Origin: an uncultured Sphingosinicella sp. | GTDB taxonomy: Bacteria > Pseudomonadota > Alphaproteobacteria > Sphingomonadales > Sphingomonadaceae | Direction: 5' to 3' | Length of the DNA stretch: 33,971 nucleotides | NCBI RefSeq assembly: GCF_902806315.1 | Contig: NZ_CADCWD010000001.1 | Location: forward strand, 1-33,971 | In this document: piece after piece, positions 1 through 33,971 of the stretch | Layout: every line of letters starts with the position of its first letter | Numbering within the stretch: position 1 is the first letter of the stretch | The notes under the pieces: generated by a model | Told to the model about the DNA's origin: nothing | Database searches by the model: none | The model's input: only the letters and a program-made list of their open reading frames with translations | Program-made: the position numbers and the translations under genes

Positions 1-31
1 GGGGCCGCTGTTGCTCGCCCCGACCTCGTGC

Positions 32-121
<90 letters not shown>

Positions 122-162
122 GCATTGTTCTGCAGGCGGCCCAACGGACGTCCTTGATCTCG

Positions 163-408
163 TCAGGACACCGGGTAGGCCGGCACGGCAAGCTCCATCT
201 CGACCTCCTGCCATAGGACATCGAGCAGCCCGGCAATCTCCTGGATATGCGGAACCTCGTGCCGCCGGACATGCCGGTACTTTTCTGTGAGCAGCGACAC
301 CTCGGCAAGGATCAGCCTCGTCAGCTCACCATGATGATCAAGCGAGGGGATCGCTTCATATGCCTCCAGGGCACGGGCGCGTCGCAGTCCATCCACATCA
401 ACGGTCAT
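163..408 (-). CDS. Small protein of unknown function (81 aa)
   Basis: I do not recognise this family. The start at 408 is chosen because GGAGG lies six bases upstream on the minus strand. The open frame continues to 456, but that longer version has no better ribosome site. The product is acidic and probably mostly helical, with leucine- and glutamate-rich stretches, and it has no signal peptide, membrane segment or cysteine motif. It ends about 40 bp from the 3' end of the tRNA-Ser, converging on it, and probably forms a single-gene unit. The ribosome site and protein-like composition support a real gene; the function is unknown. Confidence 0.6.
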   Translation of the reverse strand: MTVDVDGLRRARALEAYEAIPSLDHHGELTRLILAEVSLLTEKYRHVRRHEVPHIQEIAGLLDVLWQEVEMELAVPAYPVS

Positions 409-802
409 ACCGTGCCTCCAAGCCATCGGGCCGCTCCGAACGACCGCGCAACACATCGCGCAGGCAAAGGACTAGCTCGGTCGCTCGCTCTTGGAATCCG
501 CCGGATGACGAAAATCGGTTAACCGTTACGGTAGCGGGTTGAAATTCGTCCGCCGCCCCGACACAGGACCGGTTCGCTCCCCGAATACCGTAAAAACCAC
601 ATATGGCCGGACTCGTTACGGCATGCGAACGCATTGCCAGCCGCATGTGCCGACCCAGCCTTTCGGTCAGGGCCGAAGCGTCTCGCCCCCCAATTCATCG
701 ACGACCTTCGGCCCGCCCTTGGGCTTCGATGGCCGCCCCGGCGGAGCCGCATTGCGGCCCTAATCGCTTGGCAGAGCAGAGGCCGGACCATAAAGGGCTG
801 CC
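409..802. other. Gene-free leader region upstream of the ACP gene
   Basis: This 394-bp stretch lies between the small minus-strand gene and the ACP gene and should hold both promoters. I see no convincing coding frame. A perfect 10-bp palindrome, CGGTTAACCG, sits at 516-525 and could be an operator. I cannot assign -35/-10 boxes with confidence. The ACP gene itself has AAGGG five bases before its ATG. Confidence 0.4.
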
Positions 803-1051
803 ATGACCGACAGAGAAGAGACTTTCGCCAAAGTGGCCGAGCTGATCGAACCCTTCAACAAGAAGGACATCGAGCTCAAGGAGGCGACCACCTTCGCCGG
901 CGACCTCGAATGGGACAGCCTGATCGTGATGGACTTCGTCGCCTCCGTCGAGGACGAGTTCGACATCCTGATCACCATGAACATGCAGGCTGAAATCGAG
1001 AGCGTCGGCCAGCTCGTCGACGCGGTCGAGAACCTGCGGAACGACGGATGA
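803..1051 (+). CDS. Acyl carrier protein dedicated to sphingoid base synthesis
   Basis: An 82-residue acyl carrier protein. The phosphopantetheine attachment site is Ser39 in the motif WDSLIVMDF, the usual DSL site at the start of helix 2, in a small acidic protein of normal ACP length. The stop overlaps the start of the serine palmitoyltransferase gene (ATGA), so the two are translationally coupled. In Caulobacter a specialised ACP also neighbours spt and is needed for ceramide synthesis; by analogy this one probably presents the acyl chain to Spt. It is unlikely to be the housekeeping AcpP, whose gene normally lies between fabG and fabF. The start has AAGGG at good spacing. Confidence 0.9.
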   Translation: MTDREETFAKVAELIEPFNKKDIELKEATTFAGDLEWDSLIVMDFVASVEDEFDILITMNMQAEIESVGQLVDAVENLRNDG

Positions 1052-2313
1052 CCGAAGCCGCGCGCACGCCCTACGATCCCGCGGACGAGACGGCGATCGG
1101 CCCCTCCCACGGCCGCGATCTCTTCTCCAAGTTCGATCCGCTGATACAGGAGCGCGAGGCGCTGCTTGCCACCGGCGTGCGCGATCCTTTTGGGCTGGTG
1201 ATGGAAAAGGTGCTTTCCCCCACCCGCGCGATCGTCAACGGCAAGGAGACCATCCTCCTAGGCACCTACAATTATATGGGGATGACCTTCGACCCAGACG
1301 TGGTCGCGGCGGGCAAGCAGGCGCTCGACGAATTCGGCTCCGGCACCACCGGCAGCCGCGTTCTCAACGGCACCTACCAGGGTCACCGCGAGTGCGAGGA
1401 GGCGCTGAAGGAGTTCTACGGCACCCGCTACGCGATGGTCTTCTCGACCGGCTACCAGGCCAATCTCGGCCTTATGTCGACGATCGCGGGCAAGGAGGAT
1501 TACATCATCCTCGACGCCGACAGCCACGCCTCCATTTATGATGGCTGCGCGCTCGGCACCGCGCAAATCGTGCGCTTCCGCCACAACAGCGTCGAGGATT
1601 TGGACAAGCGGCTCGGCCGCCTGCCCAAGGAAGGCGGGCGCCTGGTCGTGCTGGAGGGCGTCTATTCGATGCTCGGCGACATCGCTCCGCTGAAGGAGAT
1701 GGTGGAGGTCGCCAAGCGCCACGGGGCGATGATCGTCGTCGACGAGGCGCACGGCATGGGCTTCTTCGGCGAGAACGGCCGCGGCGTGTTCGAGGAAGCG
1801 GGTGTCGCGGACGACGTGGATTTCGTCGTCGGCACCTTCTCCAAATCGGTCGGCACGGTGGGCGGCTTCATCGTGTCCAATCACCCGAAGTTCGAGGTGC
1901 TGCGGCTCGTCTGCCGCCCCTATGTCTTCACCGCCTCGCTTCCGCCGTCGGTGGTCGCGACCGCCGCCACCTCGATCCGCAAGCTGATGCATGCGGGCGA
2001 GAAGCGCGCTCACCTCTGGGAAAACAGCCGCAAGCTCCACAAGGGCCTGCGCGATCTCGGCTTCAACATCGCCACGCCCGAGGCGCAGTCGGCGATCATC
2101 GCCATCCTGCTCCCCGATCAGGACACCACCGTGCGCATGTGGCAGGGCCTGCTCGAGCAGGGCGTTTACGTGAACATGGCCCGCCCGCCGGCAACCCCGG
2201 CCGGCATGTATCTGCTCCGCTGCTCGCTGTGCGCGGACCACACGTCGGAGGAGGTCGAACAGATCTTAGGCATGTTCGCGACCGCAGGACGCGCGACCGG
2301 CTGCATCGCCTGA
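1048..2313 (+). CDS. spt: Serine palmitoyltransferase
   Basis: This 421-residue PLP enzyme condenses L-serine with a palmitoyl thioester to give 3-ketodihydrosphingosine, the first committed step of sphingolipid synthesis, in the cytoplasm. It belongs to the alpha-oxoamine synthase family and closely matches the soluble Sphingomonas paucimobilis enzyme in length and motifs. The PLP Schiff-base lysine is Lys266 in GTFSKSVGTVGG. His160 (DSHASIYDG) stacks on the cofactor, Asp232 and His235 lie in VDEAH, and Arg379 lies in the ARPPATPAG loop near the C-terminus. The distinctive TYNYMGMTFDP segment is present. All expected catalytic residues are intact. It is distinguished from KBL, AONS and ALAS by these Spt-specific segments and by the coupled ACP gene. 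Confidence 0.96.
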   Translation: MTEAARTPYDPADETAIGPSHGRDLFSKFDPLIQEREALLATGVRDPFGLVMEKVLSPTRAIVNGKETILLGTYNYMGMTFDPDVVAAGKQALDEFGSGTTGSRVLNGTYQGHRECEEALKEFYGTRYAMVFSTGYQANLGLMSTIAGKEDYIILDADSHASIYDGCALGTAQIVRFRHNSVEDLDKRLGRLPKEGGRLVVLEGVYSMLGDIAPLKEMVEVAKRHGAMIVVDEAHGMGFFGENGRGVFEEAGVADDVDFVVGTFSKSVGTVGGFIVSNHPKFEVLRLVCRPYVFTASLPPSVVATAATSIRKLMHAGEKRAHLWENSRKLHKGLRDLGFNIATPEAQSAIIAILLPDQDTTVRMWQGLLEQGVYVNMARPPATPAGMYLLRCSLCADHTSEEVEQILGMFATAGRATGCIA

Positions 2314-2385
2314 CGCGACGGAGCGAATTCGGGATCGGAACCAAGAGACTTTCCACAAATCGCGCCTTCCTCTAGGACTCTCGCG

Positions 2386-4398
2386 ATGGCGGATGATGTA
2401 TTGGACGCCGAACCGGAGCAGTCCTCCGGCAGTTCCTGGCGGCGCGGCTGGGCGGGTGCCGGCGCGATCCTCGCCACCCTTCTTCTCGTCGGCCTCATCG
2501 CGATGGTCGCGTTCTCCAACCGCGCGCGCGACGAGGCGCTCGCCTGGGAGCGCCACACCTATGATGTGATGCTGCTCACCCGAACGGTTGACGGCCAGAT
2601 CGCACGTGCGGAATCCACCCTCGCCCGCTTTGTCCTCGACGAGGATCCACAGACGGGGCGCCTTTACTACAGCCAGTGGCGCTCGGCCGGATATCAAATC
2701 GCCCAGCTGCGCCGGCTGCTCCGTAAGGACGCGGACCAGACCCGGCGGATCGACGGGCTGCAGCGGCAGTTCGACGAGCGCGGGCGGGAATTCGCCGCTG
2801 CCGCCACGAGCGCAGTCGCGAAGCGCGAGAGCGGGGGCGTTCCCTTGTTCTACCAGGCGGGCCTGTCCGAGAGCGGGCCCGCCCTGCGCAAGTCGCTCGA
2901 CGGGATCGCGGCGGCTGAGCGCGAGAAGCTGCGCGAGCGCATGGCCGAAACCCGTCGTTTCGACGAACGCGCCGATAAATATACCAATTGGCTCGGCTGG
3001 TTCGGCGTGCTGATCGGCCTCGGCGCGATCGTGCTCGGCCTGGTTGCCTATCGGCTGATCACCGAGCGCGTGATCGCCCGCGAAGAGGCCGAGAGCGAGG
3101 CAAGCCGCGCCGCCGCTCTCGACCAGGCGGTTCAAGACCGAACTCGCGAGCTTCGCGAAGCCAATGAGCGGCTGCGCACCGAGGCCGCCGAGCGCGAGGC
3201 CGCGGAGGCGCAGCTCCGACAGGTCCAGAAGATGGAGGCCGTCGGCCAGCTTACCGGCGGTATCGCCCACGATTTCAACAATATGCTCGCCGTGATCGTC
3301 GGGGGCCTCGACCTGGCCCGGCGCAAGCTGCGCGGGCCCAAGAAGGAGGTCGAGTTCCACCTCGACAATGCGATGGAAGGCGCCACCCGCGCCGCCGCCC
3401 TCACCCGCCGCCTCCTCGCCTTTGCCCGCTCCGAAGCGCTGCTCCCGCAAGCGATTGCCCCGGCGGAGCTCGTTCAAGGCATGCTCGAGTTGATCGACCG
3501 CGCATTGGGCGAGCGCATCACGGTCCAGACGCGTTTCCCGCCCGAGCCCTGGCAGGTCTGGGCGGACGGCAACCAGCTTGAGAACGCAATCCTCAACCTC
3601 TGCGTCAACGCCCGCGACGCGATGGACGGCGAAGGTGAGGTCGGCATCACCGTGCACAATGTCACCTTGTCCCGTCGGCAAGGCGAAATGGAAGCCGGCG
3701 AATATGTGCGGATCAGCATCGCCGACACAGGCTCCGGAATCTCACCCGAGCTGCTCGATCGCGTGTTCGAGCCCTTTTTCACCACTAAGCCGGTCGGCAA
3801 GGGCACCGGGCTCGGGCTCAGCCAGATCTTCGGCTTCGCGCGGCAGTCCGGCGGCGACGTCACGATCGAGTCCGCGCTGGACGTCGGGACCACTGTCTCC
3901 ATCTACCTGCCAAGGTCGCTCCGCACGTCCGATGCGGGCGCAGACCGCCCCATCGACCGCCCCGCGCAGCAGAGGGGTCTCGAGTCCGCATCAGCGGGCG
4001 CGACCATTCTGGTGGTCGAAGACGATCCCCGCGTCAGCCGCTCCACTGTCGGCTCGCTCGACGAACTCGGCTATCACCCGATCCCCTGCGCGAGCGGGCG
4101 TGAGGCGCTCCGGATCCTTGAGGCCATGCCGGAGATCGAGCTCGTCATTACCGACGTCATGATGCCGGAAATGACCGGTCCCGAACTCATCCGCATCGTC
4201 GCCGATCGCTATCCGGAAGTCTCCGTGCTCTTCGTCACAGGCTTCGTCGGCGAAGCCGGTGAGGCCGAGGAGCTGACCGGCTACGATCTCCTGCGAAAGC
4301 CATTCACCGTCTCCGCCCTCGCCGATGCGGTGGAGAAGGTCCTCTCCCGCCGCGTCAGCGAATCGCGCCCCGCTTCAACAAGCGAGGCAGCAGAATGA
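2386..4398 (+). CDS. Hybrid sensor histidine kinase with CHASE3-like sensor and receiver domain
   Basis: A 670-residue membrane sensor. One membrane helix lies near residues 22-45. A helical extracytoplasmic region of about 155 residues resembling CHASE3 follows, then a second helix near 203-225 and a coiled coil. The dimerisation/phosphoacceptor domain carries His295 in [11 protein letters not shown]. The ATPase domain has an N box ([12 protein letters not shown]), G1 (ADTGSGI), the FEPFFTTK F box and G2 (GKGTGLGL). The C-terminal receiver has acidic residues after ILVVEDD and phosphoacceptor Asp590 in [13 protein letters not shown] seven bases before the ATG supports the start. It lies 72 bp after spt on the same strand and its 3' end overlaps the convergent gene by 44 bp. 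No separate response regulator is nearby, so the output partner is unknown. Confidence 0.92.
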
Positions 4399-5281
4399 GC
4401 GCGCCGACCAGCGGCCAGCGTCCCTGCCAAGGCTTGATCTCGACGGCCGTCCCGGCGTGCCGGTTTATTTTCCAGGCCAGGTAGTCGATCCCGCCCGCAT
4501 AGGTCCCGCTCGCCTTCATGAGCCGCAGCACTGAGAGCATCTTCCCAGCCCGCCGCCGCCGCGCCCAGAGTGCCGAGGCCGAAGTCCGATGGCGCTGGCT
4601 CACCGGCTCAAGCCGGAGCAGGCCGCCGTCGCCTAGTGTGCCGAGCGATGCTGCCTCAATGGCGGGGCCGGTGAAGCGGCGATAACGTTCAGGATCGGAG
4701 TCCACCACGGAAGCGGCGCGGCCGCCCCGCTCAGCCCTGAGCTCCGCCGAATAGGTCAGCGCGAACGCCTCCCGCCAAAGCTGCAGCGGATCGGAGAGTT
4801 CGTCCGGCACCATCGGCCGCGCCGCCGCCAGCAGAGTCGGCGCCGCCCGTGCGACTGAGTCCACGCACACCGCTGCCGCACGCTCGTCCGCCGCCCACAC
4901 CAGCCGGGATGGTTGTGCAAAACGCGCCCAGACCGACACGGACAGCGTCTTGGGTCCATTGAGCTGGAAAAAGTCGGTTTCGCTCAGCACCGCATATTTG
5001 GCGGCCAATCCCTTGTGCTCGAACGGAAAAACATTTGGCGGGATCAGCCGGTTCGCAGGCGCGAGCCAGCTCTTTCCATATGCGGCGGGGTAGCTCGACA
5101 CGATCAGGTAGAAATCGAGCATCTGCCCCTCGAGTTCGCTCGAGCGCAGGCACGACCCGTAGAACAGCACCGCCCGTGCGGCAGCGCCATGCTGCGCGGC
5201 GATCGCCTGAGACATGTCACTCACGCGCGGATCGACGGGGCGCCCAAGCTCCTCAGCGACCAGTTGGGACAGCGAACTCAT
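4355..5281 (-). CDS. Nucleotidyltransferase-like protein in the sphingolipid locus
   Basis: A 308-residue soluble-looking protein. Near the N-terminus, residues 39-60 resemble the glycine-serine signature of the polymerase-beta nucleotidyltransferase fold: LFYGSCLR, then a single Asp56 in MLDFYLIV where active members usually have a D-x-D pair. The rest is not recognisable to me. The C-terminal 40 residues include a hydrophobic stretch and a basic tail that could contact membrane. It is the last gene of a minus-strand set with the DUF2141 and lipid-kinase-like genes, 54 bp behind the kinase. I infer a role in sphingolipid head-group modification, perhaps transferring an activated group to a phosphorylated ceramide. 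The loss of one acidic residue leaves catalysis uncertain. Confidence 0.75.
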   Translation of the reverse strand: MSSLSQLVAEELGRPVDPRVSDMSQAIAAQHGAAARAVLFYGSCLRSSELEGQMLDFYLIVSSYPAAYGKSWLAPANRLIPPNVFPFEHKGLAAKYAVLSETDFFQLNGPKTLSVSVWARFAQPSRLVWAADERAAAVCVDSVARAAPTLLAAARPMVPDELSDPLQLWREAFALTYSAELRAERGGRAASVVDSDPERYRRFTGPAIEAASLGTLGDGGLLRLEPVSQRHRTSASALWARRRRAGKMLSVLRLMKASGTYAGGIDYLAWKINRHAGTAVEIKPWQGRWPLVGALILLPRLLKRGAIR

Positions 5282-5335
5282 GCGACAGCGAAATCGTGGA
5301 TCATTGGGGCGCGGTCCCCCGAAGTTTCGGCAAGA

Positions 5336-6310
5336 TCAGGCCGCAAGCCTCAGGAATGGCACCGGCGCAGTCGGCTTCAGAACGATCGGGCGGTCGACAT
5401 TGGCCTCGAACAGCTCGCCGTCGAGGATCACGTTCGAATGCTCCCCCTCGATCCGGATCTCGTCGCCCCATTCGAGGTGAACGCCAGGCGTGCGGCTGGA
5501 GCCGAGCCGGCCCAGCATCGCCGCAACGATCCCGCGGAAAAGAGCCACAGGGCTGCGCTCGACGACGATCAGCTGCAGCGCGCCCGCCTGAACGCCCGCG
5601 GTTCGCACCTGGCCGTTCAGCAGCAGGCGATGAAGCGTCGTTACGAGCAGAAGCGAAAACAGCCCCTGAAGCTGGCCTTGCTTCAACACTGAAATTTTTA
5701 CCGGCGAGGGCTTGGGCGGCAGGAACGCCGCCTTGACGCCCAGAAGCAGCGAGACGAGCGTGGCGACCACAGTCAACACATGGGCGAACCCGTTGGGCAG
5801 TCCGAGCGGATAGATTTTGTGCCGGCAGAAGAGGATCGTGTCCGCGAGCCCGGCGCCGCCCAGGAACATGCCGAGCACGGGCTTGCCGCCCGCGGCGCCG
5901 TGCGACAGCGAGATCAGCTCGCGCGACACGATGTGTGGGACCAGATCGGTGCGCGCGAGCTCGAGCACCCGCTCCAGCGCAGCGATCGGATCGCCGGCTG
6001 CGCCGAGATCGAGCGCGATGAGGTTGGTCTTGCCGTTGGGAAGCACCGCCACCGGCGGCGGCTTCGCTCCGAAATGGCCGCCATGATAGAGCTCGGTCAG
6101 CGCCGCCTGCACGGTGCCGTCGCCGCCGTTGATCACCAGCACCTTTGGCTTCACCCTGGCGATGGTCTTCAGCGCCTGGCTGATCTGATCGACATGCTCC
6201 ACCTCATAGTGGAAGATGTCCTTATGCTCGGCGCAAAAGCTCCTTACCCTCGGAAGCAGTGACCTGTTCCCGGTGGATCGCGGGTTGGAGAGGAGCGCGA
6301 CCCGAGCCAT
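5336..6310 (-). CDS. Diacylglycerol-kinase family lipid kinase, candidate ceramide kinase
   Basis: A 324-residue member of the DAGK/sphingosine-kinase/NAD-kinase-like fold. The nucleotide-binding signature GGDGT is at residues 62-66, preceded by an N-terminal strand with LLSNPRSTGNR, and a PNGKTN loop follows near residue 91, as in the family. The C-terminal half forms the substrate-binding beta-sandwich (IRIEGEHSNVILDGELFEA). In Caulobacter a DAGK-type enzyme in the sphingolipid cluster phosphorylates ceramide, so ceramide is a better substrate guess here than diacylglycerol. The start lies 3 bp after the stop of the DUF2141 gene, indicating one operon. Its own ribosome site is weak, which fits translational coupling. 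Substrate identity is inference from neighbours. Confidence 0.85.
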   Translation of the reverse strand: MARVALLSNPRSTGNRSLLPRVRSFCAEHKDIFHYEVEHVDQISQALKTIARVKPKVLVINGGDGTVQAALTELYHGGHFGAKPPPVAVLPNGKTNLIALDLGAAGDPIAALERVLELARTDLVPHIVSRELISLSHGAAGGKPVLGMFLGGAGLADTILFCRHKIYPLGLPNGFAHVLTVVATLVSLLLGVKAAFLPPKPSPVKISVLKQGQLQGLFSLLLVTTLHRLLLNGQVRTAGVQAGALQLIVVERSPVALFRGIVAAMLGRLGSSRTPGVHLEWGDEIRIEGEHSNVILDGELFEANVDRPIVLKPTAPVPFLRLAA

Positions 6311-6313
6311 TGC

Positions 6314-6817
6314 TTACTTGACCGGACCGATCGAGAGGCCGCTGCGGTAGTTCAACACCACGTCGACGGGCTTCACGCCCTTGCCGACGGGGATCGCCAC
6401 TTCTTGATAGCTGGGCTTCAGATCCATCAGCGAGATCTTGGGATTGCGGGAAAAGCCGCCGCCATCATTCCAGCCCGATTTGCCGTTGCCGTCCGCATCG
6501 TGGCGAACCGCAACCGCATAATTGCCCGTGCGCGGCACTGCGACGCAGACCCGCATCGGGCCCGAACCCGTCACGGGCAAGTCGATGCGCCTCACCTTCT
6601 TGCCCTTGGCGAGAAAGTCGGCGGGATTGCTGCCGTAAAGCTGCACGCGAAGCTTGCCGTTCCGGTGCTTGAACCCGGTAACGTTGACCAGAACGGCCGG
6701 ATTGCTCCCGCCCGCGCGGCACGACGGCGCATCGGGGCCAAGTGCGGCCTGGGCCGGAGCCGCGCTGGCCGCGAGCGCCAGCGCGGCGGCTCCGGTCGAC
6801 ACGAACAGTTTCAACAT
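6314..6817 (-). CDS. DUF2141 family periplasmic protein
   Basis: A 167-residue exported protein. Residues 1-24 form a signal peptide with an A-rich core ending in AQA. The mature part matches DUF2141, a beta-sandwich family recognised by the aspartate/asparagine loop DADGNGKSGWNDGG (107-120) followed by GFSRNP. Two cysteines, near residues 33 and 91, could form a disulfide. AGGAG lies ten bases before the start. It is the first gene of the minus-strand trio with the lipid kinase and the nucleotidyltransferase-like protein and is divergent from lptF. The molecular role of the family is unknown; from context, a periplasmic function in sphingolipid handling is possible but unproven. Confidence 0.88.
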   Translation of the reverse strand: MLKLFVSTGAAALALAASAAPAQAALGPDAPSCRAGGSNPAVLVNVTGFKHRNGKLRVQLYGSNPADFLAKGKKVRRIDLPVTGSGPMRVCVAVPRTGNYAVAVRHDADGNGKSGWNDGGGFSRNPKISLMDLKPSYQEVAIPVGKGVKPVDVVLNYRSGLSIGPVK

Positions 6818-6848
6818 GACCTTTCAACTCCTGGAAGCTAAACCCACA

Positions 6849-6860
6849 TCCGGAACCGGA
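6849..6860. promoter_or_regulatory. Inverted repeat in the divergent DUF2141/lptF region
   Basis: TCCGG-AA-CCGGA forms a short inverted repeat roughly midway in the 110-bp space between two divergent transcription units. It could be an operator shared by both. At only five bases per arm in GC-rich DNA, chance is a serious alternative. Confidence 0.25.
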
Positions 6861-6927
6861 CATGGGCGCGGTTGTCCACGCCCCCGTTTCCGCCCAAATG
6901 CCCCCCTGTTGCGGCCAAATTGTGGTC

Positions 6928-8151
6928 ATGAGGCGTCCAAAGTTGAACATCGCCACACTCACCGACCGATATGTGGCGAAGCTGATCTTCGTGCCGCTGG
7001 TCGCGACCCTTGTGCTCGCGGCGATGCTGCTGCTGCTCGACAAGATGCTGCGCCTGTTCGACTTCGTGGTCAGCGAAGGCGGGCCAGTGAACATCGTCTG
7101 GCAGATGCTCGCCAACATGATCCCCGAATATATGGCGCTCGGCATTCCGATCGGGCTGATGCTCGGAATCCTTCTCGCCTTCCGGCGGCTGGCGCTGTCA
7201 TCGGAGCTCGATTCCCTGCGCGGTGTCGGCCTCGGCTACGGACGCCTGCTCCGCGTTCCCTACATGTATGCCATCGCGCTGATGGCGCTGAACCTCGCGA
7301 TCGTCGGCTTCGTCCAGCCTTATGCCCGCTACGCCTATGAAGGGCTTCGCTTCGAGCTTCGCTCCGGCGCGCTCGGGGCATCGATCAAGGTCGGCGAGTT
7401 CAACCGCCTTGGCCGGCGCATGACCTTGCGGGTCGAGCGAAGCGACGACGAGGGTCGCCACCTTCACGACGTCTTCGTGCGCGGCGAAACGGCGGACGGC
7501 CGCTCGGTCGCCGCCACCGCCGATCTCGGCACCTTCCTGGCCAGCCGCGACGAGGACACGATCGTGCTGCGCCTGACGCGCGGCCGGCTCGTGCACGATG
7601 CGCCCGGCTACAAGGTGCCGCGGGTGCTAAGCTTCGAGCAGCAGGACCTACCCATCGATCTCCCCACCATCGAGGCGTTTCGCGGCCGCGGCGATGGCAA
7701 TGACGAATTCACCCTGCCCGAGTTGATCCGGCTGGGCCGTTCCGACCAGGCACCCGAAGCGCTGCGCGATTCCGTTCGGGCGAACTTCCACTTCCGAATG
7801 GTCGAGGTCGCGATGATGGCGCTGCTGCCGCTGCTCGCGGTCGCGCTCGCGGTGCCGCCGAAGCGAAGCACGTCCGGCCTTGGCATCTTCCTGTCGATCG
7901 TGATGGTGGTGACCTATCACAAGGTCAATCAATATGCCGAGCAGATGGCGGCGCAGGACCGGCTCGATCCCGTGCTTGCCTTGTGGGTGCCGTTCATTCT
8001 CTTCGCGGCGCTCATCCTGCGTATGTACTGGACGCTCGCGCACAAGCCTGGCGGGCAGCCGATCGGTGCGCTGGAACGGGCATTCTCGAAGACCAGCAAG
8101 GCGATCGGCCGCATCCTGAGGCTCCGCCGCCGCGAGCCCCTCCCCGCCTGA
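6928..8151 (+). CDS. lptF: LptF-type permease of the Lpt outer-membrane lipid exporter
   Basis: A 407-residue member of the LptF/LptG (YjgP/YjgQ) family. The N-terminus has the typical LTDRYVAKLIFVPL entry into the first membrane helix. Two further helices, a periplasmic beta-jellyroll-like domain (about residues 130-280) and three C-terminal helices follow. With LptG and the LptB ATPase, LptF extracts an outer-membrane lipid from the inner membrane and passes it to LptC/LptA. I chose the ATG at 6928 because the sequence upstream is not family-like; the ribosome site is poor, so the start is uncertain. The stop overlaps the lptG start (TGATG). Since sphingomonads lack classical LPS, the cargo here is probably a glycosphingolipid. 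Confidence 0.88.
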   Translation: MRRPKLNIATLTDRYVAKLIFVPLVATLVLAAMLLLLDKMLRLFDFVVSEGGPVNIVWQMLANMIPEYMALGIPIGLMLGILLAFRRLALSSELDSLRGVGLGYGRLLRVPYMYAIALMALNLAIVGFVQPYARYAYEGLRFELRSGALGASIKVGEFNRLGRRMTLRVERSDDEGRHLHDVFVRGETADGRSVAATADLGTFLASRDEDTIVLRLTRGRLVHDAPGYKVPRVLSFEQQDLPIDLPTIEAFRGRGDGNDEFTLPELIRLGRSDQAPEALRDSVRANFHFRMVEVAMMALLPLLAVALAVPPKRSTSGLGIFLSIVMVVTYHKVNQYAEQMAAQDRLDPVLALWVPFILFAALILRMYWTLAHKPGGQPIGALERAFSKTSKAIGRILRLRRREPLPA

Positions 8152-9248
8152 TGGTCAATCTGGACTTCTTCCCGTCTAAGCGCATCGCGCTGTACATGGC
8201 GAAGCTGTTCGTGCTGCGCAGCCTCGCGGTGCTGGCCGCGCTGGTCGTGGTGCTCCAGACGCTCGACCTCCTCGGCGAATCCGGCAAGATCCTGCGCGTG
8301 GCCGGCAATGGCGATGCCCAGCTCTGGCAATATGTGGCGCTGCGCATCCCGCAGCTCGTCGCGCGCTTCCTGCCCTTTTCGGTGCTGCTCGGAACGCTGA
8401 TCACGCTGGCCACGCTCAACCAGAACAGCGAGGTCGTGAGCATGAAGGCGGCCGGCATCTCCGCTCACCAGATCATCGCGCCGCTGATGCTCGCCAGTCT
8501 CCTCATCGCGGCCCTGAGCTTCGTCTTCCAGGAGACGGTCGTAACTCGCGCCACGGCCCAGCTCTCGGCCTGGCAGGCGGTCGATTACGGCCCGATCCCG
8601 CGCGAGAGCGGCACATCGAACAATGTCTGGGTTCGGCACCAGGACGACCTCATTTTCGCCCGTGTCGTCAGCGGCCGCGGCGCCGGCACCCGTCTTCGCG
8701 GGGTCACTGTTTACGATCGTAGCGGCGGCACGCTCGAAACGGTGATCGAAGCAAGGGCGGCCCGGCCGAGCGCAAACGGCTGGCAGCTCGAAGGCGCGAC
8801 CGTCTTCGACGTCTCCACCACGACGGAACGATCCGCTGCCAACCTAATCGTCGGCCGCGGCGTCGATCCGACCCAATTCACGCTCGCCAACGTCGATCCC
8901 GACGAACAGGATGTCGCCCAGCTCAGGGACTCGATCGAGCAGATGGAGGCCGCCGGCCGCCCGACCGGACCGCTCAAGGCCGGCCTGTGGCACAAATTCT
9001 CGGGGCCGCTCTCCGCGGTGCTGATGCCGCTCCTCGCCGCCGTCGCGGCCTTCGGCCTCGCCCGCTCCGGCCAGCTCTTCCTTCGCGCCGTGATCGGGAT
9101 GGCGCTCGGCTTCGCCTATTTCGTCGCTGACAATTTCGCCCTCGCAATGGGCAATTTCGGCGCTTACCCCCCGCTCCTCGCCGCTTGGGCGCCGTTTGTC
9201 CTCTTCCTCCTGATCGGCGAGACCGTCCTGGTCCGCACCGAAGAGTGA
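8151..9248 (+). CDS. lptG: LptG-type permease of the Lpt outer-membrane lipid exporter
   Basis: A 365-residue LptG-like protein, partner of the preceding LptF. It begins MVNLDFFPSKRIALYMAKLF, the usual short cytoplasmic lead before helix 1. Three N-terminal helices, a periplasmic domain rich in beta strands (about residues 120-265) and three C-terminal helices follow (for example VLMPLLAAVAAFGLA). The start shares bases with the lptF stop, and the end overlaps the GTG start of the next gene (GTGA), so lptF, lptG and the flippase form a tightly coupled operon. No lptB, lptC or lptA is present in the window. The coupling to a flippase and nearness to spt point to export of a sphingolipid. Confidence 0.9.
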   Translation: MVNLDFFPSKRIALYMAKLFVLRSLAVLAALVVVLQTLDLLGESGKILRVAGNGDAQLWQYVALRIPQLVARFLPFSVLLGTLITLATLNQNSEVVSMKAAGISAHQIIAPLMLASLLIAALSFVFQETVVTRATAQLSAWQAVDYGPIPRESGTSNNVWVRHQDDLIFARVVSGRGAGTRLRGVTVYDRSGGTLETVIEARAARPSANGWQLEGATVFDVSTTTERSAANLIVGRGVDPTQFTLANVDPDEQDVAQLRDSIEQMEAAGRPTGPLKAGLWHKFSGPLSAVLMPLLAAVAAFGLARSGQLFLRAVIGMALGFAYFVADNFALAMGNFGAYPPLLAAWAPFVLFLLIGETVLVRTEE

Positions 9249-10756
9249 TCGACCCGCCAGCCGCCGTGACGCGCGGCGATGTCGCAAGAGGCGCGGGTCT
9301 CGCGGGGCTCGCTCGCCTGGGCGCTCTCATCGAAGCCGTCGCTCAACCGCTCTTCATCTGGCTGTACGGGCTCGCCACCTACGGTCTCTATGTGGTGCTC
9401 TGGGGCGCCATCAACCTCGTCTCGAACATCGTCGACCTGTCGATGACGGCCGCCCTCCAGCGCGTGGTGCCGACGGCCGATGACGAGGATCGCGCCCACG
9501 CCGCCGTCAAGCTCGCGCTCCTGATCGCCGGCATCCCGGCCGTTCTCGTGGCGATACTGATCGCCCTCTTCGCCGAGCAGATCGCCCCCTATCTCTCCGC
9601 CGCGCCGGAGGACCGCGCCACGCTCGCCACTGCGATCGCGCTCTTCGCTCCGGCCTTGCCGCTTTGGGTCTTCGTCGAAGTCGCGACCTCGGCCGCGCGC
9701 GCGCGCCGCGCCTTCGGGCCTGAAATCCGCCTGCGGATCCTGTGGGAGCAGACCGCCCGGATTCTCTTCGCCCTCGCCTTCTTCGCGCTCGGCGCCGGCA
9801 ATCTCGGGCTGGTCGCCGCGCATCTGAGTTCGCTGTTGCTGACCGCCCTGCTCTGCCTGCCGCTCCTGGCTCGCTATTATGATCTGCGCCGCATCCTGCG
9901 CGCACCCGTGCCCGCCGCCCTTCCCCGCACCATGGTGATCACTGGAGCAGCCCTCCTTCCCGCCGCGCTGGCACGCCGGCTCCTCATCGATGCTCCCCCG
10001 GTCGTCCTCAACCTGATGCTGCCCGGCACGCGCGGAGCCGTCGCCGCCGGCCTGTTCGAGATCGCCCGCAAGCTCTCGACCGTGCCGCTCATTGTTCGCC
10101 AAGCCTTTCAATATGTGATGGCGCCGCTCTCCTCGGCTCAGGCGCATGCCGACCGCGCCGAGATCGCGCCCATCTATCGCTTCGCGAGCCGAGTCTCGAC
10201 CGCGCTCGTCATTCCGCTCTCCGGCCTGCTCATCTTCGCCAGCGCGGACATATTGAGCGTCTACCGGGCGGAAGCGCAGGCTGCGGTCGTCCCTCTCATC
10301 CTCCTCGTCACCGCCCGTGCCGTCGAGGCGATCGTCGGGCCTGCCACGCCGATCGTCGAAATGGCCGGCCACCGCCTCCTCCCGCTTTTTAACAGCCTGT
10401 TGGGCGTAGCTTTGGGCGCTCTCCTCGTTGCCTTCCTCGTCCCGAACCACGGGGCCACTGGAATGGCGATCGCGGTCGGCGCCGCGACGATCGTCATCGC
10501 TTATGCCGCTACGCTGGAGCTGCGCATCTCTGATCGCCTCTCGCCGTTCGACCGCAAGCTCTTCCAGGGCCTCGCTATTGCGCTTGGCGGGGTGGCGCTG
10601 ATGGCGCTCGCCGAATCCGTCACCTCTGGACCCTCCCGCTTCGTCTCGGTCCTTACGCTGTGGGCGGTGACCAGCTGGCTTACGCTTCGCTTCGGCCTCG
10701 ACCGCCCTGACCGCGAGGCGCTCGGCGGAATGGCGCGGCGTCTGCGCCTCATCTAG
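9245..10756 (+). CDS. Polysaccharide/lipid flippase of the MOP superfamily (Wzx-like)
   Basis: A 503-residue multi-pass protein with about 12 to 14 predicted membrane helices and no large soluble domain, the profile of Wzx/MurJ-type flippases. The GTG start at 9245 overlaps the lptG stop (GTGA); in-frame sequence upstream is arginine-rich read-through of lptG and not plausible. The helix-rich N-terminus (GLARLGALIEAVAQPLFIWL) and the conserved small-residue helices fit lipopolysaccharide-biosynthesis flippases. Its substrate is probably a lipid-linked saccharide or glycosylated ceramide that must reach the periplasmic leaflet before LptFG picks it up. I cannot tell substrate from sequence. 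It ends about 100 bp before the next gene. Confidence 0.82.
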   Translation: MIDPPAAVTRGDVARGAGLAGLARLGALIEAVAQPLFIWLYGLATYGLYVVLWGAINLVSNIVDLSMTAALQRVVPTADDEDRAHAAVKLALLIAGIPAVLVAILIALFAEQIAPYLSAAPEDRATLATAIALFAPALPLWVFVEVATSAARARRAFGPEIRLRILWEQTARILFALAFFALGAGNLGLVAAHLSSLLLTALLCLPLLARYYDLRRILRAPVPAALPRTMVITGAALLPAALARRLLIDAPPVVLNLMLPGTRGAVAAGLFEIARKLSTVPLIVRQAFQYVMAPLSSAQAHADRAEIAPIYRFASRVSTALVIPLSGLLIFASADILSVYRAEAQAAVVPLILLVTARAVEAIVGPATPIVEMAGHRLLPLFNSLLGVALGALLVAFLVPNHGATGMAIAVGAATIVIAYAATLELRISDRLSPFDRKLFQGLAIALGGVALMALAESVTSGPSRFVSVLTLWAVTSWLTLRFGLDRPDREALGGMARRLRLI

Positions 10757-10861
10757 CCGCTCGGCCCAAAATCTGCCTTATTGCGAATTCATGACGGGGA
10801 CATACATAGGGTGGCAAGGGGAATGCCACGCCTGGTGTGTAGCAAAACCAAAGGGTTAGCC

Positions 10862-11629
10862 GTGAAGATCGCTCAAACGACGCGTCCGGGATTCTGGAAT
10901 CGCTCGCATCATCTGGACAAGATGACGCTCAAGGAGCTGTGGGTCGCTTACATCAGCTACCCGGCGATTGTCGCTTATATGCTGCTGAGCCTGGTCGCGA
11001 TTGGCCTCTACGCATGGCGGCCGGCTCCGCTGGTGCCCACGCTCGTTGCCGTCGGCGTCTCTGCCCTCGTCTACCCGCTCGTCTGGTATGTGCTCCACCG
11101 CTGGGTGCTGCACAGCCGCTGGATGTTCAAGATGCCGCTTCTCGCTTCGACCTGGAAGCGCATCCATTACGATCACCACCAGGATCCGAACCATCTCGAG
11201 GTGCTGTTCGGCGCGCTTCACACGACGCTGCCGACGATCGCGCTCGCGACGGCTCCGCTCGGCTATCTGATCGGCGGATTCGGCGGCGCCTGCATCGCAT
11301 TTGCGACCGGCCTCCTCACCACCTGCTTCTACGAATTCTGCCACTGCATCCAGCACCTCGCTTACAAGCCCAAGTCGAAGTGGCTGGCGGAGATGAAGAA
11401 GCGTCACATGGCGCACCATTTCCACGACGAGACCGGCAATTTCGGGATCACGACCTTCTTCTGGGACAAGCTGTTCGGCACCTTCTACGATCGCCCCGAG
11501 CGACCGGAGAAGAGCACGACGGTGTTCAATCTTGGCTACACGCCGGAAGTCGCCGAGAAGTGGCCCCACGTCGCGCGCCTGTCCGGCGGCGTCGCCACCA
11601 GCCACCCGCGCAAGCGCGGCGAGGGCTGA
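10862..11629 (+). CDS. Fatty acid hydroxylase / sterol desaturase family membrane oxygenase
   Basis: A 255-residue integral membrane di-iron oxygenase. The histidine clusters of the superfamily are all present: His79 and His84 (HRWVLH), His102/105/106 (HYDHH), His161/165 (HCIQH) and His182/185/186/188 (HMAHHFH), with hydrophobic helices between them. The GTG at 10862 has AAAGGG six bases upstream; an ATG at 10823 in the same frame is an alternative. Sphingomonad sphingolipids carry a 2-hydroxymyristoyl amide, so ceramide or fatty-acid 2-hydroxylation is the natural guess. However, the gene ends only 18 bp before the YcaO gene and could be cotranscribed with the peptide-modification genes, leaving a role in that pathway open. 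Confidence 0.85.
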   Translation: MKIAQTTRPGFWNRSHHLDKMTLKELWVAYISYPAIVAYMLLSLVAIGLYAWRPAPLVPTLVAVGVSALVYPLVWYVLHRWVLHSRWMFKMPLLASTWKRIHYDHHQDPNHLEVLFGALHTTLPTIALATAPLGYLIGGFGGACIAFATGLLTTCFYEFCHCIQHLAYKPKSKWLAEMKKRHMAHHFHDETGNFGITTFFWDKLFGTFYDRPERPEKSTTVFNLGYTPEVAEKWPHVARLSGGVATSHPRKRGEG

Positions 11630-11647
11630 TCCGCTCAGGTGCCGCTC

Positions 11648-12778
11648 ATGGCACCTGGTCCCCCCGAACCGCAAAGGGCGCTTGCGCCTGACGCGTTCTT
11701 CAAGCTGGTGTCGTCGGCGGCTGAACGCTGCGGCGTCACGCGCCTCGCCGACATCACTGGCCTCGATCGTGTCGGCCTCCCGGTCTGGCAGGCCGTTCGC
11801 CCGGAGGGGCGCGCACTCAGCGTCCATCAGGGCAAGGGAGCCTCGCCCCTCGCCGCCAAGATCGGCGCCCTCTGCGAAGCGATCGAGAGCCACTGCGCCG
11901 AGCATGCCATCGTCGATGGCCCGATCGCAGCCTTCTCGGATCTGCCCCCCACGCAGCGAGCACCCGACATCTCCGACTATAGCGTCGATCGTGCGCGGCC
12001 GTCCTGCGAGGACGAGCGCATCGCCTGGTGCGAGGCCACGGACCTTCTCACCGGAGCGTGCCGATACCTTCCTCACCCGCTCGTCTCGCTTGATTTCCGG
12101 TCCGGCCTTCCGAGCCGAATTGAACGGGTCAGCGGCGGCTTAGGCGCTGCGGCGAGTGAGGAGGAAGCCGTCAGGGTCGCCCTCCTGGAGTTGATCGAGC
12201 GCGATGCAGTCGGGGAGTGGCAGCGGCTTGTGCATGCCGAGAAGGCGGCGATTTCCCTGTTGCTCGATACATTGCCCTTCAACTGGTTTGGCGCCTGGCG
12301 GGACCGGCTGCGCGAACTCGGGATCGACGTGGAAGTGTTCGAACTGGATTCAATCGTCGATGTCCCCACCTTCTCGTGCGTCATCGGCGGCACGGAAGAG
12401 TTCGGCTCCGCCTATCGCCGCTTCTCCGGCACCGCTGCGCACCCGGACCCCGAGCAAGCGCTCTTCAAGGCCTTCGCGGAGGCGCTTCAATCGCGCCTGA
12501 CGCTGATCGCGGGCGTTCGGGACGACATACTTCCTTCTTATTACCGCCGGCACGTCACCTCACGGAAGAGCCCGGACTGGCCGCCGCCCGGCACCCGCAC
12601 TTGGCGGCCACGCCGAGCCAGTCCGGATCTAGCCTTTCTGGCGCACCAATTGGCGAAGCGGGGCTATCCGAACCTTCTCGTGAAGCGCCTCGACCGGGAC
12701 CTTAAAGGCGTCGCAGTCGCGAGGGTCTTCGTGCCAGGGCTCGCTTCCCTTACACGCAGTCGCAGGCCGCCAGCGTGA
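11648..12778 (+). CDS. YcaO-domain ATP-dependent peptide-backbone modifying enzyme
   Basis: A 376-residue YcaO protein. YcaO enzymes phosphorylate a backbone amide with ATP so that a nucleophile can attack, forming azolines or, with TfuA, thioamides. The ATP/Mg-binding glutamates appear as EAIES (77-81) and ELIERD (181-186), after the GKGASPLAA loop. The C-terminus lacks the proline-rich tail typical of azoline-forming YcaOs. I prefer the ATG at 11648, with AGGTG upstream, over a GTG at 11639. The end overlaps the TfuA start (GTGA), so the two proteins are coupled and likely form one complex. No E1-like/ocin-ThiF partner or azoline dehydrogenase is present, which argues for thioamidation. The substrate is probably the protein encoded at 13549-13899. 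Confidence 0.9.
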   Translation: MAPGPPEPQRALAPDAFFKLVSSAAERCGVTRLADITGLDRVGLPVWQAVRPEGRALSVHQGKGASPLAAKIGALCEAIESHCAEHAIVDGPIAAFSDLPPTQRAPDISDYSVDRARPSCEDERIAWCEATDLLTGACRYLPHPLVSLDFRSGLPSRIERVSGGLGAAASEEEAVRVALLELIERDAVGEWQRLVHAEKAAISLLLDTLPFNWFGAWRDRLRELGIDVEVFELDSIVDVPTFSCVIGGTEEFGSAYRRFSGTAAHPDPEQALFKAFAEALQSRLTLIAGVRDDILPSYYRRHVTSRKSPDWPPPGTRTWRPRRASPDLAFLAHQLAKRGYPNLLVKRLDRDLKGVAVARVFVPGLASLTRSRRPPA

Positions 12779-13518
12779 CGATCCTCGCCTTTGTGGGTCC
12801 ATCCCTTCCGCCCAGCGCGCGCAGCGACTTTCCCGGCGTGGAGTGGCGCCCCCCTGCCGAAGCCGGCGACCTGCTGCGGCTCCATCTCACACCCGGCAGC
12901 ACGGTCTGCCTCATCGACGGCTATTTCGACCATCGCCCGGCTGTCCGTCACAAGGAGATCCTGATCCTGTTGTCGGAGGACGTGAGGGTCCTCGGCGCGA
13001 GCAGCATAGGCGCCCTTCGCGCCGCCGAAATGTCCAAGCAGGGAATGATCGGCATCGGCGCGATCTACCGCGCCTATGCGCGTGGCACGATTGTAGGCGA
13101 CGACGAAGTCGCTTTGGTCCACGCGCCCGCCAAGCTCGACTGGAAAACCATGTCGGTCCCACTCGTGGACGTCCGCGCAACCCTGTGCCGCGCGCTTCGA
13201 GAGCGCGTCCTGCAACCTGCTGAAGCACGAGCCCTGCTCCGATCCGCGCGCTCGATCCATTATGTCGACCGTGATTGGCCCCTCCTACTGGACCGGCACA
13301 AAGCGTCACCGGAATTCAAGGCATGGCTTCAAACCGGTCAGGTCGATCAGAAGACGATCGACGCGCAGAGCTGCCTGCGCGCCGCTGCTTCTCCCGCACC
13401 TTCCGCCTCGCGTCCGGAAATGGTCCGCACCCGCTTAGTGGACCTGCTCGCGAAGGAGTGCGGAATCGATCTTGAGACGCGGTTGAAAGAGGGTCACACT
13501 GAGCGCGCGGGGGACTGA
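12775..13518 (+). CDS. TfuA-like protein, YcaO partner for thioamide formation
   Basis: A 247-residue TfuA-family protein. The N-terminal domain shows the family pattern: FVGPSL (6-11), IDGYFDHRPAVRHKEIL (47-63), LGASSIGALRAAEM (73-86), GMIGIGAIY, then GDDEVAL near 108-114. The C-terminal 130 residues are less conserved. TfuA is named for the trifolitoxin operon and is the usual companion of YcaO enzymes that make thioamides, probably helping to deliver sulfur. Translation starts at a GTG overlapping the YcaO stop. The precursor-like gene begins 30 bp downstream, completing a three-gene set. All recognisable motifs are intact. Confidence 0.9.
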   Translation: MTILAFVGPSLPPSARSDFPGVEWRPPAEAGDLLRLHLTPGSTVCLIDGYFDHRPAVRHKEILILLSEDVRVLGASSIGALRAAEMSKQGMIGIGAIYRAYARGTIVGDDEVALVHAPAKLDWKTMSVPLVDVRATLCRALRERVLQPAEARALLRSARSIHYVDRDWPLLLDRHKASPEFKAWLQTGQVDQKTIDAQSCLRAAASPAPSASRPEMVRTRLVDLLAKECGIDLETRLKEGHTERAGD

Positions 13519-13548
13519 GCCTCCGCGCACCTGTGCAGGAGACGAGAA

Positions 13549-13899
13549 GTGACTGAGGACAGGACTAGCGGCCCGAGCAGCGACGGCGCTTCCGGGCAGC
13601 CGCAATTCATCGTCCAACATGGCGACAGATATTATCGGACCCAAGTGGTGGGAGAAGTGGATCAGCAGGAACAGTCGACCCTCCAGCAGGCGGAGCCGGC
13701 CGGACGCGCGTTCCTCGATCCTCAGGGGAGCGAAGGCCTTTCGTTCAAGTCGATGCCCGCGCCAGCGAGCTTCGCCAATATCGGGGACGACACGACGGAC
13801 ATGGCCGCGCCTTCCGCCTCGGCCAATATCGGCGATGAGATCAGCAACGACAGCATGGCCGCGCCTTCGAGCATGGCCAATATCGAGGACAAGAATTAG
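13549..13899 (+). CDS. Candidate multi-core RiPP precursor peptide (116 aa)
   Basis: This reads as a leader plus repeated core rather than an enzyme. Residues 1-67 are polar and glutamine-rich, with one patterned stretch (QFIVQHGDRYYRTQVVGEV, 19-37) that could be the recognition segment. Residues 69-116 hold three repeats starting at Met69, Met85 and Met103, with consensus M-[PA]-A-P-x-x-x-A-N-I-[GE]-D separated by acidic Ser/Thr/Asn linkers. At DNA level the string GCCAATATCG recurs exactly in each copy. There is no cysteine anywhere, so thiazoles are impossible and backbone thioamidation or Ser/Thr cyclisation would be needed. AGGAG seven bases before the GTG start supports translation. I infer that it is the substrate of the upstream YcaO-TfuA pair; I do not recognise the family. 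Confidence 0.8.
   Translation: MTEDRTSGPSSDGASGQPQFIVQHGDRYYRTQVVGEVDQQEQSTLQQAEPAGRAFLDPQGSEGLSFKSMPAPASFANIGDDTTDMAAPSASANIGDEISNDSMAAPSSMANIEDKN
13753..13896 (+). repeat. Three tandem core repeats within the precursor gene
   Basis: Repeat units begin at 13753, 13801 and 13855 (48 and 54 bp apart), each opening with an ATG codon. Units two and three share ATGGCCGCGCCTTC exactly. All three contain GCCAATATCG. The final unit diverges after the motif (NIED instead of NIGD) and ends in the stop codon. In-frame, variable-linker amplification of a short motif is typical of multi-core precursor peptides. Confidence 0.85.
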
Positions 13900-13925
13900 G
13901 CGATTGCCGCTCAGGCGGCGATCGC
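13900..13925. terminator. Hairpin between convergent genes
   Basis: GCGATTGCCGC (13900-13910) pairs with GCGGCGATCGC (13915-13925) through a four-base loop, 11 pairs including one G-U wobble. It sits right after the precursor stop and overlaps the stop codon of the convergent regulator. No T-run follows on either strand, so termination is plausible but not certain; it may instead protect the 3' ends of both mRNAs. Confidence 0.5.
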
Positions 13926-15518
13926 AAGGTCAAGCAGCCGGGTGAGCCAGGCCCGGCGCGCTTCATCCTGGAAGGGGTTGTGATACAGCGCCCACTGCTT
14001 CAGTCGTGCCGCATCGAGCGGTTCCGGCCCCGCCCATCGCTGCGCCATTGCGGCCCGCCAGCGCTCGAAGCGGTGAGCCAGGTCCGGCGTTCCTGATCCG
14101 GCGGCAGCAAGCAGCGCATAAAGTTCGCTGATCACGGTCGGCTCGGTCTGGGCCTGGTCGTCCGGATGATGACGGCGGACAACCGCGAACTTTTCGGCCG
14201 CCGCCTCGAACTCCTCACGCATGAGGTGCAGCAGACCCTGCTCCAGATGGGGTGCCTCGGTCGGGAGCGGACTGAGATTCTCCCGGCGCTCGAGAAGGTC
14301 CGCCGCCTGGTCGAGATCTTCCAGAAAGATGAGCCCGGTCGCCACTTCGATCAGCCGCCGCTGGTTGAACGGGTTGAGATAAAGCGCCTCCCGCAGATGC
14401 TCCCGCGCCAGCAACTTCTCGCCGGCCCAAAGGTGCGACCACCCCTTTGCCGTGTGGAGATTCGACTCCGTTGAGTCGACGGCGATGGCCTGGTGCACCA
14501 GTTCATAGGCGCGGGCCCGCGTCCCGTCGTCCGACGAGCCGATGCCGTTGAAGCAAAAGTCCGTATTGTAGAGCCGGGTCAGCGGCGGATAGGCCTGGAT
14601 GAAGCCGGGCTGCTCCTCGATCAGCCTTTCCCAGATCGTGGCGATTTCTTTGGCCTCTGCCAGCGTCTCCGTGCGGCGCATCCGCAGGCGGGTGTGGAAA
14701 TAGATCTCATAGGCGTCGCCCGGCTTGGCCGGAAGATTGGCGAGCAGATCGTCATGCAGGCGCGGAAGCGCCGCGGCGGCGATCTTGCGCACGAGCTCCT
14801 CGACATGCTGACCGAGGTTGCCGCCGGTCAGCTCCAGCGTCTCGCCCCAAATGATCGCGCCGGAGCGAAGCCGCGACAGGCGCGCGAAGACGCGCACGGC
14901 CTCGCCCTCGGGCAGCAGCTTCACCGAAAGCTGATAATCCCGGTCGCCGAACCCCGCGCCATCGACCCCTGCCTTAGCGTCCACCTCGGAAACGAGGCGG
15001 ATGTCGCGGAAGCGGGAAAGGGCGAACAGCACCTCCTCGCGAAGCACCGCGCCGAAATGCGAGCGGGTTTCGCTGGGGGCCAGAGCTTCGAACGCAGGCA
15101 CGTACAGCAAGGGCGGGCGACCGATCTCGGTCTGAGGCCGTCGCTCGGGTTCGCTCGAGGGCGCGGGCTGCCCTGCCGGGCGCTCGCCCCCGCTCACCGG
15201 CGCGATGAGCCGGTAGCCCCTGCCGTAGACGCTTTCGATATATTTGGGCGTGCGCGATTCATCGCCCAGCGCGCGGCGCAGCTCCTTGATCACCGACGTC
15301 AGGGCGGATTCGCTGACGATCGTTCCATCCCACACGGAGGAGAAGAGCGCGTCCTTGGTCAGCAGCCGCCCCTGCTGCTCGGCCAGCATCAGCAACACTC
15401 CATAGGCCTTGTTACCCAGCTTGACCGGGCCCGCGGACCCCCACAGCCGCTCATCGCCCGTGTCGAGCTTGAAATCGCCAAAGGCGAGGACCCGCGCCGG
15501 ATCCGTTCCAGCTTGCAT
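13911..15518 (-). CDS. Transcriptional regulator with OmpR-type DNA-binding domain and TPR-like C-terminus
   Basis: A 535-residue protein. The N-terminal ~100 residues form a winged-helix Trans_Reg_C domain, with the family signature LTSVIKELRRALGD followed by YIESVYGRGYRLIAP. A Pro-rich linker, a domain of about 130 residues similar to that of CadC/adenylate-cyclase-type regulators (YVPAFEALAPSE onward) and helical TPR-like repeats follow. No membrane helix is seen, so it is not a classical membrane-bound CadC. The start at 15518 is preceded by GGAG-type sequence; the frame stays open to 15671 but the upstream part is not domain-like. It converges on the YcaO-TfuA-precursor set and is divergent from the 37-residue peptide, so either could be its target. 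Confidence 0.85.
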   Translation of the reverse strand: MQAGTDPARVLAFGDFKLDTGDERLWGSAGPVKLGNKAYGVLLMLAEQQGRLLTKDALFSSVWDGTIVSESALTSVIKELRRALGDESRTPKYIESVYGRGYRLIAPVSGGERPAGQPAPSSEPERRPQTEIGRPPLLYVPAFEALAPSETRSHFGAVLREEVLFALSRFRDIRLVSEVDAKAGVDGAGFGDRDYQLSVKLLPEGEAVRVFARLSRLRSGAIIWGETLELTGGNLGQHVEELVRKIAAAALPRLHDDLLANLPAKPGDAYEIYFHTRLRMRRTETLAEAKEIATIWERLIEEQPGFIQAYPPLTRLYNTDFCFNGIGSSDDGTRARAYELVHQAIAVDSTESNLHTAKGWSHLWAGEKLLAREHLREALYLNPFNQRRLIEVATGLIFLEDLDQAADLLERRENLSPLPTEAPHLEQGLLHLMREEFEAAAEKFAVVRRHHPDDQAQTEPTVISELYALLAAAGSGTPDLAHRFERWRAAMAQRWAGPEPLDAARLKQWALYHNPFQDEARRAWLTRLLDLAIAA

Positions 15519-15760
15519 AACTCTCCATCTCCGCTGCGCGGAGCCCCCCGTCGGGCGGCCGCAAACGCGCAGGCCCCCGATGAGCCTGCCTAGCATGGTG
15601 ATGGCGCAGATTCGAGCATGGCTCCTGAGAAGAGGCTGAAAGGATCGTGAAACGGTAAATTCCAGAATCATTCCAGCATGGCCTCAGGAAGTCGCCGAAC
15701 GAGCCGGCTATCCCAACAATGCACCGGCAACAGCGTCGGCGCAGCAGATGGAGACAGACG

Positions 15761-15874
15761 ATGTTCCGAAGGAGTTTGCTCGCAATCGCCGCCTCACTCA
15801 TGACGCTGAGCGCGTTCAGCGGCACGCTTGCGGTCCTGGGCAGCCAGAATGCCGACCAGGTGCAAGTTGCCTGA
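15761..15874 (+). CDS. 37-residue secreted or membrane-associated small peptide
   Basis: A short frame beginning MFRRSLLAIAASLMTLSAF and ending QVQVA. The basic start, the hydrophobic core of about 15 residues and the small-residue region make it look like a signal peptide plus a tail of about 12 to 15 residues, or a single-span membrane peptide. GGAGA lies seven bases before the ATG, good ribosome-site placement. It is divergent from the regulator at 13911-15518 with a 242-bp shared upstream region. I do not know a function. It could be an exported signal or simply a small envelope peptide of sphingomonads. Confidence 0.65.
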   Translation: MFRRSLLAIAASLMTLSAFSGTLAVLGSQNADQVQVA

Positions 15875-15965
15875 GGCGCATGCACGGAGCGAGTCGAGCC
15901 TGCTTGGCAAGCCCGCAGAGCCCCGGGTCGGCTGCTTGTCCGGCTCGGGGCCGCGGGTAAGCCCG

Positions 15966-16595
15966 GTGTTTAGTGCCGCGGGTCAATGCCGGCAGGTTCT
16001 GCGTCTCCTCCCCGGGGGCGCAAATGGGGAAGGCGCGTCCGCTGCGAGTCCGGACGATATTCTTTCGCCCCGCATCGAAACGCCAAGGCTGGTCCTGCGG
16101 CGGTATGAGGAGCGCGACTTCGACGCCTTCTACCGTATGGCGTCGGACAGGGGCATGTTCCGCTATTCAGAACGCGGTCCCATGACCAGCGACGAGGTTT
16201 GGACGCGGCTGCTGCGCCATGCCGGCCATTGGAGCCTGCTCGGCTATGGCGTTTTCGCGGTCGAGGAGAAGGCGACCGGCCGCTATGCAGGCGAAGCCGG
16301 GCTCGGCCAGTTCCGGCGCGGCCTTGGCGAGCCGTTCGATAGCCGCGCGGAGATCAGTTGGTCCATCGCGCCCGATCTGCAGGGCCAGGGCTATGCGCAG
16401 GAAGCTGCCGCGGCGGCCCTGCGCTGGTTTGCTCTTCGCGAGCCCGGCCCCACCGTGTGCATGATCCATTACGCGAACTCGCCGTCGCTGCGGGTCGCAG
16501 CGAAGCTCGGCTACCGGCAATATGCCACGCTCGATTACAAAGGCTATCCGGCCCTGTTGTTCGAGCGGAGCGAGGTTGCCGTCCGGCCTCAGTGA
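15966..16595 (+). CDS. GNAT-family acetyltransferase (RimJ/RimL-like)
   Basis: The recognisable domain covers about 175 residues, beginning IETPRLVLRRYEERDFDAF, the standard opening of RimJ/RimL-type GNAT proteins. It continues with EISWSIAPDLQGQGYAQEA, which carries the acetyl-CoA pyrophosphate-binding Q/RxxGxG/A loop, and the closing NSPSLRVAAKLGYRQ helix. Such enzymes acetylate amino groups of ribosomal proteins, small molecules or antibiotics; the substrate cannot be read here. The start is uncertain: no ATG lies near the domain, so I give an in-frame GTG at 15966 (209 aa). The frame is open further upstream to an ATG at 15828, but that stretch overlaps the 37-residue gene and looks non-coding. 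The next gene starts 31 bp downstream. Confidence 0.8.
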   Translation: MFSAAGQCRQVLRLLPGGANGEGASAASPDDILSPRIETPRLVLRRYEERDFDAFYRMASDRGMFRYSERGPMTSDEVWTRLLRHAGHWSLLGYGVFAVEEKATGRYAGEAGLGQFRRGLGEPFDSRAEISWSIAPDLQGQGYAQEAAAAALRWFALREPGPTVCMIHYANSPSLRVAAKLGYRQYATLDYKGYPALLFERSEVAVRPQ

Positions 16596-16626
16596 CAGCT
16601 TGCGAGCGAGCAGCTACGAAGCGGGA

Positions 16627-17802
16627 ATGAGTTCCTCTCCCGCTTTCAAATCCGGTTCCGTGACCGTCCGCCCCGTCGAAGATGCGGCGGACCGCAAGGC
16701 TTTCGTCGACATCGCCTTCGAGCTCAACAGGGGCGATCCCAATTGGGTGCCCCCGCTCAAGACGGAAGTCCACAGCCTCATCGACAAGCGCACCAACCCT
16801 TGGTTCGGGCATGCAGAGGCGCGCTTTTTTCTCGCCGAGCGGGATGGTGAGCCGGTCGGCCGCATCTCCGCGCAGGTGGACCAGCAGGTGCTTGCCATGC
16901 CTGCCGAGCAAGGCGGCGGTCCCGGCGTGGGACATTGGGGAATGTTCGAGGCTGCCGACGCCGAGGTCGCCGCCGAGTTGATCGGCCGGGCCGAAGATTT
17001 CCTACGCGGCCGCCGTATGCGGGTGGCGCAGGGCCCTTACAGCCTCTCGATCTGGGACGAGCCGGGCCTGCTCGTCAAAGGCTTCGATCATCCGCCAACG
17101 GTGATGATGGGGCACAACAGCGCAGATTATGAAGCCTGGGTGGAGGCCGCCGGCTACAAGGGCGTCAAGGACCTGATGACCTGCGAACTCAACATCGCCC
17201 AGCCCCTGCCGCCGATCGTGCAGCGCATCGTGGCAAGCGGCGAGCGCAACCCACGCATCCGCATCCGCAGCGTCGCAAAGTCCAGGTTCGACGAGGAGGC
17301 GGCGCTGATCCTTGGCATTCTCAACGATGCCTGGTCGGACAATTGGGGCTTCGTGCCGCTGACCGACGAGGAGATCGCCTATGCGGGCAAGAAGCTCAAA
17401 CCGGTCGTGTTCGAGGATCTGATCCGCATCGCCGAAGTGGAGGGGGAGCCGGTCGCGTTCATGATCACCCTGCCCGACCTCAACGAGTTCACGCGCGACC
17501 TGGACGGGCGGCTGTTTCCGTTCGGCTGGGCGAAATTGCTGTGGCGGCTGAGGCAGCCGAAGGTCCGCACCGTGCGCGTGCCGTTGATGGGCGTGGTCAA
17601 ACGGCTCCAATCCACCCGCCTGGCGAGCCAGCTCGCCTTCATGCTGATCGAATATATTCGCCGTGCATCCGTCGCCAATTACGATGCCACCCGCGGCGAG
17701 ATCGGCTGGATTCTGGAGGACAATGTCGGCATGCGCTCGATTGCCGAAGCCACCGACAGCACCCTCAACCGCGTCTACCGCATCTACGAAAAGCCTCTTT
17801 GA
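16627..17802 (+). CDS. Large GNAT-fold N-acyltransferase, candidate bacterial ceramide synthase
   Basis: A 391-residue protein. The N-terminal region (about residues 10-90) has the conserved pattern NRGDPNWVPPL, then FFLAERDGEPVGRISAQVD, the core strands of an acyl-CoA N-acyltransferase fold. The middle holds GPYSLSIWDEPGLLV, and the C-terminus shows the CoA-site-like EIGWILEDNVGMRSIAEA followed by YRIYEKPL. Many members are called dATP pyrophosphohydrolase or hypothetical protein. The bacterial ceramide synthase of Caulobacter is, as I recall it, a GNAT-like protein of similar type, and this genome makes sphingoid bases, so N-acylation of the long-chain base is a reasonable hypothesis. Related proteins also occur in bacteria not known to make sphingolipids, so the assignment is tentative. 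Confidence 0.75.
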   Translation: MSSSPAFKSGSVTVRPVEDAADRKAFVDIAFELNRGDPNWVPPLKTEVHSLIDKRTNPWFGHAEARFFLAERDGEPVGRISAQVDQQVLAMPAEQGGGPGVGHWGMFEAADAEVAAELIGRAEDFLRGRRMRVAQGPYSLSIWDEPGLLVKGFDHPPTVMMGHNSADYEAWVEAAGYKGVKDLMTCELNIAQPLPPIVQRIVASGERNPRIRIRSVAKSRFDEEAALILGILNDAWSDNWGFVPLTDEEIAYAGKKLKPVVFEDLIRIAEVEGEPVAFMITLPDLNEFTRDLDGRLFPFGWAKLLWRLRQPKVRTVRVPLMGVVKRLQSTRLASQLAFMLIEYIRRASVANYDATRGEIGWILEDNVGMRSIAEATDSTLNRVYRIYEKPL

Positions 17803-17911
17803 CGACGCGTCCGGGGGACCTGCCTATAAAGAGGCTCAGCCGGAGCGCGCACGCAAGCGCAACCCGATGCCCCGATCTTCGTTCAGCGGCTCGACAACCA
17901 AGGACCAAGCA

Positions 17912-18259
17912 ATGAAAGCCGCCCCCCTCGCCCTTCTCGCTCTTGTCGCGATCGACCTCGCCGCTTGTGGAGGCGGCGGTCAGCAACAGGCGACCAACAG
18001 CACCGAGCAGCTCGACGAAGCGGCGGCCCAGAGCGACCCCGCAGCCGCTCAGGCGATCGAGGATGCCGCGGCCAATGGTGCAAATCCGCAAGAAGCGCTC
18101 CAGGCCGGCGGCAATGCCCAGGCGGAGACGCTCCCGCCGCAAACTCAGCCGACCCCCGGCGCCGGCAAGGTCGGCGCCAAGCCGCACGCGCCGGGCGATC
18201 CGGTCCCCCCGCCCAAGACGCAGTCCACCCCGCAACAGGGCTCGCCAACCAGCGGCTAA
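17912..18259 (+). CDS. Small Pro/Gln/Ala-rich lipoprotein
   Basis: A 115-residue protein with a type II signal peptide and lipobox LAAC, giving lipidation at Cys19. The mature part is low-complexity: an acidic, alanine-rich helix-like half with many Gln and Asn, then a proline-rich tail (PTPGAGKVGAKPHAPGDPVP). AAGGA lies seven bases before the ATG. It probably sits in the inner or outer membrane leaflet facing the periplasm. No family is recognised. Its stop codon overlaps the stop codon of the convergent gene by three bases. Confidence 0.8.
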   Translation: MKAAPLALLALVAIDLAACGGGGQQQATNSTEQLDEAAAQSDPAAAQAIEDAAANGANPQEALQAGGNAQAETLPPQTQPTPGAGKVGAKPHAPGDPVPPPKTQSTPQQGSPTSG

Positions 18260-18576
18260 AGCTGCTTCCCACGCCAGCGCAGCGACTGTGCGTTCAGGCT
18301 CGCCAGATCAGCCTCTCCGCCGACGACCAGCTCAGCCAGCTCGACAGCCGCGCTTAGCCGTTGCTCGTCGATTGCCCGGTAGGCCGGTCGCTCGGCAATG
18401 CTGTCATACCAGCGACCGCCGCACACCGCGTCGAGCAGGATCCGCTGGAAGCAATGATCCGCACTGACTGGCCAGCCGCGCTCGGCCGCCAGCGAGGGCA
18501 GCACTACGCGCGTAAGCTCGAGCCACCGCCGCTCGAGCTCGACTCGAGCCGAGCTAGCGAGCTGCAGCTGGGCCAT
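18256..18576 (-). CDS. Conserved small protein paired with DUF2239
   Basis: A 106-residue helical, soluble protein starting MAQLQLASSARVELERRW and containing CFQRILLDAVCGGRWYD, a cysteine- and tryptophan-bearing core. Proteins of this kind are often labelled GCN5-related N-acetyltransferase, but I see no acetyl-CoA loop and would not trust that name. The start overlaps the last 23 bases of the DUF2239 gene, so the two are coupled and likely act together. Confidence 0.75.
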   Translation of the reverse strand: MAQLQLASSARVELERRWLELTRVVLPSLAAERGWPVSADHCFQRILLDAVCGGRWYDSIAERPAYRAIDEQRLSAAVELAELVVGGEADLASLNAQSLRWRGKQL

Positions 18577-19087
18577 TGCCGAGCAAGCGGGCGATATAAG
18601 CGCGTATGTCTTCCGGCCAGTCGGCGGTGAGCGTATCGAACCGCTCCCCCTCCCCGCGGTAAAGCGCCCGCAATGCCTCCTCATAGCCCAAACGGTCGCC
18701 GCAAGTTGCCTGCATGAAGCGGTAGGCCGCGTCTCGTCGCTCGCGCTCGGCGCCCGCGCCGGAGCGTTGCGCTTCGTCCACCAGCCGCCGGATGATCGCC
18801 GAAGCGCCGCCGGGCTGGGCCGCCAACCACTCCCACTGCCTCGGAAGCAGGGTGACCTCGCGCGATGTCACCCCCAGCTTCGGCCGCCCTCGCCCGCGCG
18901 CCACTTCGGGTGCCGACTTACCGGCATCCCAAAAATCAAGATCGACGGCGCGCCCGCTCTCATCGTCGAATGCCTGAATCGCGCTATGGTCGCGCGCTCC
19001 GTAGCCTTCTTCGAGCAGCCGCGTGACGGCGCCAACGTCTCCAGCGCCAATCACGCGCCCTTCCATGAATGCAGTCACCGTCCCCAT
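18554..19087 (-). CDS. DUF2239 family protein
   Basis: A 177-residue protein matching DUF2239. It has an N-terminal domain beginning MGTVTAFMEGRVIGAG, a central GRGRPKLGVTSREVTLLPRQWEWLAAQPGGAS segment, and a C-terminal helical part with FMQATCGDRLGYEEALRALY. The central segment, with its basic GRPKLGV and Leu-Pro-Arg pattern, resembles a small DNA-binding motif, so an autoregulatory role is possible but unproven. GAGGAGG lies five bases before the ATG. Transcription starts at the strong promoter described at 19113-19139, which carries two repeated operator-like sites. It is coupled to the 106-residue gene downstream. Confidence 0.88.
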   Translation of the reverse strand: MGTVTAFMEGRVIGAGDVGAVTRLLEEGYGARDHSAIQAFDDESGRAVDLDFWDAGKSAPEVARGRGRPKLGVTSREVTLLPRQWEWLAAQPGGASAIIRRLVDEAQRSGAGAERERRDAAYRFMQATCGDRLGYEEALRALYRGEGERFDTLTADWPEDIRAYIARLLGNGPAAAR

Positions 19088-19112
19088 CGTAGCCTCCTCA
19101 CGATGACGGAAC

Positions 19113-19139
19113 ATTATACCCGGGCGATAATACTGTCAA
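19113..19139 (-). promoter_or_regulatory. Sigma-70-type promoter of the DUF2239 operon
   Basis: On the minus strand TTGACA (19139-19134) and TATAAT (19118-19113) are both perfect consensus hexamers separated by 15 bp, shorter than the preferred 17. The predicted transcription start near 19106 leaves a leader of about 19 bases that contains only the ribosome site. The short spacer suggests a promoter that depends on DNA distortion or tight repression. Confidence 0.75.
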
Positions 19140-19156
19140 TATAACCCGGGTGTATA
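19113..19156 (-). promoter_or_regulatory. Twin CCCGGG-centred operator sites
   Basis: Two 18-bp sites read on the minus strand as TATACACCCGGGTTATAT (19156-19139) and TTATCGCCCGGGTATAAT (19130-19113). Their CCCGGG centres are 26 bp apart. One site abuts the -35 box and the other covers the -10 box, so a bound protein would block RNA polymerase. The flanks are A/T-rich and roughly symmetric about the GC core. Confidence 0.7.
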
Positions 19157-19160
19157 TAAC

Positions 19161-19940
19161 TCAATCTTCTAGTCGGACCCAGGTCGGTGCGTGATCGGAC
19201 GCTTTCTCCCGCCCGCGATAGTCCTTGTCGACGCCGGCATCGAGCAGCCGATCCGCAGCTTGCGGGCTCAGCAGGAGATGATCGATGCGAAAGCCTGCGT
19301 CGCGCTGCCAGCAGCCGGCCGTATAATCCCAGAAGGTATAGTGGGCGCCGTCAGGGTAACGGGCGCGGATCGCGTCGGTCCAGCCGCCGTGCAGGATGCG
19401 GCGAAAGGCGGCTCGGCTTTCCGGCTGCATCAAGGCATCGTGCGCCATCGCTCGCACCGAGAAGACGTCGTCCGGGCTGTCGGTCGGGATCACGTTCCAG
19501 TCCCCCGCCAGCACCGTCGGCCGCTCCTCTGCAAGGAGCTCGACCCCATGCTCGCGCAACCGTTCGAACCAGGCGAGCTTGTAGGCGAACTTTTCGGTGC
19601 CCACCGGATTGCCGTTGGGAAGGTAGATCGACCCGATCACCACCCCATCCACCTCGGCCTCGATATAGCGGCTGTGGCTGTCGTCCGGATCGCCCGGCAG
19701 GCCGACCCGGCGCAAAGTCGGCGGCTTCTCGGGCGTGAGGATCGCAACCCCGTTGAACCCCTTTTGCCCGTGCCAAACGCCATCATAACCGGCCGCGCGG
19801 ATGTCGCTGATCGGGAAGGCATCGTCCGCGCACTTGATCTCCTGCAGGCACAGGACGTCCGGCTTCTGCTCCGCGAGATACTCCACCAGCCGCGGCAGCC
19901 GCGCGCGAATGCCGTTCAGATTGTAGGTGACGATCTTCAT
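19161..19940 (-). CDS. xthA: Exodeoxyribonuclease III (AP endonuclease)
   Basis: A 259-residue EEP-fold nuclease that cleaves at abasic sites and degrades duplex DNA from 3' ends during base-excision repair. Conserved residues are in place: Asn7 (TYNLNGIRARL), metal-binding Glu34 (LCLQEIKC), the GSIYLPNG segment, LAGDWNV with its catalytic Asp and Asn, and the final SDHAPTW with Asp249 and His250. Length is normal for the XthA class. It lies 24 bp upstream of the Fe-S protein gene's stop side, reading the same way as that gene, and ends just before the DUF2239 promoter. Confidence 0.96.
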   Translation of the reverse strand: MKIVTYNLNGIRARLPRLVEYLAEQKPDVLCLQEIKCADDAFPISDIRAAGYDGVWHGQKGFNGVAILTPEKPPTLRRVGLPGDPDDSHSRYIEAEVDGVVIGSIYLPNGNPVGTEKFAYKLAWFERLREHGVELLAEERPTVLAGDWNVIPTDSPDDVFSVRAMAHDALMQPESRAAFRRILHGGWTDAIRARYPDGAHYTFWDYTAGCWQRDAGFRIDHLLLSPQAADRLLDAGVDKDYRGREKASDHAPTWVRLED

Positions 19941-19964
19941 GGTGGCGGGCTTAGCCGCCGGGGC

Positions 19965-20300
19965 TCAGATCGAAAAGCTGGTTCCGCAGCCGCAGCCGGA
20001 GGCAGCGTTGGGGTTCTTCACCTGGAATGCAGCGCCGCCCAGCGACTCGACGAAATCGACCGCGCTGCCGCGCACCAGATCGAGGCTCACCTCGTCCACC
20101 ACCAGGGTGACGCCGTCCTGCATCGTGGCGAGGTCGTCCCCCTCCACCCGCTCGGCCAGCCCGAAGCGGTACTGGAAGCCGGCGCACCCGCCGCCCTCGA
20201 CCGCCAGCCGAAGGATCGCGGGCTTGCCCTGTCGCTCCGCGATCGCGGCGACTCGTGCCGCGGCGGCCGAAGTAAGGGCAATGTCCTGAGTGTCGCTCAT
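19965..20300 (-). CDS. IscA/ErpA-type iron-sulfur cluster carrier
   Basis: A 111-residue A-type Fe-S carrier. The three invariant cluster-binding cysteines are Cys39 (GGGCAGFQY), Cys103 and Cys105 (SGCGCG near the C-terminus), with the usual LRLAVEGGG lead and FVESLGGAAFQVKNPNA segment. It delivers clusters to target apoproteins and is soluble. Two in-frame ATGs, at 20306 and 20300, are two codons apart; neither has a clear ribosome site. It is upstream of xthA on the same strand, 24 bp away, and may be cotranscribed with it. The exact subtype (IscA, ErpA or SufA) cannot be fixed from sequence alone. Confidence 0.92.
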   Translation of the reverse strand: MSDTQDIALTSAAAARVAAIAERQGKPAILRLAVEGGGCAGFQYRFGLAERVEGDDLATMQDGVTLVVDEVSLDLVRGSAVDFVESLGGAAFQVKNPNAASGCGCGTSFSI

Positions 20301-20341
20301 AGTCATGAAATAGGGGGGCGCCGCCCGTCCCGCAAGCAAGC

Positions 20342-20491
20342 CTATTTGCGGGTGCGATAGCCGCAGATGACCCCGAACAGGAAGGCCATGGTCAGCCCGA
20401 GCCGCACCTTGCCCTCGGGATCGTACCAACCGAGCAGGCTCGCCCCGAAGACGAACACCGCGATGAACATGCCGAGTGCCAATGGCACCAT
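20342..20491 (-). CDS. 49-residue two-helix membrane protein
   Basis: A very short gene supported by GGGGAAG about seven bases before the ATG. Residues 3-22 (PLALGMFIAVFVFGASLLGW) and about 31-44 (LGLTMAFLFGVICG) form two hydrophobic segments linked by a charged turn (YDPEGKVR), ending in a basic tail YRTRK. It looks like a small inner-membrane hairpin protein. Function unknown. It is divergent from purS, with 147 bp between them. Confidence 0.7.
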   Translation of the reverse strand: MVPLALGMFIAVFVFGASLLGWYDPEGKVRLGLTMAFLFGVICGYRTRK

Positions 20492-20638
20492 GATCTGACT
20501 TCCCCAAGAAGGTCCTGGACGCAGGATCAATGACATAGAGAGGTAAAGCGGAGGTGAAGCCTTGCCCCGTTGCACGAAGCTTGTCCGGGCGGGCACCCTT
20601 CGCCATAGAGCGGCCACACCCGCACCGGAGGAGCTGAG

Positions 20639-20872
20639 ATGAAGGCCCGCGTCTATGTCACGCTGAAGAACGGCGTCCTCGATCCGCAGGGCAAGGCCAT
20701 CCATCACGCGCTCGAAGGTCTGGGATTTGCCGGCGTCAACGATGTCCGCGCCGGCAAGCTGATCGAACTCGATCTTGCGGAGAATGTGGCCGATGCCGAC
20801 ATCGAGGCCATGTGCAAGAAGCTCCTCGCCAACACCGTGATCGAGAATTTCCGGATCGAACGCGCGCAATGA
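20639..20872 (+). CDS. purS: Phosphoribosylformylglycinamidine synthase subunit PurS
   Basis: A 77-residue PurS. It bridges PurL and PurQ in the three-part FGAM synthase of purine synthesis. The sequence shows the family pattern: [18 protein letters not shown] at the start, [21 protein letters not shown] in the middle and a C-terminal strand with [17 protein letters not shown] precedes the ATG at five bases. The stop overlaps the purQ start (ATGA), so they are coupled. purL is not in the window. Confidence 0.96.
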
Positions 20873-21534
20873 AGAGCGCCGTCATCGTCTTTCCCGGTTC
20901 CAATTGCGACCGCGACCTGATCGTAGCGTTGCGGGACGTGACCGGTCGGGATCCGGCCCTTGTCTGGCATCGGGAGACCGAGCTTCCCTCCGGCCTTGAC
21001 CTGATTGGTGTCCCGGGCGGCTTCTCCTACGGCGATTACCTCCGCTCCGGCGCGATGGCGGCCAATTCCCCCGTCATGCGAGCCGTCAAGGACGCCGCAG
21101 ATCGCGGCGTCTCCGTGCTCGGCATCTGCAACGGCTTCCAGATTCTCACCGAAGCCGGGATGCTGCCCGGCGCGCTGATGCGCAACTCCACGATCAGCTT
21201 CGTCTGCCGCGACGTGGACCTGAAGGTGGAGAACAGCCAGTCCGCCTTCACGAGCCGCTATGATGCCGGCGAGGAAATCCGTATCCCCGTCGCCCACCAC
21301 GATGGCAATTACACGGCCGATGAGGCCACCCTGGACCGCCTCGAAGGCGATGGCCGAATCGCATTCCGCTATTCGGGCGAGGTGAACGGCTCGGCACGCG
21401 ACATTGCGGGCATCGTCAACGACAAGGGCAACGTGCTCGGAATGATGCCCCACCCGGAACGCATGATCGAATCCGCCCACGGCGGCACCGACGGCCGCCG
21501 GATCTTTGAAGGGCTGCTCGAAGCGATCGGCTGA
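20869..21534 (+). CDS. purQ: Phosphoribosylformylglycinamidine synthase subunit PurQ
   Basis: A 221-residue class I glutamine amidotransferase that releases ammonia for FGAM synthase. The nucleophile is Cys87 in VLGICNGFQ. The oxyanion segment is [15 protein letters not shown], and the catalytic His lies in MMPHPERM near the C-terminus. The small-PurQ length fits organisms that also have PurS. The start is fixed by overlap with the purS stop. Confidence 0.97.
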
Positions 21535-21615
21535 GGCCGATGCACAGCGCTCCCGCTGATCTGTGTTGTGATGATAAGAGTTCCGCAACGGCTGCTGCGC
21601 TAAAGCCGCGCTCTA

Positions 21616-21801
21616 ATGAGCATGCAGCTGAAACGAGTGGAGCTTCACGATGGCACCCAGGCGGTGATCAACGCCGCGCAAGTGACGTGGCTGGAAGCGC
21701 GCGATCAGCGGACGACGCGTATCCACTTCGCCGGCACCAACACCATTCACGTGAAGGGCTCCGTCACCGAAGTGGCGATGAAGCTGTCCGGCGGCATCTG
21801 A
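21616..21801 (+). CDS. Small conserved-looking protein (61 aa)
   Basis: A short, mostly beta-strand protein. The arrangement of VELHDGTQAVINAAQVTWLEA, a charged turn and a terminal NTIHVKGSVTEVAMKL loosely recalls the FlbD-like small fold, in which a conserved asparagine precedes a long strand. That is only a resemblance and there are no flagellar genes here. No clear ribosome site precedes either ATG (21616 or 21622), so the gene call rests on composition. It lies between purQ and tRNA-Val. Confidence 0.55.
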   Translation: MSMQLKRVELHDGTQAVINAAQVTWLEARDQRTTRIHFAGTNTIHVKGSVTEVAMKLSGGI

Positions 21802-21820
21802 GCCGCTGACTTGAGAAGAA

Positions 21821-21896
21821 TGGTGGGCGCTGACGGGCTCGAACCGCCGACCCTCTCGGTGTAAACGAGATGCTCTACCAACTGAGCTAAGCGCCC
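21821..21896 (-). tRNA. tRNA-Val (anticodon UAC)
   Basis: A standard 76-base tRNA on the minus strand. The acceptor stem GGGCGCT (21896-21890) pairs with AGCGCCC (21831-21825), followed by A73 and an encoded CCA (21823-21821). The anticodon loop TTTACAC gives TAC at 21863-21861, reading GUA and related valine codons. D-arm TAGCTCAGTTGGTAGAGC and T-arm GGTTCGAGCC are canonical. Confidence 0.97.
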
Positions 21897-21941
21897 TTCA
21901 GGGAAGTTCGCCCCTGCCATCGCGAAGGCGAGAGGGCAAGG

Positions 21942-22826
21942 CTAGAGGGCGAGCGGGGACAGGCGCTGCACCGCGCGCAGATAATTTTCCAGCGCCGCGG
22001 CGGCCTTGTCCGACAGCTCGATATAGACGCGACGGCCGTCCTGCGGGTCCGCGACACGCACGAACAGGCCGTGATCGGTCAGCGTCTCGATCCACCTCAA
22101 GGCCGTCGTGGCCGGAACCGCGGCCGCGATGCAGAGACTCGAGACGGCGACCCGCTGCCCCTCCAGCCGCGCGGCCATGAGGTCGAGGAGCATGTCCCAG
22201 GCCGGATCGGCGAACAATTCCGACCGAAAATATTGATCACGAAGCCGGCGAGCGCGGATGATCGCCCGCACTTTGCCAGCGTCAATGTCGCCGCCCCCGT
22301 TCGCCTTATCGGGTCTCGGCTGCGCGAGCGCTTCATCCTCCGAAAGCTCAGCGAGCGCGCTGGCGATGCGACCCACTTCTTCGCTCAATTGCTGCAGCCG
22401 GTCGGCGCCCCTCCCTACGTCCTGAAGCTGGGGAGAGGTCCGTTCCGCAGCTTCCACGAGTTCCGACGCAAGATCGGCCACGTTCCCGTCGCATAGGATC
22501 CTGATCTTGTCCGTAGCGCCAACTGTCGCGTCGATGATGTCGAGGAGGTGCAGAGGCACGCTGACAACGCTGCCATAGCGGTCCGCTTCCGCATCGGTGC
22601 GGATGCGCCGGAGCAAGCTATCGAGCGCCGGACCATGATCCTCGTCGATCTCGATCAGCACCACATCGACCGACGCCTGACGGTCCAGGCGATCCACGGC
22701 GCCCGCGATCGGATGAATATCCGCTACCCTGAGCCCCGCTCGCTCGACCCCATTTCGCGCCCGCTCGGCGGCCGCAGCGCTGTCGCACAGCAGCAAAGCG
22801 CCTGCACCTGCTCCGTAATCCACCAT
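21942..22826 (-). CDS. MarR-like winged-helix regulator with N-terminal receiver-like domain
   Basis: About 294 residues. The C-terminal third is a winged helix of MarR type: a helix with AVPATTALRWIETLTDHGLFVRV, then the wing DPQDGRRVYIELSDKA. The N-terminal part begins with a hydrophobic strand ALLLCDS and alternates strands and helices (VDVVLIEIDED) like a response-regulator or PAS-sized fold, but I cannot point to a full set of phosphorylation residues. A central helical linker separates them. The frame is open to a TTG at 22907, but no ribosome site supports it; I use the ATG at 22826. Target genes are unknown. It reads the same way as tRNA-Val. Confidence 0.78.
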   Translation of the reverse strand: MVDYGAGAGALLLCDSAAAAERARNGVERAGLRVADIHPIAGAVDRLDRQASVDVVLIEIDEDHGPALDSLLRRIRTDAEADRYGSVVSVPLHLLDIIDATVGATDKIRILCDGNVADLASELVEAAERTSPQLQDVGRGADRLQQLSEEVGRIASALAELSEDEALAQPRPDKANGGGDIDAGKVRAIIRARRLRDQYFRSELFADPAWDMLLDLMAARLEGQRVAVSSLCIAAAVPATTALRWIETLTDHGLFVRVADPQDGRRVYIELSDKAAAALENYLRAVQRLSPLAL

Positions 22827-23034
22827 AGCCAGCGCATCATGCGCGATGTTCAGCGGCTTACCAACCGCGGGACCAAAAACTGCATCATGATTGGAGATTG
22901 CCGCCAATGCGGAGGATTTGCAGGGCCGCTCTGCTCCGAAACGGAGGCTTAGAGCCGGTGCTCGGCTGATTTTCTGCCACGGAATCCGATGCTTGATCGT
23001 CTCCCCAGGGGTGGCGGGAAGGGGCAGCGCCTCA

Positions 23035-23063
23035 GATCAGGCATGCTCAAGAGAAGCCTGATC
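23035..23063. repeat. Perfect 8-bp inverted repeat
   Basis: GATCAGGC (23035-23042) and GCCTGATC (23056-23063) flank a 13-base loop in the 317-bp space between the phaZ stop and the chosen start of the MarR-like gene. On the minus strand it lies about 80 bases past the phaZ stop. It could be a weak terminator without a T-run or a protein-binding site. The rest of this spacer shows nothing I can assign. Confidence 0.3.
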
Positions 23064-23143
23064 GATGCGCAGTCCACCGTCCGCACGAACTCTGTCGGAC
23101 GTCTTCATCCAAAGTGGATACACTTTAGGCATCGTTCCGGACG

Positions 23144-24364
23144 TTAGTTGCCGTGTGTGGCGATCCAGCGCTCGACTACGGGCGCGATCCGCTCCCGCCA
23201 CTTGCTGCCGTTGAAGATCCCATAATGGCCGACGCCCGGCGCCATGTGATAGTGCTTCAGTTCCTCGGGCAAGCTGGTGGAGATATCCAGCGCCGCTTTG
23301 GTCTGGCCGATGCCGGAAATGTCGTCGCGTTCGCCCTCGATCGCAAGGATCCCAATATCGGTGATCGCGGCCGGGTCCACGCGGCGGCCCCGGTGCATCA
23401 TCTCGCCCTTCGGCAGCGAATGGCGCTGGAAAACCACATCGATGGTCTGAAGGTAGAATTCGGCCGTCATGTCGCAGACCGAGCGATATTCCGCGTAGAA
23501 GTCCTTGGTGGCGTCCGCGCTCTCGCCGTCGCCATCGACGAGATGCTTGAACATCTCCCAATGGCTGATCACGTGATTGCCGAGGTTCATGGTCATGAAG
23601 CCGGCAAGCTGCAGGAAACCGGGATACACTGCACGTCCTGCACCCGGATAGGTGTAAGGCACGGTTGCAATGACATTGCTCTGGAACCAGGCGTGCGGAC
23701 GCTGCGTCGCAAGCGTGTTGACCGCCGTCGGCGCCGCGCGTGTGTCGATCGGGCCGCCCATCATCGTAAGCGTCTTGGGACGGCACGGATGCTTGTTTTC
23801 GCTCATGATCGCGGCGGCGGCGTAGCAAGGTACTGAGGGCTGGCAGACGGCGAGCATGTGCGCGCCCGGCCCGATCGCCTCGAGGAACGCGATCAGATAG
23901 TCGATATAGTCGTCGAGATCGAAGCGTCCCGCGTCCGTGGGCACCAGCTTCGCATCGCGCCAGTCGGTGATGTAGACGTCGTGGCCAGGAAGCATGCGCT
24001 CAACCGTTCCGCGCAGCAACGTGGCATAATGACCCGACATAGGCGCGACGATCAGGAGGCGCGGGCCGCCCTCGATGCCTTCGCGGCGAAAGCGCTTGAG
24101 CTGGCCGAAGGGCTTGCGGAGCACCACTTCCTCGACGACCGGAACGGTCTTGCCCTGCACCATCACCGTTTCGAACCCGAAGTCCGGCTTGCCGCGTGAT
24201 GCGGAGGCGTGGGCGAACACATCGAGCGCCGAGGCGACGATCGGACCCATATGGCTGTACGCAAAGGGATTGGCGGGGTTCTGCATCCAGCCTGCGCCGA
24301 TATTTGCGAGCGTGCTCGCTCCGGCGAGCAGGGAGCGCTGCATTTCATAGGCGTCGTAGAGCAT
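23144..24364 (-). CDS. phaZ: Intracellular polyhydroxyalkanoate depolymerase
   Basis: A 406-residue alpha/beta-hydrolase of the intracellular PHB-depolymerase family, which mobilises stored polyhydroxybutyrate to hydroxyacids. The nucleophile is cysteine, Cys174 in LAVCQPSVP, as in the Cupriavidus-type enzymes that lack a lipase-box serine. The oxyanion region PMSGHYATLLRGT, the DWRDAK loop and the C-terminal GVGHYGIFNG with the catalytic His are all present. Length is typical. GGAGG four bases before the ATG fixes the start. No PHA synthase or phasin is nearby. A 14-bp palindrome lies in its upstream region, shared with the divergent ABC exporter. Confidence 0.95.
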   Translation of the reverse strand: MLYDAYEMQRSLLAGASTLANIGAGWMQNPANPFAYSHMGPIVASALDVFAHASASRGKPDFGFETVMVQGKTVPVVEEVVLRKPFGQLKRFRREGIEGGPRLLIVAPMSGHYATLLRGTVERMLPGHDVYITDWRDAKLVPTDAGRFDLDDYIDYLIAFLEAIGPGAHMLAVCQPSVPCYAAAAIMSENKHPCRPKTLTMMGGPIDTRAAPTAVNTLATQRPHAWFQSNVIATVPYTYPGAGRAVYPGFLQLAGFMTMNLGNHVISHWEMFKHLVDGDGESADATKDFYAEYRSVCDMTAEFYLQTIDVVFQRHSLPKGEMMHRGRRVDPAAITDIGILAIEGERDDISGIGQTKAALDISTSLPEELKHYHMAPGVGHYGIFNGSKWRERIAPVVERWIATHGN

Positions 24365-24421
24365 CAGACCTCCAGATGGTGCTGTCGCAGATTAGCGTCA
24401 ACACCGGGTTTAGCTAGATAA

Positions 24422-24435
24422 ACCGACCGGTCGGT
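24422..24435. promoter_or_regulatory. 14-bp perfect palindrome, TetR-type operator candidate
   Basis: ACCGACCGGTCGGT is fully palindromic and sits in the 142-bp divergent space between phaZ and the ABC exporter. Palindromes of this form (ACCGNNCGGT cores) are common TetR-family operators. No TetR gene lies in the window, so the regulator would act from elsewhere. It is 58 bp upstream of the phaZ start and 72 bp upstream of the exporter start. Confidence 0.55.
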
Positions 24436-24506
24436 CAAAAGCTCCCCCTGACGCTCCGGGGCAGCGCCATTGAGCGCGGCCGCAGGCACTGCTAACCCCC
24501 GCCGCC

Positions 24507-26282
24507 ATGGCAGACAGCAGCGCCGATGCGCCTCCCAGCAAGAAGCTCGGCAACCTCGGCATCATCTGGCGGCATGCGGTGCGCTATCCGGGAAAGATCG
24601 CGGCGGCAGCATTGGCGCTGCTGGTCGCAGCGGCGGCGACGCTGGCCATCCCGGACGGCTTCCGCCGCGTCATCGACAAGGGCTTCGCTGCCAATGGCGG
24701 TGACGTCTCCGAGCATTTCACCTACCTCTTCTTCATCGTCATGGTGCTGGCGCTGGCCACGGCGGTGCGCTTTTTCTTCGTCTCCTGGCTTGGCGAGCGC
24801 GTGGTCGCGGACATCCGCACAGCCGTGCACCGCAACTTGCTCAGGCTGGAGCCCCGCTTCTTTGAGGAAAACCGCCCCTCGGAAATTTCCTCGCGCCTGA
24901 CCTCCGACACTTCCGTCATCGAAATGGTGGTCGGCCAAACGGTGTCGGTAGCCCTGCGCAACATCGTCATGGGCATTGGCGGGATCGTCTATCTCTTCAC
25001 GCTCGCGCCGAAGCTGACCGCGTTCCTGCTGCTCGGCATTCCGCTGGTGATCGCTCCGGTCGTGTTTCTCGGGCGCAAGCTTCGCGACGTGTCCCGCTAC
25101 AGCCAGGACAGGGTGGCGGACGTGGGCGCGATCGTGTCGGAGACGCTCGGGGCGATGAAGATCGTGCAGGCGTTCGGGCAGGAGCCTCGCGAGAGCGAGC
25201 GCTTTTCTTCGGCTGTGGAGGATGCATTCGGCACGGCGCGCCGCCGCATTCGACTGCGGGCCGTCATGACCGCGATCATCATCTCCATCGTGTTCGGATC
25301 GATCACCGTGGTGATGTGGCAGGCGGCGCTCGACGTCGCGGCGGGACGTCTGACGGGCGGCACGGTGGCGGCCTTCGTGTTCACCGGAGCGATCGTAGCG
25401 GGGGCGTTCGGGGCGCTCACCGAAGTCTATGGCGAACTGCTGCGCGGTGCGGGCGCGGCTGGGCGTCTCGCGGAGCTCCTGGCGGAAGTGCCGGAGATCA
25501 AGGCGCCCGCTAATCCGGTGCGCTTGCCCGATCCTGCGCAAGGCGCGCTCAGCTTCGAACACGTCCATTTCCGCTACCCCACGCGCCCGGAAGTCAGCGC
25601 GCTGGCCGACTTCAGCCTTCAGGTGCGGCCCGGCGAGACCGTGGCTGTGGTAGGGCCTTCTGGCGCTGGCAAGACGACTTTGTTCCAGCTCGCCCAACGC
25701 TTCTATGACCCCGAAGAAGGGGTGGTGCGGCTCGATGGAATCGACCTCCGCGCCGCCGACCCGGCCGACATCCGCGCCCGCATCGCCGTCGTGCCGCAGG
25801 AGACGGTGATCTTCGCCGCTTCGGCACGCGACAACCTGCGCTACGGCCGATGGGACGCGAACGACGATGCTTTGTGGAAGGCGGCGGAGGCGGCGAACGC
25901 CGCGGAGTTCCTGCGCAAGCTGCCGCAAGGCCTCGACACCTTCATGGGGGAGGGCGGAGCGCGCCTCTCCGGTGGGCAGCGCCAGCGCATCGCGATCGCG
26001 CGCGCCATCCTGCGCGATGCTCCCTTGCTGCTGCTCGATGAGGCGACCTCTGCGCTCGACGCTGAGTCGGAGCGGCTGGTCCAGGCTGCGCTCGAGCGAT
26101 TGGTGGTGGATCGCACCACGATCGTCATCGCGCACCGCCTCGCGACCGTGCGCACCGCAGACCGCATCGTCGTGATGGATCAGGGCCGGATTGTCGAAGA
26201 AGGCACGCATGAAAGCCTGCAGGCCCGCGGCGGACTCTATGCGCGCCTGGCGCGGCTTCAGTTCGAGGGACTGGCGGCCTAG
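24507..26282 (+). CDS. ABC exporter with fused membrane and ATPase domains (MsbA-like)
   Basis: A 591-residue half-transporter. Residues about 20-320 form the six-helix membrane domain. The ATPase domain carries Walker A GPSGAGKT (383-390), the Q-loop in VVPQETVIF, signature LSGGQ (487-491), Walker B LLLLDEAT and the switch His in IAHRLATVRTADR. The family includes MsbA and various lipid, drug and peptide exporters acting at the inner membrane. The ATG at 24507 has no strong ribosome site but the family-like sequence starts there. It is divergent from phaZ and followed by a strong terminator. Substrate is unknown; a role in flipping lipid to the periplasm is possible but cannot be assigned. 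Confidence 0.9.
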   Translation: MADSSADAPPSKKLGNLGIIWRHAVRYPGKIAAAALALLVAAAATLAIPDGFRRVIDKGFAANGGDVSEHFTYLFFIVMVLALATAVRFFFVSWLGERVVADIRTAVHRNLLRLEPRFFEENRPSEISSRLTSDTSVIEMVVGQTVSVALRNIVMGIGGIVYLFTLAPKLTAFLLLGIPLVIAPVVFLGRKLRDVSRYSQDRVADVGAIVSETLGAMKIVQAFGQEPRESERFSSAVEDAFGTARRRIRLRAVMTAIIISIVFGSITVVMWQAALDVAAGRLTGGTVAAFVFTGAIVAGAFGALTEVYGELLRGAGAAGRLAELLAEVPEIKAPANPVRLPDPAQGALSFEHVHFRYPTRPEVSALADFSLQVRPGETVAVVGPSGAGKTTLFQLAQRFYDPEEGVVRLDGIDLRAADPADIRARIAVVPQETVIFAASARDNLRYGRWDANDDALWKAAEAANAAEFLRKLPQGLDTFMGEGGARLSGGQRQRIAIARAILRDAPLLLLDEATSALDAESERLVQAALERLVVDRTTIVIAHRLATVRTADRIVVMDQGRIVEEGTHESLQARGGLYARLARLQFEGLAA

Positions 26283-26304
26283 CGGTTTGGCCAGTGGCCC
26301 AAAC
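26283..26304 (+). terminator. Hairpin just after the ABC exporter stop
   Basis: GTTTGG and CCAAAC pair across an eight-base loop, immediately after the exporter stop and just before the longer hairpin at 26310-26335. There is no T-run. Together the two hairpins probably end the transcript. Confidence 0.4.
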
Positions 26305-26309
26305 GTAAT

Positions 26310-26335
26310 GGGGGCTGGCATCGCTGCCAGCCCCC
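26310..26335 (+). terminator. Strong hairpin terminator after the ABC exporter
   Basis: GGGGGCTGGCA (26310-26320) and TGCCAGCCCCC (26325-26335) form a perfect 11-bp stem with a TCGC loop, 27 bp after the exporter stop. The following bases are only moderately T-rich, so termination may be factor-assisted. Confidence 0.7.
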
Positions 26336-27049
26336 ACTGTCCCTGCTTCATTCGCCAAGCCCTGGGTTAAGGCGAGGCGCTTCCGCTGGGCGGGTTCCGG
26401 TTTCACCTCGGCATCGCTGCCTTGGCTCCTCCCCGTCCGGTTCCGGCCGAGGCCTTTTGGGCCCCGGTCGGTTCCGGTCGGAGTGTCCCTTCGAAGCAAG
26501 CTTCTCCGGGGCCCCGGTTGGGCGCCGCATCGAAGTCGCCTTCGCTGCGGACCCGTTTCGGGCGATCCGTTGAAGTGAACTTCAACGGCTCCCGTTCGGA
26601 AGTTCCGGCCAGGCGAACCTTGCCTTTCCTCCCTCGGGTCCCTCGAAGCGTCCTCCGATCTGGGCCCGTTCGAATCTCCACTTCAGCCCTTCGGCCTCCG
26701 CTTCGATCCTTTCGCGGTTCCGTGAGCCGAAGCTCTGGTCCCGCCGGACTGCGTTGTGGAAAGTGGGTTCGGCTGCCGCCTCGCGCTTCTTCCCCGTCGC
26801 TGCCCGTTTGCCTACGAAGCTGCTTCGATCCTTTCGGATTTCCGCCGCTTCTTCAGCGGTTTGTGCTCTGGATCGTCTTTTCCGTTTCCGGTCCGCCGCT
26901 CCTGGGCACAAGTGGAAGGTGACCCATTTTCCGAGTCGCTCAAAGCTGAATCCACCTGTGGATAAGTAGGATATTGGGGATAAGTTTGGGACCGATCTGA
27001 GTTGCGGTTGGCCGCTGAACTGGTGGGGCCGCCCGCCTCTCAACGAAAA
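26336..27049. other. Gene-free, hairpin-rich region with strand-biased base composition
   Basis: No convincing coding frame is present: open stretches change frame, lack ribosome sites and are not protein-like. The plus strand is pyrimidine-rich over several hundred bases. Tandem hairpins occur at 26493-26504 (GAAGC-AA-GCTTC), 26531-26544 (CGAAG-TCGC-CTTCG) and 26567-26588 (a 10-bp stem, CCGTTGAAGT with ACTTCAACGG). A 12-bp palindrome CCGGGGCCCCGG lies at 26506-26517. The 15-mer GCTTCGATCCTTTCG repeats at 26700 and 26822. Two DnaA-box-like sites lie at 26957 and 26975. It may encode a structured RNA or act as a DNA site. Confidence 0.5.
26957..26983 (+). promoter_or_regulatory. Pair of DnaA-box-like sites
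   Basis: TGTGGATAA (26957-26965) is the exact reverse complement of the consensus DnaA box TTATCCACA. TGGGGATAA (26975-26983) differs at one base. Both point the same way with an 18-bp repeat distance, in a locally A/T-richer stretch. Two boxes are too few to claim an origin; DnaA titration or regulation is an alternative, as is chance. Confidence 0.4.
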
Positions 27050-27050
27050 A

Positions 27051-27072
27051 GGCCCGGCGTCGCCGCCGGGCC
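27051..27072 (-). terminator. Rho-independent terminator of the Bax inhibitor-1 gene
   Basis: On the minus strand GGCCCGGCG and CGCCGGGCC form a nine-pair stem with a four-base loop, followed directly by TTTTTC. It lies 28 bp past the stop codon at 27100. The match to an intrinsic terminator is very good. Confidence 0.88.
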
Positions 27073-27099
27073 CTTCCCTCATTTTGCTGAAAGCAGCGA

Positions 27100-27834
27100 C
27101 TATTCGCGGCTGCCCATGAAGTTCAGCAGGAACGTGAACATGTTCACGAAGTCCAGATACAGGCTGAGCGCGCCCATGATGACCGTCTTGCCCATCATGT
27201 CCGTGCCCGCGACATAGGCATACATGCTCTTGATCTTCTGCGTGTCGTAGGCGGTCAGGCCCGCGAACAGCAGCACGCCGATGAAGCTGATCGCCATCTG
27301 CAGCGCGCTCGATTGAACGAACAGATTGATCAGCGAAGCGACGATCAGGCCGACGACGCCCATGATGAGGAAGGTGCCGAAAGCCGACAGATCCTTCTTG
27401 GTGGTGTAGCCCCACAGGCTGAGGCTGACGAACGCCGCCGCAGTGGCGAAGAAGGTCGTCGCGATCGACTGGCCGGTGAAGACCAGGAAGATCGATGCCA
27501 TCGAGAGACCCATGACCGTCGCGAAGGCCCAGAAGAGCATTTGCGCCGCGCCCGTGGACAGGCGGTTGATTCCGAAGCTCAGCACCATCACGAAGCCGAG
27601 CGGGGCCAACATGATCACCCAGCGAAGCGGACCGCCGTTGACCAGGATGTTGCGGCCGACCTCAGAGTTCGCGAACAGCATGGCGACGATGCCCGTGAGC
27701 AGCACGCCCGAGGCCATGTAATTGTAAACAGACAGCATATAGGACCGCAGGCCCGCGTCGAATGCGACGCTTTCGCGCCCGATCGTGCCGGGCTGCGGCG
27801 CTGCGGTCGCCCGCGGGTCAGACCAGTTTGCCAT
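27100..27834 (-). CDS. Bax inhibitor-1/YccA family membrane protein
   Basis: A 244-residue protein with about seven membrane helices after a soluble N-terminus of about 30 residues. The family pattern is clear: SYMLSVYNYMASGVLLTGIVAM opens helix 1, and the C-terminal GLTAYDTQKIKSMY carries the conserved aspartate of this pH-sensitive channel-like fold. Bacterial members such as YccA and YbhL sit in the inner membrane; YccA modulates FtsH proteolysis. AAAGGAG lies six to seven bases before the ATG. It is a single-gene unit ended by the terminator at 27051-27072 and divergent from thpR. Confidence 0.95.
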   Translation of the reverse strand: MANWSDPRATAAPQPGTIGRESVAFDAGLRSYMLSVYNYMASGVLLTGIVAMLFANSEVGRNILVNGGPLRWVIMLAPLGFVMVLSFGINRLSTGAAQMLFWAFATVMGLSMASIFLVFTGQSIATTFFATAAAFVSLSLWGYTTKKDLSAFGTFLIMGVVGLIVASLINLFVQSSALQMAISFIGVLLFAGLTAYDTQKIKSMYAYVAGTDMMGKTVIMGALSLYLDFVNMFTFLLNFMGSRE

Positions 27835-27978
27835 TTCAAACTTCTCCTTTGACGGCGCAAAGCTTGGCGCCGTTAGTTGTTAATATTGTACGAAGTGCGC
27901 CGGGGTTCAAGGAAAACCGGACTTCCTGGCGGTTCCCACCTGCTCGATCCGGCTTCGCGATGCGCCTTGCTTCAGGCT

Positions 27979-28524
27979 ATGGGCCGACGCATGCACCGTC
28001 TGTTCGTCGCCATTCGCCCGCCCCGGGAGGTCCGCGCGCAATTGCTCGGCCTGATGGGCGGCGTCAGTGGCGTGCGCTGGCAGAGCGACGACCAGCTTCA
28101 CCTCACCTTGCGCTTCATCGGAGACGTGGAGGGGCATGTTGCGGAGGATGTCGCGGCGGCCTTAGCTTCGGTCCACCACCCGCACTTCGAAATCGCGCTC
28201 AGTCGCATCGGCAGCTTCGAGCGGCGTGGCCAGCCGGAGGTGCTTTGGGCAGGCGTGACGCCGCACGATGAGCTGAAGCCGCTCCACAAGAAGGTCGATC
28301 AGGCCTGCCAGCGTGCGGGCCTCCGCCCGGAAGGCAGGGCCTATTCGCCTCACATCACTCTTGCCCGGCTGAAGCGGGGCGCCGGCCCCATCGCGCACCT
28401 TGTCGAGACGAGCGGTGGCCTGTCGGGCGACCCATTCGTTGTCGACAGCTTCTGCCTCTATGAAAGCCAGCTTACGCCGGAAGGCGCCGTCTACACGATC
28501 GTCGAGCGCTACCCGCTCGGTTAG
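27979..28524 (+). CDS. thpR: RNA 2',3'-cyclic phosphodiesterase (2H superfamily)
   Basis: About 181 residues. The two catalytic H-x-T-x motifs that define the 2H phosphoesterases are present: HLTLRF near residue 37 and HITLAR near residue 120. The LFVAIRPP start and LGLMGGVSGVRW pattern match the ThpR/LigT group, which opens 2',3'-cyclic phosphates at RNA ends. Two in-frame ATGs (27979 and 27991) are close together; the upstream one has a weak CAGG. The frame stays open to 27877, but that part is not family-like. Its stop codon overlaps the convergent kinase gene by four bases. Confidence 0.9.
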   Translation: MGRRMHRLFVAIRPPREVRAQLLGLMGGVSGVRWQSDDQLHLTLRFIGDVEGHVAEDVAAALASVHHPHFEIALSRIGSFERRGQPEVLWAGVTPHDELKPLHKKVDQACQRAGLRPEGRAYSPHITLARLKRGAGPIAHLVETSGGLSGDPFVVDSFCLYESQLTPEGAVYTIVERYPLG

Positions 28525-29330
28525 GCCCCAAACCGGCTCAAAAGCCGATCGACCATTCCGCCATAGGTTGGGCCGAACAGCCTGAGGTGAACGAGCGCGG
28601 GAAAGAGCTGGTAAGCCGATCGTCGGTCCTCCCAGCCGGGTTCAAGCTCGCCATAAGCGGACCAGAAGTCGGGTGGCGGGGTGTCGAACAGCGTCAGCAT
28701 GGCGAGGTCCACCTCCGCATGGCCGTAATAGCAGGCGGGATCGATGAATGCAGCGAGCTTGCCTTCCTTGACAAGGATGTTCCCGGACCAGAGATCCCCG
28801 TGCAGAAGCGAGGCGAAAGGTTTTTTTGGCAGCAGGTCCGGCATTCGCTTGGCCACGGCGCCGACGCGCTCGCGCCAAGGCCGATCCAGGGTTCGCGCGG
28901 TCGAAACAAGCCGCTGCTCGGCCCAGAAAGCGGGCCAATCCCCGGTCTGGCGGTTGTCGAGGTCCGCCGTCCCTATCCCGTAATCCACGGCCCAGCCAAA
29001 GAGCTCGCCTGGACGGGCATGGAGTTCGCGCAGCCACTGCCCGATGCTGGACCAGGCGAGCGGACTGAACACGCAATCATTGGGAACATGCTCGAGCAAC
29101 AGCACCGTGCCGTGCTCCCCCTCCACGGCGGGAGCGGGAATTCCACTGCCTGCCAGCAAGCGCAGCATCGCTGCCTCAGTGCTCACCGCCGGGCCGCTCT
29201 TTGCTACGGTGCAGCGCCCGTCAGGTCGCCTCAGCAGGAGCACCTCGGAAAGGTCGCCGCCGGCCAGCCGCTCGAGCCGGTCCTCCCCGGTCCCGGTGAT
29301 CTCGGCGACGCGGCGGGTGAAGGCCGTCAT
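28521..29330 (-). CDS. Fructosamine kinase family protein
   Basis: A 269-residue member of the fructosamine-3-kinase/aminoglycoside-phosphotransferase-like fold, which phosphorylates ketoamines on glycated proteins so that the sugar can be shed. The catalytic loop LLHGDLWSGNIL carries the Asp, and FIDPACYYGHAEVDLAML carries the metal-binding Asp; both are typical of the family. The N-terminal GGDLSEVLLL glycine loop is present. The start overlaps the end of the upstream tyrosine phosphatase gene (ATGA), so the two form an operon. Confidence 0.93.
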   Translation of the reverse strand: MTAFTRRVAEITGTGEDRLERLAGGDLSEVLLLRRPDGRCTVAKSGPAVSTEAAMLRLLAGSGIPAPAVEGEHGTVLLLEHVPNDCVFSPLAWSSIGQWLRELHARPGELFGWAVDYGIGTADLDNRQTGDWPAFWAEQRLVSTARTLDRPWRERVGAVAKRMPDLLPKKPFASLLHGDLWSGNILVKEGKLAAFIDPACYYGHAEVDLAMLTLFDTPPPDFWSAYGELEPGWEDRRSAYQLFPALVHLRLFGPTYGGMVDRLLSRFGA

Positions 29331-29794
29331 TCCGCTTGCGCGATCTTTCGTGCCAGAGCCTTCGCCCCCGCGGTGACATCGCTCCAGGTCGCATCGAAGT
29401 GCTCGTCGCGTCCATAATAAGGATCGGCGACCGCCTCCCCTTCCCGCCCCTCCACATGGTCGAGCAGCAGCGAGAGCTCAGCTTTGCTATCGACCGGCTG
29501 CATCCGCTCCAGATTTGCCAGGTTCTGCGCGTCGAGCGCGAGGATGTGGTCGAAGCGACGGAAATCCTCGGGTGTGACGAGCCGCGCCCTCAGGTGAGAA
29601 ATGTCGACGCCGTTCCGCTTGGCAGTGGCCACCGCGCGCGCATCGGGCGGCCGCCCGACATGCCAGTCGCCCGTCCCAGCGCTGTCCACCTCGACCTCCA
29701 TGCCGAGACGCCTGGCCTCCTCTCGCAATGCTGCGTCCGCCAGCGGAGAGCGGCAGATGTTGCCCAAGCAGACGAACAGCACCGACGGCTTCAT
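29327..29794 (-). CDS. Low-molecular-weight protein-tyrosine phosphatase
   Basis: A 155-residue LMW-PTP. The active-site P-loop is VCLGNICRSP (the C-x5-R motif), and the general-acid Asp is in DPYYG near the C-terminus. SAGTGDWHVG is the usual second signature. It removes phosphate from tyrosine or, in some bacteria, acts in exopolysaccharide kinase signalling. I use the ATG at 29794 because the P-loop begins five residues later, as in homologues; a start at 29815 is less likely. It is coupled to the fructosamine kinase gene. Confidence 0.94.
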   Translation of the reverse strand: MKPSVLFVCLGNICRSPLADAALREEARRLGMEVEVDSAGTGDWHVGRPPDARAVATAKRNGVDISHLRARLVTPEDFRRFDHILALDAQNLANLERMQPVDSKAELSLLLDHVEGREGEAVADPYYGRDEHFDATWSDVTAGAKALARKIAQAE

Positions 29795-29869
29795 TGACAA
29801 TCGCCCGTTTCCCAACCGAGATGCTGCCTAGACGCGCCGAAGAGCGCCCACAACGGGAGACGACGCTTG

Positions 29870-31477
29870 GTGGATGGTCGAAGCGCGCAGGAGCACTCGC
29901 CGGTTCGCGTCGGTGCCTATGCCTGGTACGCCCTCTTCGTCCTCGTTCTTGTCTACATCATCAACTTTATCGACCGGCAAATCCTCTCGATCCTGGCCGA
30001 GGACATAAAGAAGGATCTGGGGCTGGAGGACGCGCAGATCGGCTTCCTCTACGGAACGGCTTTCGCGGTTTTCTACGCGCTGTTCGGCATCCCGCTCGGG
30101 CGGCTCGCCGACAGCTGGTATCGCGGACGCTTGATGGCGATGGGCCTAGCGCTCTGGTCTGCCATGACCGCGCTCTCGGCCTTTGCGAACAGCTTCACGA
30201 TGCTGGCCGTGGCCCGCATCGGCGTCGGCATCGGCGAAGCAAGCGCCTCGCCCGCCGCTTACTCGATGATATCGGACAGCTTCCCCAAGGAGCGGCGCGC
30301 GACTGCACTCTCCATTTATTCCAGCGGGCTTTATATCGGCGGAGCTCTGAGCCTTCCGATCGGCGGGCTCGTCATCAGCCGCTGGAACATGGCCTATCCC
30401 AGCCCGGCTGCCGCGCCGCTCGGGCTGGCCGGTTGGCAAGCCGCTTTTCTCGTGGTTGGCCTTCCCGGTCTTCTGCTCGCTTTGTGGGTGCTCTCGCTTC
30501 GTGAGCCGCAGCGCGGCGCGTCGGATGGATTACCTCAGCCCGTGGTGCGGCCGAATGCGTGGCGCGACTTCGGGCGCGAACTGGTCGCGATCCTGCCGCC
30601 GCTGACTCTGTTCAATGTGGCGCGTCTGCCAGGCGAGCTCCGTCTGAACCTAATTGTGCTCGCGATGGTGGCTGCCGCTGCGTTCGGCCTCATCAGCCTT
30701 ACTGGCGACACGCCGCAGTGGCTTGCTTACGGTCTCGGCGTTTACGCGGTCTTCTCCTGGATACAGTCGCTCCGCCACAGGGACCAGCCCACCTATCGCC
30801 TGATCTGGGGCACGCCCATGGTCGTGGCACTGGCGATCGCCTTCGGCAGCATCTCCTTCGTCACTTATGCGATAAGCTTCTGGACGCCGCCATACGTGAT
30901 GCGCACCTTCTATGCCGACCCAACTGGGCCGGGGTTCTTCATATCCGGCCTGACCGGCGCTGAAGAAGTGGCGACGATCATCGGGTGGGGGGCGGCCTTT
31001 TCCGCGGCAATCGGAGTCATCATGGGCGGAGTCATCTCCGACCTCTGGCGCCGCCGCCATCCCGCCGGACGCCTCTACGTGAACATGCTCTCGCTCGCGC
31101 TTCCGACGCCGATCATCTGGTATATGTTCACGACCGACAGCGTCGGGACGTTCTACCTGCTCTTTCCGCTCTCCCATCTGCTGAGCGCCGCTTGGGTCGG
31201 GGCCGCCGTGGCGACTCTCCAGGATCTCGTCCTCCCCCGGATGCGGGCCACGGCCGGCGCCACCTACATCCTCGGCACCACGATGGTCGGCCTTGCGCTC
31301 GGCCCTTATTTCGCCGGCAAGATGGCGGATGTGATGCAGAGCCTCAGCGCCGGCATCTTCTTCCTCTATGTCGTGCCGCCCTTCACACTTGCCGCTCTCT
31401 GGCTCGCATCGCGCCGCATCGGCGAGCTCGAGACAAGCAAGGTCGAGCGCGCCAGGGCTGCAGGCGAGCCGATATAG
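29870..31477 (+). CDS. Major facilitator superfamily transporter (spinster-like)
   Basis: A 535-residue, 12-helix transporter. The N-terminal YIINFIDRQILSILAEDI followed by GFLYGTAFAVFYALFGIPLG and then GRLADSWYRGRLM (MFS motif A between helices 2 and 3) is characteristic of the spinster-type MFS group common in sphingomonads. An extended loop between helices 6 and 7 explains the length. The substrate is unknown; in eukaryotes the group includes sphingolipid transporters, but that should not be assumed here. GGGAGA precedes both a TTG (29867) and a GTG (29870); I choose the GTG. It converges on the superoxide dismutase gene, with 15 bp between stops. Confidence 0.88.
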   Translation: MDGRSAQEHSPVRVGAYAWYALFVLVLVYIINFIDRQILSILAEDIKKDLGLEDAQIGFLYGTAFAVFYALFGIPLGRLADSWYRGRLMAMGLALWSAMTALSAFANSFTMLAVARIGVGIGEASASPAAYSMISDSFPKERRATALSIYSSGLYIGGALSLPIGGLVISRWNMAYPSPAAAPLGLAGWQAAFLVVGLPGLLLALWVLSLREPQRGASDGLPQPVVRPNAWRDFGRELVAILPPLTLFNVARLPGELRLNLIVLAMVAAAAFGLISLTGDTPQWLAYGLGVYAVFSWIQSLRHRDQPTYRLIWGTPMVVALAIAFGSISFVTYAISFWTPPYVMRTFYADPTGPGFFISGLTGAEEVATIIGWGAAFSAAIGVIMGGVISDLWRRRHPAGRLYVNMLSLALPTPIIWYMFTTDSVGTFYLLFPLSHLLSAAWVGAAVATLQDLVLPRMRATAGATYILGTTMVGLALGPYFAGKMADVMQSLSAGIFFLYVVPPFTLAALWLASRRIGELETSKVERARAAGEPI

Positions 31478-31492
31478 ACAACGAGGCGCGGT

Positions 31493-32044
31493 TTACCTGA
31501 AGACTCCGCAAGCGATCCGCGCGCCCGCATTGCCGGACGGGTCAGTGCGGTGGTCATCCGCCTGCGAGTGAATCACGAGCGCTGCGCCGTCGCCGTCGAG
31601 CATGGCCGTGCTGCCGCCGGAGACAGATGCCGCAGGTATCGTGAACTCGAAATTGCCTCGCCCGTTCGATCCAATGGCCAGATTGGGGAGGTCGCCCTTG
31701 TGCATGCCGGCAGGATTGTTGCGGCCATGCTGCTGCCCCGTGGGATTCCAATGCGGCCCGGCGCTGTTGAAATCGGGCGGCGCACAGGCGCCCGTCGTGT
31801 GCACATGCGCTGCATAAGTGCCGCGCGGCATGCGCTGCGCGTCCACCCTCACCCTGATGCTGTCACCGATTTGAGTCGCCGTCGCGGTCGCACGCGACTG
31901 CCCGACGACGCTGCGCACATCAGCCGTCGCAGTGGCTCCACCCGTAGCCGTTTGCGCGACGGAACCAAGCGGCGGCTCACTGGGCGCGCATGCTGCGGTT
32001 CCGGTCACGAGCGTAGTAGCGAACATCAATGACAGCCGCTTCAT
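31493..32044 (-). CDS. Periplasmic Cu/Zn superoxide dismutase, predicted lipoprotein
   Basis: A 183-residue protein with a signal peptide and lipobox TAAC (Cys19). The metal ligands of Cu/Zn-SOD can all be identified: His80 and His82 (HVH), His98 (bridging), His106, His115, Asp118 and His159. A likely disulfide joins Cys87 and Cys179. The pattern GPHWNPTGQQHG is typical. GAGGAGAGGAAG precedes the ATG. It would dismutate superoxide at the periplasmic or outer-membrane surface. It is 52 bp downstream of ugd on the same strand and may share its transcript. Confidence 0.93.
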   Translation of the reverse strand: MKRLSLMFATTLVTGTAACAPSEPPLGSVAQTATGGATATADVRSVVGQSRATATATQIGDSIRVRVDAQRMPRGTYAAHVHTTGACAPPDFNSAGPHWNPTGQQHGRNNPAGMHKGDLPNLAIGSNGRGNFEFTIPAASVSGGSTAMLDGDGAALVIHSQADDHRTDPSGNAGARIACGVFR

Positions 32045-32096
32045 CTTCCTCTCCTCAGTATCCCACTTGAACGAGCCGGAAGCGAAACAGTTTCGC

Positions 32097-33413
32097 TCAG
32101 TGCGGGCGCGACGGCCTGCCGATCCCATGCCAGTGGAGACCTGCATTCTCCACGTCTTCGACCGGATAGACGTTTCTCAGATCCACAAGGATCGGCTGCG
32201 CCATCGATCGAGCCAGGCGCCGCAGATCGAGCGCTCGCAAAACGTCCCATTCGGTGACCAGCACAACGGCATCTGCGCCTTCGGCCGCTTCGTAGGGATC
32301 GTCATAATAGTCTACGCTGGCCATCATCGCGCGCGCCTGCTCGATGCCTTCAGGATCATAGCCGCGCACGGTCGCTCCGGCATCTTGCAGAGCCTGCACG
32401 ATGCTCAGCGAGGGTGCGTCGCGCATGTCGTCCGTGTTCGGCTTGAAGGTCAGGCCTAGTAGCGCGACCGTTTTGCCGCGGGCTTCGCCGCCGAGCGCCT
32501 GTATCACCTTGCGGCCCATGGCCCGCTTTCGAAGATCGTTTACCTTGACCACGGACTCCACGATCCGGAGCGGGGCCTGGTGATCTTCGGCGGTCTTCAG
32601 CAGCGCGATCGTGTCCTTGGGGAAGCACGACCCGCCATAACCCGGCCCGGCGTGAAGGAACTTCGAACCGATCCGGTTGTCTAGGCCAATCCCACGCGCG
32701 ACATCCTGCACGTCCGCGCCGACGGCCTCGCACAGATCCGCGATCTCGTTGATGAAAGTAATCTTGGTGGCGAGGAATGCGTTCGCCGCATATTTGATCA
32801 GCTCTGCCGTGCGCCGGCTGGTGATCACCAGCGGCGACTTGTTGAGATAAAGGGGACGGTAAACCTCCCGCATCATCTCCGCGGCCTGCGGATCGTCGGT
32901 CCCGACCACGATCCGGTCGGGCCGCTTGAAATCCTCGATCGCCGCACCCTCACGGAGAAACTCCGGATTGGACACGACCCAGGCCTGCGCCTGCGGCGCC
33001 GTCTCCCGGATGATCCGCTCCACCTCGTCGCCCGTGCCTACCGGCACCGTCGATTTGGTAACCACTACCGCCGGCTTCTTCAGCGCGCGCGCAATCTCCT
33101 CGGTTGCTCCAAAGACATAACTGAGGTCAGCATGCCCATCGCCACGCCGGGAAGGAGTTCCAACGGCGATAAAAATCGCATCGGCATCCGAGACGGCTTG
33201 CGCGAGGTTCGTGGTGAAGGTGAGCCTTCCTCCGCGGACGTTGCGTTCGACGAGCTGATCGAGCCCCGGCTCGAAGATGGGCATCACGCCGCGCTCCAGC
33301 GCCTCGATCTTCGACACGTCCTTGTCGACGCAGGTGACATGATGGCCGAAGTCCGAGAAGCAGGCTCCGGAAACCAGCCCGACATAGCCGGTTCCGATCA
33401 TCGCAATGCGCAT
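32097..33413 (-). CDS. ugd: UDP-glucose 6-dehydrogenase
   Basis: A 438-residue NAD-dependent enzyme that oxidises UDP-glucose to UDP-glucuronate in the cytoplasm. The N-terminal GTGYVGLVSGACF is the NAD-binding loop; KSTVPVGTG, NPEFLREGAA and the catalytic Cys263 in YGGSCFPKD are all present, with LLGLTFKPNTDDMRDAPS in the C-terminal domain. AGGA lies seven bases before the ATG. Sphingomonad glycosphingolipids carry glucuronic acid on ceramide, so this enzyme is a likely supplier for that head group, and also for exopolysaccharide such as gellan-type polymers. It precedes the SOD gene. Confidence 0.96.
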   Translation of the reverse strand: MRIAMIGTGYVGLVSGACFSDFGHHVTCVDKDVSKIEALERGVMPIFEPGLDQLVERNVRGGRLTFTTNLAQAVSDADAIFIAVGTPSRRGDGHADLSYVFGATEEIARALKKPAVVVTKSTVPVGTGDEVERIIRETAPQAQAWVVSNPEFLREGAAIEDFKRPDRIVVGTDDPQAAEMMREVYRPLYLNKSPLVITSRRTAELIKYAANAFLATKITFINEIADLCEAVGADVQDVARGIGLDNRIGSKFLHAGPGYGGSCFPKDTIALLKTAEDHQAPLRIVESVVKVNDLRKRAMGRKVIQALGGEARGKTVALLGLTFKPNTDDMRDAPSLSIVQALQDAGATVRGYDPEGIEQARAMMASVDYYDDPYEAAEGADAVVLVTEWDVLRALDLRRLARSMAQPILVDLRNVYPVEDVENAGLHWHGIGRPSRPH

Positions 33414-33447
33414 GGCAAAATCCTGGAGAGGAAAAGCGGAGCTCGCT

Positions 33448-33472
33448 TATCAAAGCTCCTTGGCGCTTGATA
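33448..33472 (-). promoter_or_regulatory. Inverted repeat upstream of ugd
   Basis: TATCAA (33448-33453) and TTGATA (33467-33472) form an inverted repeat with a 13-base spacer, about 35 to 60 bp upstream of the ugd start. It could be an operator for ugd regulation. No clear promoter hexamers can be placed beside it. Confidence 0.35.
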
Positions 33473-33519
33473 GAGCCAAGTGCAGCGGGCCCAAGCAGCC
33501 GTCAGTTGTGGATGGTGCA

Positions 33520-33558
33520 AAGGAAAGGAGCCGGCCCTCGCGGACCGACTCCTTCCTT
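33520..33558 (-). terminator. Second hairpin downstream of the OmpA-like gene
   Basis: AAGGAG and CTCCTT, with neighbouring CGG/CCG and outer AAAGGA/CCTTT pairings, form a long imperfect stem. A CTTTTTC run follows on the plus strand and a shorter TTTCCTTTG run on the minus strand. With the hairpin at 33569-33593 it probably ends OmpA-family transcription and separates it from ugd. Confidence 0.55.
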
Positions 33559-33568
33559 TTTCTTGAAC

Positions 33569-33593
33569 CCGGTCAAAGTAAAACTTTGACCGG
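33569..33593 (-). terminator. Perfect hairpin directly after the OmpA-like gene
   Basis: CCGGTCAAAGT and ACTTTGACCGG form a perfect 11-bp stem with a three-base loop, six bases past the stop codon at 33600. There is no T-run directly after it, so it may stabilise the mRNA 3' end, with termination completed by the next hairpin. Confidence 0.65.
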
Positions 33594-33599
33594 ATCTCC

Positions 33600-33971
33600 T
33601 TACATGCCCGCACCCGGACCGAAGGTGATTTCCACGCGCCGGTTCTGCGGCTCGCGGACACCGTCGGCGGTTTCGACCAGCGGACGGCTCTCACCGAACG
33701 CTTCGGTCGCCAGGGCGCCTTCAGGCACGCCGCGGCCGGCAAGGTAGGACCGCACAGAGTCGGCACGACGCTGCGAGAGACCCACGTTGTACTGCGCCGA
33801 ACCCGAACGATCCGCGTGACCTGCGAGCACGACCTGCGCCGAACCGGTCTGCTGGTAGGCAGCGGCGGCGTTGTCGAGGATCGCGGCAGCCTGCGGCGTG
33901 ATGTCCGAACGATCCCAATCGAAGAACACGATGAAGGGACCTTGGACCACCGGCGGCGGAGGCGGCGGAGG
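33600..33971 (-). CDS. OmpA-family outer-membrane protein, C-terminal part (5' end outside window)
   Basis: The visible 123 residues begin in a polyproline linker that reaches the window edge, so the N-terminal part lies beyond it. They then form a complete OmpA-like peptidoglycan-binding domain: FIVFFDWDRSDITPQAA, the VVLAGHADRSGSAQYNVGLSQRRA core with its diaminopimelate-binding Asp and Arg, and the closing NRRVEITFG. Such proteins anchor the outer membrane to peptidoglycan. A proline-rich linker before this domain is typical of alphaproteobacterial OmpA proteins with a beta-barrel in front. Two hairpins follow the stop. Confidence 0.92.
   Translation of the reverse strand, partial: PPPPPPPVVQGPFIVFFDWDRSDITPQAAAILDNAAAAYQQTGSAQVVLAGHADRSGSAQYNVGLSQRRADSVRSYLAGRGVPEGALATEAFGESRPLVETADGVREPQNRRVEITFGPGAGM

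What the first reader, a model, noticed from the sequence alone, without database searches (positions are those of the whole stretch)
11648..13899. Compact YcaO-TfuA-precursor set: a candidate undescribed thioamidated peptide system
The sequence shows a YcaO gene overlapping a TfuA gene, then 30 bp later a strongly ribosome-bound 116-residue frame that looks like leader plus repeated cores. YcaO with TfuA is established as a pairing for backbone thioamidation. There is no E1-like partner, dehydrogenase, protease or dedicated exporter beside it, so this is a minimal form of the pathway. I do not recognise the precursor family. The function of the product is unknown.
Basis: partly seen in the sequence, partly recalled or inferred. 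Interest (0 to 1): 0.92.

Follow-up and report, generated by a model that had tools for sequence, protein, structure and literature searches.

The report
YcaO-TfuA peptide modification gene set
A sphingomonad bacterium carries a small gene set that probably swaps oxygen for sulfur in the backbone of a short repeated peptide; relatives carry the same set in varied forms next to a regulator gene, so it looks like an undescribed branch of a known kind of peptide pathway.

Summary
In detail: YcaO (11648-12778) overlaps TfuA (12775-13518), and a 116-codon frame (13549-13899) follows 30 bp later with a good ribosome site and three 41-nt repeats encoding (M/P)xAPxxxANIxD.

In a tree of 56 YcaOs the window sits in a group of 24 sphingomonad rows (SH-aLRT 98). 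23 of 24 have a small ORF with the same hairpin-like leader beside the pair; most end in a related core, x-[NQ]-[TI]-x-x. The ORF is upstream of ycaO in 22, downstream in the window; the last row has a 47-aa core-only ORF downstream. A leader profile hit 21 of 397 family genomes, 20 with TfuA.

Best reading: YcaO-TfuA thioamidates the repeated cores, as in thiovarsolin, and cell peptidases release short thioamidated peptides. No chemistry was shown. A minimal precursor+YcaO+TfuA set is already known. Boldest open reading: a thioamidated signal read by the regulator.

The parts
11648..12778 (+). YcaO-family enzyme (376 aa), predicted ATP-dependent peptide backbone thioamidation
   Evidence: PF02624 E 2.3e-49; TIGR00702 YcaO-type kinase domain 113.5 bits, cut-off 75.65; closest solved sequence MJ1094 (6pe3), E 1.1e-13
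12775..13518 (+). TfuA partner (247 aa), predicted sulfide delivery
   Evidence: PF07812 E 2.8e-42; solved TfuA-domain protein 6xp8, E 4.7e-25
13537..13542 (+). ribosome-binding site AGGAGA, 6 bases before GTG
13549..13899 (+). precursor peptide, 116 aa, no Cys, leader plus three core repeats
   Evidence: leader profile E 1.3e-13 (the window's own row is in that profile)
13603..13644 (+). leader beta-hairpin (residues 19-32) shared with sphingomonad homologues
   Evidence: AlphaFold strands 19-24 and 27-32; pLDDT of residues 21-30 is 89, other blocks 46-65; alignment A2
13752..13792 (+). core repeat 1 (MPAPASFANIGDD)
13800..13840 (+). core repeat 2 (MAAPSASANIGDE)
13854..13894 (+). core repeat 3 (MAAPSSMANIEDK)
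13911..15671 (-). convergent winged-helix (OmpR/CadC type) + TPR regulator, no clear membrane helix; likely start near 15518
   Evidence: PF00486 E 8e-17; TPR_2 below its cut-off, 20.8 of 27 bits; highest 19-residue hydropathy mean 1.27; convergent beside the pair in 23 of the 24 grouped rows, window counted
15828..16595 (+). GNAT acetyltransferase, optional neighbour (role inferred only)
   Evidence: PF13302 E 2.1e-24; also in 9 of 34 sphingomonad loci

Best explanation
A YcaO-TfuA ribosomal-peptide (RiPP) pathway. TfuA supplies sulfide, probably by hydrolysing a thiocarboxylated ThiS-type carrier encoded elsewhere in the genome. YcaO activates backbone amides with ATP and converts one or more per core repeat to thioamides. 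The leader hairpin and/or the conserved ANI core motif present the substrate. No protease gene was found beside the set, so general peptidases trim the precursor to short thioamidated peptides that resist further digestion, as proposed for thiovarsolins. The convergent winged-helix/TPR gene controls, or is controlled by, the pathway. Shown here: gene content, coding character, repeats, and conservation and co-inheritance in relatives. Inferred: the chemistry, the modified residue (guess: within N-I/T), release, and the regulator's role. The product's biological purpose is not established.
For: YcaO and TfuA domains well above cut-off. YcaO aligns with archaeal MJ1094, keeping GKGA...EAIE, IERDA and QSR stretches (that these are ATP-site motifs is recalled). 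One ThiS-family carrier gene in the own genome. Leader profile: 21 of 397 family genomes hit, 20 with TfuA; of 8 hit genomes that gave no row to the profile, 7 carry TfuA, five of those from genera that did give rows. 23 of 24 grouped YcaOs have a leader-bearing small ORF beside them. Core motif in the last 40 residues: 13 of 16 (shuffle mean 2.6, maximum 9), and 4 of 5 read later (mean 0.33, maximum 4; four or more in 1 of 20000 shuffles of the five tails). Copy number varies: six FANTEPPS-type units in L004 5712-5966, three in the window, two in L035, L036 and L038, one in most others. Literature: YcaO and TfuA are both required for thioamidation in thiostreptamide S4 (PMC8153245, passages); precursor+YcaO+TfuA suffice for thiovarsolin B (PMC6511847, passages).
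Against: No chemical data. Only 1 of 97 relatives (own genome not counted) gives a direct match to the window precursor, E 6.9e-4, so homology rests mainly on the profile, whose alignment I chose. One congener (L035) has a core-only 47-aa ORF without the leader, so the leader is not universal. The core motif was chosen after seeing the sequences; four of the five later sequences are from genera already seen, and one of the 13 hits (L066) lies outside its tail. L042, L050, L054 and L039 fail the strict motif. Four further leader ORFs were not in that count: L048 passes, L049, L052 and L041's first leader ORF fail. The TfuA genomes without a leader hit number 10 of 30.
Confidence: 0.75

Rival explanations
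1. The pair modifies a cellular protein (as with archaeal McrA, or uL16 in E. coli) and the small gene is incidental.
For: The top NCBIfam hits of both proteins are the McrA-glycine thioamidation models TIGR03266 and NF033432; YcaO enzymes that act on proteins exist (PMC13063428, passages).
Against: Both models score far below cut-off (128.4 of 365 bits; 174.1 of 235.2). The leader ORF family tracks the pair (20 of 21 hit genomes carry TfuA). The pair is patchy: 5 of 26 genomes in the genus, 30 of 397 in the family sample, unlike a housekeeping function. [quoted passage not shown]
Confidence: 0.08
2. YcaO installs another change (oxazoline, amidine) on the repeated cores, not a thioamide.
For: YcaO enzymes do several chemistries (PMC13063428 passage); the repeats contain Ser and Thr.
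Against: TfuA is tied to thioamidation in the studied cases (passages); no E1-like partner or azoline dehydrogenase among the 26 window ORFs scanned; the precursor has no Cys.
Confidence: 0.1
3. The thioamidated peptide is a bacteriocin-like product rather than a signal or internal metabolite. (Compatible with the best explanation; concerns purpose only.)
For: Patchy distribution and changing cores fit conflict between microbes; known thioamidated RiPPs are bioactive (abstract of PMC8120280).
Against: No peptide exporter or immunity candidate seen beside the set among the ORFs scanned; PMC8120280 notes, however, that transporters may not be needed.
Confidence: 0.25

Closest known systems
Thiovarsolin pathway (varA-varY-varT, Streptomyces varsoviensis)
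   Same: Repeated cores in one precursor, YcaO+TfuA as minimal set, no specific protease in the cluster (PMC6511847, passages)
   Different: Core APR/GPR versus ANI; thiovarsolin cluster also has heme-oxygenase-like, ATP-grasp, amidinotransferase and MFS genes; here a hairpin leader and a convergent wHTH/TPR regulator
Thioamitides (thiostreptamide S4, thioviridamide)
   Same: YcaO+TfuA required for thioamidation (PMC8153245, passages)
   Different: No macrocycle-forming genes found among the window ORFs scanned, and no Cys in the precursor
McrA-glycine thioamidation (YcaO-TfuA of methanogens)
   Same: Nearest NCBIfam models and a solved archaeal YcaO relative
   Different: Scores far below model cut-offs; a small precursor gene family sits beside the pair
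Proteobacterial TfuA-related clusters of Malit et al. 2021 (PMC8120280)
   Same: Same kind of 'TfuA-related' locus
   Different: The held main text has no word starting with 'sphingo'; supplementary precursor clusters not viewed, so overlap cannot be excluded

Membership tests
YcaO-TfuA thioamidated RiPP | Adjacent ycaO and tfuA genes | tested here: met
YcaO-TfuA thioamidated RiPP | Linked precursor gene conserved with the pair | tested here: met
   23 of 24 grouped rows have a leader-bearing ORF beside the pair
YcaO-TfuA thioamidated RiPP | Backbone thioamide on the product | not testable with these tools
   needs mass spectrometry
Thiovarsolin family | Repeated core in precursor | tested here: met
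   three copies
Thiovarsolin family | APR/GPR core | tested here: not met
   core is ANIGD/ANIED; not filed as a thiovarsolin
Thioamitides | Macrocycle genes and Cys-bearing core | tested here: not met
   no Cys in precursor; no such genes among 26 window ORFs scanned
McrA-glycine thioamidation (TIGR03266/NF033432) | Score above curated cut-off | tested here: not met
   128.4 of 365 and 174.1 of 235.2 bits
Azol(in)e peptides (SagD-type) | TIGR03604 cut-off and E1-like partner | tested here: not met
   90.2 of 219.25 bits; no partner among the ORFs scanned

The most novel reading that the evidence does not exclude
A Gram-negative peptide-signalling circuit: the repeated precursor yields protease-resistant thioamidated peptides (ANI/NTx core) that are read inside the cell by the neighbouring winged-helix/TPR regulator, with core and receptor changing together between lineages. 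It would be an analogue of TPR-receptor peptide signalling of Gram-positives (recalled, not searched) with a sulfur-modified ligand. Peptide binding by the regulator was not tested: its model was too poor.
Probability: 0.18. Interest if true: 0.85.

Novelty: new variant of a known kind. Interest (0 to 1): 0.55.

Why it matters
PMC8120280 (2021) says all then-known YcaO-TfuA thioamidated RiPPs came from actinobacteria although 70% of the unique clusters were proteobacterial. This work outlines a recognisable sphingomonad family: hairpin leader, N/Q-T/I core in one to several copies, convergent regulator. Leader-bearing, core-only and six-copy substrates exist beside related enzymes, so the substrate rule of YcaO-TfuA becomes testable by natural variation, and the pathway is tied to a specific regulator.

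Tried and rejected
Housekeeping-substrate reading: weakened by patchy distribution and the linked ORF family. Pfam/NCBIfam: no hit for the window precursor; for seven homologues only noise, E 0.02-0.18. Promoter/terminator scan of 10700-15900 found none. AlphaFold of the regulator with 2 rows gave pLDDT 52, pTM 0.28, so no fold search was run. The precursor model (4 rows) is trustworthy only for the hairpin. Regulator distribution: 74 of 397 family genomes match at E<=1e-20, many through the DNA-binding part alone; matches running past residue 460 of 535 occur in 22 genomes, all TfuA-bearing (counted by eye; only three candidates per genome were scored there). The Mantel tests do not correct for shared descent. 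In the 30-row version five rows are YcaO-TfuA fusions, so their YcaO and TfuA rows are the same protein; one search repeats it on 23 unfused rows.

Rows dropped: hid ORFs rich in Arg/Cys to suppress off-frame ORFs, which hid the L039, L066 and L067 precursors (seen later). Class loci without an obvious precursor were not pursued. L063 (matches split over frames) and L053, L103, L144 (no complete pair matched in the fetched stretch) are not in the tree. One search stopped with an error after its tree; redid it.

Full report
OBSERVATION. YcaO (11648-12778, PF02624) and TfuA (12775-13518, PF07812) overlap by four bases. The frame 13549-13899 starts 30 bp on, with AGGAGA six bases before GTG and gene-like codon-position GC. 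Three 41-nt direct repeats (13752, 13800, 13854) encode (M/P)xAPxxxANI[GE]D. The self-match score of residues 60-116 is reached by 1 of 3000 shuffles. The peptide has no Cys. The own assembly (2.69 Mb, 95.8% complete) has one YcaO and one ThiS-family carrier.

RELATIVES. A scan of genome contigs with the YcaO brought one locus, L004, Sphingosinicella sp. LHD-64, 54% identical; the tool warns that near records may be left out. Upstream of its ycaO lie two ORFs with a leader like the window's (EPQF..E..GKLYLTLAVLEYD) and one ORF with six FANTEPPS-type units. TfuA occurs in 30 of 397 genomes of the family sample, 5 of 26 of the genus, 21 of 385 of the class sample and 10 of 246 of the order sample; samples overlap and each includes the own genome. 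I fetched neighbourhoods of 34 sphingomonad TfuA loci and 24 from other alphaproteobacteria, plus one contig piece with YcaO only, L144.

TREE. Eight other sphingomonad rows form a second set, five of them fused YcaO-TfuA proteins of 633-636 aa; L040 falls among the other alphaproteobacteria.

PRECURSOR FAMILY. 23 of the 24 rows have a leader-bearing small ORF beside the pair: upstream of ycaO in 22, downstream in the window. For 18 the leader profile finds it; L066, L067 and L141-L143 were read from ORF lists. The remaining row, L035, has a 47-aa ORF 40 bp downstream of tfuA, with CGGAGG before its ATG, ending TEANIRPTKSSANIDPNKK and lacking the leader. The 16-row profile (A2) hit 21 of 397 family genomes; 20 carry TfuA, and the exception is weak (G350, E 0.0063). 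Ten of the 30 TfuA genomes had no leader hit: those of L035, L040 and the eight of the second set. Thirteen of the hit genomes gave rows to the profile. Of the other 8, 7 carry TfuA, two of them (G055, G346) from genera that gave no row.

CORE. The tails share x-[NQ]-[TI]-x-x: ANIGD (window), ANIRP/ANIDP (L035), ANTEP (six-unit ORF) and AQTDP (L041/L004), AQTRP/AQTNP (L036, L038), QQTWG (L044), QQTGP (L046), NTGxx (L047, L060, L067). The strict pattern [NQ][TI]x[PDGESN] occurs in the last 40 residues of 13 of 16 sequences (shuffle mean 2.6, maximum 9 in 5000 shuffles), though the L066 hit lies outside its tail, and in 4 of 5 sequences read later (mean 0.33, maximum 4; four or more in 1 of 20000 shuffles of the five tails). 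These 21 are not all the leader ORFs: of four left out, L048 passes and L049, L052 and L041's first leader ORF fail; the two core-only ORFs (L035, L041) pass. The pattern was chosen by eye and four of the five later sequences are from genera already seen, so this is support, not proof. AlphaFold gives a confident hairpin only at residues 19-32.

REGULATOR. A convergent winged-helix/TPR gene (13911-15671, -) ends 11 bp from the precursor stop. Its homologue lies convergent beside tfuA in 29 of 34 sphingomonad loci (L039, L040, L056, L059, L063 lack it in that search; one search does find one at L059 and, 14 kb off, in L056's genome). No match at E<=1e-5 lies in the 24 other alphaproteobacterial stretches. 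In the 24-row group it is convergent in 23, window counted; L039 has a weaker relative upstream, in the same direction as the pair. Pairwise distances of regulator and YcaO correlate (Mantel r 0.94 on 30 rows; 0.94 on 23 unfused rows, 0.90 on 19 after dropping near-copies), much as YcaO and TfuA do (0.91, 0.92, 0.86); shared descent alone can give this. The own genome has no second match reaching beyond the DNA-binding part. In 397 family genomes, matches running past residue 460 occur in 22, all TfuA-bearing. A GNAT gene lies beyond it in 9 of 34 loci and in the window.

MECHANISM. From the literature: YcaO and TfuA are both needed for thioamidation in thiostreptamide S4, and an archaeal TfuA hydrolyses thiocarboxylated ThiS to feed its YcaO (PMC8153245, passages). 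Precursor+YcaO+TfuA suffice for thiovarsolin B, whose repeated APR cores are thought to be released by endogenous peptidases (PMC6511847, passages). By that analogy the window set thioamidates its ANI repeats and cell peptidases trim them. This chemistry is inferred, and so is the site. The core-only ORFs in L035 and L004 suggest that the core itself can be recognised; PMC13063428 notes that some YcaOs read residues near the modified site (passage).

NOVELTY. Minimality is known. Paper searches (listings only): TfuA+sphingo, 6 papers; thioamide+RiPP+Sphingomonas+precursor peptide, 2 papers; YcaO/TfuA/thioamide sets (7 papers; 40 of 127 listed); thioamide/quorum sensing/YcaO/tetratricopeptide, 10 of 13 listed. 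None was recognisably about such loci by title and abstract; no search named the regulator. Of PMC8120280 I saw the outline, passages, the first part of section 9 and section 13; its main text has no 'sphingo', but its 797 precursor families are in supplements I could not open. I call it a new variant of a known kind.

Noticed in passing
L004 4917-5153, 5236-5595, 5712-5966: Three consecutive small ORFs upstream of ycaO: two with the leader (the first without a recognisable core) and one with six FANTEPPS-type units but no leader motif, as if leader and core could sit on separate peptides.
   Followed up: partly
L057, L058, L059, L061, L062: YcaO and TfuA fused in one 633-636 aa protein, each with an upstream small ORF whose N-terminus resembles the leader only distantly, if at all.
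   Followed up: partly
L093 (138-aa ORF, 984-568 bp upstream of the ycaO match start): TfuA locus of another alphaproteobacterial family with a putative precursor carrying five identical DDSQRHAANFIGT units plus a diverged one.
   Followed up: no
L107, L098, L101 (ORFs upstream of ycaO): Other putative multi-core precursors at alphaproteobacterial TfuA loci: three GKQRFA units (L107); paired SAEIF or SADLY units (L098, L101).
   Followed up: no
L063 (G055): YcaO and TfuA matches split over frames; the locus looks decayed or carries sequencing errors.
   Followed up: no
window 15828-16595: GNAT acetyltransferase beyond the regulator, kept in 9 of 34 loci; thiovarsolins are N-acetylated, probably by a host enzyme, so a role is conceivable.
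   Followed up: partly
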